In this document: piece after piece, positions 1 to 64,000 of the stretch | Layout of the letters: each line of letters starts with the position of its first letter | How positions within the stretch are numbered: position 1 is the first letter of the stretch | Source of the DNA: Pseudophaeobacter flagellatus | Lineage (GTDB): Bacteria; Pseudomonadota; Alphaproteobacteria; Rhodobacterales; Rhodobacteraceae | Length of the DNA stretch: 64,000 bases | Assembly (NCBI RefSeq): GCF_021228235.1 | Contig: NZ_JAJQRG010000008.1 | Location: 1 to 64,000 of the forward strand | Direction: 5' to 3' | Made by a program: the position numbers and the translations under genes | Notes under the pieces: model-generated | The model's database searches: none | The model's input: the letters and a program-made list of their open reading frames with translations, nothing else | Told to the model about the DNA's origin: nothing

Positions 1-43
1 CTAAATCACTCAATCGTAGCAAGCCAAAAGATACAACAACCGT

Positions 44-120
<77 letters not shown>

Positions 121-146
121 AAAACTCGACTTAACAGTCGCTTAAA

Positions 147-170
147 AGCCGCCCTAACGGGCGGCTTTTT
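147..170 (+). terminator. intrinsic terminator after tRNA-fMet
   Basis: An 8-bp perfect stem, AGCCGCCC with AGGGCGGCT-type complement, closes over a TAAC loop and runs into five T residues. It lies 27 nt after the tRNA CCA end and fits rho-independent termination of the tRNA transcript. Confidence 0.9.
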
Positions 171-286
171 GCGTTTGAAATTTTGGAAGCACTACGGAAG
201 CAAAAGGGTGCGAAGTCATTAGTAATAAAGCGAAAATACAAAGAATCCGATGAAACTCATTACGGAGGCTCCCCATATCGTTCGAG

Positions 287-515
287 CTAAAGCTCGAACA
301 CATCGCGCACCTGCTGCCGGATCTGGGCGGAGTCGATTGCGCCATCAATCCGGTTCTCTGAAGTGACGAGCCGCTCGCCCTTGGCGTTCTCAGGCCCGTT
401 AGGCTCCAACCCCATGATCTTGTACCACTCCAGCTTCTTGACCCACCTTTTTGCGTAGCTAGGGTCCGAGAGCATGCCGAGGTGCTCCCAATATACGGTG
501 ACCCCTGTCCTCGGC
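287..515 (-). pseudogene. C-terminal fragment of a helicase/nuclease-type defence protein
   Basis: About 75 codons ending at a normal stop. The fragment opens with the segment VYWEHLGMLSDPSYAKRW, a conserved block I associate with the C-terminal domain of large UvrD/sacsin-like defence or repair proteins. It has no start of its own: upstream it is joined out of frame to the sacsin-like N-terminus at about position 516. One large internal deletion in a single gene, or a fusion of two genes, would both give this structure. Family placement is from memory of the motif. Confidence 0.55.
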
Positions 516-695
516 ATTCTGAAGAAGCTCAAAGATGAAGTGTGCGCTGTCCGGATAGAGCTCCTCAACGATCCGCCTGATCCCGGTATGCTTCTTGAGC
601 ACCCGCGCAAGGTCCACGCGCTCGGAGCGCACCCGATCGATTATGGATTGCTTTTCGGATTCATCGAGGTGTGGGGCGTCGTGATCGATAGCCAT
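516..695 (-). pseudogene. N-terminal fragment of a sacsin-like ATPase
   Basis: Starts with ATG six bases after the stop of the preceding fragment and encodes about 60 residues ending in YPDSAHFIFELLQNAED. This is the first helix and N-box of the sacsin/Hsp90-like ATPase fold used by many large phage-defence proteins. The frame then breaks, and the rest of the ATPase domain is missing. It is clearly a remnant: intact members are usually over 1000 residues. Confidence 0.65.
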
Positions 696-700
696 GCGTA

Positions 701-915
701 TTACTCGGCTCCTACTATAACGGTTCCGAAGAGCACAGGCGTAGTTCGAACATCGCCAGTATTTCCGGCTTCCCGCAACTCCGTAACGCGCCGGTCGAAA
801 TCAGCGTTGGCCCGGGAAAGTTCACTCTGCTTCATCACGCGGATCTTCTCGTTTGTTGCCTTAGCGAGTTGTTCCTCCAGGGCGCGGACTCTTGCCCGGT
901 GGCTGACAGTAAGAC
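701..915 (-). pseudogene. C-terminal fragment of an SNF2-type helicase
   Basis: About 71 codons with a coiled-coil-like run (EEQLAKATNEKIRVMKQSEL) ending in TPVLFGTVIV. This resembles the extreme C-terminus of bacterial SNF2/RapA-like helicases found in defence islands. It has no start codon of its own and joins the truncated yhaN frame at about position 915, so a deletion removed the C-terminal part of yhaN and nearly all of the helicase gene. Assignment is from motif memory. Confidence 0.5.
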
Positions 916-1157
916 TCTCCATCGATTTCGATAAGGCCAGAGATCTGCAGGTTGGCCCGTTGATGCTGAAACCCATACGGCTCTCGCAGCGGAAAGCCGT
1001 AAAGCAGGCGCAGATAGCCTTCCATGGTTGTAGTTTTGCCAGCCTCGTTGGGCCCGTAAATGATGTGAAAATCTGAAGGACCGTCTGCTTTTCCAAAATC
1101 GAAGGATTTGTCGGTGAATCGCCCGAAAAAGTCGAAGGAAAGTTTTTGGACCCGCAT
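916..1157 (-). pseudogene. yhaN: YhaN-like AAA ATPase, N-terminal fragment
   Basis: The first 81 residues match the N-terminus of YhaN, the SbcC-like ATPase partner of YhaO. The Walker A reads GPNEAGKT at residues 35-42, followed by the typical LRLLYGFPLREPYGFQHQR block. Members are normally 800-1100 residues, whereas this copy breaks off at IEIDGE and is fused to helicase sequence. It starts within the last codons of yhaO, the usual coupled arrangement. The product cannot be a working ATPase, so YhaO is left without its partner here. Confidence 0.8.
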
Positions 1158-2383
1158 CAGGAGCTTGCCCCCTTCATGCGCGCCAGGATGCGCTGTGCAC
1201 CAGCCTCAGAAAGACGGCGCGCGAGCACATCCACGGCGTGCTCATCTGGCAAAAGCTCACCACGCCGCTGTGCGGCCAGTTCGGCAAGGATGGCTTCTAG
1301 CTCGGCCCGCGATGTTTCGACAAACCCAGGTTCTTGACGAATAGTCGCCATTATTGCTGCCAATTCGTCAGTCGCACTGCTGCCTGTTTCGGTAACGTCC
1401 GATAGGTCGAACACCAGTTTGTCCAGCCATAGGCTACCTGTCTCGCGGGCAAATTGGGATGCCGCTTCCTCCCAGACGTCTTGATCGCGCAGAATTTGCC
1501 AGCGGCGCGGTGTGCTCCCTGTCAAAGAAAGGCGGATAACGCCGCTACCTGAGGTGAGACTGTTCGCTGTTTCGCGCAATACTTGACGAAGCAGATCGCG
1601 CAAGCCGTCGTCGTTCTCGGTTTTGGTGGCATCGATTGGAACGTGAAGGAACTCCACCAAAGAGGTTGGCACTTCCGCGACTTCTATTGTCTCGCCGATG
1701 GTCAGAAGCGTGGCAGATTTCGGCCCGGGCTCACCGATATCGCGACCTTGTGGCGTTCCCGGCATTACGATCCATGGCGATTCCGCGTGGACTTGTCTGC
1801 GATGCACATGTCCGAGGGCCCAATAGTCAAACCCGGCCGCAACTAGGTCGCTCACCGTACAGGGGGCGTAGGGGTCATGTCCCCCAGCTCCGGCCAACGA
1901 AGTGTGAAGCATCGCGATATTGATGGCCCCACTAACAGGAGCCGGAAATTTGGGCAGGAGGCTCTCGGGGGCGTGACGATTGGCGAAGCTCACGCCATGG
2001 ATCCAGACATCTTCTGACAACTGGACCTTGCCGCCACGTCCATTGAAAATATGAACATTTTCGGGCAGGTTGAGTTCCCCCGTCAGTGGGTTCTCTGCGT
2101 CATGGTTGCCTCTGATGTAGAACACACGGATTCCGCCATCACGAAGGCGGTCCAATTGTCCAGTCAGGTATGCTGCTGTTCGTGCGCTGCGTTCGGCACC
2201 GTCAAAAAGGTCGCCTGCTATCAGAAGCGCGTTGACGCTCTCGGCAATGGCGGTGTCGATGATGCGGGTGAACGCTGATCTTGTGGCAGTGTGGACCTGA
2301 TCTCTTAAATCCGGGTCACGCAACGCCAGCGATCGCAACGGTGAGTCCAGATGAATGTCTGCTGTGTGAAGGATCTTGGTCAT
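1157..2383 (-). CDS. yhaO: YhaO-like DNA repair exonuclease (SbcD/Mre11 family)
   Basis: A 408-residue calcineurin-like metallophosphoesterase. Visible metal-binding motifs are HTADIHLDS near the N-terminus, AGDLFD, IRGNHD and the later GHVH, together the full Mre11/SbcD nuclease set. With YhaN it would form an SbcCD-like complex acting on DNA ends. The gene looks intact while the downstream ATPase gene is cut to 81 codons, so the complex is probably not functional. The second of two adjacent ATG codons is taken as the start. It lies divergent from the XRE/ImmA pair, 124 bases away. Confidence 0.88.
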   Translation of the reverse strand: MTKILHTADIHLDSPLRSLALRDPDLRDQVHTATRSAFTRIIDTAIAESVNALLIAGDLFDGAERSARTAAYLTGQLDRLRDGGIRVFYIRGNHDAENPLTGELNLPENVHIFNGRGGKVQLSEDVWIHGVSFANRHAPESLLPKFPAPVSGAINIAMLHTSLAGAGGHDPYAPCTVSDLVAAGFDYWALGHVHRRQVHAESPWIVMPGTPQGRDIGEPGPKSATLLTIGETIEVAEVPTSLVEFLHVPIDATKTENDDGLRDLLRQVLRETANSLTSGSGVIRLSLTGSTPRRWQILRDQDVWEEAASQFARETGSLWLDKLVFDLSDVTETGSSATDELAAIMATIRQEPGFVETSRAELEAILAELAAQRRGELLPDEHAVDVLARRLSEAGAQRILARMKGASS

Positions 2384-2507
2384 CAACTTGCTTTCTTTCT
2401 CGGACGTCAGATCCTGCTTCTTTGTTGATTCATTGCAGATTTATGCGTAACAGTTCGCAAATCCGCGAACAAGCGGATTGACAGGGAGAAGAAGCGATGG
2501 ACCGTTC

Positions 2508-2834
2508 ATGTCTGCCGAAAGCGTGACCTTCGGCCAAGCGATCTCGAAGGCCCGGAAGGCTCTGGGACTAAGCCAGAAGGAACTCGCCGCACGAGTGATG
2601 AAGGAAGAGGATACAGGGGCGATATCACCGCAATACCTCAACGACATCGAGCACGACCGGCGCAGTCCAAGCTCAGGGCATTTGATCCGCCAGTTCTCAG
2701 GGATCCTGAACATACCTGAAGACTATCTCTTCGCGCTCGCGGGTCGACTGCCAGATGACCTGCGGACCGATACCTCCGACCCAGACAGGGTCGTTGCCGC
2801 ATTCATGAGTTTCAGACGTACGCTAAAAGAGTAG
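2508..2834 (+). CDS. XRE-family HTH regulator
   Basis: A 108-residue protein with a helix-turn-helix near residues 8-60: KARKALGLSQKELAARV, then the recognition helix region ISPQYLNDIEHDRRSPS, ending IPEDYLFALAGRLP. It is followed after 10 bases by an ImmA/IrrE-type protease gene, the arrangement of repressor plus anti-repressor protease pairs in phages, ICEs and defence islands. A TTG at 2478 would add ten residues; the ATG at 2508 is preferred because the added residues are not conserved-looking. It probably autoregulates the divergent promoter region shared with yhaO. Confidence 0.85.
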   Translation: MSAESVTFGQAISKARKALGLSQKELAARVMKEEDTGAISPQYLNDIEHDRRSPSSGHLIRQFSGILNIPEDYLFALAGRLPDDLRTDTSDPDRVVAAFMSFRRTLKE

Positions 2835-2844
2835 AGAGGCACGC

Positions 2845-3372
2845 ATGGTGAAGATGATCCCAGACAACACTGGACGCTTTGCCAAGCGCCCCTTTTTCAC
2901 AGAGAAAGAGCTCGATGGCGACTGCGAGCGCCTGATCCGGGAACTCCTGCTGAAACGGCACGGTAAGGTCGAGTATCCGGTGTTGACCGACGATCTCACT
3001 GTCCTCATCGAGAACCATGACGCTGAACTCGACTGTTATGCCGACCTCAGGGCCTACGGTGACGACGTCGAGGGCGTTACCGAGTTCTTTCCCGAAAAGG
3101 GGCCAAAAGTTTCGATCTCGGAGCACATCTCGGGCGATGACAGGCGAGAGAATCGTTACCGCACGACGCTTACCCACGAATTCGGGCATGTGAAGTTTCA
3201 TGGTCCGCTCTGGGCGGAGAAGTTCGCTACTGGCGACCTTCTTGATCGGCGGCCGCATGCAAACAAGGCAGTCTCTAAGCGGGACAATATCCTGAACGCC
3301 CCACACCACCACAGTATCAATGATTTGGTGGAGTTCTTGGCTGGCACGTCCAGAGACGCCCTCGTCCGATAG
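2845..3372 (+). CDS. ImmA/IrrE-family metallopeptidase, C-terminus replaced
   Basis: A 175-residue protein with the zinc protease signature THEFGHVKFH, typical of ImmA/IrrE (DUF955) proteases that cleave partner XRE repressors. Residues 1 to about 152 look normal. After RDNILNAP, where relatives continue with a conserved W-rich and G-rich end, the frame runs into sequence that is the complement of a recombinase gene and stops after 23 foreign codons. The catalytic HExxH is upstream of the break, so partial activity cannot be excluded. It is translationally close to the XRE gene and likely co-transcribed. Confidence 0.8.
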   Translation: MVKMIPDNTGRFAKRPFFTEKELDGDCERLIRELLLKRHGKVEYPVLTDDLTVLIENHDAELDCYADLRAYGDDVEGVTEFFPEKGPKVSISEHISGDDRRENRYRTTLTHEFGHVKFHGPLWAEKFATGDLLDRRPHANKAVSKRDNILNAPHHHSINDLVEFLAGTSRDALVR

Positions 3373-3525
3373 GGTGCCCACCAGATCGTCAATATGCGCG
3401 CGGTAAAGAGCAGGGAGGTCCTGGGGCAAGAGGATGGGCTCTGGGGCAGCGGCGTCCCGTTTGGCCCGTGCTTGGGTCAGTTCAGCATCTACCTCGTTGA
3501 GCTGGGCGAAGATTGGGGCAGAATA
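3305..3525 (-). pseudogene. serine recombinase, C-terminal fragment
   Basis: The minus strand reads IFAQLNEVDAELTQARAK and then PALYRAHIDDLVGTL and HQIIDTVVV. This is the coiled C-terminal segment of large serine recombinases (resolvase/integrase family proteins of phages and ICEs). There is no catalytic domain and no start or stop; the fragment collides tail-to-tail with the ImmA gene at about position 3303. It is the likely remnant of the integrase that brought the island to the tRNA. Confidence 0.65.
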
Positions 3526-3930
3526 ATTCCCACAGTTTGACGCGAATAATCAGACCATTAGTCGCGGGCACGCCGCCAAAACCAACGAGTTTTTCAAAAA
3601 CATCCGCTTGTACCGAGCTTGCGGCATCGCAACGTGTCGATCACGGGGCCTGGACCGCTGTCGGCGCTTCAGCGGGTGGCGGAAGCCAGCCCAAAGTGTT
3701 TTGGGGCCGGGCGGTGCCCGGCTTGGCTGGTGTTGTTGGGCGCTCAGCTGTCGGCTGATCCAGATTTCTGCGCGTTCCGTGCATTTGGCGATATTCAGCA
3801 GGTTAGAATGAAAGAACCCGGATGTGTTTTACCACTTGCTATCTGCGTTTTGTAAGCGCGGGTAATATCGATGGTAGCGGTGCTCGGGCCAGTTTGGTTT
3901 TATAGGCGGGTAGATGGGACATGGTGTGTC
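3526..3930. other. gene-free stretch at the island edge
   Basis: About 400 bases with no coding region I can support on either strand. Open frames here are short and lack family signatures and plausible ribosome sites. The stretch marks the passage from the decayed island into the NO-related operon, and its right part would hold the operon's 3-prime untranslated end. I see no convincing terminator hairpin with a T run. Confidence 0.4.
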
Positions 3931-5121
3931 TCAGCGCTTGTAGTATTTCACGGTTGTCTTGTGCTGCTTTTGATCAGGGATACCGCATGTGGGGCATTTC
4001 TTTCCACTGAACACCGGCCGAGGGAGCGGCTGTAGGGCTGCTGTGCCCTGCCGCAGAACAAAGGCGGCCCAGGCCGTACACCAAATGGCGGGAGCGGCTG
4101 CATACCATACGGTGTCAATTTGTGCGAAGACCCGCAGCGCAGCCGCAGCTGACAGGAGGACGCCGCCGCCTATGTCGATAAGGGAAGGGCATAGCCGATC
4201 GGCCCGCCGCGCGACGGCGCGCGCGGCCACGGCATAGATAGACCCCGCAATGGCACCTGCGGCCAGGGCATGTATCGTATCGCTTTTTGCCAAAATAGCG
4301 CCCGGAATAGTGCTAAGCACGGCCAAAAAAAGGCCGAGAGGCAGCCAAGCATAGCCCATGTGCAGCAGGCCCAACAAACCGTCCTTGAGGGTCTGTGCCG
4401 ATAGCCAGAGGAGCAGCCGCAGGGCTTCGGCAGCGGCTGCGAGCAGAAGGCATGGAAGGAGCGCCTGCCAAGGCGCTCCCAGGGTTTCTAGTGCCAGTGC
4501 CAGCAGAATTGCGCCAGCAGCGGGGACACTGGCCAGCCGGGCAACCTTGAAGCGCTGACCCACATCGCGGCTACCAGCCACCCGGTTCCAGGTGAAGGCG
4601 GCCACCATCCGGCCGCCAATCACCGACAAAAGCGCGGCGAAGCCCAAGACCGGGATCCGTGACGGAATTGCCCCGCTGAGAGTTGCGATCTGTGCCCCGG
4701 CCATCGCCAGTGCAAACAGCCCAATCACCGCTCCTTTTGAAGATGCGGCATCGAAGGCGGCGCGCAGCAGCAGCCAGGCCACCGCGACCATGAATGCCGA
4801 TGCGCCGCCGGCAACCAGCGCAGGTGCGCTCCCCAACAGGCCCGCGGCGATTATTCGGGCCAGACACCAGAGCGATAGCAAGACCGTTAGCGCGAGCCGC
4901 GACAGGGTTGGTTTGTCGCGCCAGCTTGTCATCGCGGTTAAGGCGTAGCCGGCAAACATGGCGGCGGCGAAGCCAAAGACCATTTCATGTGCGTGCCAGG
5001 CGACCAAACTGCCCAGGGGCGACTGAGGGATTTCGAACCCTGTGTTCCAGCTGACCAGCGCGACGGCTACAATCGCCCAGGTGCCGCCCGCCAGAAACAG
5101 GGCAGAGTGTGGTGCAGCCAT
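3931..5121 (-). CDS. nnrS: NnrS-family heme-copper membrane protein
   Basis: A membrane protein of 396 residues with about twelve hydrophobic segments. The signature WHAHEMVFGF near residue 41 is diagnostic for NnrS, a heme- and copper-containing protein that protects against nitric oxide and is controlled by NO-responsive regulators. It is the last gene of the operon, 19 bases after ubiV. An upstream ATG at 5187 would overlap ubiV and add a non-hydrophobic, unusual leader; the ATG at 5121 directly before the first membrane segment is preferred. The C-terminus carries an odd CPTCG motif and a basic tail, possibly a replaced end. Confidence 0.9.
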   Translation of the reverse strand: MAAPHSALFLAGGTWAIVAVALVSWNTGFEIPQSPLGSLVAWHAHEMVFGFAAAMFAGYALTAMTSWRDKPTLSRLALTVLLSLWCLARIIAAGLLGSAPALVAGGASAFMVAVAWLLLRAAFDAASSKGAVIGLFALAMAGAQIATLSGAIPSRIPVLGFAALLSVIGGRMVAAFTWNRVAGSRDVGQRFKVARLASVPAAGAILLALALETLGAPWQALLPCLLLAAAAEALRLLLWLSAQTLKDGLLGLLHMGYAWLPLGLFLAVLSTIPGAILAKSDTIHALAAGAIAGSIYAVAARAVARRADRLCPSLIDIGGGVLLSAAAALRVFAQIDTVWYAAAPAIWCTAWAAFVLRQGTAALQPLPRPVFSGKKCPTCGIPDQKQHKTTVKYYKR

Positions 5122-5140
5122 CGGCTTGCCGCTGTCGCAG

Positions 5141-6067
5141 TCACACCGGCGCGGCCATGGCGATGCGACGATATCCTGCCGCGCCATGATAGAAACCGTT
5201 GCTCAGGCCAGTGTCACCGCTCAGTTCTGCCAGCTGACGATCGGCCTCATCCACTGGCATCTTGCCGTCCAGCACATCGCGGAACAGCTGTGCCACGGCA
5301 ACCATGTCCACCGCCTGCGGCATCAGACGCAGATGGGTGACACCCTCTGCCACCAGCCGCGTCGTTTCGGGCAGAAGATCGATATAGCTCTCGGATTGGG
5401 TCTGGATGCCGTTTACCCGCAGGATTGGCTGATCGTCACGAGTGCGCAGCGGCATCCCGTCGGCGTCCTCTTCGCAGACGAACTGGCAGTTGTCCTTGGT
5501 GCGGCCATGGGCGCGGGCGTGGTAGCAGCGCGCCGAAACCGCAAGCGAGGCGCGGCCAAAGGCCTGGACTTCTACACCGAGGCCGAGATGGCGCGCGGCC
5601 TGCGCGGCGGCGGCGATGGCCGGGGCAGGCATTTCGCTGGGCAGGCAGACATGGGTTGCCCCCTGCCGGGCCATCCATGCGATTGTCGCCTCGTTATAGG
5701 CGTTCATGAAGGGCCCGATCCGGTGCGGGCGTTTGCCCCGCGCAAACAACCCCGCAGCATTGTTGATCTCGATCTCGGGCGCCTCCATCGCGGCCAGATC
5801 CTCGGTTGCCTTGCGCTCTCGCTTCAGCATCACCTCGGCCAGGGTAGAGAGGACCACCAGCTTGCCAGCCCGCTGCAGCCGCTCGATCGTGGCGGGCAGG
5901 TCGGGTTCGTGGAAGGGGGCGCGCTTGGAACAGATCACCTCGCCAAGATAGACCTCGTCCACCGGGGCCTCGTCCGCGATGCGGGCATAGAAATCGCGGC
6001 GCATCTCGGCGGACCAGTGATAGGCGACGGGGCCGAGCGTCAGTTTTGTCATCTGGGTCATCTCCAT
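5141..6067 (-). CDS. ubiV: UbiV, O2-independent ubiquinone hydroxylation
   Basis: A 308-residue U32-family protein. The cysteines fit the UbiV 4Fe-4S set: one in EVICSKR near residue 46 and three in a CYHARAHGRTKDNCQFVC block around residues 180-200. UbiV works with UbiU to hydroxylate the ubiquinone ring without oxygen, using prephenate as oxygen donor in E. coli. It overlaps the end of ubiU by about 10 bases, so the two are translationally coupled. Its place in an operon with NO-handling genes suggests the quinone is needed for respiration on nitrogen oxides when oxygen is scarce. Confidence 0.93.
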   Translation of the reverse strand: MEMTQMTKLTLGPVAYHWSAEMRRDFYARIADEAPVDEVYLGEVICSKRAPFHEPDLPATIERLQRAGKLVVLSTLAEVMLKRERKATEDLAAMEAPEIEINNAAGLFARGKRPHRIGPFMNAYNEATIAWMARQGATHVCLPSEMPAPAIAAAAQAARHLGLGVEVQAFGRASLAVSARCYHARAHGRTKDNCQFVCEEDADGMPLRTRDDQPILRVNGIQTQSESYIDLLPETTRLVAEGVTHLRLMPQAVDMVAVAQLFRDVLDGKMPVDEADRQLAELSGDTGLSNGFYHGAAGYRRIAMAAPV

Positions 6068-7056
6068 TTCTTCGTCTCGAAGGCACCCTGGGTCTGCTTC
6101 TGCCCCTCGGTCAGCGCGACAAGGTCGGCGATATTCGCCTCTCGTCCGGCCTTGATGTCGTCCACTGCGGCCCGAAAGGCCCGCACCACGCCGCGCACAT
6201 AGCTTTTAGAGCGCTGTCGCCCCTCAATCTTGAAAGCATGCACCCCTGCTTCGATAAGTTCGGGCAAGAGCCGCGACAGGTTCAGGCTCACCGGTTCTTC
6301 AAAGGCGTAGTAGCCCTGGGGCCGGTGGGGGGCGGTATAGCGCCCCTTGCAGATCGTCGGATAGCCTGCCTTTTCGTCTGGGCCAAACTGGTCGATGGTG
6401 AAACCCGCAAGCTGCGAGGCCATCGAGCCATCGGCGTGGCGGGCATATTCGACGTCGGACGCGGGCGAGCAGACCCCATCCATGTTGGTCGATTGTCCCG
6501 TCAGATAGTTGGTCAGGCTGCACCGGCCCTCTACCATCAGCCCATGATTTCCAAAGATGAAGGTTTCGATCTCACAGGGGATTTCCTTGCGGATCTGGCG
6601 GATTTCCGGGATCGTCAGGATGCGGGGCAGCACCACCCTCTTGACGCCAAAACTCTCGCAGTAATACCGGATCGCCTCGGGGCTGGAGGCCGCGGCCTGG
6701 ACTGACAGGTGCAGGCGGACCTGTGGGTGGGTGCGGGCGATATAGTCGGCTACGCCCATATCCGCGACGATAAAGGCATCGACCCCCAGCCGCGCCCCGG
6801 TGTCGGCAGCCTGGCGCCACAGATCGACCTTCCCCGCAGGCGGATAGGTGTTCAGGGCCAACAGAACCTTGGTGCCCTTTGCATGCGCATAGACGACAGA
6901 GGCGGCAAGTTCATCGGGGGTGAAATTCAACCCCGGAAAGTTGCGCGCGTTGGTGGCGTCCTGGAACCCGCAATAGACGGCATCGGCACCGGCATCGACA
7001 GCCGTGCGCAGTGCGGCAGGGGTTCCCGCCGGGCAGATTAGTTCGGCAAGGCTCAT
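6058..7056 (-). CDS. ubiU: UbiU, O2-independent ubiquinone hydroxylation
   Basis: A 332-residue U32-family protein beginning MSLAELICPAGTPAALR. The U32 core is complete (YCGFQDATNARNFPGLNF, then FIFGNHGLMVEGRCSLTNYL), and the four cluster cysteines are visible in EGRCS, DGVCSP and YPTICKGRY plus one nearby. It forms a heterodimer with UbiV. It overlaps ubiT by four bases upstream and ubiV downstream. The length matches E. coli UbiU. Confidence 0.94.
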   Translation of the reverse strand: MSLAELICPAGTPAALRTAVDAGADAVYCGFQDATNARNFPGLNFTPDELAASVVYAHAKGTKVLLALNTYPPAGKVDLWRQAADTGARLGVDAFIVADMGVADYIARTHPQVRLHLSVQAAASSPEAIRYYCESFGVKRVVLPRILTIPEIRQIRKEIPCEIETFIFGNHGLMVEGRCSLTNYLTGQSTNMDGVCSPASDVEYARHADGSMASQLAGFTIDQFGPDEKAGYPTICKGRYTAPHRPQGYYAFEEPVSLNLSRLLPELIEAGVHAFKIEGRQRSKSYVRGVVRAFRAAVDDIKAGREANIADLVALTEGQKQTQGAFETKKWR

Positions 7057-7574
7057 GCGTCCTCTTCTCCTGTGCTGGTGTTGAGATAGGCCCGCCTGAG
7101 CCGCGCCAGGATCGCCCGGCCTGGCGGGCCGAACATTCCGGCGGTTTCCTCGGCCAGCGAGCCCTCCATATCGTCGAGCGCATTCCTGAGCCGCACCACC
7201 GCCTCGGTATCGCCCGAAACCTCCAGATCGCGCGAGAAGAAGGCCGCGTCGCCGTCCTCTTCGGCATCGACCAATTCCAGCAGCAACAGGAAACGGCCAC
7301 GGATCACTGCGCCTGCCTGCGGTGCCGCATGGCGCGGCACGGCGCGGAACACCAGCGCTTGCGGGTCCGGGCGCAGATGCAGCGCGAAGGGCAGTTCCAC
7401 CGGATCGATAAGGAAATCTGTTGTCTGGTGCGGCCCAAGCCGCGCAAAGAGTGAGGAATGCTGCTTTGCGATCCGGCGCACGACACGCGACAGGATCGGC
7501 TGAAGTGCCAGGCAGGACAAGCGCGCCACCGCCCCTTCGCCGGGCCGCAGCGGCCGCGGCGTTTCGCTGATCAT
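7053..7574 (-). CDS. ubiT: UbiT-like SCP2 lipid-binding protein
   Basis: A 173-residue SCP2-domain protein starting MISETPRPLRPGEG. In E. coli UbiT binds ubiquinone precursors and is required with UbiU and UbiV for anaerobic synthesis. The SCP2 fold is suggested by the beta-rich middle ending in the GDTEAVVRLRNALDD helix. The order ubiT-ubiU-ubiV with ATGA overlap supports the call better than the sequence alone. A TTG/ATG further upstream would overlap the hemerythrin gene and is not used. Confidence 0.85.
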   Translation of the reverse strand: MISETPRPLRPGEGAVARLSCLALQPILSRVVRRIAKQHSSLFARLGPHQTTDFLIDPVELPFALHLRPDPQALVFRAVPRHAAPQAGAVIRGRFLLLLELVDAEEDGDAAFFSRDLEVSGDTEAVVRLRNALDDMEGSLAEETAGMFGPPGRAILARLRRAYLNTSTGEEDA

Positions 7575-7602
7575 GCTCAATTTCGGTCCTTTCGTTCGGC
7601 AG

Positions 7603-8091
7603 TTATGCCTGCATTCCGAGGCGCGGGAACAGCACCTCGTTCTCGAGGTAAATATGTTCGTCCAGATCTTCGACCAGCTTGCCGAGCCCGTCATAAAGGC
7701 GCCGCCAACTCCGGCAGGCGTTGAGGGGCAGTCGGAAACCATGGGTGATCGCCGCGATCTGATTCAGCGCTGCCTCATGCGCGTCATGGGCGTTGCGCAG
7801 ACCGGGAATGGCCGCCGCTGCACGCCCGGCAGACCCGGTGCGGACGGCGGGAAAGATGATCTCTTCCTCTTCGCGCATATGCGCCTCAAGCTCTGCAATC
7901 ATCGCCTCAAGCGCATGGGTGAGGCCATGTGGCGTGTTGGGATCTGTGGCATGGGTGGTCTCGACCTTGCGGGCAAGCCTGATCAGATCCGGGAGTTCTC
8001 GCCGGTGCGTATCGTGATAGCGGGTGCGGATATGCGAGATCAGTGCCTCGGTCTGGGCGTCTGTCGGGGCATCGGTTGCAGGGTTGTGCAT
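7603..8091 (-). CDS. hemerythrin-domain protein (RIC/DnrN-like)
   Basis: A 162-residue helical protein with a full set of di-iron ligands: HRRELP and HDTH early, EAHMREEEEIIFP in the middle, AHDAHEAALNQI, and DEHIYLENEVLFP at the end. The pattern matches the C-terminal domain of RIC proteins (YtfE, ScdA, DnrN), which repair NO-damaged iron-sulfur clusters. The short N-terminal ScdA_N cysteine domain of those proteins is absent. It sits between DUF2478 and ubiT in one operon with the iron-sulfur proteins UbiU and UbiV, so protection or repair of their clusters is a reasonable inference. Confidence 0.87.
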   Translation of the reverse strand: MHNPATDAPTDAQTEALISHIRTRYHDTHRRELPDLIRLARKVETTHATDPNTPHGLTHALEAMIAELEAHMREEEEIIFPAVRTGSAGRAAAAIPGLRNAHDAHEAALNQIAAITHGFRLPLNACRSWRRLYDGLGKLVEDLDEHIYLENEVLFPRLGMQA

Positions 8092-8625
8092 TCACAGCTC
8101 CTTTGTCTGGGTCGCGTTGGGGGCGATAGCCCTGCGGCACCAGGCGAGGATCGCATCTTCTTCCGGGGGCAGGTGGGTGTCCATGCCTCCGGCGAATTGT
8201 GCAAAGCTCGCCCGGTGGGTCTCGGGGACGCCGGTCAGGACTGGCACGCCCTTGTCCAGCGCTTCGGCGATCAGCGGCCGTAGCCCACGCCCCTCGGCCT
8301 CTTGCAGGCCAAACTTATTGAGCAGCACCAGGTCCACCGCGCCTGCTTGCAGCCGGGAGGTGATCTGCCCAACCGCCTCTTCGAAGGCTGAGGCATCCAT
8401 TCGGCAGGCGGTCGAGCCTTGGCCCAGATCCTGGGTGATCCGCATCAGCGGGCCCCTAGGCAGCAGCCAAAGGTCGCTGTTGCAATGACCTGATCCACCG
8501 TCCGGAATAGCCGGGCACAGCGCGCCCACCAGCCGGACTCCGTCGTTGGTCAGGCGTTCGGCAACGGCGGTCAGCAAAACCTCTGCCGCGCCGCGCGTCT
8601 GCCCTGTTATCCCTGCAAGCCGCAT
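8092..8625 (-). CDS. DUF2478 protein, predicted P-loop-like
   Basis: A 177-residue protein beginning MRLAGITGQTRGAAEVLL, a degenerate nucleotide-binding start, followed by AVDLVLLNKFGLQEAEGRG. That block is typical of DUF2478, a family often found beside molybdenum or nitrogen-oxide genes. Its biochemical role is unknown. Its stop codon abuts the hemerythrin start, so it is the first long gene of the NO/ubiquinone operon. A TTG at 8646 would add seven residues; the ATG is preferred. Confidence 0.8.
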   Translation of the reverse strand: MRLAGITGQTRGAAEVLLTAVAERLTNDGVRLVGALCPAIPDGGSGHCNSDLWLLPRGPLMRITQDLGQGSTACRMDASAFEEAVGQITSRLQAGAVDLVLLNKFGLQEAEGRGLRPLIAEALDKGVPVLTGVPETHRASFAQFAGGMDTHLPPEEDAILAWCRRAIAPNATQTKEL

Positions 8626-8632
8626 GATTGTC

Positions 8633-8704
8633 TCAGTTCTGTTCAAACTGCGGAAAGAGCATGTCGGTTTCCAGCGGGGCCTGGCGGGCGGAGAGGTCGT
8701 TCAT
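8633..8704 (-). CDS. possible 23-residue leader peptide
   Basis: An ATG-initiated frame of 23 codons whose TGA lies seven bases before the DUF2478 ATG, ending MLFPQFEQN. It is the first open frame after the divergent operator. The ribosome site is weak and nothing proves translation; it may be a leader peptide or chance. Confidence 0.25.
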   Translation of the reverse strand: MNDLSARQAPLETDMLFPQFEQN

Positions 8705-8755
8705 CGCAGGATCTTTCTGGGGCTGGTCGCCCGGCCTTGCGTGAGCCGTAGCGAA

Positions 8756-8807
8756 TTGGTAGTTAAGATGCGCATACCACCCGCTGAATAGGCATATCAA
8801 TTACCAA
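8756..8807. promoter_or_regulatory. paired inverted operator between NO operon and nsrR-like gene
   Basis: The left arm TTGGTAGTTAAGATGCG (8756-8772) and the reverse complement of 8791-8807, TTGGTAATTGATATGCC, match at 13 of 17 positions and are separated by 18 bases. The left arm contains AAGATGCGCAT, close to the NsrR half-site AAGATGC known from enterobacteria. The arms point to the two divergent genes, so autoregulation plus operon control is likely. Confidence 0.6.
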
Positions 8808-8822
8808 ATCAGGACTGCGACC

Positions 8823-9236
8823 TTGCGCCTCACCTCTTTTACCGATTTTGGCTTGCGCGTGTTGATGCGGATGGCGGGCGATCCCGACCGGCCGTTCACC
8901 ACGGCTGAACTGGCCGACGAATTCCGCGTCTCTCGCAATCATCTGGCCAAGGTGATCTCGGCTCTTGCGGGGGCGGGGTATCTGCAAACCCGTCGTGGCG
9001 GCGGCGGCGGCGCGACCCTTGCGCATCCCGCCGAAGACATTCGGCTGGGGGATGTGATTGCCCGGCTTGAGGCCGATCAGGCTCTGGTAGAATGTTTCGC
9101 GATTAGTGGCAGCGCCTGCACCTTGACGCCGCATTGCCGATTGAAGGCGCGGCTGGCCCAGGCCGAAGCAGCCTTTGTTGCCGATCTGAACAGGGGTACG
9201 CTTGCCGATTGCATCTACCGCCCGGAAAACGCCTGA
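8823..9236 (+). CDS. nsrR: NsrR-like Rrf2 regulator
   Basis: A 137-residue Rrf2 protein. The winged helix covers residues 1-65 (TTAELADEFRVSRNHLAKVI), and the cluster cysteines lie at 91, 99 and 105 in VECFAISGSACTLTPHC, the NsrR spacing for an NO-sensing Fe-S cluster. The start is TTG, supported by an AGGA ribosome site eight bases upstream; no in-frame ATG lies before the conserved MRLTSFTDFGLR start. It faces the NO/ubiquinone operon divergently across the inverted operator and is its probable repressor, relieved when NO destroys the cluster. Confidence 0.9.
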   Translation: MRLTSFTDFGLRVLMRMAGDPDRPFTTAELADEFRVSRNHLAKVISALAGAGYLQTRRGGGGGATLAHPAEDIRLGDVIARLEADQALVECFAISGSACTLTPHCRLKARLAQAEAAFVADLNRGTLADCIYRPENA

Positions 9237-9252
9237 CACATTGCCGGTGCAA

Positions 9253-9741
9253 TCAGGCTTCAGGTAGATCCGCGCCAGTCGTTACTGGGCCGGGGCGTTC
9301 TGCGGTCGGGTCCTTATCCCTTAGCGTTGCATTGACCGTGGTGTCCGCAGCGGCAGCAAACTGCATGGAGCTGATTTTCCACCCGGTCTCTCTGCGCCGC
9401 AGAAGGACAAACCCGAAGTAGGGTCCCTCTGCCAAGCGCGCCCCCTCGCTGACATAGCGGGATTCGTAGGTTGCTGTGAGCGTGTCGTCATCGACAAAGT
9501 CTGCCTCAAGGCAGCGGCGAGCCAAATGTGTCAACTGCTGTGTCTTTAGGCGTTGAATGAAGGCGACACAAATAGCCCGCATCTCTTCGTTGCTTTCTAC
9601 GATGATTTTGCGTTCCATGGTTTCGAGGGTGCAGGGAATATCGCACCACGCCAGAGTGCGCTCTATATCGCCCGACATCGTGGCCTCTCCATGGCGGTCC
9701 AAGAAATCCTGCGCAATCCGATGTGCGTCTGTTTGAGACAT
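9253..9741 (-). CDS. NTF2/SnoaL-like protein of unknown role
   Basis: A 162-residue protein starting MSQTDAHRIAQDFLDRHGEA, with the shape of an NTF2-like cone domain: an N-terminal helix pair, FVDDDTLTATYESRYV, YFGFVLLRRRETGWKISSMQF. Such proteins bind or transform small molecules or serve as accessory subunits; no catalytic residues identify a reaction. It is convergent with nsrR, only 16 bases apart, and not obviously part of either neighbouring operon. Seven further codons upstream are open, but the ATG at 9741 fits the domain start better. Confidence 0.65.
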   Translation of the reverse strand: MSQTDAHRIAQDFLDRHGEATMSGDIERTLAWCDIPCTLETMERKIIVESNEEMRAICVAFIQRLKTQQLTHLARRCLEADFVDDDTLTATYESRYVSEGARLAEGPYFGFVLLRRRETGWKISSMQFAAAADTTVNATLRDKDPTAERPGPVTTGADLPEA

Positions 9742-10165
9742 GGGCGAAACCTGCAAAACCATTCCGATAGTACGGCTCGTAGCTTGAACAATGATGCCTG
9801 CATTTCATACCCTTTATTGAATTTTGAGTTCTCATTCCACCTCTGGCTACGCAAGAGCGGCGGAATACAGGCAGGGCGCTGATCAGTTGTCTTCGGTTGA
9901 AAGCCTGTTCGGACGAGAAACACCGCAATTCCCACTGCGGTGGTCTGGGGGAATGTCGTGATATCGGTTGGCCCAGCCCCAGATCGATCTTTTCCTATAG
10001 TTTTGCCCTTCGGTTGAGCGCTGCAGCGCGGATTGCGGAATCGGGGGCTAGTGAAACCGGGCTGGGTATTTCTGCGGTCTGGTTTGGTTATCCGTGGCAC
10101 GCCCCCCAAGGATAGAGAGGGCTGAACCACAGGCTGCCGCTGGTTTCGCACATATAACTTTACAA
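9742..10165. other. intergenic region with no gene seen
   Basis: About 420 bases between the NTF2-like gene and the sugar importer. Open frames on both strands are short, lack family features and have poor ribosome sites. The right end contains the importer promoter region; the rest is unexplained and could hide a small RNA or a decayed gene. Confidence 0.4.
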
Positions 10166-10184
10166 AAGTATTAAAGTAATACTT
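10166..10184. promoter_or_regulatory. palindromic operator of the sugar importer
   Basis: AAGTATTA and TAATACTT form a perfect 8-bp inverted repeat around AAG, 33 bases before the substrate-binding protein start. Its size and symmetry suit a GntR/FadR dimer, and a FadR-type regulator is the last gene of the same operon. Confidence 0.6.
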
Positions 10185-10216
10185 AATGGTCGGGCATAAT
10201 GTTTTGGGAGGAACAC

Positions 10217-11170
10217 ATGTCTATTAAATCCATACTGCTTGCCAGTGTCGTTGCGCTGTCGCCCTTTGCTGCTTTGGCACAGGATATGACCATTGGCTTT
10301 TCGCAAATCGGGTCCGAATCCGGTTGGCGTGCTGCTGAAACCACGGTCACCAAACAGCAAGCCGAAGCCCGCGGCATTACCTTGAAATTTGCCGATGCTC
10401 AGCAAAAACAGGAAAACCAGATCTCTGCCCTGCGGTCCTTTGTTGCCCAGGGTGTTGACGCGATCCTGATTGCGCCGGTTGTCGCCACCGGGTGGGATGA
10501 GGTTCTGGAAGAGGCCAAGGAAGCTGAAATTCCTGTTGTTTTGCTGGACCGCACGGTTGACGCACCGGATGATCTCTATCTGACGGCGGTGACATCCGAT
10601 TTGGTGCACGAAGGCGAAGTCGCGGGGCGGTGGCTGGTTGACGAACAGGCGGGGGCCGAGTGCCGAATTGTCGAACTGCAGGGCACCACGGGGTCTTCAC
10701 CGGCAATCGACCGGAAGGCAGGTTTCGAGAAGGCCATCGCCGGAAATGACAACCTGAAGATCGTGCGCTCGCAAACCGGGGATTTCACCCGCTCGCAGGG
10801 CAAGGTCGTGATGGAGAGCTTTCTCAAGGCGGAGGGAGGCGAAAACATCTGTGCGCTTTATGCCCATAACGATGACATGGCTGTGGGCGCGATCCAGGCT
10901 ATCAAAGAGGCCGGTCTGAACCCCGGTGAGGATATCAAGATCGTGGCGATTGATGGTGTGCCTGATGCCCATCTTGCCATCGCAAATGGCGAAATGAACG
11001 CGACCATCGAGTTGACGCCAAACATGGCTGGTCCGGCGCTTGACGCGCTGATGGCCTATAAAACAGATGGCACCGTGCCACCCAAGTGGATCCAGACGGA
11101 GTCGCGCCTTTATACGGCAGCAGATGACAATCAGGCGATCTACGAAGAGAAGAACGGTCTGGGCTACTGA
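10217..11170 (+). CDS. ytfQ: sugar ABC transporter substrate-binding protein (YtfQ-like)
   Basis: A 317-residue periplasmic binding protein with a Sec signal peptide (MSIKSILLASVVALSPFAALA, cut after AQA-like ALAQ). The mature part begins DMTIGFSQIGSESGWR, the typical start of YtfQ, the galactofuranose binder of E. coli. Family traits are the PVVATGWDEVLEEAKEAEIPVVLLDR and AHNDDMAVGAIQAIKEAG blocks. A strong GGAGG lies 8 bases before the ATG. It heads an operon with one fused ATPase and two permeases, the YtfQRT-YjfF layout; the exact sugar is inferred, not shown. Confidence 0.88.
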   Translation: MSIKSILLASVVALSPFAALAQDMTIGFSQIGSESGWRAAETTVTKQQAEARGITLKFADAQQKQENQISALRSFVAQGVDAILIAPVVATGWDEVLEEAKEAEIPVVLLDRTVDAPDDLYLTAVTSDLVHEGEVAGRWLVDEQAGAECRIVELQGTTGSSPAIDRKAGFEKAIAGNDNLKIVRSQTGDFTRSQGKVVMESFLKAEGGENICALYAHNDDMAVGAIQAIKEAGLNPGEDIKIVAIDGVPDAHLAIANGEMNATIELTPNMAGPALDALMAYKTDGTVPPKWIQTESRLYTAADDNQAIYEEKNGLGY

Positions 11171-11269
11171 CCGGATAGGGCCTTTACAGGTCTGCCCCTT
11201 TCACATCGGATGACACCACGCATATACCTGCGCGGTGTCATCCATCGCTGCGAGCCCGAGGACTATTCG

Positions 11270-12787
11270 ATGACTGATGAACGCCGCCCGATGCTTCAGG
11301 CGAAGGGTATTTCCAAATTCTTTCCCGGCACTGTTGCTTTGGATAATGTAGATCTGACTTTGCACGGGGGCGAAATCCACGCTCTGCTGGGCGAAAATGG
11401 CGCCGGGAAATCAACCCTAATCAAATGCCTGACGGGGGTTTACCGCCGCGACAGCGGCAGGGTATTGCTGCAGGGAAAAGAGGTCGATCCGACCTTGACG
11501 CACCACAGCCAGCGCCTGGGCATCGGCACTGTTTATCAAGAGGTGAACCTGCTGCCCAACCTAACGGTGGCCGAAAACCTCTATCTGGGGCGGCAGCCGA
11601 TGCGCGGCCCCTTTGTGGATCGCCGCCGCATGAATACCCAGGCCCGCGACACCCTGCGCGATTATGGTATCCAGATTGACCCGGCGCAGCCCCTGTCGAC
11701 CTATTCTGTAGCGGTGCAACAGGTCGTTGCCATTGCCCGTGCGGTCGAGATGTCGGGCAAGGTGCTGATTCTGGATGAGCCGACAGCCAGCCTTGACCAC
11801 GAGGAGGTGCAACTGTTGTTTTCAGTGATCCGGCGGCTGAAGGACCGGAGGCTGGCCGTGGTGTTTATCACGCATTTTCTGGATCAGGTTTTTGACATCT
11901 GCGACAGTGCAACGGTGCTGCGCAATGGACAGGTTGTCGGGCGGGTTGATCTGGCGACGACCAGCCGCAACGATGTCATCACCCTTATGTTGGGCCGCCA
12001 ACTGGCCGCGCAGGTCCGCGCGCCAAAACCAAAGGCCGGGGGCAACACGCTGTTGCAGATCGAGGGTTTGCAGAAAACCGGGATGCTGAACAGGTTTGAT
12101 CTCTCCCTGAATGAGGGGGAGGTGGTCGGGCTGGCAGGATTGCTGGGTTCGGGGCGTACCGAGACTGCAAATCTGATTTTTGGCGCGGTAAAGGCAGACC
12201 AGGGCAAGCTGACGTTTCGTGGCAAAGAAATACAGCTGCGCAATCCGCGCGATGCGGTGGCGCAGGGTTTTGCTCTCTGTCCGGAAGACCGCAAAACCGA
12301 CGGGATCGTTGGCGAATTGAGCGTGCGGGATAACATCATCCTGGCGTTGCAGGCGCGCCAGGGCTGGATGCGCAAAGTGCGGCGCAAGAAGATCGAGGCG
12401 ATCGCCGAGCATTACGTCCGCACGCTGGACATTCGGCTGGCCAACCTCGATATGCCGATCCGGCTGTTGTCGGGGGGAAATCAACAAAAGGCGCTGCTGG
12501 CGCGGTGGCTGGCCACCGATCCCAACTTTTTGATCCTGGACGAACCGACACGGGGCATCGACATCGGTGCTCATGCTGAAATAATCGCGCTGATCGGGCG
12601 CCTGCAGCAGGACGGTATGGCCCTGCTGGTGGCCTCGTCTGAAATGGAAGAACTGGTGGCCTATTCAAATCGTGTCATCGTCTTGCGCGACCGCACACAG
12701 GTCAAAGAACTGGTGGGCGAAGAGATCACATCGGACAATATTATTCGCGCCATCGCGGCCGACCCCCAGGTGGAGGCCGCCGTATGA
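11270..12787 (+). CDS. ytfR: sugar ABC transporter ATPase (YtfR-like)
   Basis: A 505-residue double ATPase of the CUT2 class. The first domain has GENGAGKST and VLILDEPTASLD but an altered signature (TYSVAVQQ). The second has the degenerate P-loop GLLGSGRTET and an intact LSGGNQQKALLARW signature followed by LDEPTRGIDIGAH. That asymmetry is normal for CUT2 ATPases. The ATG at 11270 is chosen over an upstream frame because the conserved ATPase start follows directly. It overlaps the first permease by four bases. Confidence 0.92.
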   Translation: MTDERRPMLQAKGISKFFPGTVALDNVDLTLHGGEIHALLGENGAGKSTLIKCLTGVYRRDSGRVLLQGKEVDPTLTHHSQRLGIGTVYQEVNLLPNLTVAENLYLGRQPMRGPFVDRRRMNTQARDTLRDYGIQIDPAQPLSTYSVAVQQVVAIARAVEMSGKVLILDEPTASLDHEEVQLLFSVIRRLKDRRLAVVFITHFLDQVFDICDSATVLRNGQVVGRVDLATTSRNDVITLMLGRQLAAQVRAPKPKAGGNTLLQIEGLQKTGMLNRFDLSLNEGEVVGLAGLLGSGRTETANLIFGAVKADQGKLTFRGKEIQLRNPRDAVAQGFALCPEDRKTDGIVGELSVRDNIILALQARQGWMRKVRRKKIEAIAEHYVRTLDIRLANLDMPIRLLSGGNQQKALLARWLATDPNFLILDEPTRGIDIGAHAEIIALIGRLQQDGMALLVASSEMEELVAYSNRVIVLRDRTQVKELVGEEITSDNIIRAIAADPQVEAAV

Positions 12788-13818
12788 CCCGCAATGCATT
12801 CTTGCGCCGTATCACCCCGCAACTGATCATTCTGGCCATCGTTCTGGGGTTGAATGTGTTGGTGTTTCCCGACTTTTTTGATGTCGAAATGAAGAACGGC
12901 CGCCTGTTTGGCAATCTGATCGACGTCTTGAACCGTGGCGCGCCGACGGCTCTGCTGTGCCTTGGTATGACCCTGGTCATCGCGACCAAGGGGATTGATC
13001 TTTCGGTGGGGGCAGTCATGGCGATTGCGGGTGCAACCGCCGCCTCGTTGGTTGTCGAGGGAAACCACTGGCTTGTGGCCGTGCTCGGCGCGCTGTCGGT
13101 GGGGGCGCTCTGTGGGCTGTGGAACGGCTTTTTGGTGGCCTTTCTGCGTATCCAGCCGATTGTGGCCACACTGGTTCTGATGGTCGCAGGTCGCGGCATT
13201 GCCCAGTTGATTACCGAAGGTACAATCCTGACATTCCTGGATCCCGGCCTAATCCATCTGGGCGCGGGCACGGTGCTGGGCGTTCCCACACCGGTGCTGA
13301 TCTGGCTGACGCTTGGGCTGTTCGTGGCCGTTTTTGTGCGGCGCACAGCGCTTGGCATGTTGATCGAGGCCATCGGCATCAATGAAGCGTCTTCGCGTCT
13401 TGCCGGGATCAACAGCCGTGTGCTGCTGGTCTGCGTCTATGTCGTTTCGGGCATCGGCGCGGCGATTGCAGGGGTTATCGTTGCGGCCGACATTCAGGGC
13501 GCGGATGCCAACAATGCCGGGCTCTGGCTAGAGCTGGATGCGATTCTTGCGGTGGTGATTGGTGGAAACAGCCTGCTGGGCGGACGATTTTCCATCGTGG
13601 CGTCATTGCTAGGGGCGATGATCATCCAGTCTGTCAACTCTTTGATCCTGCTGTCGGGCATGCCGCCAGAGTTCAATCTGATTATCAAGGCCCTGCTGAT
13701 CATTGCCATTCTTGTCATCCAGTCACCTAAAGTTGGGCATCTTTTGTACATCCTGCGCGCCTCTGCGCCGCAGCCTCACCCCAAACAACTCCCCCCTTTG
13801 AAGGAGAACCTGCGATGA
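12784..13818 (+). CDS. ytfT: sugar ABC transporter permease (YtfT-like)
   Basis: A 344-residue inner-membrane protein with around nine hydrophobic segments and the CUT2 permease block GMTLVIATKGIDLSVGAVMAI. It begins inside the ATPase gene (ATGA overlap) and ends overlapping the second permease. In E. coli YtfT pairs with YjfF; the same pairing here makes a heterodimeric channel likely. Confidence 0.9.
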   Translation: MTRNAFLRRITPQLIILAIVLGLNVLVFPDFFDVEMKNGRLFGNLIDVLNRGAPTALLCLGMTLVIATKGIDLSVGAVMAIAGATAASLVVEGNHWLVAVLGALSVGALCGLWNGFLVAFLRIQPIVATLVLMVAGRGIAQLITEGTILTFLDPGLIHLGAGTVLGVPTPVLIWLTLGLFVAVFVRRTALGMLIEAIGINEASSRLAGINSRVLLVCVYVVSGIGAAIAGVIVAADIQGADANNAGLWLELDAILAVVIGGNSLLGGRFSIVASLLGAMIIQSVNSLILLSGMPPEFNLIIKALLIIAILVIQSPKVGHLLYILRASAPQPHPKQLPPLKENLR

Positions 13819-14807
13819 TCCGCTCTACTCATCTTCCGCTGATTGTCACCTTGGCGACCTTCGTTCTGGCCTATGCGCTTTGTGCCTGGCAGTATCCGTC
13901 GATGTTGTCGTTGCGGGTGGTGGCGAACCTGCTGACTGACAACGCTTTCCTAGGAATTGTGGCGGTTGGAATGACCTTTGTGATCCTGTCGGGCGGTATT
14001 GATCTGTCCGTGGGATCTGTCATCGCCTTCACTGGGGTTTTTCTGGCCGTGGTCCTACGCGACACCACCCTGCATCCGCTGATGGCTTTTGCTCTGGTGC
14101 TGGTCATCACCTCGGCCTTTGGCGCTGCAATGGGATCGATCATCCACTATCTGGAAATGCCACCCTTTATCGTCACCCTTGCTGGAATGTTTCTTGCGCG
14201 GGGGGCGGCCTATGTCTTGTCCACGGATTCGGTGCCGATCACCCATGAGTTTTATGATGCATTGCAGCAGGTCTATTGGAAGACAGCCAGCGGCGGCCGC
14301 TTTCGGTTGATCGGTGGCGTCATGATCGTGACCTTCCTTGTCGGTATCATGGTCGCGCATCGCACGCGCTTTGGCCAGAATGTCTATGCACTGGGCGGTG
14401 GCAGCGCGACATCGCGGTTGATGGGGGTGCCGGTTGCATCGACCACGATTGGCATCTACGCCATCTCGGGGGGGCTGGCCGGGCTGGCCGGAATTGTCTT
14501 TTCTCTCTACACTTCTGCGGGTTATTCTTTGGCAACGGTGGGGGTAGAGCTGGATGCCATCGCGGCAGTTGTCATCGGCGGCACGCTTTTGACCGGAGGC
14601 TTTGGTTTTGTCGCGGGAACATTCTTTGGCATCTTGATTATGGGGTTGATCCAAACCTACATCGTATTTGACGGCACGCTCTCCAGCTGGTGGACAAAGA
14701 TCGTCATCGGGGGTTTGCTGTTTGCATTCATTCTTCTGCAAAAGGGACTGACTTGGGCATCGACAGCACGCAGAAAAGTAGCGACTGGCTTCGTCACGCC
14801 ATCATGA
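13815..14807 (+). CDS. yjfF: sugar ABC transporter permease (YjfF-like)
   Basis: A 330-residue membrane protein with the second CUT2 permease signature GMTFVILSGGIDLSVGSVIAF and a final GGTLLTGGFGFVAGTFFGILI block. It overlaps ytfT by four bases upstream and the regulator gene by four bases downstream, so all five genes are translationally coupled. Confidence 0.9.
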   Translation: MIRSTHLPLIVTLATFVLAYALCAWQYPSMLSLRVVANLLTDNAFLGIVAVGMTFVILSGGIDLSVGSVIAFTGVFLAVVLRDTTLHPLMAFALVLVITSAFGAAMGSIIHYLEMPPFIVTLAGMFLARGAAYVLSTDSVPITHEFYDALQQVYWKTASGGRFRLIGGVMIVTFLVGIMVAHRTRFGQNVYALGGGSATSRLMGVPVASTTIGIYAISGGLAGLAGIVFSLYTSAGYSLATVGVELDAIAAVVIGGTLLTGGFGFVAGTFFGILIMGLIQTYIVFDGTLSSWWTKIVIGGLLFAFILLQKGLTWASTARRKVATGFVTPS

Positions 14808-15529
14808 GCTTTGTCCACTCCGGTGGGCGAGAGGAGCGCGCCACGAACCATACGACATTTGTCGTTGATCAGCTGGGGCGCGCAATCGTTGCTGGCGAAT
14901 ACCCCGAAGGCACGATGATTCCGCTGGACCCAGATCTTTGCGAGATGTTTGGCGTTTCGCGCACTGTTGTGCGCGAGGCCAAGAAGACGTTGATTGCAAA
15001 GGGGGTGATCCAGTCCAAGGCCAAGGTTGGCACCCATGTGCGCAAATCCGATGATTGGAACATGTTCGACGAAGACGTTCTGATGTGGCACGCGGCTCAG
15101 AAAAACCCGGTGAAATTCTATGAAGAACTGTTCGAGATCCGCATGATCTTTGAACCGGCGGCTGCGGCCAAGGCGGCGACCATGGCCAATTCGGTGGATA
15201 GCGCCCGCCTGTCGCAGTTGTGTGATGACATGGAACACGCCACCGACCGGGCCTCTTTTGCTGTGGCGGATTATGAGTTTCACAAGCAAATTCTGAAGCT
15301 GTCGCGGAACCGGTTCCTGCATTCTCTGGGCGATATGGTGCAGACCGCCCTCTATTCCCTGTTCATGACAGAAGCTAACGACGCCTTTCCGCAGAGCAAG
15401 GTGGAGGTCGCCGTCAAACACCGCAAAATTGCCCTGGCTATCGCCTGCGGTGAAGCCGCGAACGCGCGTGATGCCATGACAGCGGTGATCAGCGAAAGTT
15501 TTGCCCGCACCCAGCCGCGCTGCGAGTAA
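14804..15529 (+). CDS. FadR-type GntR regulator
   Basis: A 241-residue regulator. The winged helix lies near residues 15-85 (DQLGRAIVAGEYPEGTMIPL, LCEMFGVSRTVVREAKKTLIAKG), followed by an all-helical FCD ligand domain with metal-binding residues in YEFHKQIL and VKHRKIA. Starting at the ATGA overlap with yjfF gives the usual family length. As the last gene of the sugar importer operon it likely binds the palindrome at 10166-10184 and answers to the imported sugar or a breakdown product. No sugar catabolic genes follow, so the effector is unknown. Confidence 0.88.
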   Translation: MSFVHSGGREERATNHTTFVVDQLGRAIVAGEYPEGTMIPLDPDLCEMFGVSRTVVREAKKTLIAKGVIQSKAKVGTHVRKSDDWNMFDEDVLMWHAAQKNPVKFYEELFEIRMIFEPAAAAKAATMANSVDSARLSQLCDDMEHATDRASFAVADYEFHKQILKLSRNRFLHSLGDMVQTALYSLFMTEANDAFPQSKVEVAVKHRKIALAIACGEAANARDAMTAVISESFARTQPRCE

Positions 15530-15734
15530 GCACCCGGCTGGTCATGAAGCCGTGTGAGTGTCCCGCCTGACGGGGGATCGGTTTGGGGCTGTGTGCCTGT
15601 CGTTTTGGCCAAGCCTGCTTTATATATAGGGGTCGCGGAGGGGGGCGTTACCAATCATAAAGAAATGATGGGCCGATGTCTGCAGCTCGCAGACGAACAC
15701 ATGTCACTACTCACACTCAGCCAAGGACGGCGCA

Positions 15735-16016
15735 ATGACAGACACAACGGCAAACCCCGACAAGACGCACTATATCTGCCAGACATACGTTGAAAAAAAG
15801 GCAGGTGCCGATGGGCAAGTCAGCCTGAAAATCGACAAGCAATTGCAGTATTCTTCAGAATCGCAAGCGCAGGACAGGGCAGATCGAGAGTTTCAGAGAG
15901 GAAACTGTATCGGTGCAGATGCTTATATGGTTACCGAGGACGCAGGCTCGGGCGAGGTCAGCCCCCCAACCTTTCTCGTAAGGCATGGGACTGTCCCCGA
16001 TATCGACGATCTTTGA
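15735..16016 (+). CDS. small conserved-looking protein of unknown function
   Basis: A 93-residue soluble, acidic protein (MTDTTANPDKTHYICQTYVEKK) without signal peptide or membrane segment. An AAGGACGG sequence 5 bases upstream of the ATG serves as ribosome site. The pattern of alternating charged residues and the DRADREFQRG segment looks like a genuine folded domain, but I recognise no family. It is monocistronic, and the dispersed repeat begins 15 bases after its stop. Confidence 0.6.
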   Translation: MTDTTANPDKTHYICQTYVEKKAGADGQVSLKIDKQLQYSSESQAQDRADREFQRGNCIGADAYMVTEDAGSGEVSPPTFLVRHGTVPDIDDL

Positions 16017-16030
16017 TCTGTGGAAATCTA

Positions 16031-16090
16031 GAGCATGTTGCACAAAAGCGGGCACCAGTATTGAGCAACTAAAACATGTGAAATCAAATT
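16031..16090. repeat. dispersed intergenic repeat, copy 1
   Basis: A 60-base element matching 18385-18444 at about three quarters of positions. It starts GAGCATGTTGCACAAAAG and ends AACATGTGAAATCAAAT; CATGTT and AACATG form an imperfect hairpin. It resembles the widespread alphaproteobacterial repeat with the core CAAAAGTGGGAACCGG. It lies between two convergent genes. Confidence 0.65.
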
Positions 16091-16210
16091 GGTAGGGCTT
16101 GATTGCTTGGAGGCTGCAAAAGATCACGCCCACCATTTCTGATCGCTTTGGGCAGTTGCACCCCTGCATCCTGAGTCAATCGCGCGTCGTGTCAGGCGCA
16201 GCCTGACGGC

Positions 16211-16528
16211 TCAATCCAATATCGCGGCAACAGCACCGATCAGATCAAGCACTTCTTTGGTGTCGCGGTCTACTTGGTAGATATAATCGCCAAGCCGATA
16301 GTAGGTCTTCCCTGGTTCTAAGCCATATCGGCCGGGTTTTCTGATCAGCGTATAGTCGCCCTGGAGGTAGTCTCCGCGCCCAAATATCCTCTTGGCATGG
16401 CCAGGAGGCAGGCAGCCGTTGTTCTTTCGGGCCAGGCCAGGGGGGCAGCCTTTTGGTCCGCCTGCTAACACTGCAACGGGCGCAACGCAGAGCAGCATTG
16501 CCATTGATAACTGGATAAGTTTGCGCAT
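16211..16528 (-). CDS. small secreted RcnB-like protein
   Basis: A 105-residue protein with a clear signal peptide (MRKLIQLSMAMLLCVAPVAVLAG) and a mature region starting GPKGCPPGLARKNNGCLPPGHAKR, then GDYTLIRKPGRYGL and YYRLGDYIYQVDRDTKEVL. This layout is seen in small RcnB/DUF1236-like periplasmic proteins of alphaproteobacteria, some linked to metal homeostasis; the role here is not known. The internal ATG is chosen because it starts the signal peptide. Confidence 0.7.
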   Translation of the reverse strand: MRKLIQLSMAMLLCVAPVAVLAGGPKGCPPGLARKNNGCLPPGHAKRIFGRGDYLQGDYTLIRKPGRYGLEPGKTYYRLGDYIYQVDRDTKEVLDLIGAVAAILD

Positions 16529-16692
16529 CGCAATCTCCTGTAGTTGTTGGGGTTGAGCTTGGCGATAACTTTGCGCTTTGCCAAGCTCCGGGCGGCAAAG
16601 CAGCAAGGGTCCGCCTAGCCTATTTAGCGATAGGCGACTTTGTTACGTTGGCAAGCGACAGCAGATCAACTGCTGGGTATCTTGGCGTAGGT

Positions 16693-17796
16693 TCACATGT
16701 TTTCTTGCACACGTACGAGATTTCTTTTCTGTCGCTTGGGGGTCATTTTGCGCAACCGGTTCACCATAGAGAGCAGGGCCTTGAACTTTCGTAGCGACAG
16801 CAGCGCCTTGCACGCGGCTCGAAAAGGGCTGTTGAACAGTTCCAGCTGATACCGGGCGGTTTCCATCTTATTCTGCAGCAGCTTGATCACGCGGGTCTGG
16901 TCGGGACGCATCTTCTGACAGTCCTTCAGGCGTTGGCGATAGGTTTCATAGGCCCGCTGCCAGTTCTTTCGTTCCTGCGCGACACCTTGCTGAAAGGTTC
17001 TTGCCTTTAGCTGAGAGAGCCCCACACCCAGGCGGTAATCGACCAGTGGTTCTGGCACATGGATAATCCGGTCCATCAGCGTCGCGCGGAAGAAGAAGAT
17101 TAGATCATCAAAGGTTGCTTCCCCTTCAATCGGACCAAAGAGCCGCCGAATGTCGGGGTGCCAGGCGCAGGTCGCGCCGATGCCAAGCGCCAGCGAGCCA
17201 GCAGTATCTTCCAGCGTCATATCGGCAAGGATCTTCTGGCGTGATGTCGTGGACCCGGTCAGCGTGCCGTGTTGATCCATGTTGTTGACGTCCGAATGCA
17301 CCAAAAGCGGCCGGTCTCGTGCAAAGGCATGATAGAGTGTACTGCAACGCTCGGGGTGCGAAATGTCATCGCCGGGGGCGTAGACGATCAGAACACCACG
17401 ACTAAGGTCAAAGATCTTGTTGAGATGGCCAATAAAGCCCAGGTTTGTTGGGTTCAGGTTCAGTCGCACCTGGTGCGGGCCCTGATAGTCTTGGGCCAGG
17501 CGCTGCATGATTTCAAAGGTGCCGTCGGTTGAACCGTCATCCGACAGGATGATCTCAAGGTTTGCGTAGGTCTGGGCAAAGGCGGATTTCACCGTTGCCT
17601 CGATATAGTCGGCCTGATTATAGGACATGACAAACATCGAAACCAACTCTGCCTCAGGGCTCGGAGATGTTCCCGCAGGGGCGGCCATTTGGTCGAGCGC
17701 AGTGTCTTTTTGTTGCGGCATGATTTTGTCTTTCACTCGTTGCAGATCCGTGCTGGTCAATACAGCCTGAACAATACTGGGCGTGTCATAGAACAT
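16693..17796 (-). CDS. family 2 glycosyltransferase
   Basis: A cytosolic GT-A fold glycosyltransferase. The nucleotide-sugar site [20 protein letters not shown] and [15 protein letters not shown] lie in the N-terminal part, and the acidic metal motif is seen in [13 protein letters not shown]. The C-terminal third is basic and helical. The start is uncertain: ATG codons at 17796 and 17721 are both possible, and a TTG further upstream would add a poor leader. No polysaccharide genes flank it, so the acceptor is unknown. It is divergent from cspA. Confidence 0.82.
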
Positions 17797-18051
17797 GCCG
17801 GGCGGTTTATCCACTGGGGGCGATGCAGGCCTCGCAGGTCGCGGGGGTGCGCAAAAATTTGCCAATACCCTGGTGCGAGAGCGCCTCTGCTCTTGCAAGA
17901 TGAAAAAAGCAGTCGCATATTTTTAGGGCTTGTGTATCTCTATGTCGACCTACTGTCTCCTAATTTACGGCGTTCAGTCTTCGATTACAGACCAGACAAC
18001 GCCGGGCTGTCGCATTCCCGCGGGCAGCAAATCAAAAGGGAGAATACGGAA

Positions 18052-18258
18052 ATGGCCACTGGCACCGTGAAATGGTTTAACGCTACCAAAGGCTTTGGAT
18101 TTATCGCCCCCGATGGCGGCTCCAAGGATGTGTTTGTGCATATTTCGGCAGTTGAACGCTCTGGCCTGACCGGGCTGGCTGACAATCAGAAAGTCAGCTT
18201 CGATATCGAACCCGGCCGGGATGGTCGTGAAGCCGCTGTGAATCTGGCGTTGCTCTAA
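18052..18258 (+). CDS. cold shock protein CspA family
   Basis: A 68-residue protein with both RNA-binding motifs: [11 protein letters not shown] (RNP1) and [10 protein letters not shown] (RNP2). It binds single-stranded nucleic acid as an RNA chaperone. An AAAAGGGAG ribosome site lies 11 bases before the ATG, and the long AT-rich leader upstream is usual for csp genes. A strong terminator follows. Confidence 0.96.
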
Positions 18259-18299
18259 AGACCCGGCAGGCTATTAAGGCCGCCAGACTGTGTTTTGTG

Positions 18300-18330
18300 A
18301 ACGCGGCCCCGGAAACGGGGGCGCGTTTTG
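18300..18330 (+). terminator. terminator of the cold shock gene
   Basis: AACGCGGCCCCG and CGGGGGCGCGTT pair around GAAA with one bulge and run into TTTGTGTTTT. The stem begins about 40 bases after the cspA stop. Confidence 0.85.
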
Positions 18331-18384
18331 TGTTTTGCCACGCTTGCAGGCACTGTAGGCACTGCGGGCAGGGGGCGGTGATTA

Positions 18385-18444
18385 GCGCATGTTGCGCAAA
18401 AGTGGGGGCCGGTTCAGAGCATCTAAAACATGCCAAATCAAATA
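18385..18444. repeat. dispersed intergenic repeat, copy 2
   Basis: Second copy of the 60-base element at 16031-16090, starting GCGCATGTTGCGCAAAAGTG and containing CTAAAACATG. Like copy 1 it lies between convergent genes (cspA and the GntR gene), typical for REP-like elements that sit in 3-prime intergenic space. Confidence 0.65.
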
Positions 18445-18460
18445 CGCAACGCGACTGGCG

Positions 18461-19123
18461 CTAGCGCAGACCGTTGATGTTCTGCATCAGGGATTCACGC
18501 GCACCCGTGATATGCTGCCGTGTCAAATCGGCCGCCTGGGCGGCATTGCCGTTCACGCAGGCTTCCCAGATGGCGATATGTTCCTCGTTGGCCCGCTGCA
18601 AGCCGTTGGACATGACCAATTGCGCCCGCAGATAGCGATCCACCCGGTCCATCGCATTGTCGATGATGTCCAGATGGTACTGTAGACCGCTGGCCCGGTA
18701 GAGCGTGGCATGAAAATCCCGGTTCAGCTCTCCCCAGCGCATTGGCTCGGAAGAGGTGGAAAAGGCCGTCCAGGATTCGCGGGCACGTTCTAGCGTTTCC
18801 TGCGACATCAAAGGCACGGCCCGGCGGATCACCTCTGGCTCTATCAGGGCGCGGAAATCAAAAATTTCTTCGGCCTCAGTCTGCGACAGCCCAGAGACAA
18901 CGGCCCCCTTGTAGCGCTGGGTCTTGACAAGCCCTTGTTCTTCCAGCCGTGAAATCGCCTCGCGCACGGGGATCCGGCTGGTGTTGAATAGCCGGGCAAT
19001 TTCATCCTGGCGCAGGGGTTCCCCTTCTTTGACGTCCCCTTCGATGATCGCCTTGCGCAGGGCATCAAAGACGATCGAAGACGCCGAAGCGGTCTTTGAA
19101 ATGTCGACGGAATTCAACTTCAT
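18461..19123 (-). CDS. GntR/FCD regulator of the hydroxyproline pair
   Basis: A 220-residue GntR regulator: winged helix at residues 15-80 (LRQDEIARLFNTSRIPVREAISRLEEQG) and an FCD domain with the metal-ligand histidines of NRDFHATLYRA and a later RQHI. It is divergent from the hypD-like gene, with a perfect palindrome between them, so local control of hydroxyproline or related proline-analogue catabolism is likely. Confidence 0.9.
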   Translation of the reverse strand: MKLNSVDISKTASASSIVFDALRKAIIEGDVKEGEPLRQDEIARLFNTSRIPVREAISRLEEQGLVKTQRYKGAVVSGLSQTEAEEIFDFRALIEPEVIRRAVPLMSQETLERARESWTAFSTSSEPMRWGELNRDFHATLYRASGLQYHLDIIDNAMDRVDRYLRAQLVMSNGLQRANEEHIAIWEACVNGNAAQAADLTRQHITGARESLMQNINGLR

Positions 19124-19194
19124 GGGGGTCCTCCTTTCGTATTCATACCGTTTTTCCCCGAGGGATGAAAGTTATGACACAAAATATATTGCAA

Positions 19195-19206
19195 ATTGGA
19201 TCCAAT
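19195..19206. promoter_or_regulatory. GntR-type palindromic operator
   Basis: ATTGGATCCAAT is a perfect 12-bp palindrome in the divergent promoter region between the GntR gene and the hydroxyproline genes, flanked by AT-rich sequence (AAAATATATT on one side). Its place suggests autoregulation and pathway control by the neighbouring regulator. Confidence 0.65.
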
Positions 19207-19348
19207 ATGAAATAGAAGACTGACAGGTGCCACGCCTCACGGCCTTGCGGATACCCAGGGGATTGCCCTTAGGGCCGTAGGGTCTGCGCCGGTCACATTG
19301 CCTGTCACTTTGTCAGCCGCTGGCTGCCCCCCTCGTAAGGAAAAGACC

Positions 19349-20299
19349 ATGACAACAGATATCTTCTCCGGTTGCATTCCGGCCCTGATGACCCCCTGCA
19401 CGGCTGATCGTGGCCCGGATTTTGATGCCTTGGTACGTAAGGGCCAAGAGCTGATCGCGGCAGGCATGACGGCGGTGGTTTATTGCGGGTCGATGGGGGA
19501 TTGGCCTCTGCTCACCGATGCTGAACGGATGGAGGGCGTGGCTCGTCTGGTGGCAGCGGGTGTGCCGACCATCGTAGGGACCGGAGCGGTGAACAGCAGA
19601 TTGGCAGCAACCCATGCGGCCCATGCCGCCGAGGTTGGTGCCCAGGGCTTGATGGTCATTCCGCGGGTTCTGTCTCGCGGCCCCTCGATCAGCGCCCAGC
19701 GGGCCCATTTCAAGGCGGTTCTGGACGCCGCGCCCGACCTGCCAGCGGTGATCTACAACAGCCCCTATTATGGCTTTGCTACCCGCGCTGATCTGTTCTT
19801 TGATCTGCGCGCCCAGCACCCCAATCTGGTTGGTTTCAAGGAATTTGGCGGCGCGGACGACCTGCGCTATGCAGCGGAAAACATCACCTCGCGTGATGGG
19901 AATGTGACCCTGATGATTGGGGTTGATACCACGGTTTATCATGGCTTTGTGAACTGCGGTGCGGCGGGCGCGATCACCGGGATCGGCAATGCTCTGCCGC
20001 GCGAAGTGCTGCATCTGGTAGACCTGTGTCAGAAGGCTGCCGCAGGTGACGCAGGCGCGCGGGTGCGGGCTAAACAGCTGGAAGAGGCACTTGGCGTTCT
20101 GTCCTCCTTTGATGAGGGGCCTGATCTGGTGCTCTACTACAAGCATCTCATGGTGTTGAATGGTGATTGCGAATATGCGCTACACTTCAACAAGAGTGAT
20201 GCCCTGACCGACAGTCAGCGCCACTATGTCGAGGCGCAGTATAGCCTGTTCAAGGCCTGGTATCAGGCCTGGTCTGCCAAGTCTGACGCCCCGGTCTGA
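19349..20299 (+). CDS. DapA-family enzyme, probable hydroxyproline-pathway deaminase
   Basis: A 316-residue TIM-barrel aldolase-type protein of the DHDPS family with the Schiff-base lysine in VGFKEFGG and the GSMGDWPLLT substrate loop. Together with the epimerase downstream this fits 1-pyrroline-4-hydroxy-2-carboxylate deaminase (HypD), which forms 2-oxoglutarate semialdehyde from cis-4-hydroxyproline breakdown. The conserved start SGCIPALMTPC supports the ATG at 19349; the ribosome site is GTAAGGA. The pathway oxidase and dehydrogenase are not in the window. Confidence 0.82.
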   Translation: MTTDIFSGCIPALMTPCTADRGPDFDALVRKGQELIAAGMTAVVYCGSMGDWPLLTDAERMEGVARLVAAGVPTIVGTGAVNSRLAATHAAHAAEVGAQGLMVIPRVLSRGPSISAQRAHFKAVLDAAPDLPAVIYNSPYYGFATRADLFFDLRAQHPNLVGFKEFGGADDLRYAAENITSRDGNVTLMIGVDTTVYHGFVNCGAAGAITGIGNALPREVLHLVDLCQKAAAGDAGARVRAKQLEEALGVLSSFDEGPDLVLYYKHLMVLNGDCEYALHFNKSDALTDSQRHYVEAQYSLFKAWYQAWSAKSDAPV

Positions 20300-20301
20300 C
20301 C

Positions 20302-21234
20302 ATGCGGGTCATTGACAGCCACACTGGTGGAGAGCCAACACGCCTGATCCTGACCGGTGGGCCAGACCTTGGCACTGGCCCCCTGGCAGAGCGGGCGGCG
20401 CAACTGGCAGCCTGTCATGCGGATTTCTGTGCTGCGGTCTTGGCAGAGCCGCGCGGGCATGATGCCATGGTGGGCGCGCTGCTCTTGCCGCCAGAGGATC
20501 CGGCCTGTGTGGCTGCGGTGATCTATTTCAACCTGGCTGGCCCTTTGGGCATGTGCGGCCATGCAACCATTGGCTTGCTTGTCAGCCTGTATCATCTGGG
20601 GCGTATCGGGCTGGGGCAGCATAAGATTGAAACCCCGGTTGGGGTGATCCTGGCAGAGCTGATCTCGCCCAACCGGGCGGTGGTGCAAAATGTGGCCAGC
20701 TATCGCCATGCCAAGGATATCCACGTTGATGTGCCAGGTCAGGGCAGGGTGACTGGCGATGTCGCCTGGGGCGGCAATTGGTTCTTTTTGACTGCCGATT
20801 GTCCGGCCCCCCTGCAGCCCGCACAGGTGGGGCGATTGACCGGGGCGGCGCTTGCCATTCGTGCTGCGCTGGACCGTGCCGGGGTAACTGGCGCGCAGGG
20901 GGCGCGGATTGACCATGTGGAATTCTGTGGTGCTGCCCTGTCGCCCCAGGCTCATGGGCGTAACTTTGTGCTATGCCCTAGTGGGGCTTATGATCGTTCG
21001 CCCTGCGGTACGGGAAGTTCCGCCAAACTGGCCTGCCTGGCTGCAGATGACCTGCTGGCGCCCGATACGCCCTGGGTGCAGGAAAGCGTCATAGGCAGTT
21101 GCTACACCCTGCACTATCATCTTGATGGGGCAGGGCAGGTGATCCCCTCCATCGCGGGTGACGCCTATGTCACGGCAGAGGTCCGTTTGATTTTTGCCAC
21201 GCAAGACCCCTATCGCAGTGGGATTCCGGCATAA
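20302..21234 (+). CDS. 4-hydroxyproline 2-epimerase / proline racemase family
   Basis: A 310-residue proline racemase-family enzyme. Both catalytic cysteines are present: GMCGHATIG in the first half and DRSPCGTGSSAK in the second. The HTGGEPTRLIL start and the two cysteines indicate a hydroxyproline 2-epimerase rather than a dehydratase, in which the second cysteine is replaced. It starts two bases after the stop of the DapA-family gene and is co-transcribed. It converts trans-4-hydroxy-L-proline to cis-4-hydroxy-D-proline, a nutrient from collagen or algal cell walls. Confidence 0.87.
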   Translation: MRVIDSHTGGEPTRLILTGGPDLGTGPLAERAAQLAACHADFCAAVLAEPRGHDAMVGALLLPPEDPACVAAVIYFNLAGPLGMCGHATIGLLVSLYHLGRIGLGQHKIETPVGVILAELISPNRAVVQNVASYRHAKDIHVDVPGQGRVTGDVAWGGNWFFLTADCPAPLQPAQVGRLTGAALAIRAALDRAGVTGAQGARIDHVEFCGAALSPQAHGRNFVLCPSGAYDRSPCGTGSSAKLACLAADDLLAPDTPWVQESVIGSCYTLHYHLDGAGQVIPSIAGDAYVTAEVRLIFATQDPYRSGIPA

Positions 21235-21608
21235 GCAAGTCGGCACAAAGCCTGCTCCGGCTGAACCGGGCAGCAATATCGCTGGTATCGGTTCATTGGC
21301 ATCAGTGCGGCCCTGCGCCTGCAAAGCCTTGGCAAGTACTGCTTTGATTGCTGGATCCAAAGGGCCCACTGTCGATCCCGCCGCGCTATGTTCTGCAGTC
21401 TGCGCCCTGGGGGCTTTGATCTGTTCCAGTCGGGGCAAAACCCGGCGAGGCCCAGGGTGGATCTGTGCGTTTTGCGCGCGAAAGGGCCGCGATCAATCTT
21501 TTGTAAGGCTTTCTGAGGCACCATCCAGGGTGCCCATCTTATATGTGGCAAGGCCAGTAGTGCTGGCGAACTAAGGGCAAGACGGCCAACCCCGATAAGG
21601 ACCCGGTG
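21235..21608. other. intergenic region without a recognised gene
   Basis: About 370 bases between the epimerase and the chemoreceptor. No frame has coding character I can defend and I see no clear terminator. It should contain the chemoreceptor promoter. A TTTTGCGCGCGAAAG stretch near 21471 is a short partial palindrome of unclear meaning. Confidence 0.35.
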
Positions 21609-23906
21609 ATGATTAAGATACAAAAACTACCACTTACGGCAAAATTGCCGATGATCATGGTGGCGCTGACAGCGACCTTTCTCGTTACTGTTGCCTTTCT
21701 GGTCTATTCGATGGCCGAGAAGAGTATTCGTAAGAATATCTATACGGCGCATGAGATCGAGGCCAAGGCCGGCGCGCAGGCGCTGGATTTCCTGATCTCT
21801 TCGGCCCATTCCAACTTGGCGAGCCAAGCGGCCCAGCCAACGGTTTTCCGCGCAGTCAGCAATTTCACCCGTGTGATCGGCATGATCGAAGAGCCGGACC
21901 CGATTGCCTATCTCAAGCGGGTCTACGGCAGTGACAACCCTAATCCGGTTGATCAACGGGCGCAGCTTGTCGATCCGGGTGATGGATCCTATTACAGCCA
22001 GTCGCATGCCAGCTATCACCCGACCTTTCAGCGCACGGTTGACCTGAACGGCTATGAAGATCTCTATCTTTTTGATGAGGCGGGGCTACTGATCTATTCG
22101 GTCAACAAGCTGGATGACTATGCCAATAGCTTTGCCACTGGGGAATTGGCCGAAACCGGGTTGGGGCAGCTGTTTGCCGAGGCCCTGGTCGCCGAGCCGG
22201 GCCAAGTGGTGAATTCCGACTTTACCCTCTACGGGCCGGGCGGCGATGTGCCCTCTGCATTTCTGGCGACCCCGGTGGTGAACAAGCGGCAAAAGACTGT
22301 TGGCGTGATCGCCGTTCGTCTGGGCAGTGCTGGAGTGGTTCAGGCCTTGACCAAAAATCTGGAAGATCAGGGGCATCAGAACATTTATTTGGTCAGCCCG
22401 GATGGGCTGGCGCGCAGCCCTTCATCGCTGGGGGATCAGTTCGGCGTGTTGGATGCATTGCCGGATCTGCCGCAAACCCAGGCGGCCCGTACCAGAGAGA
22501 CGGCACGCTTTGATGGGGTTCCGGCCATGGCGGGGGGCACAGCAACCGCCCTGGTGATGCCGCTTGACCTGCCAGGCTTTACCTGGTCGCTGGTTCTGGA
22601 AACCGACGAGGCAACCGCCTTTGCAGAGCTGAACCAAATTCGCCTGATTGCCATGGCGGTGATTGGCGGCTCTGTGTTGATTGCGATTGTCGTGTCCTTT
22701 GTTGCGGCACGCCGTGTGACAACGCCCATTCTGGCCCTGCGCCAGGCGACGAATGCCCTGGCCGAGGATGACTATCACATTGACATTACCGGAAAATCGC
22801 GCGGCGATGAGCTGGGCGATCTGGCCCGCAGCCTGGACAGTTTCCGCGATAAGCTGAAGCAGGCGGACGAGGCCGCCGCCCGCGAGGTACAGACCGCCCG
22901 GCAAACTGCTGCTGTGGTCGAAGAAATGAGCCGAGCGCTATCGCAGCTTCAGGCCGGCAATCTTGCCTGCGATATTCGCACCCCCTTTGCGGATAGCTAT
23001 GAAACGCTGCGCGAGAACTTCAACCATAGCTTGGTCAACCTGCGCGTTTCCATGGGCGAAGTTGTCGGCGCCTCTGAGAATGTTGGCAGGTTCTCGCAAG
23101 AGCAAAGTGCCGCAGCAGATGAAATGGCGCATCGCACCGAAAGCCAGGCCTCTACGCTGGAACAAACAGCCACGGCGCTGCGTGATCTGACCGCCAATAT
23201 CCGCACCACCGCAGAGCAGGCTGCGCAGATGGACACGGCCATGGGCCGAACCCGGTCCGAGGCTGAAGGCAGCACCGAGGTTGTGACGGCAGCGGTAGGG
23301 GCAATGGATCAGATCCAGCAGACCTCTAGCGAGATTTCCAAAATCATCAACATGATCGACGATATCGCCTTTCAGACCAACCTGTTGGCGCTGAATGCCG
23401 GGGTTGAGGCCGCGCGCGCGGGCGCTTCCGGGGCAGGGTTTGCTGTGGTGGCCTCTGAGGTGCGCGCCCTGGCGCTGCGGACCTCAACGGCGGCTGGGGA
23501 AATCCAGCAGCTGACCTCGGCCAGCGAGGCCCATGTGGCCAATGGCGTCGATATGGTGGGTCAGGCCGGAGAGGCCTTGTCGGGGATCATTGGCAAGGTG
23601 GGCGAGGTTTCCGGTCTGGTGAGCGAGATCGCCGATGGGGTGCGCAAACAATCCAAGGGTCTGGAGGATATCAATGGTTCGATGGAGACCATGGATGGGG
23701 TCACCCAGCAGAACGCCGCCATGGCGGAAGAGGCCTCTGCATCTAGCCAGTTGTTGCAACAAGAAGCGACCAGCCTGTCCAGCATCGTCGGCCGTTTTGA
23801 TCTGGGGCAGGGCGGCCTGTCAGTAGATGACACAGGGGCGCAGGCCGCTGGCTGGCAAGATCCCACAGATTGGGAGGATGCAGCGGATCAGCAGCAATCA
23901 GCCTAG
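21609..23906 (+). CDS. methyl-accepting chemotaxis protein
   Basis: A 765-residue chemoreceptor: first membrane helix near residues 13-35, a large periplasmic Cache-type sensor to about residue 340, second helix (LIAMAVIGGSVLIAIVVSFV), a HAMP domain (RRVTTPILALRQATNALAEDD), a further HAMP-like linker and a signalling domain with the hairpin IDDIAFQTNLLALNAGVEAA. The sensor class suggests small-molecule ligands such as amino acids or organic acids. GTG at 21606 directly precedes the ATG; either could start. No che genes are nearby, so it is an orphan receptor. Confidence 0.93.
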   Translation: MIKIQKLPLTAKLPMIMVALTATFLVTVAFLVYSMAEKSIRKNIYTAHEIEAKAGAQALDFLISSAHSNLASQAAQPTVFRAVSNFTRVIGMIEEPDPIAYLKRVYGSDNPNPVDQRAQLVDPGDGSYYSQSHASYHPTFQRTVDLNGYEDLYLFDEAGLLIYSVNKLDDYANSFATGELAETGLGQLFAEALVAEPGQVVNSDFTLYGPGGDVPSAFLATPVVNKRQKTVGVIAVRLGSAGVVQALTKNLEDQGHQNIYLVSPDGLARSPSSLGDQFGVLDALPDLPQTQAARTRETARFDGVPAMAGGTATALVMPLDLPGFTWSLVLETDEATAFAELNQIRLIAMAVIGGSVLIAIVVSFVAARRVTTPILALRQATNALAEDDYHIDITGKSRGDELGDLARSLDSFRDKLKQADEAAAREVQTARQTAAVVEEMSRALSQLQAGNLACDIRTPFADSYETLRENFNHSLVNLRVSMGEVVGASENVGRFSQEQSAAADEMAHRTESQASTLEQTATALRDLTANIRTTAEQAAQMDTAMGRTRSEAEGSTEVVTAAVGAMDQIQQTSSEISKIINMIDDIAFQTNLLALNAGVEAARAGASGAGFAVVASEVRALALRTSTAAGEIQQLTSASEAHVANGVDMVGQAGEALSGIIGKVGEVSGLVSEIADGVRKQSKGLEDINGSMETMDGVTQQNAAMAEEASASSQLLQQEATSLSSIVGRFDLGQGGLSVDDTGAQAAGWQDPTDWEDAADQQQSA

Positions 23907-24034
23907 ATGCTCGCCAAGACCACTGCAAACGGCAAGGGGCGCAAACAGGAGTCGGAGACCAAACAATGGGCGGGCAGGGCCGATGGCGCTCCCTTTGTCT
24001 GTATCAGAAAAGGTGGCGACCGAGAGAGGCCGCG

Positions 24035-25195
24035 TCAGGGAGAGGCGGTAGGCATGAAGCTGCGCTGCAAGATCGCCGTGGCCGAGGGCGTGCCGTCAGC
24101 GCGTGGCGCAGTGGTGCGCGAGGCCATGCGCTCTAGGTTGACGATGGTCGAGAGCATCAACCGGTCATGGCTCCAGTCGCCGGGGCGCTGTATCAGCATG
24201 GCGGTGGCCAGCACCGCAGTGATCATCATGCCCGAGACCAGCGCCCAGCCAAGGCCCGCTTCGCCATGTGGGGCGTTGGTGGTGACCGCTATGATCCGCT
24301 GCTGCAGGGTGGAACTGCGCCGGGTTTCGCGGCGATCCACAAGGGCCACAGCAGGGCTGCGGCGGGTAAAGAAGACCCGCTCCCTTGCAGCCTCGGCGCA
24401 GGCACGGATCAGGCATTCGCAATAGGCGCGCAGATCCAGACCTGGCCGCGCCATCAGCGCCTGATCACAGGCAAATTCACGCAGATGGCGCACTTCACGA
24501 CGCCAGAGGAAAAAAGCAGGATTCCAAAACAGCGCCGGGCGAAGCAGTTCCAGCAGGAACTCGCATTCGATGTCGCGCTGGCGGAAATGCTGTAGCTCAT
24601 GCGCCAGGGTCAGCTTGAGATCCTGCGGCGCGGTCAGCAGGGTAGAGGGCAGCACCACGTAGCGGTTGATCAGCCCACGGGTGGAATAGGCCACCGGGGT
24701 CTCATCCGAGACCAGGATCCGGGTTTTGCCAATGCTTTTCCACAGGAATGCCCGGTCCAGGGCGCGGCGCAGACGCATCACCGAGATGACCACATGGATG
24801 GCGCAGACCAGCCCGCCCATGGCAAGTGCGGCGGCAACCAGCCGGGTCCAGAGCAATTGTTGGCTGGTCAACACCCGCACAGTGTCCTCACGCAGGCCCA
24901 GCAGGCTCTCGAAGCTGGCGGCGCTCATGCTGACGTTGCCTTGCAAAAACTGCGAGACCAGCAGATCGGAGATATTGGGGGGATGGGCCATTACCAGCCG
25001 GGTGAAGGCAAACATCAATAGCGGCGACAGCGCCAGCAGCAGCGTCAGCGCATTCATCAGCCGCAGCTGCGCCTGAAAGGCATGCGCCAGCCTGGTAAGG
25101 GACAAGAGTTTTCGCGCTGAAAGCCAAAGCAGGGTACCCGCAAGCACCAGAAGATTCAGATCCAGATATCCATTGATCAGCGCGTCAGTTTCCAT
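24035..25195 (-). CDS. M56-family membrane metallopeptidase (BlaR1/MecR1-like)
   Basis: A 386-residue protein with several membrane helices and the zinc motif LAHELQHFRQRDIECE typical of the BlaR1/MecR1 peptidase domain. In BlaR1 a sensor penicillin-binding domain follows; here only a membrane segment and a short polar tail do, so the signal sensed is not obvious. It overlaps the blaI-like gene by 11 bases. Presumably the activated protease relieves BlaI repression. No beta-lactamase gene lies in the window. Confidence 0.85.
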   Translation of the reverse strand: METDALINGYLDLNLLVLAGTLLWLSARKLLSLTRLAHAFQAQLRLMNALTLLLALSPLLMFAFTRLVMAHPPNISDLLVSQFLQGNVSMSAASFESLLGLREDTVRVLTSQQLLWTRLVAAALAMGGLVCAIHVVISVMRLRRALDRAFLWKSIGKTRILVSDETPVAYSTRGLINRYVVLPSTLLTAPQDLKLTLAHELQHFRQRDIECEFLLELLRPALFWNPAFFLWRREVRHLREFACDQALMARPGLDLRAYCECLIRACAEAARERVFFTRRSPAVALVDRRETRRSSTLQQRIIAVTTNAPHGEAGLGWALVSGMMITAVLATAMLIQRPGDWSHDRLMLSTIVNLERMASRTTAPRADGTPSATAILQRSFMPTASP

Positions 25196-25580
25196 TGTCC
25201 CCCAACCTTTCGTTCAGCAGCGCCCGCATCTCAACGAGCATGTCGTCGGTAACTTCCTCATCATCAACAAGGCGGGCGACCAGAGCCGCAGGCGCGCCGT
25301 TGAACAGCTTGCTCGAAAGGTTTTTCAGAGAGGTTTTTTGATACTCTGCTTTGGGAATGGCGGGGCGATAGATCAGCGAGCGGTCTGCCCTCTCGCTGGT
25401 CAGAAAACCCTTTTGTTCCATGATCTTCAATACGGTCGCCACCGAGGTATAGGCGCGTTCCTGGGCCGTGTTCAGCACCGCCAGGATATCGCGCACAGTG
25501 CCGCCGCCCGTGGCCCAGACGACAGTCATGAATTCTAGCTCAACCTCGGTCAGCAGCGAATGGTCCTGTTTCTTTCGCAT
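25185..25580 (-). CDS. blaI: BlaI/MecI/CopY-type repressor
   Basis: A 131-residue winged-helix repressor (MRKKQDHSLLTEVELEFMTVVW, then YTSVATVLKIMEQKGFLTSERAD). It probably controls its own operon with the M56 protease downstream, as in beta-lactam sensing systems, though the target here could be other envelope genes. An upstream ATG at 25601 gives seven more residues and is equally plausible. The stop overlaps the protease start. Confidence 0.87.
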   Translation of the reverse strand: MRKKQDHSLLTEVELEFMTVVWATGGGTVRDILAVLNTAQERAYTSVATVLKIMEQKGFLTSERADRSLIYRPAIPKAEYQKTSLKNLSSKLFNGAPAALVARLVDDEEVTDDMLVEMRALLNERLGDNGN

Positions 25581-25785
25581 ATGGTCTGGTGTCCGGTCCA
25601 TTTTTGGTCTTTGCGTGATGATAGGCGATGGCGGTGTTTATTGAAAACTATTTCTTTAGCAGCTGGCTGGTTCAGCGCCGAGGGATGTCAAATTGTGCGC
25701 TTCCGCGCGCTTTATCCTGTTTGTGGAGAACTGTCGTTTCCAAACCGGAAGAGGCGTTCAGGGATATCATGGTCAATCTGCTGAG

Positions 25786-25820
25786 AGGGTCTGAACGGGC
25801 AGGTGTGCCGTTCAGACCCT
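25786..25820. terminator. 13-bp stem after the glycerol importer operon
   Basis: AGGGTCTGAACGG pairs perfectly with CCGTTCAGACCCT over a 9-base loop. It lies 86 bases past the stop of the DUF2160 gene. The T run is weak on both strands, so it may be a terminator or an mRNA-stabilising 3-prime hairpin. The remaining sequence from 25602 to 25905 holds no gene I can support. Confidence 0.6.
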
Positions 25821-25905
25821 TTGCAATTATCTGAAGGGGGCGCGTCAAGGGCAAGCCGCTGACGCGGGGCCTTTGGCCCCCTTGACCCGCCGGTTACGGC
25901 AGTGA

Positions 25906-26184
25906 TCAGACCTTTTTGAAGGTGAAAATCCCCCAGGCAATCGAGAGGCCCAGCGGCCACCAGAGTGGCATGCCCACCAGTCCCAGCCAGGCCAGAAAGA
26001 TATAGCTGGTGCCCAAAAGGGTGATGAAAAGCCGATCGCCTCGGGTGGTGGTGAGACCCAGCACACCTTTGCGTGTATCCCCGCCGGGGGTGCGGATTTC
26101 CAGCAGGACAAGCACGCCAATGGCAGAGAAAATACCGATAAAGACCAAGGCTGTCGGCCAGGTCCAGGCCATCCAAGAAAGCAT
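25906..26184 (-). CDS. glpU: DUF2160 small membrane protein (GlpU-like)
   Basis: A 92-residue protein with three hydrophobic stretches and the DUF2160 pattern MAWTWPTALVFIGIF and EIRTPGGDTRKGVLGLTTTRGDRLF. In Rhizobium leguminosarum the corresponding gene belongs to the glpSTPQUV glycerol importer operon; its exact role is unknown. The start codon overlaps the stop of the upstream permease gene. Confidence 0.85.
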   Translation of the reverse strand: MLSWMAWTWPTALVFIGIFSAIGVLVLLEIRTPGGDTRKGVLGLTTTRGDRLFITLLGTSYIFLAWLGLVGMPLWWPLGLSIAWGIFTFKKV

Positions 26185-26981
26185 TATACCCTCCCCATCG
26201 CAAAACCTTTTGCGATATAGTTGCGGACGAACCAGATGACGATGGCGCCCGGAATGATTGTCAATGTGCCCGCCGCCGCCAAGAGGCCCAATTCGTAGCC
26301 GGCACTTGATGCGGTTTTGGTCATGGTCGCGGCGATGGGTTTTGCCGCCACGGCTGTCAGGGTTTTGGCCAAGAGCAGTTCAACCCAGGAGAACATGAAG
26401 CAGAAGAAGGCGGCAACGCCGACGCCTGCCTTGATCGAGGGAATGAAGATGGTGCCAAAGAAGCGGGGAAAGGAATAGCCGTCCACATAGGCGGTTTCGT
26501 CCAGCTCCTTGGGGATGCCGCCCATGAAGCCTTCGAGGATCCAGACTGCGAGCGGGATGTTGAACAGGCAATGCGCCAGGGCCACCGCGAGGTGCGTGTC
26601 AAAGATCCCCACAGCGGAATAGAGCTGAAAGAAGGGCAGGGCAAAGACCGCTGCGGGGGCCATCCGGTTGGTCAGCAGCCAGAAGAACAGCTGCTTGTCG
26701 CCTAGAAAGCGGTAGCGCGAAAACGCATAGGCCGCAGGCAGGGCCACGGCGACCGAGATCACCGTGTTGATGCTGACGTAGAGGATCGAGTTGATATAGC
26801 CCCAGTACCAGGTCGGATCGGTGAAGATGGTGACATAGTTCTCCAGGGTGAAGGTTTGCGGGAACAGCGAGAAGCCCGAGAGGATTTCATTTGTTGTCTT
26901 GAAGCTCATCGCGACCAACCAGTAGATCGGCAGCATCAGGAAGAGGATATAGACAATCGGGATAATGGATCGTTTTTGCAT
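26184..26981 (-). CDS. glpQ: glycerol ABC transporter permease (GlpQ-like)
   Basis: A 265-residue MalG-class permease with six hydrophobic segments and the EAA-type loop DETAYVDGYSFPRFFGTIFIPSI. It follows glpP after 13 bases. The combination with two different ATPases, a second permease, DUF2160 and a large binding protein identifies the glycerol importer rather than a generic sugar system. Confidence 0.88.
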   Translation of the reverse strand: MQKRSIIPIVYILFLMLPIYWLVAMSFKTTNEILSGFSLFPQTFTLENYVTIFTDPTWYWGYINSILYVSINTVISVAVALPAAYAFSRYRFLGDKQLFFWLLTNRMAPAAVFALPFFQLYSAVGIFDTHLAVALAHCLFNIPLAVWILEGFMGGIPKELDETAYVDGYSFPRFFGTIFIPSIKAGVGVAAFFCFMFSWVELLLAKTLTAVAAKPIAATMTKTASSAGYELGLLAAAGTLTIIPGAIVIWFVRNYIAKGFAMGRV

Positions 26982-26994
26982 CTGTCGATCCTCC

Positions 26995-27854
26995 TTAATT
27001 CAGGTCGTCTTTGGTCATCAGCGTGTAGAACAGCCAAGAGACCAGAAGCGTGATTGCGAAATAGATGAGCGACATGGCGGCGGCGGGGCCAAGGTCAAAC
27101 TGGCCCAGGGCGATTTTCACCAGATCAATCGACAACAGCGTGGTGGAGTTGCCAGGGCCACCACCGGTGAGCACAAATGGCTCGGTGTAGATGTTGAAAC
27201 TGTCCATAAAGCGCAACAGGATGGCGATGGTGAGGACGGTTTTCATCTTGGGCAGCTGGATGAACCGGAACACTGCCCAGTTGGAGGCTCCGTCGATCTT
27301 GGCCGCCTGATAATAGGCATCCGGGATCGACACCAGGCCTGCATAGGCCAAGAGCACCACCAGCGAGGTCCAGTGCCAGACATCCATGGTGACGATGGTC
27401 ACCCAGGCCGCCAGGGGGTTCTGGGTCATGTCATAAGAAATGCCTAGCACGTGATTGAGGAAATACCCCAAGAGGCCAATGTCCGGCAGGGTAAAGATAT
27501 TCCACATCGCGCCAACTACATTCCAGGGGATCAGCATCGGCAGCGCCATGGTAACCAGACAGACCGGCACCCAAAACCCTTTGCGCGGCATCGACAGGGC
27601 GATGATAATGCCCAGCGGCACCTCGATGATCAGGATCAGAAAGGTGAACAGGAACTGACGCCCCAGCGCCGCATGAAAGCGGTCAGAGCGCAGGATCTGT
27701 TCGAACCAGTCGAGGCCCTGCCAGAAAAAGACATTGTCGCCAAAGGTTTCCTGTACTGAGTAGTTTACCACCGTCATCATCGGGATCAGCGCGTTGAAGG
27801 CGACCAACACCAGAACGGGCAGCACAAAGAACCAGGCTTTTTGGTTTTCGGTTT

Positions 27855-27858
<4 letters not shown>
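26995..27858 (-). CDS. glpP: glycerol ABC transporter permease (GlpP-like)
   Basis: A 287-residue MalF-class permease with six predicted helices and the coupling loop YYQAAKIDGASNWAVFRFIQLP. The start overlaps the end of the second ATPase gene (ATGA). Confidence 0.89.
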
Positions 27859-28949
<1,091 letters not shown>

Positions 28950-28958
28950 TCTTGAGCC

Positions 28959-30050
28959 TCAGGCTGCGCGGGAGCCATCGGGTGCAAAGAAGTAGCACGC
29001 CGAAGGGTCCATATAGAAATCATGCATTTCGCCAATCTTGTAGGGGTGAACCCCCGCCGAGAGGGATACCCAGTTGGCCTGGGCTTCGCCGCCTGCGGTG
29101 CCGCCAAGGCCAAGATCGAAATGCGCAGAACTTTCCGAGCCTGACAGCTCGGTCACCTGTACCCGGCCATCAAGGCGCACAGAGGCCTTTTCGCTGGCGC
29201 TGGGTAGGACGTGATAGGGCCGGATGGCGATGGAATAGCTGCCATCGCGCAGACCCGCAGCAGCGCCGTCCAGTTGCCACTGCACATCGGGGCCCAAACG
29301 GGCGGTGGTGCCTTCTTTGGTCACCGTTGCGGTATTGATCGGCGGGTCCGAAAACACCCGCGCCGCATCCAGATTGCCGGGGTCGCGGTAGATTTTAGCA
29401 GTTGTGCCAAATTGGCTGACGCGCCCGTCGCGCATCAAGGCGGTGCGCCCGCCCAACAGCAGTGCCTCTTCCGGTTCCGAGGTGGCATAGACCACCACGG
29501 CACCGCGCCCGGCAAAAAGCTCGGGCAGCTGGTCGCGCAGCTCTTCGCGCAGTTTGTAGTCAAGGTTGGCCAGCGGTTCATCCAGGAAAACCGCTCGGCT
29601 TTCCTTGGCGATGGCGCGGGCCAGGGCGCAGCGCTGCTGCTGGCCACCGGATAATTCATGCGGGCGGCGGTGCAGCATCGGTTTGAGCTGCAGGATCGCG
29701 GCGGCCTCGGCCACCCGATCTTCGATCTCGGATTTTGCCATTCCAGCCACTTTCAGTGGCGACGCGATGTTCTCGTAGACCGTCATATGCGGGTAATTGA
29801 TGAAAAACTGGTGCACCAGACTGATGTTGCGCTTCTGCGTGCTAAGCCGGGAGATATCCTCTCCCTCCATCAGCACCTGTCCGCTGGCCATCGGGTCCAG
29901 CCCGGCCATCAGTTTGATCAATGAGGTCTTGCCCGACCCGGTGGCGCCCAAAAGGACGTTGAAGTGACCCGGCTCAAGCACCAGCGAGGTGTCCTTGATA
30001 TGCTCAATCGCGCCGACGCGCTTGGTCACGTTTCTTAGTTCAAGTGCCAT
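28959..30050 (-). CDS. glpS: glycerol ABC transporter ATPase 1 (GlpS-like)
   Basis: A 363-residue MalK-class ATPase with canonical motifs: GATGSGKTS, LSGGQQQRCALARA, FLDEPLANLDYKLREEL. The C-terminal regulatory OB fold is present. The ATG at 30050 directly before LELRNVTKRVG is chosen; 38 more upstream codons are open but lie in a hairpin-rich spacer. A 180-base gap separates it from the binding-protein gene. Confidence 0.9.
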   Translation of the reverse strand: MALELRNVTKRVGAIEHIKDTSLVLEPGHFNVLLGATGSGKTSLIKLMAGLDPMASGQVLMEGEDISRLSTQKRNISLVHQFFINYPHMTVYENIASPLKVAGMAKSEIEDRVAEAAAILQLKPMLHRRPHELSGGQQQRCALARAIAKESRAVFLDEPLANLDYKLREELRDQLPELFAGRGAVVVYATSEPEEALLLGGRTALMRDGRVSQFGTTAKIYRDPGNLDAARVFSDPPINTATVTKEGTTARLGPDVQWQLDGAAAGLRDGSYSIAIRPYHVLPSASEKASVRLDGRVQVTELSGSESSAHFDLGLGGTAGGEAQANWVSLSAGVHPYKIGEMHDFYMDPSACYFFAPDGSRAA

Positions 30051-30181
30051 CGTTATTTGACTTTCCGGCAGCTGCGACCGCACCGCTTGCCCCTTGATCA
30101 GGGCCGGCGTGGGGCAGGTCTCTGTGTCCGCATAAGGGGAGAAAGAACCCCGAAACTTTGCCAAGGCAAGGCTCCGGGGCA

Positions 30182-30217
30182 GGTATCGGGCCAGATACCG
30201 AAGGGGATCCGGCCCGA
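30182..30217. promoter_or_regulatory. alternative hairpins between binding protein and ATPase genes
   Basis: GGTATC/GATACC around six bases (30182-30199) competes with TCGGGCC/GGCCCGA (30186-30217). Such a structure after the first gene of a transporter operon commonly partially terminates or protects the mRNA, raising binding protein over membrane components. That role is inferred from position only. Confidence 0.4.
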
Positions 30218-30230
30218 CGGGGAGGAGCCG

Positions 30231-31964
30231 TTACTGCGAGGCCCAGCGGGCGACCAGATCGTCATAGTTGACGGTCTGACCTGCAGGTTTTTCGTTCTCC
30301 AGCGGTGGCTTGGCGCCGCCATTGGCATACCACCATTCGGCGTCTTTTTCCTCGTTCAGACGTGGGCCGCAGCCGCCGTAGATTTCTGCCTGCTCATCTG
30401 CACGCTGCATCCGGGCCATGGTGATGTCCATTTCCTGGGCGAGACGGTTCATGGCTTCCTGTGGGGTAAAGGCACCGGAGTTCACGTCACCAATCTGTTG
30501 CCACCAGATCTGGGCCAGCTTTGGATAGTCGGGCACGTTCACACCAGTTGGCGACCAGGCCACACGATCTGGCGAACGGTAGAATTCTACCAGCCCACCC
30601 AGGTTTTCAGCCCGCTCCGAGAAGCTCTCGTGGTTGACCGAGCTGTCACGAATGAAGGTCAGACCCACATGGGACTTCTTCACGTCGACAGTTTTGGACA
30701 CAACAAACTGAGCATAAAGCCAGGCTGCCTGCGAACGCTCCAGCGGGGTCGACTTGAGGAAGGTCCAGGAGCCAACATCCTGATAGCCAACCTTCTGGCC
30801 TTCTTCCCAGTAGGGGCCATGTGGGCTCGGCGCCATCCGCCACAGCGGCTTGCCAGCTTCGTCGACGGTGTTGTTGCCTTCGGACTGCGGCTTTACCATA
30901 TCGGCGGTAAAGGCGGTGTACCAAAAGATCTGCTGGGCAACATTGCCCTGCGCCAAGGCTGGCAGCGACTGATAAAAGTCATAAGACGCCGCACCGGGAG
31001 GTGCGTATTTGCGCAGCCATTCGTCCCATTTGCGGATCGCATAAACCGCTGCCGGACCGTTTGCAGCACCGCCACGGGTGACAGATGCGCCAACCGGGTT
31101 ACAGGTGCCGGCTTCCATGCGGATGCCCCATTCGTCGATTGGTACGCCGTTTGGTTCACCTTTGGAACCCGCGCCTGCCATGGACAGCCAGGCATCCGTC
31201 ATTCGCCAGCCAAGATCAGGCGCACGTTTGCCGTAATCCATATGACCATAGATCGCTGTGCCGTCGATTTCTTTCACGTCTTCGCTAAAGAATTCGGCGA
31301 TGTCCTCATAGGCAGACCAGTTGACTGGAACGCCCAGGTCATAGCCATATTTTGCCTTGAAGGCCTCTTGCAGGTCGGCGCGGTCAAACCAGTCTTTGCG
31401 AAACCAGTAGAGGTTGGCAAATTGCTGGTCAGGCAGCTGATACAGATCACCATCGGGACCGGTGGTGAACTGGGTGCCCATGAAATCGTCAAGGTCTAGG
31501 CCGGGGTTGGTCACTGACTTGAAATCACCCGCCATCATATCCGTCAGGTTATGGGCCAGCTGCAGTCGCGAGTGGGTGCCGATCAGATCCGAGTCATTGA
31601 CATAGGCATCATACAGATTACGCTGTGTCTGCATCTGGGTCTGAACCGCCTGCACCACTTCGCCTTCGCCGAGGATCTGGTGATTAACCTTGATCCCGGT
31701 GATTTCTTCAAAGGCTTTGGTCAGAACTTCCGACTCGTAAGAATGCGTCGGGATGCCCTCGGAGAGCACGTTGATCTCCATACCTTTGAAGGGCTCCGCG
31801 GCGGTCATGAACCACTGCATCTCGCTCATCTGTTCGTCTTTGGTCAGGACCGAGGGCTGAAACTCCTCATCGATCCATTTAAGTGCGGCTGCTTCATCGG
31901 CATAAACCGCCTGTCCCGCAGCCACGGCGCATACCGCTGCTGCGGACAAAAGATACCTGCGCAT
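30231..31964 (-). CDS. glpV: glycerol ABC transporter binding protein (GlpV-like)
   Basis: A 577-residue periplasmic protein with signal peptide MRRYLLSAAAVCAVAAGQAVYA. It is far longer than ordinary sugar binders, and the blocks EGIPTHSYESEVLTKAFEEITG and WGIRMEAGTCNPVGASVTRGG match the binding protein of glycerol importers. In rhizobia glpV is last in the operon; here it is first. It is preceded by GGGAGGG and by a promoter region with an inverted repeat. Confidence 0.9.
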   Translation of the reverse strand: MRRYLLSAAAVCAVAAGQAVYADEAAALKWIDEEFQPSVLTKDEQMSEMQWFMTAAEPFKGMEINVLSEGIPTHSYESEVLTKAFEEITGIKVNHQILGEGEVVQAVQTQMQTQRNLYDAYVNDSDLIGTHSRLQLAHNLTDMMAGDFKSVTNPGLDLDDFMGTQFTTGPDGDLYQLPDQQFANLYWFRKDWFDRADLQEAFKAKYGYDLGVPVNWSAYEDIAEFFSEDVKEIDGTAIYGHMDYGKRAPDLGWRMTDAWLSMAGAGSKGEPNGVPIDEWGIRMEAGTCNPVGASVTRGGAANGPAAVYAIRKWDEWLRKYAPPGAASYDFYQSLPALAQGNVAQQIFWYTAFTADMVKPQSEGNNTVDEAGKPLWRMAPSPHGPYWEEGQKVGYQDVGSWTFLKSTPLERSQAAWLYAQFVVSKTVDVKKSHVGLTFIRDSSVNHESFSERAENLGGLVEFYRSPDRVAWSPTGVNVPDYPKLAQIWWQQIGDVNSGAFTPQEAMNRLAQEMDITMARMQRADEQAEIYGGCGPRLNEEKDAEWWYANGGAKPPLENEKPAGQTVNYDDLVARWASQ

Positions 31965-32050
31965 CTTTTCCCTCCCTAAAAGTCTGTAAGGCCAGCTACG
32001 TTCTTTCGCATCTGACTGCTATTTAGCTTTCATGTTGGCGACACAGTTGT

Positions 32051-32070
32051 CAAACTAATTTTTTAGTTTG
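32051..32070. promoter_or_regulatory. inverted repeat in the glycerol operon promoter region
   Basis: CAAACTAATTTTTTAGTTTG has 8-bp arms around TTTT, about 87 bases upstream of the glpV start. It could be a regulator site, for instance for a DeoR-type GlpR, but no regulator gene is adjacent. No gene was seen between 31965 and 32172. Confidence 0.5.
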
Positions 32071-32172
32071 TTTTATTGTGCTGAAATATAATGGTTTTTC
32101 CGAATGCACTATGGTGGAGTGCGGCTTTTCACACTTGGACATAGATATCTGCAGCAAACGGTTTTGGGCCGT

Positions 32173-32206
32173 CTAGAGGCCAAGCGCGGGGGCGTGGGGC
32201 CTCTAG
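32173..32206. repeat. 9-bp inverted repeat at the prophage right edge
   Basis: CTAGAGGCC and GGCCTCTAG form perfect arms over a GC-rich 16-base loop. It lies between the terminator of the phage cassette and the glycerol operon promoter, near the expected right end of the prophage. It may be a second terminator or a trace of the element end. Confidence 0.45.
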
Positions 32207-32230
32207 GCGGCGTTTAAACCGGGGGCGTGT

Positions 32231-32254
32231 AAAGGGGCCTTAAACGGCCCCTTT
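32231..32254 (-). terminator. terminator of the phage cassette
   Basis: AAAGGGGCC and GGCCCCTTT make a perfect 9-bp stem around a 6-base loop, 16 bases past the stop of the last cassette gene. Nearly the same sequence, including the flanking TTTATGYGTCTT, recurs at 44716-44750. Confidence 0.75.
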
Positions 32255-32269
32255 ATGCGTCTTGAACGG

Positions 32270-32899
32270 TCAGGTGCGCCTACAGGCGTTTTCCGTCTCG
32301 AAGCCATGCGCGATGGTCCGCGCGGTTGTGAGCCATTCATCTGTCGGCAGGGCGCGCGGTCTGGTGCAGATGCAAAGTGACCCGCCAAACGCGAAGTCAG
32401 ATCGTCGGCACAGCAATGCCTCGTTCTGGCAAATCCTATCCTGGATGAACCACCCGTCAGGCAGCCCGTCCGTGATGATCCTGTCATTGAAGCGCGGCGC
32501 GGGCATGGAGCCTTCTGTTGTCTTGATGGGGCGAAGCAGTTCCCGTGAGTGATTTCTTTCTGTGCTGCGCCAAGCTGCGGGTGTGTCGGGAGTGCTGGAT
32601 GCCGGTCTCTGGCCGTTGTAGGGGCAGTCGGGCCTGCCATCCGTGGCGCGGCGGTTGCGGGTGCCAGCCTTATGGGCAGTTGCGGTCCAGGCGGTAATGG
32701 CGTCAAAGAAAGTGCCGGCGCTTGCCTTGATGCCGTGCAATTCGGCGCGGTGGGTCAGGTTTTCGGGTTCCCACCAGTCCAGTGGATCACCGCTGGGCGG
32801 GGTCAGGCTGCCGCCGAGATCCTGAAACCGCAGAATTTTGCAACGGCCCTGTTTAGCGGTGATTTCCGCCGCGACTGCGGCCAGACTGTTTGGGGGCAT
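32270..32899 (-). CDS. phage-cassette protein of unknown function
   Basis: A 209-residue protein, last gene of the cassette, with a strong GGGAGGG ribosome site before the ATG. Visible features are PLDWWEPENLTHRAELHGIK, several tryptophans and cysteines (CRRSDFAFGGSLCICTRP), and a Ser/Thr/Pro-rich middle. No signal peptide or membrane segment. I recognise no family. It sits 82 bases after the formyltransferase and is followed by the terminator, so it is probably co-expressed with the presumed modification genes. Confidence 0.6.
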   Translation of the reverse strand: MPPNSLAAVAAEITAKQGRCKILRFQDLGGSLTPPSGDPLDWWEPENLTHRAELHGIKASAGTFFDAITAWTATAHKAGTRNRRATDGRPDCPYNGQRPASSTPDTPAAWRSTERNHSRELLRPIKTTEGSMPAPRFNDRIITDGLPDGWFIQDRICQNEALLCRRSDFAFGGSLCICTRPRALPTDEWLTTARTIAHGFETENACRRT

Positions 32900-32954
32900 G
32901 GCGCGCCCTCCCTTTTTAGGATTCTGTAAGCCCAGTTTAAAAACCGGGATTTCT

Positions 32955-32980
32955 AGAAAAACCCGCAAGTCGTTTTGCGC
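32955..32980 (-). repeat. 26-base phage element, copy A
   Basis: Reads on the minus strand GCGCAAAACGACTTGCGGGT followed by TTTTCT and begins directly after the formyltransferase stop codon. It matches copy B (35145-35170) at 23 of 26 bases in the same orientation and the same place relative to a stop codon. It may be a small terminator-like hairpin or a phage promoter element. Confidence 0.6.
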
Positions 32981-33544
32981 CTATGGGGGATGGGTAACCG
33001 CCCCCGCCCCTTGGACCAGCAGATCCGCCCCCAGCGGTGCCAAGGCCCGTTTCCAAAGCTGCAGGGCCGTTTCCCCCGGCAAGATCTGGATGCGCCCTTG
33101 GAGCCTCTGCCCGCCCGCGATAACCACCGGCCCACCGTCGACCTGATCGGTGAGCCAGTAGACCGTGCCCCCGGTCATGCGCTGGCCATCGGCCAGGCAA
33201 TCGCGGATCGCGTGGCGGCCTGGGTAGTCGGGCAGCAGCGAGGGGTGATAGCCGATGGCCCCCAACCGGGCCAGGCGGATGAACCAGCTGGGCAGGATGC
33301 GGAAGGAATGGGCGGAGAGGATCAGATCGGGGCTCCAGGGCAGATCCGCACCGATAAGGGGCACGCGGCGGTCCTTGACTGTGTAGCGCAGGCCAAGGCA
33401 GTCAGCGGCGGCGATGGCTGTGCGTTCCCCCGGTTCGGTAATCAGGCAGGCCTCAAAGCCCGCTTCGGTGAGGCGCACCAACATCTCGGCGGCGAGCCAG
33501 GAACAGCCGATCACGGCAATGCGGCGGGGGCTATTCTTCGACAT
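32981..33544 (-). CDS. phage formyltransferase-fold protein
   Basis: A 187-residue protein with the formyl-THF transferase core: IAVIGCSWLAAEMLVRL, then GAIGYHPSLLPDYPGRHAIR and VTGGTVYW-like TGGTVYWLTDQVDGGPV. The catalytic His (H100) and Asp (D136) of the PurN/Fmt family are present, but the Asn normally two residues before the His is Gly (IGYH instead of INIH), as I recall for several phage relatives. The start overlaps the end of the ABC-GNAT gene. The acceptor is unknown; a nucleobase or base adduct is an inference from the cassette. Confidence 0.82.
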   Translation of the reverse strand: MSKNSPRRIAVIGCSWLAAEMLVRLTEAGFEACLITEPGERTAIAAADCLGLRYTVKDRRVPLIGADLPWSPDLILSAHSFRILPSWFIRLARLGAIGYHPSLLPDYPGRHAIRDCLADGQRMTGGTVYWLTDQVDGGPVVIAGGQRLQGRIQILPGETALQLWKRALAPLGADLLVQGAGAVTHPP

Positions 33545-34607
33545 ACCGAAACCCCTGCACAGCCCGGAAATGTCCCCCGAGTTTGCCGACTATTCCTTTC
33601 TTGCGTGTCGCCTTACACCACAGCACCGCCGAGGTTTGGTGCCACTGGGGCTGGTTGCGTAGCGCAGCAGCCAGTCCGGGGTGGGAGGTATGGAACAGCG
33701 TCGGCAGGGGCTTGTCGTAGCGGTTTACCCCACGCCGCCACAGCGCCGCCAGCTCATTGAGAAAGCGCAAGCCGAGACCCGCCCCTTGCCATTCCGGCAT
33801 GATCACCAGGCGGCAGGCCCGCGCCTCGGTCAGACCGGGGCGCGGGCTGAAGGCGATATGCGCTACGGGCTGGCCATCGACAAAGCCGACATAGTAGTCG
33901 GCCGCCACCATGCGCGGCAGCTTCAGGTAGTGATGCGGCTCAAACAGGGGCCAGTAGGAACCATCGGTCTTGTGAATGTCCATTGTGAGGCTGGGGGCAC
34001 GTCGAAGACGCCTCCATTTAAACTCGGCCGAGCGGGTGTCGATGACCCAATCCGGCTGCAACCAGGGCACCACATCTTCGTGGCAGGTGACCCCGACAAA
34101 CTGGCCCGCCCCCCGGCGCCATCCCTTGGCAAAGGCGGCGGCCCCGATCTGGGCCACCCGTCGGTCGATGGTCGAAGTGAACTCATCCAGGACAGCCAAT
34201 TTAGGGCGCTCGCACAGAAGCCGTGCCAGCCCGGCACGGAACTGTTCGCCATTGGACAGGCAATGGAAGGGGCGCAGCCAGCTTGGCACGGTGCCCAGCC
34301 CCACAGCGGCCAGGGTGGCGGTGACCTGATCCATCTCCGCCTCGGGCGCGATGGCGTCGATCAGGGCCGCGTCCTTGGGCCAGCGCGGGGCGCGGTCAAA
34401 GCGTTTGCCGAACAGGGCACGGGCGAGAGAGGTCTTGCCGGTGCCGGATGGGCCGACGATCAGCCCGACCTGCCAGGGCTGCGCGGCAAGATCCGCGTCA
34501 ATGCTCAGGCGAAAGTCCGCGTCGCCTTCCACATTGAACATGCTGGACACGCGGGCGGCACGGTAGGTTGCAGGGATGGGGGCGGGGTGGTGGATTTCAA
34601 CCTTCAT
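33531..34607 (-). CDS. ABC ATPase fused to a GNAT domain, Mom-like context
   Basis: A 358-residue fusion. Residues 40-190 are an ABC-type ATPase: GPSGTGKTS (52-60), signature LSNGEQFRAGLARLL (117-131), Walker B LAVLDEFTSTID and an H-loop in VTCHEDVV. Residues 230-340 form a GNAT fold: YVGFVDGQPVAHIAF, then the acyl-CoA loop RLVIMPEWQGAGLGLRF (266-282). There are no membrane segments, so this is not a transporter. Mu Mom, also GNAT-fold, modifies adenine in DNA and is controlled by Com; a Com-like gene lies just upstream. A DNA-modifying role is therefore plausible but unproven. Confidence 0.8.
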   Translation of the reverse strand: MKVEIHHPAPIPATYRAARVSSMFNVEGDADFRLSIDADLAAQPWQVGLIVGPSGTGKTSLARALFGKRFDRAPRWPKDAALIDAIAPEAEMDQVTATLAAVGLGTVPSWLRPFHCLSNGEQFRAGLARLLCERPKLAVLDEFTSTIDRRVAQIGAAAFAKGWRRGAGQFVGVTCHEDVVPWLQPDWVIDTRSAEFKWRRLRRAPSLTMDIHKTDGSYWPLFEPHHYLKLPRMVAADYYVGFVDGQPVAHIAFSPRPGLTEARACRLVIMPEWQGAGLGLRFLNELAALWRRGVNRYDKPLPTLFHTSHPGLAAALRNQPQWHQTSAVLWCKATRKKGIVGKLGGHFRAVQGFRYVEE

Positions 34608-34786
34608 GTGTTCACCACCTTGCAGCGGTGCCCCTGTGCCTTCAGCGCCTCAAAGAGCACGGCCTGGGCGGGTTCGTCCTCGGCCAAGACAATGATGCCG
34701 AACTGCGGTTTATAGCGGTTCCCCTTGGGTTTTCCGGGGGCGCCCTGGGGCAACGGCGGGAGATCGATTTGTTGGGATTTGGGCAT
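34604..34786 (-). CDS. small basic phage protein
   Basis: A 60-residue protein, MPKSQQIDLPPLPQGAPGKP at the start and LAEDEPAQAVLFEALKAQGH near the end, with no known family. It overlaps the Com-like gene at its beginning and the ABC-GNAT gene at its end (ATGA), so translation of all three is coupled. An ATG at 34813 would add nine residues. Confidence 0.65.
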   Translation of the reverse strand: MPKSQQIDLPPLPQGAPGKPKGNRYKPQFGIIVLAEDEPAQAVLFEALKAQGHRCKVVNT

Positions 34787-34967
34787 TTTGGCCCTCCTGT
34801 CCTTTGCGCTCATCAGGCGGGCGCTTGGGGGAAGGGCTCGGGGGCCTCAAAACATTATGTGCCTTGCATCTTGGGCACTTGATTGCCAGCAGCCCGGAAA
34901 GGGCTTGAGGCTCGAATTTAAATAACAATTTGCGGCACTCGCCGCAACGCTGCTCTTGCAGGAACAA
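34710..34967 (-). CDS. com: Com-like zinc finger regulator
   Basis: An 85-residue protein with a four-cysteine zinc ribbon in its first half: RCGECRKLLFK (Cys 8 and 11) and LAIKCPRCKAHNVLRP (Cys 31 and 34). The spacing and sequence match Mu Com, which opens the mom mRNA for translation. The second half is Pro/Arg/Lys-rich and overlaps the next gene. It starts with TTG behind a GGAG site; there is no in-frame ATG. It is the first gene of the cassette. Confidence 0.78.
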   Translation of the reverse strand: MFLQEQRCGECRKLLFKFEPQALSGLLAIKCPRCKAHNVLRPPSPSPKRPPDERKGQEGQNAQIPTNRSPAVAPGRPRKTQGEPL

Positions 34968-35144
34968 GGGGAATCACTCCATTGAGACCGCACCCTCGCG
35001 AGGGGTGGGGCGGCCATGAAGCTTATGCTGGTCGGCGGGGTCAGCGTTTTAATTATGGCCCCGTGTCGGGGGGCGTTGGCGCGCCCCTCGGCCCCCAATC
35101 ACGGCGACCGGGTGCATCCCCTGATTAGCAATGGCCAAGGGGCC

Positions 35145-35170
35145 GGAAAAACCCGCAAGTTGTTTTGTGC
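35145..35170 (-). repeat. 26-base phage element, copy B
   Basis: Minus strand GCACAAAACAACTTGCGGGT followed by TTTTCC, beginning one base after the stop of the GNAT-like gene. See copy A at 32955-32980. The stretch between this element and com (34968-35144) has no gene and probably holds the com promoter. Confidence 0.6.
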
Positions 35171-35171
35171 T

Positions 35172-35672
35172 TCAGGCAGGCCCGACAGGTGAATAGCGCA
35201 CCGGCAGGCCATTATAGACCAAGCCTTTGATCACTTTCGGCTTGTCGCTCATGCGTCCGGTGAAGTCCCAAATGGCATCTGTTGCCTGGCCATAAACCAG
35301 CAGGATATTTAGGCCGGATGCCCCGGCCAGCTCCTGCGCTTCGCGGGACAATGTGGCACCGATGCCCTCACCACGGCGGCTTTTGTGGACCCAGACCATG
35401 ATAGGCGTGAAGGCCTTGGCGGCATCAAACGGGAGGTTTCCCGCTTCGGCCTGCTCTTTCACCCAGGGGTCATTGAGGGACGGAAAGACCATATAGCTGC
35501 CGATCAGACAGTTGCGCTCGTCCACCGCCAAAACCATCTGCGTGTCCAGATCGACCAGGCCGGGGTAGCGCGCAGCGCGCCCCAGTCCTTCTGCCATCCA
35601 ATCCTGCATATTCAGAGCTGCAATGGCTTTTTGGCGCATCGCGGCGACGTGCCCCTTGATAAAGGTGGTCAT
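35172..35672 (-). CDS. GNAT-like phage protein
   Basis: A 166-residue protein (MTTFIKGHVAAMRQKAIAAL). The acetyl-CoA loop is visible in VWVHKSRRGEGIGATLSREA, and the end (LLVYGQATDAIWDFTGRM) fits a small N-acetyltransferase fold. It is distinct from the GNAT domain of the ABC fusion. The first 50 codons are duplicated at 36149-36298. It lies after a tail-protein remnant on the same strand, where tail-assembly or moron genes are expected. Substrate unknown. Confidence 0.68.
   Translation of the reverse strand: MTTFIKGHVAAMRQKAIAALNMQDWMAEGLGRAARYPGLVDLDTQMVLAVDERNCLIGSYMVFPSLNDPWVKEQAEAGNLPFDAAKAFTPIMVWVHKSRRGEGIGATLSREAQELAGASGLNILLVYGQATDAIWDFTGRMSDKPKVIKGLVYNGLPVRYSPVGPA
35521..35672. repeat. 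direct repeat copy 1 (152 bp)
   Basis: Covers the start of the GNAT-like gene. Identical to 36149-36298 as far as I can read, except for two C residues (AATCCTGCAT against AATTGCAT). The two copies flank the portal fragment. Confidence 0.9.
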
Positions 35673-36148
35673 AGTGATCGGTTGAGGCGCCAAGGTTCTG
35701 TGCCTCAACAAATTCTATCATCATGCTTTCGGGTACGATGGCGGCACAGTCGCCTGCGATATTGGCGACCGCCCGAAACAGCTTGGCGCGGTCTTCCTCT
35801 GATGTGCCCGGCCCGTATTTGCCAATTCGAAGCGGCTGGCCGTAGGTCTGGGTGAAAATAGCCCAGTCGCGCTGGGTGAAGGCCTTGAACATCCAGGACC
35901 AGGCTGCGGTGCGGGCAATGCCGCCGCGCAGGGGCAGGCCGGATTTGGCCTTGAGCCGGGCAAAGACGAATTTGAAGGCGGGCAGGGGTTGCGGCTGGTT
36001 GTTGTCGTCCAGCATCATCGGCGTGGCCAGATCATGCGTGGCAAAGCGGAACCAGCGCGGATCCCGCCATTCCAGCCGCTGTGGCTCCCACTGCCCCTCG
36101 GAGGCGTCCCAGATGATTTCGGTGAAGCTATAGCCCTTGCCCAGGGCA
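35673..36148 (-). pseudogene. Mu-like portal protein (DUF935) fragment
   Basis: About 158 codons, open on both sides: LGKGYSFTEIIWDASEGQW, EWRDPRWFRF, KSGLPLRGGIARTAAWSWMFK, YGQPLRIGKYGPG, then PESMMIEFVEAQ. This is the middle of the DUF935 portal protein of Mu-like phages (gp29 type, about 500 residues). Both ends stop precisely at the 150-bp repeat, so the fragment was inserted or left behind by recombination. It cannot make a portal. Confidence 0.85.
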
Positions 36149-36298
36149 TCCACCGCCAAAACCATCTGCGTGTCCAGATCGACCAGGCCGGGGTAGCGCG
36201 CAGCGCGCCCCAGTCCTTCTGCCATCCAATTGCATATTCAGAGCTGCAATGGCTTTTTGGCGCATCGCGGCGACGTGCCCCTTGATAAAGGTGGTCAT
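36149..36298. repeat. direct repeat copy 2 (150 bp)
   Basis: Second copy of 35521-35672 with a 2-base deletion. It carries a second ATG start of the GNAT-like gene; the deletion shifts the frame, which then enters portal sequence. This start codon overlaps the stop of the small upstream frame. Confidence 0.9.
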
Positions 36299-36405
36299 GC
36301 GTAGGCCGCCAATCCTGTCTTGAGGGCGACCAGGGCGGAATCGATTTCAGAGGCGGTGGTAGCAGCCAAAACAGCGTCCTTCGCCTCAAGGCGCAGCGCC
36401 CCCAC
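36295..36405 (-). CDS. possible 36-residue phage protein
   Basis: A GTG-initiated frame overlapping the end of the tail gene and running to a TGA that overlaps the ATG of the duplicated GNAT-like start. The product (EAKDAVLAATTASEIDSALV in its middle) is helical and coding-like. It may be a tiny gene or the frameshifted end of the tail protein. Confidence 0.4.
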   Translation of the reverse strand: MGALRLEAKDAVLAATTASEIDSALVALKTGLAAYA

Positions 36406-37048
36406 CGCCGCCGCCGATCAGGCTCAATTGAACCGTTTTCACCGAAGCAGCCAAATTCACTGTTTTGCTGGTGGTGGAAGTATAGGCTGTGGGCTGGGAG
36501 GCTAGGTCACGATAGAACTGTGCATTCTTGATTTGCAGGCCATACTGCGAGGTGCCGGAAATGCTCTCGGACAGCCCGCTCACAGTGTTGTAACGCGACA
36601 TGGCGAAACCAAACCCGGTGGCGCCGCCAGGAACAACTGTTCGCCCCATATACAGGCCGTCTACATCGTGGAACGGCGTGATCTTATCCATGGAAAAACC
36701 AGCCGCCTGCGCGTCGATAGATAGAAGCTCGTCAACCTCAATCCGGGCAACCGACATTGTGCCTGCCGTGATGTTGTTGGCGCTCAACACATCAGCGGCT
36801 AGGTGATCAACCAACACAGACCCTTCCAGCAGAATGTTGTCTGCGGAAAGGCGAGCAAGGCTGGCCGCCCCCTCTGGCGCATCTGTGGCGACCAGCTCCA
36901 GTTCAGCACCGCTGGTTCCGGCTAAAGCCCGCAGGGAGTATGTCGCCGCCGCGTTGCCTTCCAAGTCCACCACGGCGGCGGATAGGGTGGCAATAGAGGC
37001 TGACTGCCCGTCTATTTCGGATTGCAGCTCACTGCGGGCAAGGTTCAA
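36386..37048 (-). pseudogene. phage tail-tip/host-specificity protein, C-terminal remnant
   Basis: About 220 codons with the pattern of a tail-tip J-like or DUF1983 protein end: ELQSEIDGQSASIATLSAAV, LSADNILLEGSVLVDHLAAD, NNITAGTMSVARIEVDELLS, finishing in a glycine-rich SLIGGGGGGAA tail. Intact proteins exceed 1000 residues; everything upstream is lost, and the frame abuts the end of the DUF2254 gene at 37065. The prophage left boundary is therefore about 37050. Confidence 0.75.
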
Positions 37049-37064
37049 CCTAGGCCTTCTGCAT

Positions 37065-38303
37065 TTACCTCAAAGCAACTGAATTGACTTGTGAGAGCAG
37101 CCTATATTCGTCTGAGGTGAGGTTTTCTTCCGCTCGTGACATTGCTTCTGCCACCATGGCACTTGTTGGAGTGCCGAATACTTTCGGAGAGATCACAGCT
37201 AAGGCGCGTAGCGCTTTCTGGATCCGGACATGAACTTCATAAATCTCGGCGCTGTCGCGAACGATTGGTCGAAACGCATCATCGATGAGGTCCGCAGGCT
37301 GAAGCGGTGGTACAAAGACCGACTCGTGTTCGATATCCGCCACCGGGTTGTCTTTCCATTGCGCAAGAATGCGGACCAGACGTCCGACAACACTGATGGC
37401 AGTGCCGGGATCATTGATCGCTGGCGAAAGAGCGCGCGAAGCGATCTCGGCCATGACGATCAGTCCGAAACGGGGATCTTGATCAAAATTGCGTTCGGCT
37501 CCGTCCGTAAAGGCTGACCGAAGTTGCTGCAAAGCATCAGCATCTACTTGTCGTGTGACATGGCAGAGTACACTTGCCTCGTGCACGAACGCACCCGGTA
37601 AAACCGACAGCCAGACTTCGATTTTCAGATCGTCAGCACATGCCTGGAGTTGACCAAGGTCAACATGCTGTATGTAACCGGTCCGATCCGAAAAAACAGG
37701 CAAGCTATCGCTAGGAATTGAGCCTTCGATTGGCCGACCGCCAAGAAACGGAGTCTTGAGTCTGCGCTCAAGCGATGTAACGGCGGCGGCTTCCACCCGG
37801 TCTAGTGTGTCGCCCATGCGGCCGAACGTCATTAGATGACTTATCCACCGCAACAGTGCCACGACGACCGCCGCGATGACAAACGCTGTCGTCACGAACA
37901 GAACAAGCCTACCTTTGTCTGTGTAATAGCCAGCTTGAAGAGCTATGATCCCAACAAGGCCAAAAAGGAACGCGCCAAGGAATGTCGCAAGGACATTTTG
38001 TGCGGTCGGATCTTCTTGAAGAAGCGCTGTAGCGCGTGGCGTTGCCGTACTTGCTGCTGCAGCGAACGCGGATGTCGCGATTGATAAGGAGAAGGTCGTC
38101 ACCGCCAGCATCGTCGTCGCAAGGATATTTAACACCAGATCAACCGAGTCAGTGCCTATCTTTACCGCCCAAGCGGATGGGATCAGCGGCGCTATCGCTT
38201 GTGCGATGATCGCCGAGACCACGGCAAGTAGCGCGAACGACACAACGCGAACCCATACCTTGCGAAGATGCCGAAGAAAGTGCCAACCAATTTTAGACGT
38301 CAT
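37065..38303 (-). CDS. DUF2254 membrane protein
   Basis: A 412-residue protein with four membrane helices in the first 170 residues (including LILNILATTMLAVTTFSLSI-like and FLGAFLFGLVGIIAL) and a soluble C-terminal half with SPAINDPGTAISVVGRLVRIL, the DUF2254 signature. Function unknown. It is monocistronic, reading toward the prophage. Stretch 38304-38558 upstream holds no gene. Confidence 0.85.
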   Translation of the reverse strand: MTSKIGWHFLRHLRKVWVRVVSFALLAVVSAIIAQAIAPLIPSAWAVKIGTDSVDLVLNILATTMLAVTTFSLSIATSAFAAAASTATPRATALLQEDPTAQNVLATFLGAFLFGLVGIIALQAGYYTDKGRLVLFVTTAFVIAAVVVALLRWISHLMTFGRMGDTLDRVEAAAVTSLERRLKTPFLGGRPIEGSIPSDSLPVFSDRTGYIQHVDLGQLQACADDLKIEVWLSVLPGAFVHEASVLCHVTRQVDADALQQLRSAFTDGAERNFDQDPRFGLIVMAEIASRALSPAINDPGTAISVVGRLVRILAQWKDNPVADIEHESVFVPPLQPADLIDDAFRPIVRDSAEIYEVHVRIQKALRALAVISPKVFGTPTSAMVAEAMSRAEENLTSDEYRLLSQVNSVALR

Positions 38304-38558
38304 CGAAATCCCAAATAGCCACTTTGGGCTGAAACCAAGATCAATTGTTCTTCCGCCATTTCGCGATCTGCCTCATGGCAATTATACGATAATACACCTT
38401 TTCTGGATCTGTGTCCGATTGGTATCACGCAATTTGTATGAAGTCGCTAGGTATGTTTTTTTGGTCTTTTTGAGCAAGAGTGAACCTGTGCGTGCTTTCA
38501 CAACCTGATCAGTTCTTCCATCCTGCTAAGGTGCACTACCAGAGGCATAATCTCCAAC

Positions 38559-38893
38559 TGAGGTGCCCCTAGATTTGTAGACGCTTTGCTTGGTAATTTT
38601 GGAAGCAAAGGACGATGCACATGTCAGGGCAAATTCGCTATTCAGATGAGTTCAAGATCGACGCGGTAGCTCAGGTCACGGAGCGTGGTTATTCGGTCAA
38701 GGAAGTGGCTGAGCGGCTCGGGATCAGCACCAAATCTCTGTACACTTGGATGGCACAATTCTCGAAGCCACAGAGGCAGACAGATCAAGAAGCTGAGGTC
38801 AGGCGTCTTAAGAAAGAACTGGCCCGCGTGACCGAGGAGCGTGACATCTTATAAAAGGCCACCGCGTACTTCGCCAGGGATGCAAAGTGAGGT
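38559..38893 (+). mobile_element. IS3-family remnant (left end and orfA)
   Basis: The left end begins TGAGGTGCCCCTAGATTTG, of IS3-type form. The orfA frame (38621-38854) carries the helix-turn-helix YSVKEVAERLGISTKSLYTW and leucine-zipper EAEVRRLKKELARVTEERDI. A TAA replaces the lysine codon after DIL; past it the normal orfA end KATAYFARDAK is readable to position 38888. The orfB transposase, with the DDE residues, is absent and foreign sequence follows directly, so the element is dead. Confidence 0.82.
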
Positions 38894-39059
38894 ATCCGGT
38901 TGGGGGAATGCGGGCCTGTTCCTGGCCGAGCATATTCTTCTAGGTCTGAATGCGGAACATGACCGGGACGGGGCGCAAGCTCTCTATGATCAATTCCGCA
39001 CTAGCGCGTATAACGACGAACTGATCAGAAGCGTTGAAAACCTCTTGGCACAACACTGA
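38894..39059 (+). pseudogene. C-terminal scrap of an unknown protein
   Basis: In-frame text GLFLAEHILLGLNAEHDRDG through SVENLLAQH with a normal stop, coding-like but without a start because the IS remnant abuts it. Family not recognised. Confidence 0.35.
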
Positions 39060-39098
39060 GCAGGCGGAGCCAGCATCGATGAAATTTGTGGGGTAGAT

Positions 39099-39752
39099 AT
39101 GCCCGATTCACAAGCATTCTCTGCCGGACTGCACGTGCCCATTGAATGGTACAAGCAAGCGCTGGAAGATCTCGCCCGCCGTGCAGATGCCTACGGCATA
39201 TCAGGCTATGAAGAAGAGGGCGATATCGTGCTTCCTCCACTCTATGACCGCGAGGCGCATGTTGAGTTTTTTGACAGTATCACCCGGCAACCGGAGCGGC
39301 ATCACGTGTTCCTGTTGCTGCAAAAAGTGAGCCTGCTGGAGGATACTCTAGTATATCTGCAGCGGTTTGGTGATCCAAATACCGATACAACCATTGAGGG
39401 ATTGATCCGCGTTTTGCGAGGTCCGGCGGTGGCTATTGCCCCCATAGATGGTGGCTATTGCCCCCATAGATCCTGGAGCCTAAGGTCCAGGTCCCGTCGA
39501 GCTGCCCGAGGTCGGTCGCATCAGTTTGAGATAACCCATTTAGTCTTTGATTCTCATGTACTTCTGGCATTTCCACATGTTCCAGCGCGGGAAGGTTTAT
39601 GCATGGGGCAAGAAACCGCCAGAAAAAGGCTTTCGAAAACAGGGACGTACAAGTTAATGCTGAGACCGCATAAATCGGATCTTGACGCTAGAGGGGCCGC
39701 TCGTATGAAATGCACCTATGATACGATTGGCATCAATACTTCGGCTGGTTAG
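39099..39752 (+). CDS. unknown protein with frame altered by a tandem duplication
   Basis: The first 116 residues (MPDSQAFSAGLHVPIEWYKQ, then LEDTLVYLQRFGDPN) look like a small soluble protein I cannot place. The frame continues through two copies of a 22-base unit. With only one copy the protein would end APIDPGA-stop near 39481 at about 121 residues; the duplication shifts the frame into about 95 codons of non-coding-like sequence overlapping the next gene. The 217-residue product is therefore an artefact of mutation. Confidence 0.55.
   Translation: MPDSQAFSAGLHVPIEWYKQALEDLARRADAYGISGYEEEGDIVLPPLYDREAHVEFFDSITRQPERHHVFLLLQKVSLLEDTLVYLQRFGDPNTDTTIEGLIRVLRGPAVAIAPIDGGYCPHRSWSLRSRSRRAARGRSHQFEITHLVFDSHVLLAFPHVPAREGLCMGQETARKRLSKTGTYKLMLRPHKSDLDARGAARMKCTYDTIGINTSAG
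39428..39471. repeat. 22-bp tandem duplication
   Basis: Two perfect adjacent copies of a unit beginning GGTGGCTATTGCCCCCATAG. Not a multiple of three; it changes the reading frame of the gene around it. Confidence 0.92.
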
Positions 39753-40083
39753 GGTTGCTGCTGCAATCGCAGCTATCCTTGTATTCGGTCTGTCGTTGCC
39801 ATCCGCTGCGCATTCAGTTTCCGATCATCATAATACTGAAACGATGCTTATGACTGGTGCCAGTTTGAAAGATGCACCACATACTTCTCATCATGGCAAA
39901 GAAGGGAGCAAAACGCTCCCATCTGAAACCGTGAACTGTTGTGCGGGGGCTTGTGTGGCAATGGATGTTTTGTCATTGCAGCCCTGTCATGATTTCGTGC
40001 AGTTTGAGGTACGCTGGGTTGTGGCAGATGCCAAACTTCCTTCGTTGGACCTGATAACGCGCTTGCGCCCTCCAAAATCCTGA
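39718..40083 (+). CDS. small exported cysteine/histidine-rich protein of the copper cluster
   Basis: A 121-residue protein with an N-terminal hydrophobic export segment (VRVAAAIAAILVFGLSLPSAAHS), a His-rich stretch (HSVSDHHN, HTSHHGKEG) and CCAGACVAMDVL. This composition fits a periplasmic or membrane-anchored metal-binding protein, and it stands first in the copper cluster. Family not firmly recognised; DUF2946-like proteins are similar in plan. Confidence 0.6.
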   Translation: MIRLASILRLVRVAAAIAAILVFGLSLPSAAHSVSDHHNTETMLMTGASLKDAPHTSHHGKEGSKTLPSETVNCCAGACVAMDVLSLQPCHDFVQFEVRWVVADAKLPSLDLITRLRPPKS

Positions 40084-40165
40084 GTGACTGAGCCGCTCGT
40101 GCGGTTCTTGAAGCAACCCCACGTCTAGGCGTTGGGTTTCCGCTGACACTTCTCAGGAAAAACAA

Positions 40166-40393
40166 ATGAAAATTCCATTTCTGGCGGGGGTAAGTGCCCT
40201 GTTGCTAGGTGCATGCGCGACCACGCCTGCTGCACTTCCCGAAGCCGAGGCACTTAAACGTGCCGCAGTTCAGTCTGGCCCCTATCGGGATCTGGGCTAT
40301 CAATCTCCATTTTCTGGCTTCTCGCCCTACGAACCTACCGAGCCGACCTCTTGGCGTCAGGTAAATGACGCGCAATCGGAGGTTGGCAATTGA
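40166..40393 (+). CDS. small lipoprotein
   Basis: A 75-residue protein with signal and lipobox LLLGAC (lipid-modified Cys near residue 17) and a proline-rich short body ending QVNDAQSEVGN. It overlaps the TolC-like gene by four bases, so it is translationally coupled. A hairpin AACCCCACG/CGTTGGGTT lies just upstream (about 40116-40139). Confidence 0.7.
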   Translation: MKIPFLAGVSALLLGACATTPAALPEAEALKRAAVQSGPYRDLGYQSPFSGFSPYEPTEPTSWRQVNDAQSEVGN

Positions 40394-41850
40394 AACGTAT
40401 AATTTGGCCCACCATTCTGGTGGGCGCCTCGGCGTTGGCCGCCTGCTCCACGGTTGTCCCAGAAAAGTACACCGATGAAACTCTTGGTTTTCAAGCCATC
40501 GCGGATCAAACGGAAAACGCGATTGGCAAGCGGACCTCCTTTGCTCGGACCCAGGCCCAAAATGAAGCCTTGAGCCAAGAGGTTCGTGGGCTGGTACTGG
40601 GAAAAACAATCTCGGCTGATACTGCTGTTCAGGCCGCACTTTTGAACAACAAGCGACTGCAAGCAGCCTACGCCAGCGCTGGATTATCAGCGGCAGAGGT
40701 ATGGCAGCAAATGACGCCCGAAAATCCCGTTGTTTCAGTTGGGATCTTTGGGATTGGTGCCCCAGAACTTGGCCTATATCGGGCGCTGGAATCCACTATT
40801 GCCATCAATCTTCTTGACACTAAGACCAGAAAACAACGCATTGCAGTTGCGGAAACACAGTTCCAACAGGCGCAGCTCACTGCTGTGCAAGAAACGCTGG
40901 TCTTGGCAAGTGAAACCCGTCGGGCCTGGATCAATTCCGTCGCTGCCTTCGAGCGATTGAGTTATCTTCGAAAAGCTCAAGAGACGGCCGATGCAGGTGC
41001 CGAACTGGCCAGTCAGCTTGGCAAAACCGGGGCATTAAATAAGGCCGGACAGGCGCGGAAATTTGCTTTTCAGGCCGAACTGGCCGGGCAAGTCGCGCGC
41101 GCGAAGCTTGAGGCCGCTTTGGCCAAGGAAGAGTTGACCCGGCTGATGGGGCTTTGGGGCGGGGATGCGCGGTACTATGTGCCCGATGCCTTGCCGATAC
41201 TGCCTAGATCATTGGCCAGGGTCGCGTCAATCGAGGCCGCCGCTTTAAAGAACCGTGTCGATCTGAAGGTTGCACAAGTGGGGCTTGAGGCACAGGCACG
41301 CGCCTTTGGCCTTACAGATCAGACCAGGCTGGTAACAGACCTGGAGCTAATTGCAGGATTTGAGGCAGAGCGCGAAAGTGATGACGGGGTCACCGATACG
41401 GACACTCGACCGCAACTGGAGTTGGAGTTCGCCATTCCGATCTTTGATCAGGGTGAAGCTCGTATGCGCAAGGCAGAATTGTCTTACATGCAGGCAGCCA
41501 ACCGGCTGGCCGAACGGGCAATAAATGTACGCTCTGAAGCGCGCAGCGCAGAACTGGCTTATCACGCTTCGTTCGAAATCGCACAACACTACCGCGATGT
41601 CGTTCTGCCTCTGCGCAAAGCCATCGAGGAAGAGGGACTGCTTAGCTATAACGGCATGATCACCAACACATTCGAATTGCTCACAGACCTGCGCGACCAG
41701 TCGGCCAGCGCTCTTGAGGCTGCAAATGCCAAGCGTGATTTCTGGCTGGCACAGGAAAATGTGAATGCAGCGATTTATGGCGGCGGTGCAGGCTCGAACG
41801 TTATGAGCGCGGGTGCAGAGATCGCCGGTGGCGGCGATGCGGCCCATTAA
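40390..41850 (+). CDS. TolC-family outer membrane lipoprotein
   Basis: A 486-residue protein with lipobox ALAAC and the TolC architecture: two repeated long helical regions (VQAALLNNKRLQAAYASAGL and LKVAQVGLEAQARAFGL starts). It resembles CusC/CopB-type channels of copper efflux. No RND pump or membrane fusion protein is adjacent, which is unusual. The His-rich end (GGGDAAH) and the downstream copper enzymes point to copper export or outer-membrane copper handling. Confidence 0.85.
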   Translation: MKRIIWPTILVGASALAACSTVVPEKYTDETLGFQAIADQTENAIGKRTSFARTQAQNEALSQEVRGLVLGKTISADTAVQAALLNNKRLQAAYASAGLSAAEVWQQMTPENPVVSVGIFGIGAPELGLYRALESTIAINLLDTKTRKQRIAVAETQFQQAQLTAVQETLVLASETRRAWINSVAAFERLSYLRKAQETADAGAELASQLGKTGALNKAGQARKFAFQAELAGQVARAKLEAALAKEELTRLMGLWGGDARYYVPDALPILPRSLARVASIEAAALKNRVDLKVAQVGLEAQARAFGLTDQTRLVTDLELIAGFEAERESDDGVTDTDTRPQLELEFAIPIFDQGEARMRKAELSYMQAANRLAERAINVRSEARSAELAYHASFEIAQHYRDVVLPLRKAIEEEGLLSYNGMITNTFELLTDLRDQSASALEAANAKRDFWLAQENVNAAIYGGGAGSNVMSAGAEIAGGGDAAH

Positions 41851-41862
41851 AGGATCAAAAAA

Positions 41863-43221
41863 ATGATGAACAGACGTCAAATACTGGGTGCCGGTGCCGC
41901 AGGTGCTGCACTTGTTTCGTCCCAGGCCTGGGGCAAAACATCCAACATGGGTCTTCCAGAAGCCGCCTTAATGGACACGGCGGCAACACAGCCCCCCAAA
42001 GCCCCTTCAACGGGGCTTGACTACAACCCTGTGGTAACACTCAACGGTTGGACACTCCCGTTTCGTATGAACAATGGGGTGAAGGAATTCCACTTAGTTG
42101 CTGAGCCGGTTGAAAGAGAGCTGGCCGATGGCATGACGGCGCATTTGTGGGGCTACAACGGCCAATCCACTGGCCCCACTATCGAAGCAGTAGAAGGGGA
42201 TCGGGTTCGCATCTACGTCACCAATAAGCTACCAGAACATACTTCCGTGCATTGGCACGGGCTGATCCTTCCGTCAGGTATGGACGGTGTGGGCGGGCTC
42301 AGCCATCCCGGCATTCCCCCCGGCAAGACCTTTATCTACGAGTTCGATCTGACCAAATCTGGCACCTTTATGTATCATCCACATGCGGATGAAATGGTGC
42401 AAATGGCCATGGGCATGATGGGAATGTTCATTGTGCATCCCAAAGACCCCGATTTCATGCGGGTAGATCGCGATTTCCTGATCATGCTCAATGCCTTTGA
42501 CATTGATCCCGGCACATTTGTTCCGCGCATCATGACCATGGCCGATTTCAACCTGTGGACATGGAACAGCCGGATCTTCCCCGATATTGATCCGCTGGTT
42601 GTCAACAAAGGTGACAAGGTTAGGGTGCGGGTCGGTAATTTAACCATGACCAATCATCCCATCCACATGCATGGCTACGACTTTAAAGTTACTTGCACGG
42701 ACGGCGGCTGGGTGCCTGAGAGTGCCCAATGGCCGGAGGTGTCGATCGATATCCCTGTTGGCGCTATGCGTGCTTATGAATTTGTCGCGGACCACCTCGG
42801 CGACTGGGCCATACATTGCCACAAATCTCATCACACCATGAATGCAATGGGCCACGATGTTCCGACCTTCATTGGTGCCGACAAAGGCAAGCTGACCCGC
42901 CAAATTCGCGCATTGCAACCAGAATACATGCCCATGGGCACGGCTGGCATGGCCGACATGGGGGAAATGTCGATGCCCCTACCGGACAATACCGTCCCGA
43001 TGATGGCTGGCTGGGGCCCCCATGGTCCCTTGGAAATGGGCGGCATGTTCTCGGTTGTGAAGGTGCGTGACGGAATTAGGCCAGATGATTACAGCGACCC
43101 CGGCTGGTACCAAAATCCGCCTGGCACCCAGGCCTACGAATGGACCGGAGAATTGCCGGATTTTACTCGTGCTGACTCCGCACAAACACAGATCACCCCG
43201 AAGCCAACCACCAAAGGCTAA
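41863..43221 (+). CDS. multicopper oxidase
   Basis: A 452-residue exported oxidase with a Tat-like signal (MNRRQILGAGAAGAALVSSQ). All copper-ligand motifs are present: SVHWHGLI, FMYHPHADEM, HPIHMHGY and IHCHKSHHTMNAMG, the last supplying T1 and T3 ligands. The C-terminal Met-rich region (MGTAGMADMGEMSMPL) suggests a cuprous oxidase that detoxifies Cu(I) in the periplasm. It starts 12 bases after the TolC-like gene. Confidence 0.92.
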   Translation: MMNRRQILGAGAAGAALVSSQAWGKTSNMGLPEAALMDTAATQPPKAPSTGLDYNPVVTLNGWTLPFRMNNGVKEFHLVAEPVERELADGMTAHLWGYNGQSTGPTIEAVEGDRVRIYVTNKLPEHTSVHWHGLILPSGMDGVGGLSHPGIPPGKTFIYEFDLTKSGTFMYHPHADEMVQMAMGMMGMFIVHPKDPDFMRVDRDFLIMLNAFDIDPGTFVPRIMTMADFNLWTWNSRIFPDIDPLVVNKGDKVRVRVGNLTMTNHPIHMHGYDFKVTCTDGGWVPESAQWPEVSIDIPVGAMRAYEFVADHLGDWAIHCHKSHHTMNAMGHDVPTFIGADKGKLTRQIRALQPEYMPMGTAGMADMGEMSMPLPDNTVPMMAGWGPHGPLEMGGMFSVVKVRDGIRPDDYSDPGWYQNPPGTQAYEWTGELPDFTRADSAQTQITPKPTTKG

Positions 43222-43258
43222 TGCCTTAGGTAACTATATACACAATGAGGAACTACTA

Positions 43259-43732
43259 ATGAAAACGATCCTTTCTACACTAGCTATCGCCGCTTTCTTT
43301 GCAGGACCTGCCTTGGCATCTGGTACGCATGGCGGAGGGCATGGCGATGAAATGGAAGTCGGCAAGCTGGGCGATGTACATCATGTTGATCGTGAAATCA
43401 GCGTCTCGATGAAAGAGACAGACGATGGCGAAATGCTGTTTGAGCCTCGCACCTTCTCTTTTTCCACGGGGGAGACGATCAAATTCACAATCACTAACGC
43501 TGGTGAACTGGAGCATGAGTTTGTCCTGGATACGGCCCAGCGAAACGTCTTGCACAAAGAAATGATGGCCAAAATGGATATGGAACACGACGATCCAAAT
43601 TCCGTACGGCTTGATGCTGGTGCACAAGGTGAGGTTGTCTGGACATTTTCCAACGCCGGGACCTTTGAATTCGCCTGCCTTATCCCTGGTCACTATGAGT
43701 CAGGCATGCATGGCCCAGTGGTTGTGAAATGA
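43259..43732 (+). CDS. exported cupredoxin
   Basis: A 157-residue protein with signal peptide MKTILSTLAIAAFFAGPALA and a cupredoxin fold; the type 1 copper ligands are seen as His in LEHEFVLD and Cys-His-Met in FACLIPGHYESGMHG. It probably carries electrons or copper in the periplasm for the adjacent multicopper oxidase. It has a TGAGGA ribosome site and overlaps the following frame region by a few bases. Confidence 0.9.
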   Translation: MKTILSTLAIAAFFAGPALASGTHGGGHGDEMEVGKLGDVHHVDREISVSMKETDDGEMLFEPRTFSFSTGETIKFTITNAGELEHEFVLDTAQRNVLHKEMMAKMDMEHDDPNSVRLDAGAQGEVVWTFSNAGTFEFACLIPGHYESGMHGPVVVK

Positions 43733-43758
43733 AGATAACGATACAAGGAAAGCAACTC

Positions 43759-44043
43759 ATGCAAACCATCAAGTTAATCGCTACTGCGCTCGTGCTAAGC
43801 GTTGGTTTTGCTGCCAGTGGAATGGCAGGGACCTTCACCAAGGGTATCGTGAAAAAGGTCGATCCGAAGTCCGGCAAGGTTACAATTATTCACGAAGAGT
43901 TGGTGGATCTGGACATGCCCGCAATGACTATGGTGTTCAGATTGGCCGAAGATGGCATGCTTGAACAGCTCGAAGCTGGACAAGATATTGAGTTCGTTGC
44001 TGAACGGATCAAAGGCAAGCTCACCGTGACGGAGCTGAGATAA
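43759..44043 (+). CDS. cusF: CusF-like periplasmic copper-binding protein
   Basis: A 94-residue protein with signal peptide (MQTIKLIATALVLSVGFAAS) and the CusF/CopF small barrel: GIVKKVDPKSGKVTIIHEEL, LDMPAMTMVFRL with the Met ligands, EFVAERIKGKLTVTEL. It binds Cu(I)/Ag(I) and hands it to export partners. The internal ATG at 43759 is preferred over 43729 because it starts the signal peptide and has an AAGGAAAG site. Confidence 0.88.
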   Translation: MQTIKLIATALVLSVGFAASGMAGTFTKGIVKKVDPKSGKVTIIHEELVDLDMPAMTMVFRLAEDGMLEQLEAGQDIEFVAERIKGKLTVTELR

Positions 44044-44050
44044 ACAGCCT

Positions 44051-44080
44051 ATGGGGGGCCTTTCGGGACCTCCCATTTTT
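44051..44080 (+). terminator. terminator of the copper operon
   Basis: ATGGGGGG pairs with CCTCCCAT (one G-T pair) over a TTTCGGG-containing loop and runs into TTTTT, eight bases after the cusF stop. The 160 bases between here and the cytochrome gene hold no gene. Confidence 0.8.
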
Positions 44081-44242
44081 GCCAGTTTTACTAGCGGCTT
44101 GCCCTAAAAACGGCGCCTGTCTTCCCCAAAGAATGCAGCCCATTCTTTCTGCGGGCGAGCATCTTATGGCCTGAAGTTCACCTTATAAGCCAATTATTTA
44201 GCCACCTTAGAGATCGGGTGGAAACAAAGGAAAGAGGCGAAA

Positions 44243-44686
44243 ATGAAGACCTCCATACTAATTGCAGTAGTCGCAGTCATTGGGGCGGCCACAATATACG
44301 CTCTGCGAAACGACATAGATGAAAACAGCAATTCATCATTATCCTCATCCGCCCAGGTTTCTGGGGGGCCGATTGTCAGCGTCAGGATTGCCAATGAGTT
44401 TACAGAAACCGCGCAGGTGGGAAAACGGATATTTGACGCGACCTGTGCCGACTGCCACGGTCAGAACGCTGCGGGCCGAAACACTTTGGGACCACCATTG
44501 ATCCACAAGATCTACGAACCCTCACACCACGCTGACGCAGCCTTTATACGCGCGGTTCAATACGGGGTGCAGGCGCACCATTGGAATTTTGGTAATATGC
44601 CCAAACAAGAGGGGCTGACAGGCGGAGATATCAAAAGCGTCATCCGCTATATACGAGAACTACAACGTGCCAACGGAATTGACTAG
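44243..44686 (+). CDS. membrane-anchored or secreted class I cytochrome c
   Basis: A 147-residue protein with an N-terminal hydrophobic segment (MKTSILIAVVAVIGAATIYAL), the heme motif CADCHG and a distal axial Met in FGNMPKQEGLT. A single c-type heme. It stands behind its own promoter region after the copper operon terminator; with the cupredoxin and oxidase it could feed electrons in periplasmic copper oxidation, which is an inference. Confidence 0.88.
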   Translation: MKTSILIAVVAVIGAATIYALRNDIDENSNSSLSSSAQVSGGPIVSVRIANEFTETAQVGKRIFDATCADCHGQNAAGRNTLGPPLIHKIYEPSHHADAAFIRAVQYGVQAHHWNFGNMPKQEGLTGGDIKSVIRYIRELQRANGID

Positions 44687-44715
44687 GTTCCAGCCATTGC
44701 TTGTTGCCCCCTAGA

Positions 44716-44739
44716 AAGGGGCCTTAAACGGCCCTTTTA
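44716..44739. terminator. terminator shared by the cytochrome gene and a phage remnant
   Basis: AAAGGGGCC and GGCCCTTTT around TTAAAC, 30 bases after the cytochrome stop on the plus strand and 24 bases after the stop of the minus-strand remnant. Together with the flanking TTTATGTGTCTT it repeats the cassette terminator at 32231-32254. Confidence 0.7.
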
Positions 44740-44762
44740 TGTGTCTTTGGAGGGGCAGAGGG

Positions 44763-45175
44763 TCACGGCTGCGCGGGTGCCCAGGTTTCGACCAGCAGGC
44801 CGTTGACAATGGCGTCCTCTAGCGCCCCGTCACCCGATGGGCGGGAAGCGCCGTTAGCTCCCATATATTGTACCCAGGTCACATCCCGCCACGTTCCGCT
44901 GTCTTTGATCAGCTCAATTGCATCACCAACAATCTGCGCAGTGAAACCGGCTCCGGTATATTCCCCGCTGTCGGCCTCGCGGACAAACCACGACGACAGC
45001 GCGGTGGGGGCTGGGCTATAGAGAGCCGCCGTCAGGCAGAGAGAACGATACTGTGATGGAGTCGCCTGATCTGGACATTCCAGAGACATAGGGCAGCGAT
45101 GCGGTTTGCAGTCCTAAGACCTGCGTCGCCACCAGCGCCTGCCTCGACCCAAAGATAATGTTTCCGTCCTTGGCT
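44763..45175 (-). pseudogene. frameshifted phage-like protein remnant
   Basis: Two frames join into one coherent protein: KDGNIIFGSRQALVATQVLG, YVSGMSRSGDSITVSFSLPD and GGSL in the first frame, then YSPAPTALSSWFVREADSG and TWRDVTWVQYMGANGASRP in the second, ending VETWAPAQP. A one-base shift near 45015 separates them, and no start is left at the 45175 edge. The style suggests a phage tail or decoration protein; no family recognised with certainty. Confidence 0.5.
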
Positions 45176-45207
45176 AGGGGGCGCCGATCGGCACCCCCTT
45201 TGGTTTT

Positions 45208-46287
45208 TCAGACTTCGATTTCAACTCTTCCGATTGGGTTGGAACAGCAGGCGAGAATGTATCCTGCTGCAATGTCATCCTCGGAAATTCCGCCATTGTG
45301 CACCATATGGACCTCGCCTGAGGATTTCTTGACCTTGCAGGTTCCGCAGACACCAAATGTACAGCCCGACGGGATATTCAGGCCAACATTGCGTGCAGCC
45401 GCCAAGACCGTATCCGTTTCTGCGACTTTGGCTGTTACGTCAGAGGTGGCAAAATGGATCTCAGCATTGGTATCATCGTCAAGCACGACGTCATCCAGAT
45501 CGGGCTGGTCCGCCTCAGTTTCAACAGGGGCGCCAAAGCTCTCTTGGTGGTAGTTTTCCATATCGAACCCCAGTCCTGCGAGTGCCTCGCGCACGGCAGT
45601 CATGAAAGGTTCTGGCCCACAACAGTAGACCTCTCGGTCGAGATAATCCGGTGCCATCAGGCCCAGCATCAACTGGTTGAACTGTCCCTGGTAGCCTGTC
45701 CAGGGTTTGTAAGGGTCGGGTTCTTCCACCACGAACTTGAGATCAAGCCCCGGTGTGCGGCTTGCCATCCATTCCAGGCGCTGGCGAAAGATGATTTCAG
45801 ATGGGCGTTTGGCACAATTGATGAAGACAACATCCAGATCCTGGCCCTCATCCCACATGCAGGTGGTCATCGACATCATGGGGGTGATGCCAGAACCTGC
45901 GGAAACGAACAGATACTTGCGGGCCTTACTGTTGGAATTGCTGAACAATCCTGCCGGGCCAATCGCTTTCATGCGCATTCCGGGTTGCAAATTATCCAGC
46001 ATCCAGCGCGTTCCGATGCTGTCCTCTTGCGCCTTGGCAGTGATGGTGATCGAACGCGGCCGCGACGGAGAGGAGGAAATTGTGTAGGTGCGATGCACAA
46101 CACCACCCGGCTGCCCCGGAGCCGGGATTTCGAGCGTCAGAAACTGTCCGGGTTCATAGGTGAAGAGCGCCCCGGAAGGCGCGCGAAAACTGAAGCTTGC
46201 GGTATTTGGCGCCTCAGGCACCACCGAAACACATTCCAGTGTTTCCCCATCTTCCCAAACGCCTGCGGCTGAATAGTGGTCTTTCAT
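45208..46287 (-). CDS. gbcB: Rieske oxygenase reductase (GbcB-like)
   Basis: A 359-residue flavin reductase with FAD-binding RTYTISSSPSRP, an NAD-binding domain (FVSAGSGITPMMSM) and a C-terminal plant-type 2Fe-2S ferredoxin domain (CTFGVCGTCK with later C). It supplies electrons to the adjacent oxygenase. The pair matches glycine betaine monooxygenase GbcAB, which removes one methyl of betaine as formaldehyde. It is 5 bases after gbcA. Confidence 0.87.
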   Translation of the reverse strand: MKDHYSAAGVWEDGETLECVSVVPEAPNTASFSFRAPSGALFTYEPGQFLTLEIPAPGQPGGVVHRTYTISSSPSRPRSITITAKAQEDSIGTRWMLDNLQPGMRMKAIGPAGLFSNSNSKARKYLFVSAGSGITPMMSMTTCMWDEGQDLDVVFINCAKRPSEIIFRQRLEWMASRTPGLDLKFVVEEPDPYKPWTGYQGQFNQLMLGLMAPDYLDREVYCCGPEPFMTAVREALAGLGFDMENYHQESFGAPVETEADQPDLDDVVLDDDTNAEIHFATSDVTAKVAETDTVLAAARNVGLNIPSGCTFGVCGTCKVKKSSGEVHMVHNGGISEDDIAAGYILACCSNPIGRVEIEV

Positions 46288-46292
46288 CTCGG

Positions 46293-47818
<1,526 letters not shown>

Positions 47819-47868
47819 GAACAGATTAGATCGCAGGTGCTGGATTTCTGAGTTGCGAACGACTTCTT

Positions 47869-48048
47869 TCAGTCCAAAACCGTACTGTCACGCAAAAGCT
47901 GCAACACGGCCGCCGCAAGCTCCAAAGCAGGGCCCGCCTTAGCAGGACCTGCCTTGCCCAAAAAGCGGGGGATGATGCCCTTTGAAACGAATGCGGTGTC
48001 GATGCTGCGGGCGTTGGGAATGCCGATAGGGGGGTAGTCGAAGATTTC
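47869..48048 (-). pseudogene. C-terminal remnant of an unknown gene
   Basis: A 59-codon frame without start, EIFDYPPIGIPNARSIDTAF then KGIIPRFLGKAG and LELAAAVLQLLRDSTVLD, ending at a normal TGA. The residue pattern looks like the end of a real enzyme. It lies between mdeB and the riboswitch on the same strand. Not recognised. Confidence 0.4.
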
Positions 48049-48100
48049 TCATCCCGGATGAACCCCGCTATTGCCCCTGCTGTTGGTGCGGCCGATCCTT

Positions 48101-50503
48101 CTACATGGCGCTGCGGAGGGGCAAGCCAGACGCGTTTTGGCGTATGTTTCTGCCCGTGGTCAGCCCATTGACCTTTTCGACAATGGCGGCGGCATCAATG
48201 CCATGATGACCATAGAGATCGCCAATCGTGCCGGTTTGACCAAAGTGTTCCACACCCAGCGGAATGGTCTGGTGCCCCGCAACCGACCCCAGCCAGGACA
48301 GGGTCGCCGGGTGACCGTCGATCACGGTGATGATTTTACAATGCGGCGGCAGGGCGGACATGAGGGTTTCGATATGAGACTGCGCATCTACAGTGCCGCG
48401 CGACCGCGCCCGTTGCGCCGCAGTCCAGCCCGCATTCAACCGGTCAGCCGAGGTAACGGCGAGAACACCCACATCCCGTCGGGCCTCGCCAATCATCCCT
48501 GCAGCTTTGATCGCTTCGGGCGCGACGACACCTTGGTAGGCAATCACAACATCGCAATTCGGCCCCGGCCTGCGCAGCCAGTAGGCGCCATCAATGGCCC
48601 CCTGGCGGAAATCATCGTCGACCCGCTTTCCGGGCTGTTCGATCGGATTGGTGGACAGGCGCAGATAAACAGAGCCGCCGGTTTCGTCGCGCAGCCAGGT
48701 GCGCTCATCCGGGTCGCCCTCGCCATCACGCTGAAGGTAGTCAAAGGCCCATTGCATGATCACCGCCAATTCATCCGCAAAAGCAGGTTCAAAGGCGGCC
48801 AGACCGTCCTGACTCATCCCGATCAGCGGCGTGCCGACCGACTGGTGGGCACCCCCTTCAGGTGCCAGAGTAATGCCTGACGGCGTCCCCACCAGAACAA
48901 AACGGGCATCCTGATAGCAGGCATAGTTCAGCGCATCGAGCCCACGGGCGACAAAAGGGTCATAGACCGTGCCAATAGGGATCAGGCGCTTGCCGAACAG
49001 CGAATGTGACAGGCCCGCCGCCCCCAATAGCAGCATCAGGTTCATTTCTGCGATGCCCAGTTCGATATGCTGTCCCTGCGGCGTGAATTCCCATTTCGCG
49101 GTCGAGGGGATGCGGTGTTCGATGAAGGCGTCGGCCTGTTCTGCCCGGCCAAATAGTTTGCGCCGGTTCACCCAGGGGCCAAGGTTTGTCGTGCCGGTCA
49201 CATCGGGCGAGGTGGTCACGATCCGTTCGGCCAGCGGGCTGTCACCTTTGGACAGATCATCAAGGATCTTGCCAAAGGCCATCTGTGTCGAGGTATCGCG
49301 TGCGGAGTCAATTTTAAGGCTGGGTACAGCCAGTTTGATATCCTGAAAGCGGCGCCTGCCCTGCGCAAAGAAGGCCACCTGGGACAGGAACTCTTGCAAG
49401 GCCTCGGGATCCTCGACGGTGGCCATGGGGTCCCATTCTTCCCCTTCGGCCACCCCCATATGCTGCTGCCACTGGGCGAACTGACTGGTGTTCATCAGCC
49501 CGCCGTGGTTGTCCTTGTGCCCGGCAATCGGGGTGCCCCAGCCTTTGATGGTATAGGCAAGAAAACAGGTCGGGCAGTCATGGTCGATGGCCTGAAAGGT
49601 CTGCGCCATCGTTTCGACGCAGTTGCCGCCGAGGTTTTCCATCAGCGCCGCCAGCGCCGCATCATCGCGCCGTTCGATCAGCGCCGAGACCGCGCCTTGG
49701 TCGCCCAGATCCTCCATCAGCCGTTTGCGCCAGACGGCGCCGCCCATGAAGGTCAGCGCTGCGTATTCCTGGTTCGGGCAGGCATCAATCCAATCGCGCA
49801 GGCGGTCGCCGCCCGGTTCTTCAAAGGCTGCCCGCTGCAAGGCACCGTGCTTTACCCGCACCACATCCCAACCAAAGGCATCGAAGATTTTCTCGACCCG
49901 CTCAAACAGCCCTTCGCGCACGATCCCGTCCAGAGACTGGCGGTTATAGTCGATGATCCACCAGGTGTTGCGCAGATCGTTCTTCCAGCCTTCCTGTAGC
50001 GCCTCGTAGATGTTGCCTTCGTCCAGTTCGGCATCACCGACCAGTGCTACCATCCGGCCCATCGGTGCGTTCTCGCCCCAGCGTTTGGCCTTGATATAGT
50101 CCTGAATGATCGACGCAAAGGACGTGATCGCCACCCCAAGCCCAACCGACCCGGTGGAAAAATCGACATCATCGATATCCTTGGTCCGGCTGGGATAAGA
50201 CTGCACCCCGCCAAAGCCCCGGAAGTTCTCCATCTTTTCTTGGGTTTGGTTGCCCATCAGATACTGCAGCGCATGAAAAACCGGAGAGGCATGGGGTTTT
50301 ACCGCCACCCGGTCCTCGGGTTTCAACGTCGAAAAGTAAAGCGCGGTCATGATCGACACCATCGAAGCCGATGAAGCCTGATGACCGCCGACCTTGATCC
50401 CGTCCACCTTCGGGCGCAGGTGATTGGCGTGATGGATCATCCAGTGAGAGAGCCACAACAGACGCTGTTCAATGGTCTTCAAATGGGTCAGATCGTCGTG
50501 CAT
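48101..50503 (-). CDS. mdeB: 2-oxobutyrate dehydrogenase E1 (MdeB-like)
   Basis: An 800-residue AceE-type thiamine diphosphate enzyme. The ThDP/Mg motif is visible in VALVGDAELDEGNIYEALQE and IIDYNRQSLDG; the transketolase-like second half contains GQHIELGIAEMN. It follows a methionine gamma-lyase gene by 21 bases, as mdeA-mdeB of Pseudomonas putida, where the product decarboxylates 2-oxobutyrate from methionine. A pyruvate dehydrogenase E1 function cannot be excluded from sequence; the neighbourhood decides. Confidence 0.86.
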   Translation of the reverse strand: MHDDLTHLKTIEQRLLWLSHWMIHHANHLRPKVDGIKVGGHQASSASMVSIMTALYFSTLKPEDRVAVKPHASPVFHALQYLMGNQTQEKMENFRGFGGVQSYPSRTKDIDDVDFSTGSVGLGVAITSFASIIQDYIKAKRWGENAPMGRMVALVGDAELDEGNIYEALQEGWKNDLRNTWWIIDYNRQSLDGIVREGLFERVEKIFDAFGWDVVRVKHGALQRAAFEEPGGDRLRDWIDACPNQEYAALTFMGGAVWRKRLMEDLGDQGAVSALIERRDDAALAALMENLGGNCVETMAQTFQAIDHDCPTCFLAYTIKGWGTPIAGHKDNHGGLMNTSQFAQWQQHMGVAEGEEWDPMATVEDPEALQEFLSQVAFFAQGRRRFQDIKLAVPSLKIDSARDTSTQMAFGKILDDLSKGDSPLAERIVTTSPDVTGTTNLGPWVNRRKLFGRAEQADAFIEHRIPSTAKWEFTPQGQHIELGIAEMNLMLLLGAAGLSHSLFGKRLIPIGTVYDPFVARGLDALNYACYQDARFVLVGTPSGITLAPEGGAHQSVGTPLIGMSQDGLAAFEPAFADELAVIMQWAFDYLQRDGEGDPDERTWLRDETGGSVYLRLSTNPIEQPGKRVDDDFRQGAIDGAYWLRRPGPNCDVVIAYQGVVAPEAIKAAGMIGEARRDVGVLAVTSADRLNAGWTAAQRARSRGTVDAQSHIETLMSALPPHCKIITVIDGHPATLSWLGSVAGHQTIPLGVEHFGQTGTIGDLYGHHGIDAAAIVEKVNGLTTGRNIRQNASGLPLRSAM

Positions 50504-50524
50504 GGCTCTCTCCTTTTTCAGGGC

Positions 50525-51727
50525 TTATTCGGCAGCGTGTTGCGTAAGAAGCGGCAGAGCCTGCTTCAGATCGGCAAGAATATCTGCGGCGTCCTCTAGC
50601 CCCACGGACAGGCGGATCAGCCCATCGCTGATGTCATGCGCGGCACGTTCCTCGGGGGTGTAGGTCGAATGTGTCATCGAGGCTGGGTGCTGGACCAGAG
50701 TTTCCGCGTCGCCCAACGATACGGCCCGCTGGATCATCTTCAACCCGTTCATGAACCGGATGCCCCCGGCCATGCCATCGATGACTTCAAAGGCAATCAT
50801 CGCGCCGGGCTGCGCCATCTGCCGCTTGGCGAGATCGTGTTGCGGGAAACTCTCCAATCCGGGGAAAGACACGGATCGAACCGCCGGGTGCGCTTCTAGA
50901 TAGTCGGCCACAACCTGGGCGGATTCACAATGACGATCCACCCTCAGGGATAGGGTTTTCAGCCCGCGCAGGACCAGCATCGCGTTGAACGGCGCCATCA
51001 CTGCGCCAGTCATGTCCTTCATCCCGACCAGCCGGATTTCGGTGATCTGCTCCGTGCGGCCCGCGACCAGCCCAGCCACGACATCGCCATGACCGCCAAG
51101 ATACTTGGTTGCGGAATGCACCACAATATCCGCACCCAGTTCGATCGGGCGGGTCAGGTAGGGCGTAGCATAGGTGTTGTCCACCACCACCTGCGCTCCT
51201 GCGGCATGGGCGATCTCGGCAGTAGCGGCAATATCCACCAAACGCATGTTCGGGTTGGCCGGTGTTTCGAAATAGACCACGCGGGTCCGATCAGAGATGG
51301 CAGCGCGCAGCGTGTCTGGGTTGGTCATGTCCACATGGGTGATGGTAACCCCCCATTTAGCCAAGCCGTGCTGCATGAAAGCGAAGGTGCAGCCATACAG
51401 TGTTTTGTCCACGATCACCTCGTCCCCCGGTGACAGCAGGGTCCACAATACGGCGGTAATCGCGCCCATGCCGCTCGACAGCGCCAGCCCGGCCTCGGCC
51501 CCCTCCAGCGTGGCGATGCGGCGTTCCAGCAGATCGCAAGTCGGGTTGGAAATACGGCTGTAGATATGCCCCTGACGTTCGCCTGCGAACATCTCGCCGC
51601 CGGCCTCGGTGGTTTCAAAGGCGAAGGTAGAGGTCAAATGCAGCGGCGGGGTCAGCGCGCCCTCATTTTCTTGCGGGTCGTAGGCGTGGTGGATGGCGCG
51701 GGTGGCAAAACCAGTGGGGTGGGACAT
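50525..51727 (-). CDS. mdeA: methionine gamma-lyase
   Basis: A 400-residue PLP enzyme of the cystathionine-lyase family. Key elements: YSRISNPTCDLLERRIA, ALSSGMGAI, KTLYGCTFAF with the Cys typical of methionine gamma-lyases, and the PLP lysine in HSATKYLGGHGDV. It splits methionine into methanethiol, ammonia and 2-oxobutyrate. In roseobacters this links DMSP-derived sulfur to methanethiol release. Divergent from mdeR, cotranscribed with mdeB. Confidence 0.92.
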   Translation of the reverse strand: MSHPTGFATRAIHHAYDPQENEGALTPPLHLTSTFAFETTEAGGEMFAGERQGHIYSRISNPTCDLLERRIATLEGAEAGLALSSGMGAITAVLWTLLSPGDEVIVDKTLYGCTFAFMQHGLAKWGVTITHVDMTNPDTLRAAISDRTRVVYFETPANPNMRLVDIAATAEIAHAAGAQVVVDNTYATPYLTRPIELGADIVVHSATKYLGGHGDVVAGLVAGRTEQITEIRLVGMKDMTGAVMAPFNAMLVLRGLKTLSLRVDRHCESAQVVADYLEAHPAVRSVSFPGLESFPQHDLAKRQMAQPGAMIAFEVIDGMAGGIRFMNGLKMIQRAVSLGDAETLVQHPASMTHSTYTPEERAAHDISDGLIRLSVGLEDAADILADLKQALPLLTQHAAE

Positions 51728-51784
51728 TGTGAACTCCTGATCCTATTTTGAGCTATCTTACGCCAGAAAGCAGATCAGAGGATT

Positions 51785-51817
51785 GCCAATATTGCCATCA
51801 TGGCGATATATATTGGC
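51785..51817. promoter_or_regulatory. nested inverted repeats in the mdeR-mdeA promoter region
   Basis: Outer arms GCCAATAT and ATATTGGC (8 of 8) enclose inner arms GCCAT and ATGGC around one base, with centres two bases apart. This fits an Lrp/AsnC-type operator between the divergent mdeA and mdeR promoters. Confidence 0.7.
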
Positions 51818-51841
51818 ATATCATGCTAATATGAGGCCCCC

Positions 51842-52300
51842 GTGGACAGCAAAGACAAGCAAATCATTCGCACCCTTCAGCGTGATGGGCGCATGACCAA
51901 CCAGGATCTCGCCAATGCGGTGAACCTGTCGCCCTCGCCGTGTTTGCGCCGGGTCAGAAACCTGGAGACCAAGGGGATCATCCAGGGCTATAGCGCGGAT
52001 GTTGATCCTGCTGCCTATGGCCTTTCCATTACCGTTTTTGTGCGCATCAAACTGGAACGGCACAACCAGGCGGATGTGCAGATTTTTGAAAAGCGGGTCC
52101 GGCTGATCGACGAAGTTCTGGAATGCCATGTCATGACCGGGGCAATGGATTATCAGCTTCGGGTGCTGGTCCCTGACCTGGAAGCCTATGAAAATTTCAT
52201 TCGAAATTGCATTCACCCCATTGGCGGCATAGCCTCGATCGACACCAGTTTTGTCTATGGAACAGTGAAGAAAACGGCCGTGTTCCCGGCAAGACTATGA
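51842..52300 (+). CDS. mdeR: Lrp/AsnC regulator (MdeR-like)
   Basis: A 152-residue Lrp-family protein: helix-turn-helix MTNQDLANAVNLSPSPCLRRV near residues 18-40 and a RAM effector domain (LECHVMTGAMDYQLRVLVPD). The start is GTG; no ATG lies before the conserved beginning DSKDKQIIRTLQRDG. Divergent from mdeAB, it corresponds to MdeR, the activator of methionine breakdown in P. putida, presumably sensing methionine or a product. Confidence 0.9.
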   Translation: MDSKDKQIIRTLQRDGRMTNQDLANAVNLSPSPCLRRVRNLETKGIIQGYSADVDPAAYGLSITVFVRIKLERHNQADVQIFEKRVRLIDEVLECHVMTGAMDYQLRVLVPDLEAYENFIRNCIHPIGGIASIDTSFVYGTVKKTAVFPARL

Positions 52301-52631
52301 TCCCTGTCTTGCCGAATGCCACTGTCCGATTCTATCTGTAGGACCCGAACCAGCAAGATGCGGCACGCGCGTTCTGCGGCCAAGACCACGCAGTTGTAAG
52401 GGCCTGACGGGCAGGTAGGTGAAGCTCTGCGTTGAAAAGGACATAGCGAATATACTTGTTGAAGGCGCAGTGCGGGGCGATGCCGAGGCCTGAAAAAATA
52501 TCGGGACAGAACAGAAAACGCCCATCATCACAGCAATGTTTCATTGCTTTGAGGCCTGAGCGCAGCAACAAGGGTCATGCCCCACGCACCATGCCCAATG
52601 TGCCAGGGCCAGGGCCAGAAAGGGAAACGCC
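52301..52631. other. intergenic region without a recognised gene
   Basis: About 330 bases between mdeR and the photolyase gene. A 79-codon minus-strand frame exists but has no family signature or good ribosome site. The photolyase promoter should lie at the right end. Nothing else seen. Confidence 0.35.
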
Positions 52632-54083
52632 ATGTCAGAGACCAAGTCGCCGATAATCCTATGGTTCAGGCGGGATCTTAGGTTGGCAGAGCATGTGGCC
52701 TTGTCCGAGGCGGTCCGATCCGGCCGCCCCATCGTTCCGGTTTTTATTCTGGACGAAGTGGTTGAAACCTACGGGGCTGCCCCAAAATGGCGATTGGATG
52801 CGGCCTTGCGCCTGTTTGGTGAGCGGCTGAAATCCCTCGGTTCGCGGCTTATCCTTCGCCGGGGGCGGGCGGCGGATGTTTTGGCGTCCCTGGCAAAGGA
52901 CACCGGTGCTGGTGCCATTTGGTGGACGCGCGCCTATGACCCGGATGCAAAAGCCCGCGATACCTCGGTGAAATCCAGTCTGGCTTCGGCGGGATATGAC
53001 GCCCGCAGCTTTGCCGGGCATCTTCTGTTTGAACCCTGGAACGTCAAGACCAAGCAGGGCGGGTTTTTCAAGGTCTACACCCCAATGTGGCGCGCCGTGC
53101 GAGATCGGCCGGTAGAGCGCGCAGAGCCCGCACCGCAACAGGTTCTATCGCCCGGCAGTTGGCCGGACAGCGACCAGCTTGAAAGCTGGGGTTTGCAGGT
53201 GGCAATGAACCGTGGCGGGGATATCCTGGCGCGGCATGCCTGTGTCGGTGAAGCCCGCGCATTAGACCGTCTTGAGCATTTCCTCGATGGTCCGGTCATG
53301 GGCTACAAGGAACGCCGGGATTTCCCCGCCGAGGAGGCGACTTCCCGTCTTTCGGAAAACCTGGCCTGGGGAGAGATCGGCCCCCGGACGATCTGGCATG
53401 CCGGGGTGCAGGCGATGAACGACGGAAAACCGGGGGCCGAACACTTCCTGAAAGAGCTTGTCTGGCGTGAGTTCTCATACCATCTTGCCTATCACTCGCC
53501 GGAAATCATATCGTCAAACTGGCGTCCGGACTGGAGCGGTTTTCCTTGGCAGGAAGACGCGGACGAGGCGGTCTTGCGGTGGAAAATGGGGCGCACAGGT
53601 GTGCCGCTTGTCGATGCCGCGATGCGCCAGCTCTATGTGACGGGCTACATGCACAACCGCTGCAGAATGATCGCCGGATCCTACCTGACCAAGCATTTGC
53701 TGAAACACTGGCGTATTGGCCAGCAGTGGTTCGAAGACTGCCTGATTGATTGGGACCCTGCCGCAAACGCCATGGGATGGCAGTGGGTAGCCGGTTCTGG
53801 GCCGGATGCTTCGCCGTTTTTCCGGATCTTCAATCCGCAAACACAGGCAGAGAAGTTCGATGGAAAAAAGGTATATATACACAGATATTTGGCTGAATTG
53901 TCAGAGGATCCGGGCCGCGATGCACTGGATTTTTACCAGGCCTGCCCGCGTTGCTGGCGGCTGGCCCCGGACGATGCCTATCCTGAACAGATGATTGATC
54001 TTGGTAGCGGAAGACGGCGGGCTCTTGCGGCCTATGAACAGATGAAAACGCGCTCAGAGGGGCGTGGCGACGCTCTGTCATGA
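52632..54083 (+). CDS. phrB: deoxyribodipyrimidine photolyase
   Basis: A 483-residue photolyase/cryptochrome. N-terminal antenna domain (IILWFRRDLRLAEHVALSEA); C-terminal FAD domain with VWREFSYHLAYHSPE, YMHNRCRMIAGSYLTKHLL and the highly conserved DWDPAANAMGWQWVAGSGPD block, including DNA- and FAD-contacting residues. This is a class I CPD photolyase type; it repairs UV dimers using blue light. Monocistronic. Confidence 0.94.
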   Translation: MSETKSPIILWFRRDLRLAEHVALSEAVRSGRPIVPVFILDEVVETYGAAPKWRLDAALRLFGERLKSLGSRLILRRGRAADVLASLAKDTGAGAIWWTRAYDPDAKARDTSVKSSLASAGYDARSFAGHLLFEPWNVKTKQGGFFKVYTPMWRAVRDRPVERAEPAPQQVLSPGSWPDSDQLESWGLQVAMNRGGDILARHACVGEARALDRLEHFLDGPVMGYKERRDFPAEEATSRLSENLAWGEIGPRTIWHAGVQAMNDGKPGAEHFLKELVWREFSYHLAYHSPEIISSNWRPDWSGFPWQEDADEAVLRWKMGRTGVPLVDAAMRQLYVTGYMHNRCRMIAGSYLTKHLLKHWRIGQQWFEDCLIDWDPAANAMGWQWVAGSGPDASPFFRIFNPQTQAEKFDGKKVYIHRYLAELSEDPGRDALDFYQACPRCWRLAPDDAYPEQMIDLGSGRRRALAAYEQMKTRSEGRGDALS

Positions 54084-54390
54084 TGGGCTGACCGGACTGC
54101 TGGGAAAGGTCGCGCATATGCTCGTTTTTCCCTGCGGCAGGTGGCTATATTTGCTGATCAAGGTTGCGCAGCCCAAGCACTGCAGGTTTTTCAGGTTGCA
54201 AAAGGGCGTGCCCGACCGGGAGAGGGGGGGGCGCAAAGGTTACCAGGTTTGTATTTGATTTTAACGAAAAGCATGCGCCCGCGCGGTGAATATCTGCCCG
54301 AATTGGCCGCGAAGTCCTGGGGGCTTCGCCATTCGTTAAGCTTTTGTCGCTTTGGTGGAGGTTGCAACAACTGGCAGGTTGAGACCCCCT
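54084..54390. other. intergenic region upstream of the c-di-GMP gene
   Basis: About 300 bases with no gene I can support. A GGGAGAGGGGGGGCG run near 54220 is notable, and the sequence just before the next start is GC-poor around TTAACGAAAAGC, which may be promoter sequence. Confidence 0.35.
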
Positions 54391-56451
54391 ATGTACCGAA
54401 TTTTGGATTGTTTGACGCAGCAGCACAATTACACGCTTGTCGTGGTGGCTGCGTTTGTCTGTTTGGTGGGGGTCAGTCTATCGGTTCTTCTGACCAACCG
54501 GCTTGTGGGTACTGCAGAGCGGCGGCGGCTGGTGCCGCTGGTGCTGTCCAGTATGATTGCAGGCGCGACGATCTGGTCGACGCATTTCATTGCGATGCTA
54601 GCCTACGAGCCGGGTTTTGAGCACGGATATGAACCGATTGTGACGGGCCTGTCGCTGCTAATTGCCATTCTGGGCGTCTGCGGGGTCAATGTGGTGCTTG
54701 TCTTCACCTCCGGGCGGCAGGTGCCCTATGTCGCAGGGGCGCTGTTCGGGGTTACGGTTTCGACAATGCACTACACCGGCATGCAGGCCTATCTGGTGCC
54801 GGGGGCCCTTGAATTGTCACTGGGGTATCTTGTGCTCTCGGTTGTGTTCGGGGTCGGCCTGGGGGCCTGCGGCTATTCTATTGCAGTCAAACAAAAGCTA
54901 GGCGTGAAAAACTGGGCGGCTGCAACGGGGCTGCTGGTCAGCGCCATCTGTGGCATGCATTTCATCGGCATGAGCGCAATTGACGTGCGGCTTAGCCCCT
55001 TGGTGGATGTGCCGACGCAGGTTATCTCAGATGCGACGTTGGGCACCGTGATCTTTGGGATCACGGGGGTTATTTTGCTTCTCGGATTTGCCTCGGCCAA
55101 CATTGAACAAAATGTCGAAAGCGTAGCCCGTAGACAACTGGCCCATGCCGCGCTGCATGATCCGCTCACCTCTATGGCGAACCGGATGTGGCTGACGCAG
55201 TTTTTGTCGGGGCTGCAGCGTCGCTTGCAGCAGGACGAAACCGAGCGCGCTGCCGTTTTGACCATTGACTTGAACCTGTTCAAAGAGGTGAACGACCTCT
55301 ACGGTCATGCTGTGGGCGACAAGGTCCTGCAGGCAGTGTCCGGGCGTCTGATCCGGCAGCAGGGCGCGGATGAATATATTGCGCGGGTGGGTGGCGACGA
55401 ATTTGTTGCGGTGAAGCTGGGGTTTCGGCGGATAGAAGAGGTTCACGCCTATGCGGAACGTTTGCACGCCTCGATTGTTGTTGATCCTATCGACCTAGAG
55501 CACCAATCGCTGCGGGTGGGGGCCGCCATTGGCATCGCGACCAGTCTTAAGGATGGTCGCGACCCGTTAGACCTCTTGCATAAATCTGACCTGGCGATGT
55601 ACCGGGCGAAAGCGGATATGATCTGCGACATCTGTCAGTTCAGCGAAGAAATGGTTCGTCAAAGCCGTGAAAAACTCCAACTGATCCAGGATCTGCGCCG
55701 TGCTTGTGCTGCTGGCGAGTTTGAGCTGGCCTACCAATTTCAAAATGATCTGAATTCGCTAGAGCCAGTCGGCTTTGAGGTGCTGTTGCGCTGGAACCAT
55801 CCCACACGTGGCCGGGTGAAACCGGATGAGTTCATCCCAATCGCCGAAGAGACCGGGCTGATCCGCGAGATCGGCTATTGGGTTCTGAAAACGGCCTGCA
55901 AAGAAGCCGCCGGATGGACGCGCCCCTTTCAGGTGGCGGTCAATGTCGCGCCGCAACAGTTGGTGCAGCCCTCCTTTGTCGAAGACGTGATGGATGTCTT
56001 GTTCGAGACCGGTTTGGCACCGGAAAGGCTGGAGCTGGAAATCACCGAATCCAGCATCATCGACGACAAGGTTCATACCTTGAAGGTGATGCATCAGCTG
56101 AAAAACTATGGTGTGCGCATTGCGATGGACGATTTCGGCACCGGGTATTCTTCTCTTGCAACCTTGCAGACCTTCCCCTTCGACAAGATCAAGATTGATC
56201 AGAGCTTTGTGCGTGGTGTGCATCAGAATGAACAAAGTGCAGCCATTGTGCGCTCTACTCTGTTGCTGGGCTCTGCGTTGAATATTCCTGTCCTGGCCGA
56301 GGGGGTCGAGGGTGAAGAAGAGTTGCTCTTTCTGCAGCAGGAGAAGTGCAATTCTGTTCAGGGATTCTATTTTGGCACCCCGATGAACCGCGAGGAGATG
56401 CGGCGGATCGTGAATAAGGTCACCTTGCCCAGATCAGGGCAATCGGCGTGA
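54391..56451 (+). CDS. MHYT-sensor diguanylate cyclase/phosphodiesterase
   Basis: A 686-residue protein: seven membrane helices with the MHYT motifs THFIAML, MHYTGMQ and MHFIGMS (residues about 60-200), a GGDEF domain with intact RVGGDEFV, and an EAL domain with EVLLRW, DDFGTGYSSL, KIDQSF and EGVE. Both catalytic domains look competent; EVL for EAL is a common active variant. MHYT domains are thought to bind copper and sense O2, CO or NO. The ATG at 54391 is chosen over GTG at 54352, which would add residues before the first helix. Confidence 0.92.
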   Translation: MYRILDCLTQQHNYTLVVVAAFVCLVGVSLSVLLTNRLVGTAERRRLVPLVLSSMIAGATIWSTHFIAMLAYEPGFEHGYEPIVTGLSLLIAILGVCGVNVVLVFTSGRQVPYVAGALFGVTVSTMHYTGMQAYLVPGALELSLGYLVLSVVFGVGLGACGYSIAVKQKLGVKNWAAATGLLVSAICGMHFIGMSAIDVRLSPLVDVPTQVISDATLGTVIFGITGVILLLGFASANIEQNVESVARRQLAHAALHDPLTSMANRMWLTQFLSGLQRRLQQDETERAAVLTIDLNLFKEVNDLYGHAVGDKVLQAVSGRLIRQQGADEYIARVGGDEFVAVKLGFRRIEEVHAYAERLHASIVVDPIDLEHQSLRVGAAIGIATSLKDGRDPLDLLHKSDLAMYRAKADMICDICQFSEEMVRQSREKLQLIQDLRRACAAGEFELAYQFQNDLNSLEPVGFEVLLRWNHPTRGRVKPDEFIPIAEETGLIREIGYWVLKTACKEAAGWTRPFQVAVNVAPQQLVQPSFVEDVMDVLFETGLAPERLELEITESSIIDDKVHTLKVMHQLKNYGVRIAMDDFGTGYSSLATLQTFPFDKIKIDQSFVRGVHQNEQSAAIVRSTLLLGSALNIPVLAEGVEGEEELLFLQQEKCNSVQGFYFGTPMNREEMRRIVNKVTLPRSGQSA

Positions 56452-56515
56452 TCCTGTCGGACCTATCTTCGGCCCAGTGGAGGCCGCGGCCGCCAACCGC
56501 CGCTGCGATCTAGGG

Positions 56516-59065
56516 TCAGTCAACGGATACAAAGCTTGGCGCAGTTTCAAGAGGCGGCTGGGAGAGTACGGTTTCAACCGCCAAGAGCAGGTCTTTTGTG
56601 CGTATCGGTTTTGTCAGAACATGTCTCCCCGCAGGCAGATCCCTGGTGATATCGGATAGGGCCTGGGAATGACCTGTCATTAGAATGATGCGCAAAGAGG
56701 GCTGTTTCGCCCGCAATTTATGGGCAAGGGTTGTTCCTTGCATCTGGCCGGGCATCACAATGTCGCTGAGCAAAAGATCAAATCGGTCAGCGCTTTCAAA
56801 GGCCGACAGCGCGTGATCTCCAGAGGTGGCGGAAATGACACTATGACCAGCCTGGCTGAGAGTTGTTTCCAGCATTACCAGCAGGCTGGGGGAATCCTCT
56901 ACAAGGAGAATACGCGCTTTTCTTCCCTTGCGCGGCAGGACGGCAATGGCTGGGTCAAAGGGCAGTTCTCCTTTTGCGGTGCGGGTCGTTTGGGCGGGAA
57001 AATAAAGATCAAACTTGGTGCCTGCGCCAAGTTCTGACTGGACCAGAACCAGCCCCCCCGTTTGTTCCATGAACCCCTGCACCACCGAAAGCCCAAGTCC
57101 GCTGCCCTGGGTAGGGCCCTTGGTGGTATAAAACGGATCAAAGATGTCCTTCAGCGCCGCCTCGGGGATGCCTTGCCCGCTATCGACGACGGACAGCATG
57201 AGATAGAAACCGGGGGGCTGGTCTTCCTTGACCGTCTTGAGAAAATCCTCATCCAGCAAGACGTTGGAGGTTTCGATCAACAGGCTGCCGCCGTTGGGCA
57301 TCGCATCGCGGGCATTCAGCATCAGGTTGAGCAGGGTGCTTTCTGTGGTGCTTGGGTCTGCGGCAATGAGCCAGGCTTCGTTTTCCAACCGGGTCGTGAT
57401 TTCTATGGTCTCGGGCAAGATCCGGCCAGCCCAATTCCGGGTGTCCTTGATGATCTGGTTCAGCTCCAGCTGTTTTGGCGCAAGCGGCGCGCGGCGCGCA
57501 AAGGTCAGCATGTTCTGGGTCAGATCTGCTGCCCGCAAGGTGGCACGGATCGCATCCTCCACGTGGGACTGGGTGATCTTGGAGGTTTCGCAGTCCTGAA
57601 TTAGTTCAAGGTTGCCAAGAATGACGGCCAGAAGGTTGTTGAAGTCATGGGCAATGCCACCGGTCAGGTTGCCGATTGCTTCCATTTTTTGTGACTGGCG
57701 CAGCTTTTCACCCAGAAGTATGAATTCGGAAATATCCTGGATCATACCCACCACCTGGAGTTCGTCTTTGGTGCCTCCGATATGCACCTGTCCCTGCATG
57801 CGTAGTGTGATTTCCTTGTCAGCGGTGGAACTGACCCTGAATTCGCAGCCAAAGGGCCAGCCGTTCTGCCAGCATTTACGCACCGCAGATTGTAGCGGGG
57901 CCTGGTCGTCGGGATGGGCGTGCCGGGCGCAGAAATCATCAAATGATGATATCTTTTCGCTGATCGGAGCGCCCAGAAGCTGCAAGATTTCTTCGTCGCA
58001 GTTGAAGAGATTATCTGACGAAATGGAAAACCTGCCCATTTTGGCGATGCGATGCGCATCATGCAGCTGGCGTTCGCTGACCTTCAGGCCTGCCCGGTCG
58101 CGTTGGCTGCGCCGGATGGAAAACAGCGCCAGCAGAAAAATGAACCCGATACTGATGCCAAGTACCGGGGCCGAGGACAGCAGGATCGAGGTCCCTTTGG
58201 CCATTGGGTGCCAGGCCAGATAGGCCGGGTCTGCATCTGGATCGGAGGTGTCGGGGGTTAGCGGCAGGCCGATCATTCCAGAGGGGATCTCTGGCGCCAG
58301 CACCAGATCTTCTAGCGGCAAGGCTGCCAGCAGAGTTTCCAAATGCGCAGCGTCCAGAACATGTAGGGTGATCAGAACATAAGGCGCGCGTTGGGCAACC
58401 GGGATACCGCCTGGATCGGGGACAATGGCAAAATAGGTGGCCAGGGCAAAGTCTTTACCAAACTGGTAAAGCTTAACCTGCGACAGCTTGGAAACATATG
58501 GTGAGAAATTTCCGCTCTGCGTGGAGTTCTGCGTCAGGATATCAAGATAGTTTTGCTGTATGCGCGGAATGCTTTCGTCTGACAGGATCTGTTGAAAATT
58601 CCGCGCTGGGGGGGCGGTGCTATTCTGTTCTACGAAGTTTCGGTAGGCAATCTCGCGATCCGGGGTGATCAGGAACAGGGCATCGTAGTCCGAGACGGTG
58701 GCCAGATCGGTTGCAAACCGTTCCTCGATCCAAGGCCGTGAAAACTGGGTGTCAATCTTGAGATAGGCGGCGTTTGAAGCGGCGTAGCGCTCCAGCTGGA
58801 AGTTCAGCTTCTGCTTGTGGCTTTCAAACACGTTCGAGACGGCAACAATTTCGCGTTTGAAGGCATCCTTTTCAGCGGAAAGGATCTTTAAAAAAACCGA
58901 GGCAAAGACAAGAACCAGTGCAAGAAAGGCCAAGAGGATTGTGATATTGGCAGGGGGAATAATTTTTGTGAAATAGTCGTACAGTTTCAACTCCGGCTGG
59001 GCGGTACCCTCCTGGCTGTCCTGGGTTTTGGGGTCTTGTAACAGAGTGTTGCCTCCGTAGATCAC
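56516..59065 (-). CDS. hybrid sensor histidine kinase/response regulator
   Basis: An 849-residue protein: membrane helix near residues 40-62, extracytoplasmic sensor to about 285, second helix (ISIGFIFLLALFSI), a PAS-like domain, HisKA with GGIAHDFNNLLAVILGNLEL, an HATPase domain (NLMLNARDAMPNGG, DSGQGIPE, GSGLGLSVVQGF) and a C-terminal receiver (ILLVEDSP, LLSDIVMPGQ). No separate regulator gene is adjacent. Starts are GTG 59065 or TTG 59068; no ATG fits. Transcribed convergently with the c-di-GMP gene. Confidence 0.92.
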   Translation of the reverse strand: MIYGGNTLLQDPKTQDSQEGTAQPELKLYDYFTKIIPPANITILLAFLALVLVFASVFLKILSAEKDAFKREIVAVSNVFESHKQKLNFQLERYAASNAAYLKIDTQFSRPWIEERFATDLATVSDYDALFLITPDREIAYRNFVEQNSTAPPARNFQQILSDESIPRIQQNYLDILTQNSTQSGNFSPYVSKLSQVKLYQFGKDFALATYFAIVPDPGGIPVAQRAPYVLITLHVLDAAHLETLLAALPLEDLVLAPEIPSGMIGLPLTPDTSDPDADPAYLAWHPMAKGTSILLSSAPVLGISIGFIFLLALFSIRRSQRDRAGLKVSERQLHDAHRIAKMGRFSISSDNLFNCDEEILQLLGAPISEKISSFDDFCARHAHPDDQAPLQSAVRKCWQNGWPFGCEFRVSSTADKEITLRMQGQVHIGGTKDELQVVGMIQDISEFILLGEKLRQSQKMEAIGNLTGGIAHDFNNLLAVILGNLELIQDCETSKITQSHVEDAIRATLRAADLTQNMLTFARRAPLAPKQLELNQIIKDTRNWAGRILPETIEITTRLENEAWLIAADPSTTESTLLNLMLNARDAMPNGGSLLIETSNVLLDEDFLKTVKEDQPPGFYLMLSVVDSGQGIPEAALKDIFDPFYTTKGPTQGSGLGLSVVQGFMEQTGGLVLVQSELGAGTKFDLYFPAQTTRTAKGELPFDPAIAVLPRKGRKARILLVEDSPSLLVMLETTLSQAGHSVISATSGDHALSAFESADRFDLLLSDIVMPGQMQGTTLAHKLRAKQPSLRIILMTGHSQALSDITRDLPAGRHVLTKPIRTKDLLLAVETVLSQPPLETAPSFVSVD

Positions 59066-59158
59066 CAATCCAATATCAATTATTATCAGGCTGTATTCAG
59101 GCAGCCAGAGGTGTTTTATGCGTTTCCACCTTCATTTCTGCGTCCGGAAAACGGGCGC

Positions 59159-59182
59159 GGGGGCCAAACTTGTGCGGCCCCC
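59159..59182. repeat. GC-rich hairpin in a divergent promoter region
   Basis: GGGGGCC and GGCCCCC flank a 10-base loop. It lies in the 350-base gap between the kinase gene and pgi. No T run follows on either strand; role unknown. Confidence 0.45.
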
Positions 59183-59343
59183 CCCAGGGCGGGTCTTTCT
59201 GGGTCTTGGCGGTAGGCTAGCAGCTTTGGCCTGTGTGGTCACCCCAAACAGTTCCGTATTCTCCACCTGGGAAATAGCCCCATTCTCCTGAGTGGCACAC
59301 AGATGCTAGACAGCGGCTGTGCTTCGACTTCTCTTTGCTTCTT

Positions 59344-59355
59344 GTTAGCGCTAAC
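59344..59355. promoter_or_regulatory. LacI-family operator before pgi-zwf-edd
   Basis: GTTAGCGCTAAC is a perfect 12-bp palindrome with the central CG step typical of LacI-family sites (TGTTAGCGCTAACA form). It lies 60 bases upstream of the pgi ATG. The regulator gene is not in the window. Confidence 0.75.
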
Positions 59356-59415
59356 TGTATTGCATAAGAGCGAAAGGCATGATTCGGCCAACTGGCTTTG
59401 GTAAGGGTTTTTGAA

Positions 59416-61041
59416 ATGGACAAATATTGGGCAGGGTTGACGGATCATCGTCGGCGCACCTCTGAGATTGCGATCTCAAAGCTTTTTCAAGATGACCCGC
59501 AGCGGTTTCAGGCGTTTTCCGCCGAAGCGGACGGTATGTTGCTGGACTATTCCAAGACCGCGCTGGATGAGACTGCGCTTGCCGGACTGATAGAACTGGC
59601 AGAGCAGGCCGGGCTTGCTGACCGCATCGCCGAGATGTTTCGGGGTGATGCGATCAATGTGACCGAAAAGCGGCCGGCCCTGCATACGGCCCTGCGCGCG
59701 CCGGGCGGTGCAGTGGTTGAAGTCGATGGCGAGGACGTGATGCCTGGCGTTCGCCACACGTTAGAGCGGATGGAAGGGTTTGCCGGTGCGGTGCGCAGTG
59801 GTGCCCACAAGAGCGCAACCGGTGCACGCTTTACCGATGTTGTGAACATTGGCATTGGTGGTTCTGATCTGGGGCCGGTGATGGCCACGCTGGCACTGGC
59901 ACCCTATCATGATGGGCCGCGCTGCCATTATGTTTCCAACGTGGATGGGGCAGACATTACCGACTGCCTGAAGGGGCTGGATCCGCAGACCACGCTGATT
60001 ATCATTGCCTCCAAATCCTTTGGCACCATCGAAACCATGACCAATGCGGCAACGGCGATTACCTGGCTGCGCGGCACCCTGGGAGAGCAAGCCAGCCAGC
60101 ATCTTGTGGCTGTTTCAAGCGCGCAGGACAGGACGGCCGCGTTTGGCATCCCGCCAGAGCGGGTCTTTGGTTTCGCGGATTGGGTCGGGGGGCGGTATTC
60201 GCTTTGGGGGCCCGTGGGCCTGCCGGTGCTGCTGGCGGTCGGGCGGGATAACTTTCGTGCCATGCTGAGCGGTGCGGCGGCGATGGACTGTCATTTCCAA
60301 ACTGCGGATCTGCGTCAGAACCTGCCGGTTCTGTTGGGGCTGATTGGCATCTGGCACAGCAATATCTGCGGCTACGCCACTCGGGCGATTTTGCCCTATG
60401 ATCAACGTCTGGCCCGTCTGCCGGCCTATCTGCAACAGTTGGATATGGAAAGTAACGGCAAGGGCGTCACGCTGGAGGGCGCAAAGGTTAGCCGGGCCTC
60501 TGGTCCCATTGTCTGGGGCGAACCCGGCACCAATGGCCAGCATGCCTTTTATCAACTGTTGCATCAGGGCACCCATGTGGTGCCGACTGAATTCTTGATT
60601 GCAGCAACCGGCCATGAGCCAGAGCTGTCGCATCAGCATGACCTGCTGAAGGCCAATTGCCTGGCGCAATCAAAGGCACTGATGGCCGGGCGGTTGCCCG
60701 AGCAGGCGCGCGCGCTGGCCGAAAGCCGTGGCCATACTGGCACCGATCTGGAGCGCATGACCGCGCATCTGACCTTCCCGGGCAACCGCCCTTCGGTTAC
60801 ACTGGCCTATCCGCGGCTAACCCCCTTTGTGCTGGGGCAGATCATTGCTCTGTATGAACACCGGGTGTTCACCGAGGGCGCCATCTGGGGCATCAACTCC
60901 TTTGATCAATGGGGGGTGGAACTGGGCAAGGAACTCGCTGAGAGTCTGCTGCCTCTTGTTCAGGGCGGCAAAGACCCCAGCAAAGACAGCTCTACCCTTG
61001 GGCTTGTGGCCAAGCTCTCTGTGCCTAAACCCGCAATCTGA
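59416..61041 (+). CDS. pgi: glucose-6-phosphate isomerase
   Basis: A 541-residue enzyme with the family blocks [32 protein letters not shown], the GSSVH-equivalent region, [26 protein letters not shown] and [11 protein letters not shown]. It interconverts glucose-6-P and fructose-6-P, feeding zwf directly downstream. ATG after GGTAAGGG; an upstream TTG at 59398 is less likely. First gene of the operon. Confidence 0.95.
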
Positions 61042-61084
61042 CGCGCCCGCTGCGGCGCTGCTTCTTTCTGGATCTGATATCGAC

Positions 61085-62545
61085 ATGGTTTCTCGCGTTA
61101 TCCCCGTTGACCCCTTTGATCTGGTGCTGTTCGGCGCCACTGGCGATTTGGCCCGGCGCAAGATCCTTCCCAGTCTGTTCCATCGGTTTCAGATCGCCCA
61201 GTTCTGCCCCAAGAGCCGCATCATTGGCACCTCGCGCAGCAAACTGGATCGCGCCGGATTTCAGGATTTTGTTGCCGCTGCAATCCGCGAATTTGGCCAA
61301 GAGGGTGAAACCGGAGAGGACGATATCGCGGCTTTTGTTGATCTGCTGGATTATGTGCCGGTGGATGCCAAGGGCGATACCGGCTGGCAGGAGCTGAAGA
61401 CCCATCTGCGCGCCGATGTTATCCGGGTGTTCTACCTCTCGGTGGGGCCCAGCCTGTTTCCCGAAATCGCCAGTCGGCTGAACAGTAACGGAATCGCCAC
61501 CCCCGAAAGCCGGATTGTGCTTGAAAAACCCTTTGGCCATGATCTGGTCTCGGCACAGGCGCTGAATGCCGCGCTGAGCCAGCATTTCAGCGAGAGCCAG
61601 ATCTACCGGATTGATCACTATCTGGGCAAGGAAACGGTGCAGAACCTGATGGCGCTGCGCTTTGCCAATTCGCTGTTTGAACCGCTGTGGAATTCTACCC
61701 ATGTCGACCATGTGCAGATCACCGTTGCCGAACGTATTGGCGTTGCCGGGCGAGGGGAGTATTATGACCGCTCTGGTGCCATGCGGGATATGGTGCAAAA
61801 CCACCTGATGCAGCTCTTGTGTCTCACCGCGATGGAACCACCTTCGCGCTTTACCCCCAACGCGGTTCGTGATGAAAAGGTAAAGGTGATAGAGTCGCTG
61901 GAGCCGGTGTCTGAGAATGATCTGGCGCGGGGCCAGTATCGTAGCAATGCCGCCACCGCCGAGGCGGACAGCTATCATGACCACGCAGGCAATGCCGATA
62001 GCACAACAGAGAGCTTTATTGCGCTGAAGGTACATGTGGCCAATTGGCGCTGGGCGGGCACGCCGTTTTATCTGCGTACGGGAAAATGCCTGCGTGCCCG
62101 TGAAAGCGAAATCGCGGTCTACTTCCGTGATCCGCCGCATAACATTTTTGAAGGTGCTGCCGGGGTGCATGGCAATGTTCTGGTGATCCGGCTGCAACCG
62201 GACGAAGGCATCACCCTGCGGACCACAATCAAGGATCCGGGGCCTGGGGGCATGCGCCTAACCGTGGCCAATTTGGATATGACCTTTGCGGATTCCCTGC
62301 CAGAAGCAGGCCGTCCACAGGATGCCTATGAGAGGCTGATCATGGATGTGGTCCGGGGCAATCAGACCCTGTTCATGCGCGGCGACGAGGTAGAGGCCGC
62401 CTGGGCCTGGGCTGATCCGATCATTGCCGACTGGAGCCAGTCCGGCGCGAAGCCGCAGCTCTATGATCCGGGCAGCTCTGGGCCGGATGATTCCCTGTTG
62501 CTGATGCACCGCGACAACCGTCGCTGGCGCGGTATCGGTTCCTGA
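61085..62545 (+). CDS. zwf: glucose-6-phosphate 1-dehydrogenase
   Basis: A 486-residue dehydrogenase: NADP-binding FGATGDLARRKILPSL and the active-site RIDHYLGKETVQNLMALRFAN. First step of the Entner-Doudoroff and pentose phosphate routes. It lies 43 bases after pgi. The ATG at 61085 gives the conserved start; the frame is open further upstream inside pgi, which is ignored. Confidence 0.96.
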   Translation: MVSRVIPVDPFDLVLFGATGDLARRKILPSLFHRFQIAQFCPKSRIIGTSRSKLDRAGFQDFVAAAIREFGQEGETGEDDIAAFVDLLDYVPVDAKGDTGWQELKTHLRADVIRVFYLSVGPSLFPEIASRLNSNGIATPESRIVLEKPFGHDLVSAQALNAALSQHFSESQIYRIDHYLGKETVQNLMALRFANSLFEPLWNSTHVDHVQITVAERIGVAGRGEYYDRSGAMRDMVQNHLMQLLCLTAMEPPSRFTPNAVRDEKVKVIESLEPVSENDLARGQYRSNAATAEADSYHDHAGNADSTTESFIALKVHVANWRWAGTPFYLRTGKCLRARESEIAVYFRDPPHNIFEGAAGVHGNVLVIRLQPDEGITLRTTIKDPGPGGMRLTVANLDMTFADSLPEAGRPQDAYERLIMDVVRGNQTLFMRGDEVEAAWAWADPIIADWSQSGAKPQLYDPGSSGPDDSLLLMHRDNRRWRGIGS

Positions 62546-62625
62546 TATTGCTGGTGCTCCAGATGATATGACGCTGTTAATGCCTGCTTTAATGCCCCCT
62601 GTCAGACACCCGAAAGGTCTCTCAT

Positions 62626-64000
62626 ATGCGTTTAAATAAAACACTCGCCGAGGTCACCGACCGGATCATTGCCCGCTCTGCGCCAACCCGCCGTGCCTAT
62701 CTGGACCGGATGTCCGCTGCCGCTGGTAAGGGCCCGGCGCGGGCCCATCTGAGCTGCTCTGGCCAGGCGCATGCCTATGCTGCGGCGGGGGCGGATCAGG
62801 CCAGTCTGGCGCAGGCCAGCAGCGGGCATCTGGGGATTGTCACCGCCTATAACGATATGCTTTCGGCGCATCAGCCGTTCGAGAGCTATCCAGCCCTGAT
62901 CCGCGACGCACTGCGCGCCGCCGGGGGCACGGCGCAGGTGGCGGGTGGGGTGCCGGCCATGTGTGATGGCGTCACCCAGGGCGAGGCAGGCATGGAGCTG
63001 AGCCTGTTTTCCCGCGATACCATTGCCATGGCAACGGGCATCGCGCTCAGCCACAATGTCTTTGATGCGGCGGTCTATCTTGGCGTCTGTGACAAGATCG
63101 TGCCGGGGCTGGTGATCGGTGCCCAGGCCTTTGGCCATTTGCCTGCGGTTTTCCTGCCTGCCGGGCCGATGACCAGTGGTCTTGCCAATGATGAAAAGGC
63201 GCAGATCCGCCAGAAATACGCCTCGGGCGAGGTTGACCGTGCCACGTTGTTGCAGGCCGAAATGGCTGCCTATCACGGCCCCGGCACCTGCACCTTTTAC
63301 GGCACTGCCAATTCCAATCAGATGCTGATGGAGTTCATGGGGCTGCATCTGCCGGGCTCCAGCTTTGTCAATCCGGGCACCCCTCTGCGCGAGGCCTTGA
63401 CCGTTGAGGGGGCCAAACGGGCGCTATCGCTGAGCGCGCTGGGCAACAACTATACGCCGGTCTGCCAGATCCTGGATGAAAAGACTTATGCCAATGGCAT
63501 CACGGGCCTGATGGCGACCGGGGGCTCTACCAATCTGTTGATCCACCTGATTGCCATGGCGCGAGCGGGGGGTATCATTCTGGATTGGCAGGATTTCTCG
63601 GATCTGTCCGACGTGGTGCCACTGCTGGCGCGTGTCTATCCAAACGGGCTGGCGGATGTAAATCATTTCCATGCGGCTGGCGGCTTGGGCTTCATGATTA
63701 AGGAGCTGCTCAACGCGGGCTTTCTTCACGCTGATACCAAAACCATCGCGGGCGCTGGCCTTGAGACCTACGCACAGGAACCTTTTCTGTCGGACGAGGA
63801 TGGGCTGACCTTCCGCCCCACACCGCAAGAGACGCTGAACGCGGCCATTGTCCGCCCGGCCAGCGCGCCGTTTCAGGCAACGGGCGGGTTGAAACGGCTG
63901 ACCGGGTCTCTGGGCACGGCGGTTATCAAGGTTTCGGCGGTGGATGAAAAACACCACGTGATCGAAGCACCGGCGCGGGTCTTTCACGATCAAGAGGACG
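62626..64000 (+). CDS. edd: phosphogluconate dehydratase, 3-prime end outside window
   Basis: The frame runs from ATG 62626 to the window end (458 codons) without a stop. Family blocks: [55 protein letters not shown], which carry the 4Fe-4S cysteines, and [17 protein letters not shown]. The enzyme makes 2-keto-3-deoxy-6-phosphogluconate, the committed Entner-Doudoroff step. Likely co-transcribed with pgi and zwf; eda is expected next but is not visible. Confidence 0.95.

Follow-up and report, generated by a model that had tools for sequence, protein, structure and literature searches.

In phage Mu, com overlaps mom by 80 nt, and the product of the Mom enzyme is an N6-carbamoylmethyl-type adenine in DNA. 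A further base-modification system, combining an ABC ATPase with a GNAT domain, was predicted by Iyer and colleagues, as stated in passages of PMC7824862, with the ABC-GNAT protein expected to acylate a DNA base. Formyl transfer to a thiol is described for 10-formyl-tetrahydrofolate (10-formyl-THF) dehydrogenase (FDH; ALDH1L1), for which passages of PMC8748788 and PMC6802093 name a pantetheine thiol as acceptor; for the N-terminal domain of HypX, transfer to CoA is proposed in a passage of PMC6802093, its authors admitting no direct proof. Combining family searches, structural models and comparisons across phage and bacterial genomes, the present analysis concerns a locus that brings these elements together. 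Its four genes constitute a widespread phage module. The reading we favour, at a probability of roughly 0.45, is that they form a DNA-modification module able to stand in for mom, in which a formyltransferase-fold protein (FT) would furnish formyl-CoA to the GNAT half of an ABC-GNAT protein.

The locus lies in a window of 64,000 nt from Pseudophaeobacter flagellatus (contig NZ_JAJQRG010000008.1, positions 1 to 64,000). On the minus strand, and in this order, are com (34710..34967), a gene for a 60-residue protein (34604..34786), ABC-GNAT (33531..34607) and FT (32981..33544), successive genes overlapping by 77, 4 and 14 nt. The initial annotation had described a five-gene, same-strand cassette; these four genes, all on one strand and overlapping, bear that description out, and the fifth open reading frame (ORF; 32968-32270) does not belong. 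The latter has no Pfam, PHROG or NCBIfam match up to E 1 and nothing better than E 0.9 among phages, and it is matched in this genome and one other among 198 genomes of the family. Two separate parts of it match sites approximately 1.3 kb apart in this genome (69-79% in the main matches), and DNA similarity to three FT-holding relatives stops at 33017-33030, within FT. On these grounds it was rejected as a module member; to judge by these matches, it resembles a chimeric remnant of a prophage. The matching region also holds integrase-like and repressor-like ORFs, named by eye. As had been noted earlier, the neighbouring phage genes are wrecked: a portal fragment is present, and a block of some 150 nt is repeated. 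Upstream of com, a conserved region on the same strand (34968..35077) is a candidate promoter or leader, the DNA similarity reaching 35077-35096 in four of the five relatives compared and stopping at 34958 in the fifth. Directly after FT is a terminator-like hairpin with a T run (32956..32980, minus strand), which is one copy of the direct repeat D3; across the region such terminator-like patterns show no excess (8, against 7.2 in shuffles). The other copy of D3 (35146..35170, minus strand), 92% identical and directly after the preceding ORF, is absent from the terminator-like sites found.

The resemblance to Mu begins with com, whose product was correctly identified from the outset as a Com-like, four-cysteine zinc ribbon of a translational regulator family (Pfam Zn_ribbon_Com, PF10122, E 2.9e-9, 36.7 bits against a cut-off of 22.9; phrog_6417, E 4.5e-13). 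The gene starts with TTG, preceded by GGAG, and its 77 nt overlap with the next gene, close to that of com and mom in Mu, recurs in 77 of 83 other loci when the start is picked by Shine-Dalgarno score. A GNAT-type enzyme is encoded in both systems. The gene overlapping com is, however, that of the small subunit here and that of the enzyme in Mu; the ABC half and FT are extra, the GNAT half is not detectably Mom, and Com was not found in many module loci. A Mom-type hairpin hiding the start was not seen: mean pairing was 0.557 against 0.611 in control stretches, and 27 of 74 lay above control, in a weak test that gave no signal for Mu itself. Nor did the evidence support Com control across the module: a Com relative turned up in just 88 of 183 loci, and no four-cysteine pattern emerged when four Porphyromonas cassette regions were searched. 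Com accompanied the ParB-like form of the small domain, described below, in none of 39 cases.

The 60-residue basic protein was confirmed at 34786-34604, being counted from an ATG behind AGGAGG and matching phrog_28816 (E 2e-11, with a query that began nine codons ahead of that ATG). It appears to be a conserved small subunit, with a relative preceding ABC-GNAT in 167 of 183 loci. By sequence comparison, it is a free-standing version of the domain that ends longer, often ParB-like, phage proteins; the ParB-like part is missing from the protein in this locus. According to a motif and length rule, a ParB-like protein terminates in the small domain in 39 loci. When 10 of the 36 ParB-like proteins in the reduced set were sampled, Pfam ParB_N matched five (E up to 0.01; two above the cut-off) and the remaining five were without a match.

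The fusion of an ABC ATPase to a GNAT domain is borne out by a phrog_11143 match covering residues 1-357 (E 7.4e-130) and by ABC_tran and Acetyltransf_1 matches, both above the Pfam cut-off. We take its motifs to be a P-loop (34454-34431), an ABC signature (34259-34233), a Walker B motif (34199-34173) and a CoA-binding motif (33812-33771). The AlphaFold2 model has a mean pLDDT of 90.4 and a pTM of 0.85. A fold search with it was uninformative on the GNAT half, because the 50 best of 1798 matches (E up to 10) were all, by title, ABC ATPases or their complexes. The initial annotation had proposed comparing the GNAT half with Mom, and membership of the Mom family was not supported: hhalign of 57 GNAT-half sequences against seven Mom proteins gave a non-significant E of 0.23. 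In that alignment, a His-His-Tyr stretch of the GNAT half pairs with His-Tyr-Ser of Mom. Among solved acetyltransferases, none matched the GNAT half at E below 0.1.

The last gene encodes a formyltransferase-fold protein, as first proposed (Formyl_trans_N, PF00551, E 6.4e-20), for which AlphaFold2 gave a model with a mean pLDDT of 95.4. The best PDB match of its family profile is FDH, at 3.5e-48 against 1.7e-30 for Fmt. Its GYHPS motif begins at 33253 and its Asp is Asp136. Across distinct FT sequences the catalytic His (120/120) and Asp (121/121) are invariant, and the usual Asn of N-x-H is missing from all 120 with a letter there, being replaced by G (103), I (7), A (7), V (2) or S (1); similarly, in a set of 40 sequences, H, P, S and D occur in every one and Asn in none. 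FDH carries Ile at this position in the alignment, and the ALDH1L1 hydrolase domain resembles FT in having HPS and Asp without Asn. Two other formyltransferase-family proteins of the same genome keep the Asn (N-I-H, against G-Y-H in FT), and a third gave no pattern match. As to a PurN or Fmt identity, FT lacks N-x-H and scores below the NCBIfam cut-offs. By these residues FT is of the FDH-hydrolase type, with a predicted His, Ser and Asp triad and no preceding Asn. The triad also occurs in Fmt and ArnA, according to a passage of PMC6802093, which leaves the missing Asn and the profile rank as the sole pointers to FDH. Unlike ALDH1L1 and HypX, FT is free-standing, with neither a carrier nor a dehydrogenase domain, and it could instead hydrolyse 10-formyl-THF or use another acceptor.

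Co-occurrence elsewhere, the check set beforehand, was found for the four genes. FT accompanies ABC-GNAT in 130 of 164 loci that are not cut off, and ABC-GNAT adjoins FT in 78 of the best 80 viral FT loci, the remaining two being cut off. FT is not required in every version, since 34 of the 164 loci are without it; such versions include a divergent group whose 13 members within the reduced set all lack FT. The claim that the cassette occupies the position of mom gained direct support from Porphyromonas phages, 10 records of which have their last two tail genes in common. Five of these carry ABC-GNAT, four a Mom homologue and one (010a) neither, and the nine phage regions read resemble one another in their tail genes and in their last 70 nt. 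With ABC-GNAT or mom at one site, the module is able to take mom's place. In Pseudomonas, a further candidate swap was discarded: the Komp_PAO1_1 stretch matched only itself and 174 bases in another phage, and Komp_PAO1_1 is therefore not close to the mom phage JD024.

That the module modifies DNA is, given this swap and the domains present, probable, and this role, already put forward in the initial annotation, agrees with the ABC-GNAT prediction as stated in PMC7824862. By analogy with Mu, Com, where present, would work at the transcript to permit translation of the overlapping small gene, with that of ABC-GNAT and FT following through the overlaps. Recruitment of ABC-GNAT to DNA may fall to the small subunit, or to the longer ParB-like protein containing it, with ATP binding by the ABC half coupled to DNA engagement. 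FT is proposed to move a formyl group from 10-formyl-THF to the CoA thiol, and the GNAT half, in which a CoA-binding motif is present, to hand it on from formyl-CoA to a base amino group; the mark would shield phage DNA from restriction. That the added group is a formyl delivered by formyl-CoA is a tentative proposal, drawn from residue patterns and profile rank, and the full chain, in which phages N-formylate their own DNA by means of a folate-fed enzyme, formyl-CoA and an ATP-gated GNAT, is more doubtful still. Formylated bases made by oxidation, such as 5-formylcytosine, are known; to our knowledge, and within a limited literature search, no base formylated by an acyl-CoA is.

The steps might also run in the other order: the GNAT half would first attach an acyl group, taken from acetyl-CoA or from an aminoacyl donor, and FT would formylate an amine on that group. 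The FT-less versions, in which GNAT probably has another donor, favour this order, but the Asn that this genome's PurN- and Fmt-type proteins retain is missing from FT, and its nearest match is FDH, the acceptor of which is a thiol; we regard this order as unlikely. Less likely again is a target other than DNA, namely host RNA, tRNA or protein modified for cell takeover. Proteins and tRNA are frequent GNAT substrates, and a phage GNAT with RNA polymerase as its acetylation target is named in a passage of PMC7824862; against this stand the swap with mom at one site, the ParB-like fusion partner in some loci and, in several other phages, the placing of module genes close to terminase. There is only a slight chance that FT is a PurN-like purine or folate helper and that ABC-GNAT works without it. 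Phage annotations do call FT a phosphoribosylglycinamide formyltransferase, FT is missing in some loci, and, of the 44 phage records that match FT, 33 hold weaker relatives, labelled in some cases as cyanophage PurN, but the best viral relatives adjoin ABC-GNAT wherever the locus is not cut off, and the nearest solved relative is FDH, not PurN. The earlier suggestion of a host-retained defence or self-marking system is very improbable: an intact module next to broken phage genes and a low dN/dS against relatives (0.13-0.17 for ABC-GNAT, 0.19-0.29 for FT) speak for it, but dN/dS also reflects selection on phage copies, ABC-GNAT is rare (3/295 same-family genomes, counting this one, at E up to 1e-40, and 2/299 same-phylum genomes), and PADLOC, with no matches for three of the proteins and none along the length of ABC-GNAT, met only short ATPase stretches in the ABC half (mad3, 9.6e-11, residues 112-180; mad8, 2.3e-4, and TRIP13, 0.0047, at the P-loop).

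The favoured reading, a DNA-modification module able to stand in for mom, shares its domain pair with the system predicted by Iyer and colleagues, and phage pT24, named in PMC7824862, is also among the ABC-GNAT matches here. Relative to the passages of PMC7824862 that recount the prediction, what is new is the module, the mom swap and an FT whose nearest solved relative is the FDH hydrolase domain. A literature search, mostly of titles and passages, brought to notice no paper joining ABC-GNAT with FT. Serratia phage eta was considered as a chemical lead and rejected, its DNA being without modified bases according to a passage of PMC3918226.

These findings turn the published guess that ABC-GNAT acylates DNA into a module that is defined and widespread and that comes with a natural control, in that related phages with matching tail genes and genome ends carry the module, mom or neither; mass spectrometry of phages already available could therefore test the nature of the mark. 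Should formyl-CoA prove to be the donor, a use that we have not met before within a limited literature search, folate metabolism would be linked to DNA marking.

The module consists of four minus-strand genes: com (34967-34710), the gene for a 60-residue small subunit (34786-34604), an ABC-GNAT fusion gene (34607-33531), and FT (33544-32981), which encodes a formyltransferase-fold protein. Within the fusion, a CoA-binding motif lies in the GNAT half, and the ABC half carries the P-loop, signature, Walker B and His switch motifs. In the AlphaFold2 model of the fusion (mean pLDDT 90.4, pTM 0.85), the strand order of the second half appears, by our reading, GNAT-like; FT was modelled with a mean pLDDT of 95.4 and a pTM of 0.89. 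Profile comparison of the GNAT half with Mom, the DNA-modifying enzyme of phage Mu, gave no match; nor did the GNAT half match solved acetyltransferases at E < 0.1. A fifth ORF (32270-32968), formerly counted in the cassette, is placed outside the module because its two parts match separate places of this genome (main matches at 69-79%). The matching places lie on contigs 22, 24, 26 and 1, with a single further one in a different genome, and the ORF looks like a fusion left by a deletion. A block of ~150 nt is nearly identical at 35521-35672, inside a GNAT-like ORF (35711-35172), and at 36149-36298, at a portal fragment (36225-35470), and the phage genes there have therefore been rearranged. 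The prophage remnant is adjoined by the gene for a DUF2254 membrane protein (37065-38303), which also matches phrog_27913, and an ORF at 38615-38854 resembles, as judged by eye, the start of a transposase.

Linkage of FT to ABC-GNAT was assessed in 183 loci, each with an ABC-GNAT ORF, drawn from viral contigs, genome contigs, three phage records, the window and further genomes, with duplicates included, among them the window's own locus; one viral-contig set comprised the best 80 of at least 589 matches, and the genome-contig set the best 80 of 480. By a strict rule, FT lies immediately downstream of ABC-GNAT in 79 of the 183 loci, and another 51 have an FT that the rule does not capture: in 49 the gap is negative, which we read as overlap from choosing the longest reading frame, and in two it is 260 and 333, respectively. 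FT is missing from 34 loci, and 19 further loci without it have a contig end within 400 bases; among loci not cut off, FT is thus present in 130 of 164. When sequences at least 95% alike were dropped (177 long enough, reduced to 155), 115 loci had FT, 27 had none and 13 were cut off. The main group of this reduced set includes 115 with FT, 14 without and 13 cut off, and the divergent group has FT in 0 of 13; FT is not universal among ABC-GNAT loci. For the reverse count, one FT motif detected 338 viral loci, of which the best 80 were used, some on contigs shared with the first set; ABC-GNAT stands beside FT in 78 (64 by strict distance, 14 within ~620 bases), and in the other two the contig is cut off at FT. 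For these two genes, the expected co-occurrence is thereby supported. Phage records matching FT number 44, 11 of which also match ABC-GNAT (Komp_PAO1_1 and ten Gordonia phages); the other 33 matches are weaker. FT of several Gordonia phages (phage-record matches H43, H45, H46 and H49-H51) is labelled a tRNA-methyltransferase, which the family match does not suggest. In the Gram-positive phages of loci L284, L286, L287 and L288, the annotation splits ABC-GNAT into two adjacent genes, one for each half.

A relative of the 60-residue protein occurs upstream of ABC-GNAT in 167 of the 183 loci, free-standing in 115, at the end of a longer ParB-like protein in 39 (a class set by a motif and length rule) and at that of another longer ORF in 13. 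Of ten ParB-like proteins sampled, five gave a Pfam ParB_N match, which exceeded the cut-off in two; the five without a match include that of NHagos, a protein annotated as ParB-like. Com was detected in 88 loci. In 87 of these it accompanies the free-standing small protein, and in the remaining one no small protein was detected; with the ParB-like form, Com was seen in 0 of 39. The overlap of com with the small gene is 77 nt, that of Mu com and mom is 80 nt, and a com/small overlap recurs in 77 of 83 other loci. No unusual pairing was seen at the small-gene start, a weak test of a start-masking hairpin. In three Porphyromonas phages whose feature tables were examined (L003 5876-6004, L294 4888-5016 and L295 4895-5023), the small subunit is labelled an anti-CRISPR candidate, likely a misnaming, with cluster membership established for one of the three.

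Ten Porphyromonas phage records have in common their last two tail genes (87-100% vs phage007a). ABC-GNAT is present in five of these, FT following in all four examined (009a left out); four carry a Mom homologue directly after the tail genes (33% identity to Mu Mom for the two aligned); and 010a, labelled complete, has nothing annotated there. Between 007a and 013a, DNA similarity ends right after the last tail gene. Among nine regions compared, the tail genes are 82-99.9% alike and the last 70 nt are also alike. The tail-gene tree of these regions separates mom phage 013a from the other three mom phages, which suggests at least two exchanges, although tail-gene recombination could blur this picture. 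Aeromonas phage AsFcp_4 (L194, H36) combines a Mom homologue with a distant ABC-GNAT.

In pairwise comparison with relatives, ABC-GNAT shows a dN/dS of 0.13-0.17 over five pairs. Over three pairs each, the ratio is 0.19-0.29 for FT, 0.22-0.26 for the small gene and 0.47-0.55 for com, an overlapping gene. Two of the relatives yielded identical values, and some dS values are high. These ratios show selection on the module family, not the retention by this host at which, in the initial annotation, the intact cassette hinted.

A family profile of 40 FT proteins best matches 10-formyl-THF dehydrogenase (FDH; 3.5e-48), followed, among others, by Fmt (1.7e-30), PurN (7.1e-20) and HoxX (7.3e-14). Like FDH, FT lacks the usual catalytic Asn, which is absent from all 120 distinct FT sequences that have a residue at this position; His and Asp are kept, as is Ser (40/40). 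The likeness to FDH lies in the missing Asn and the best profile match; the triad alone, as noted in a portion of PMC6802093, is also common to Fmt and ArnA. Among three other family members of this genome, two, putatively named PurN and Fmt by motif, keep the Asn, and the third gave no pattern match. FT might be a hydrolase. According to passages in PMC8748788 and PMC6802093, FDH passes the formyl group to a phosphopantetheine thiol, and the latter describes formyl transfer to CoA by HypX as proposed, without direct proof. Given these precedents and the likeness of FT to FDH, we propose that FT would make formyl-CoA, which would be the acyl donor for the GNAT half. From the position and partners of the module, we infer that its target is DNA; acylation of a DNA base by ABC-GNAT has already been predicted in print (in part of PMC7824862).
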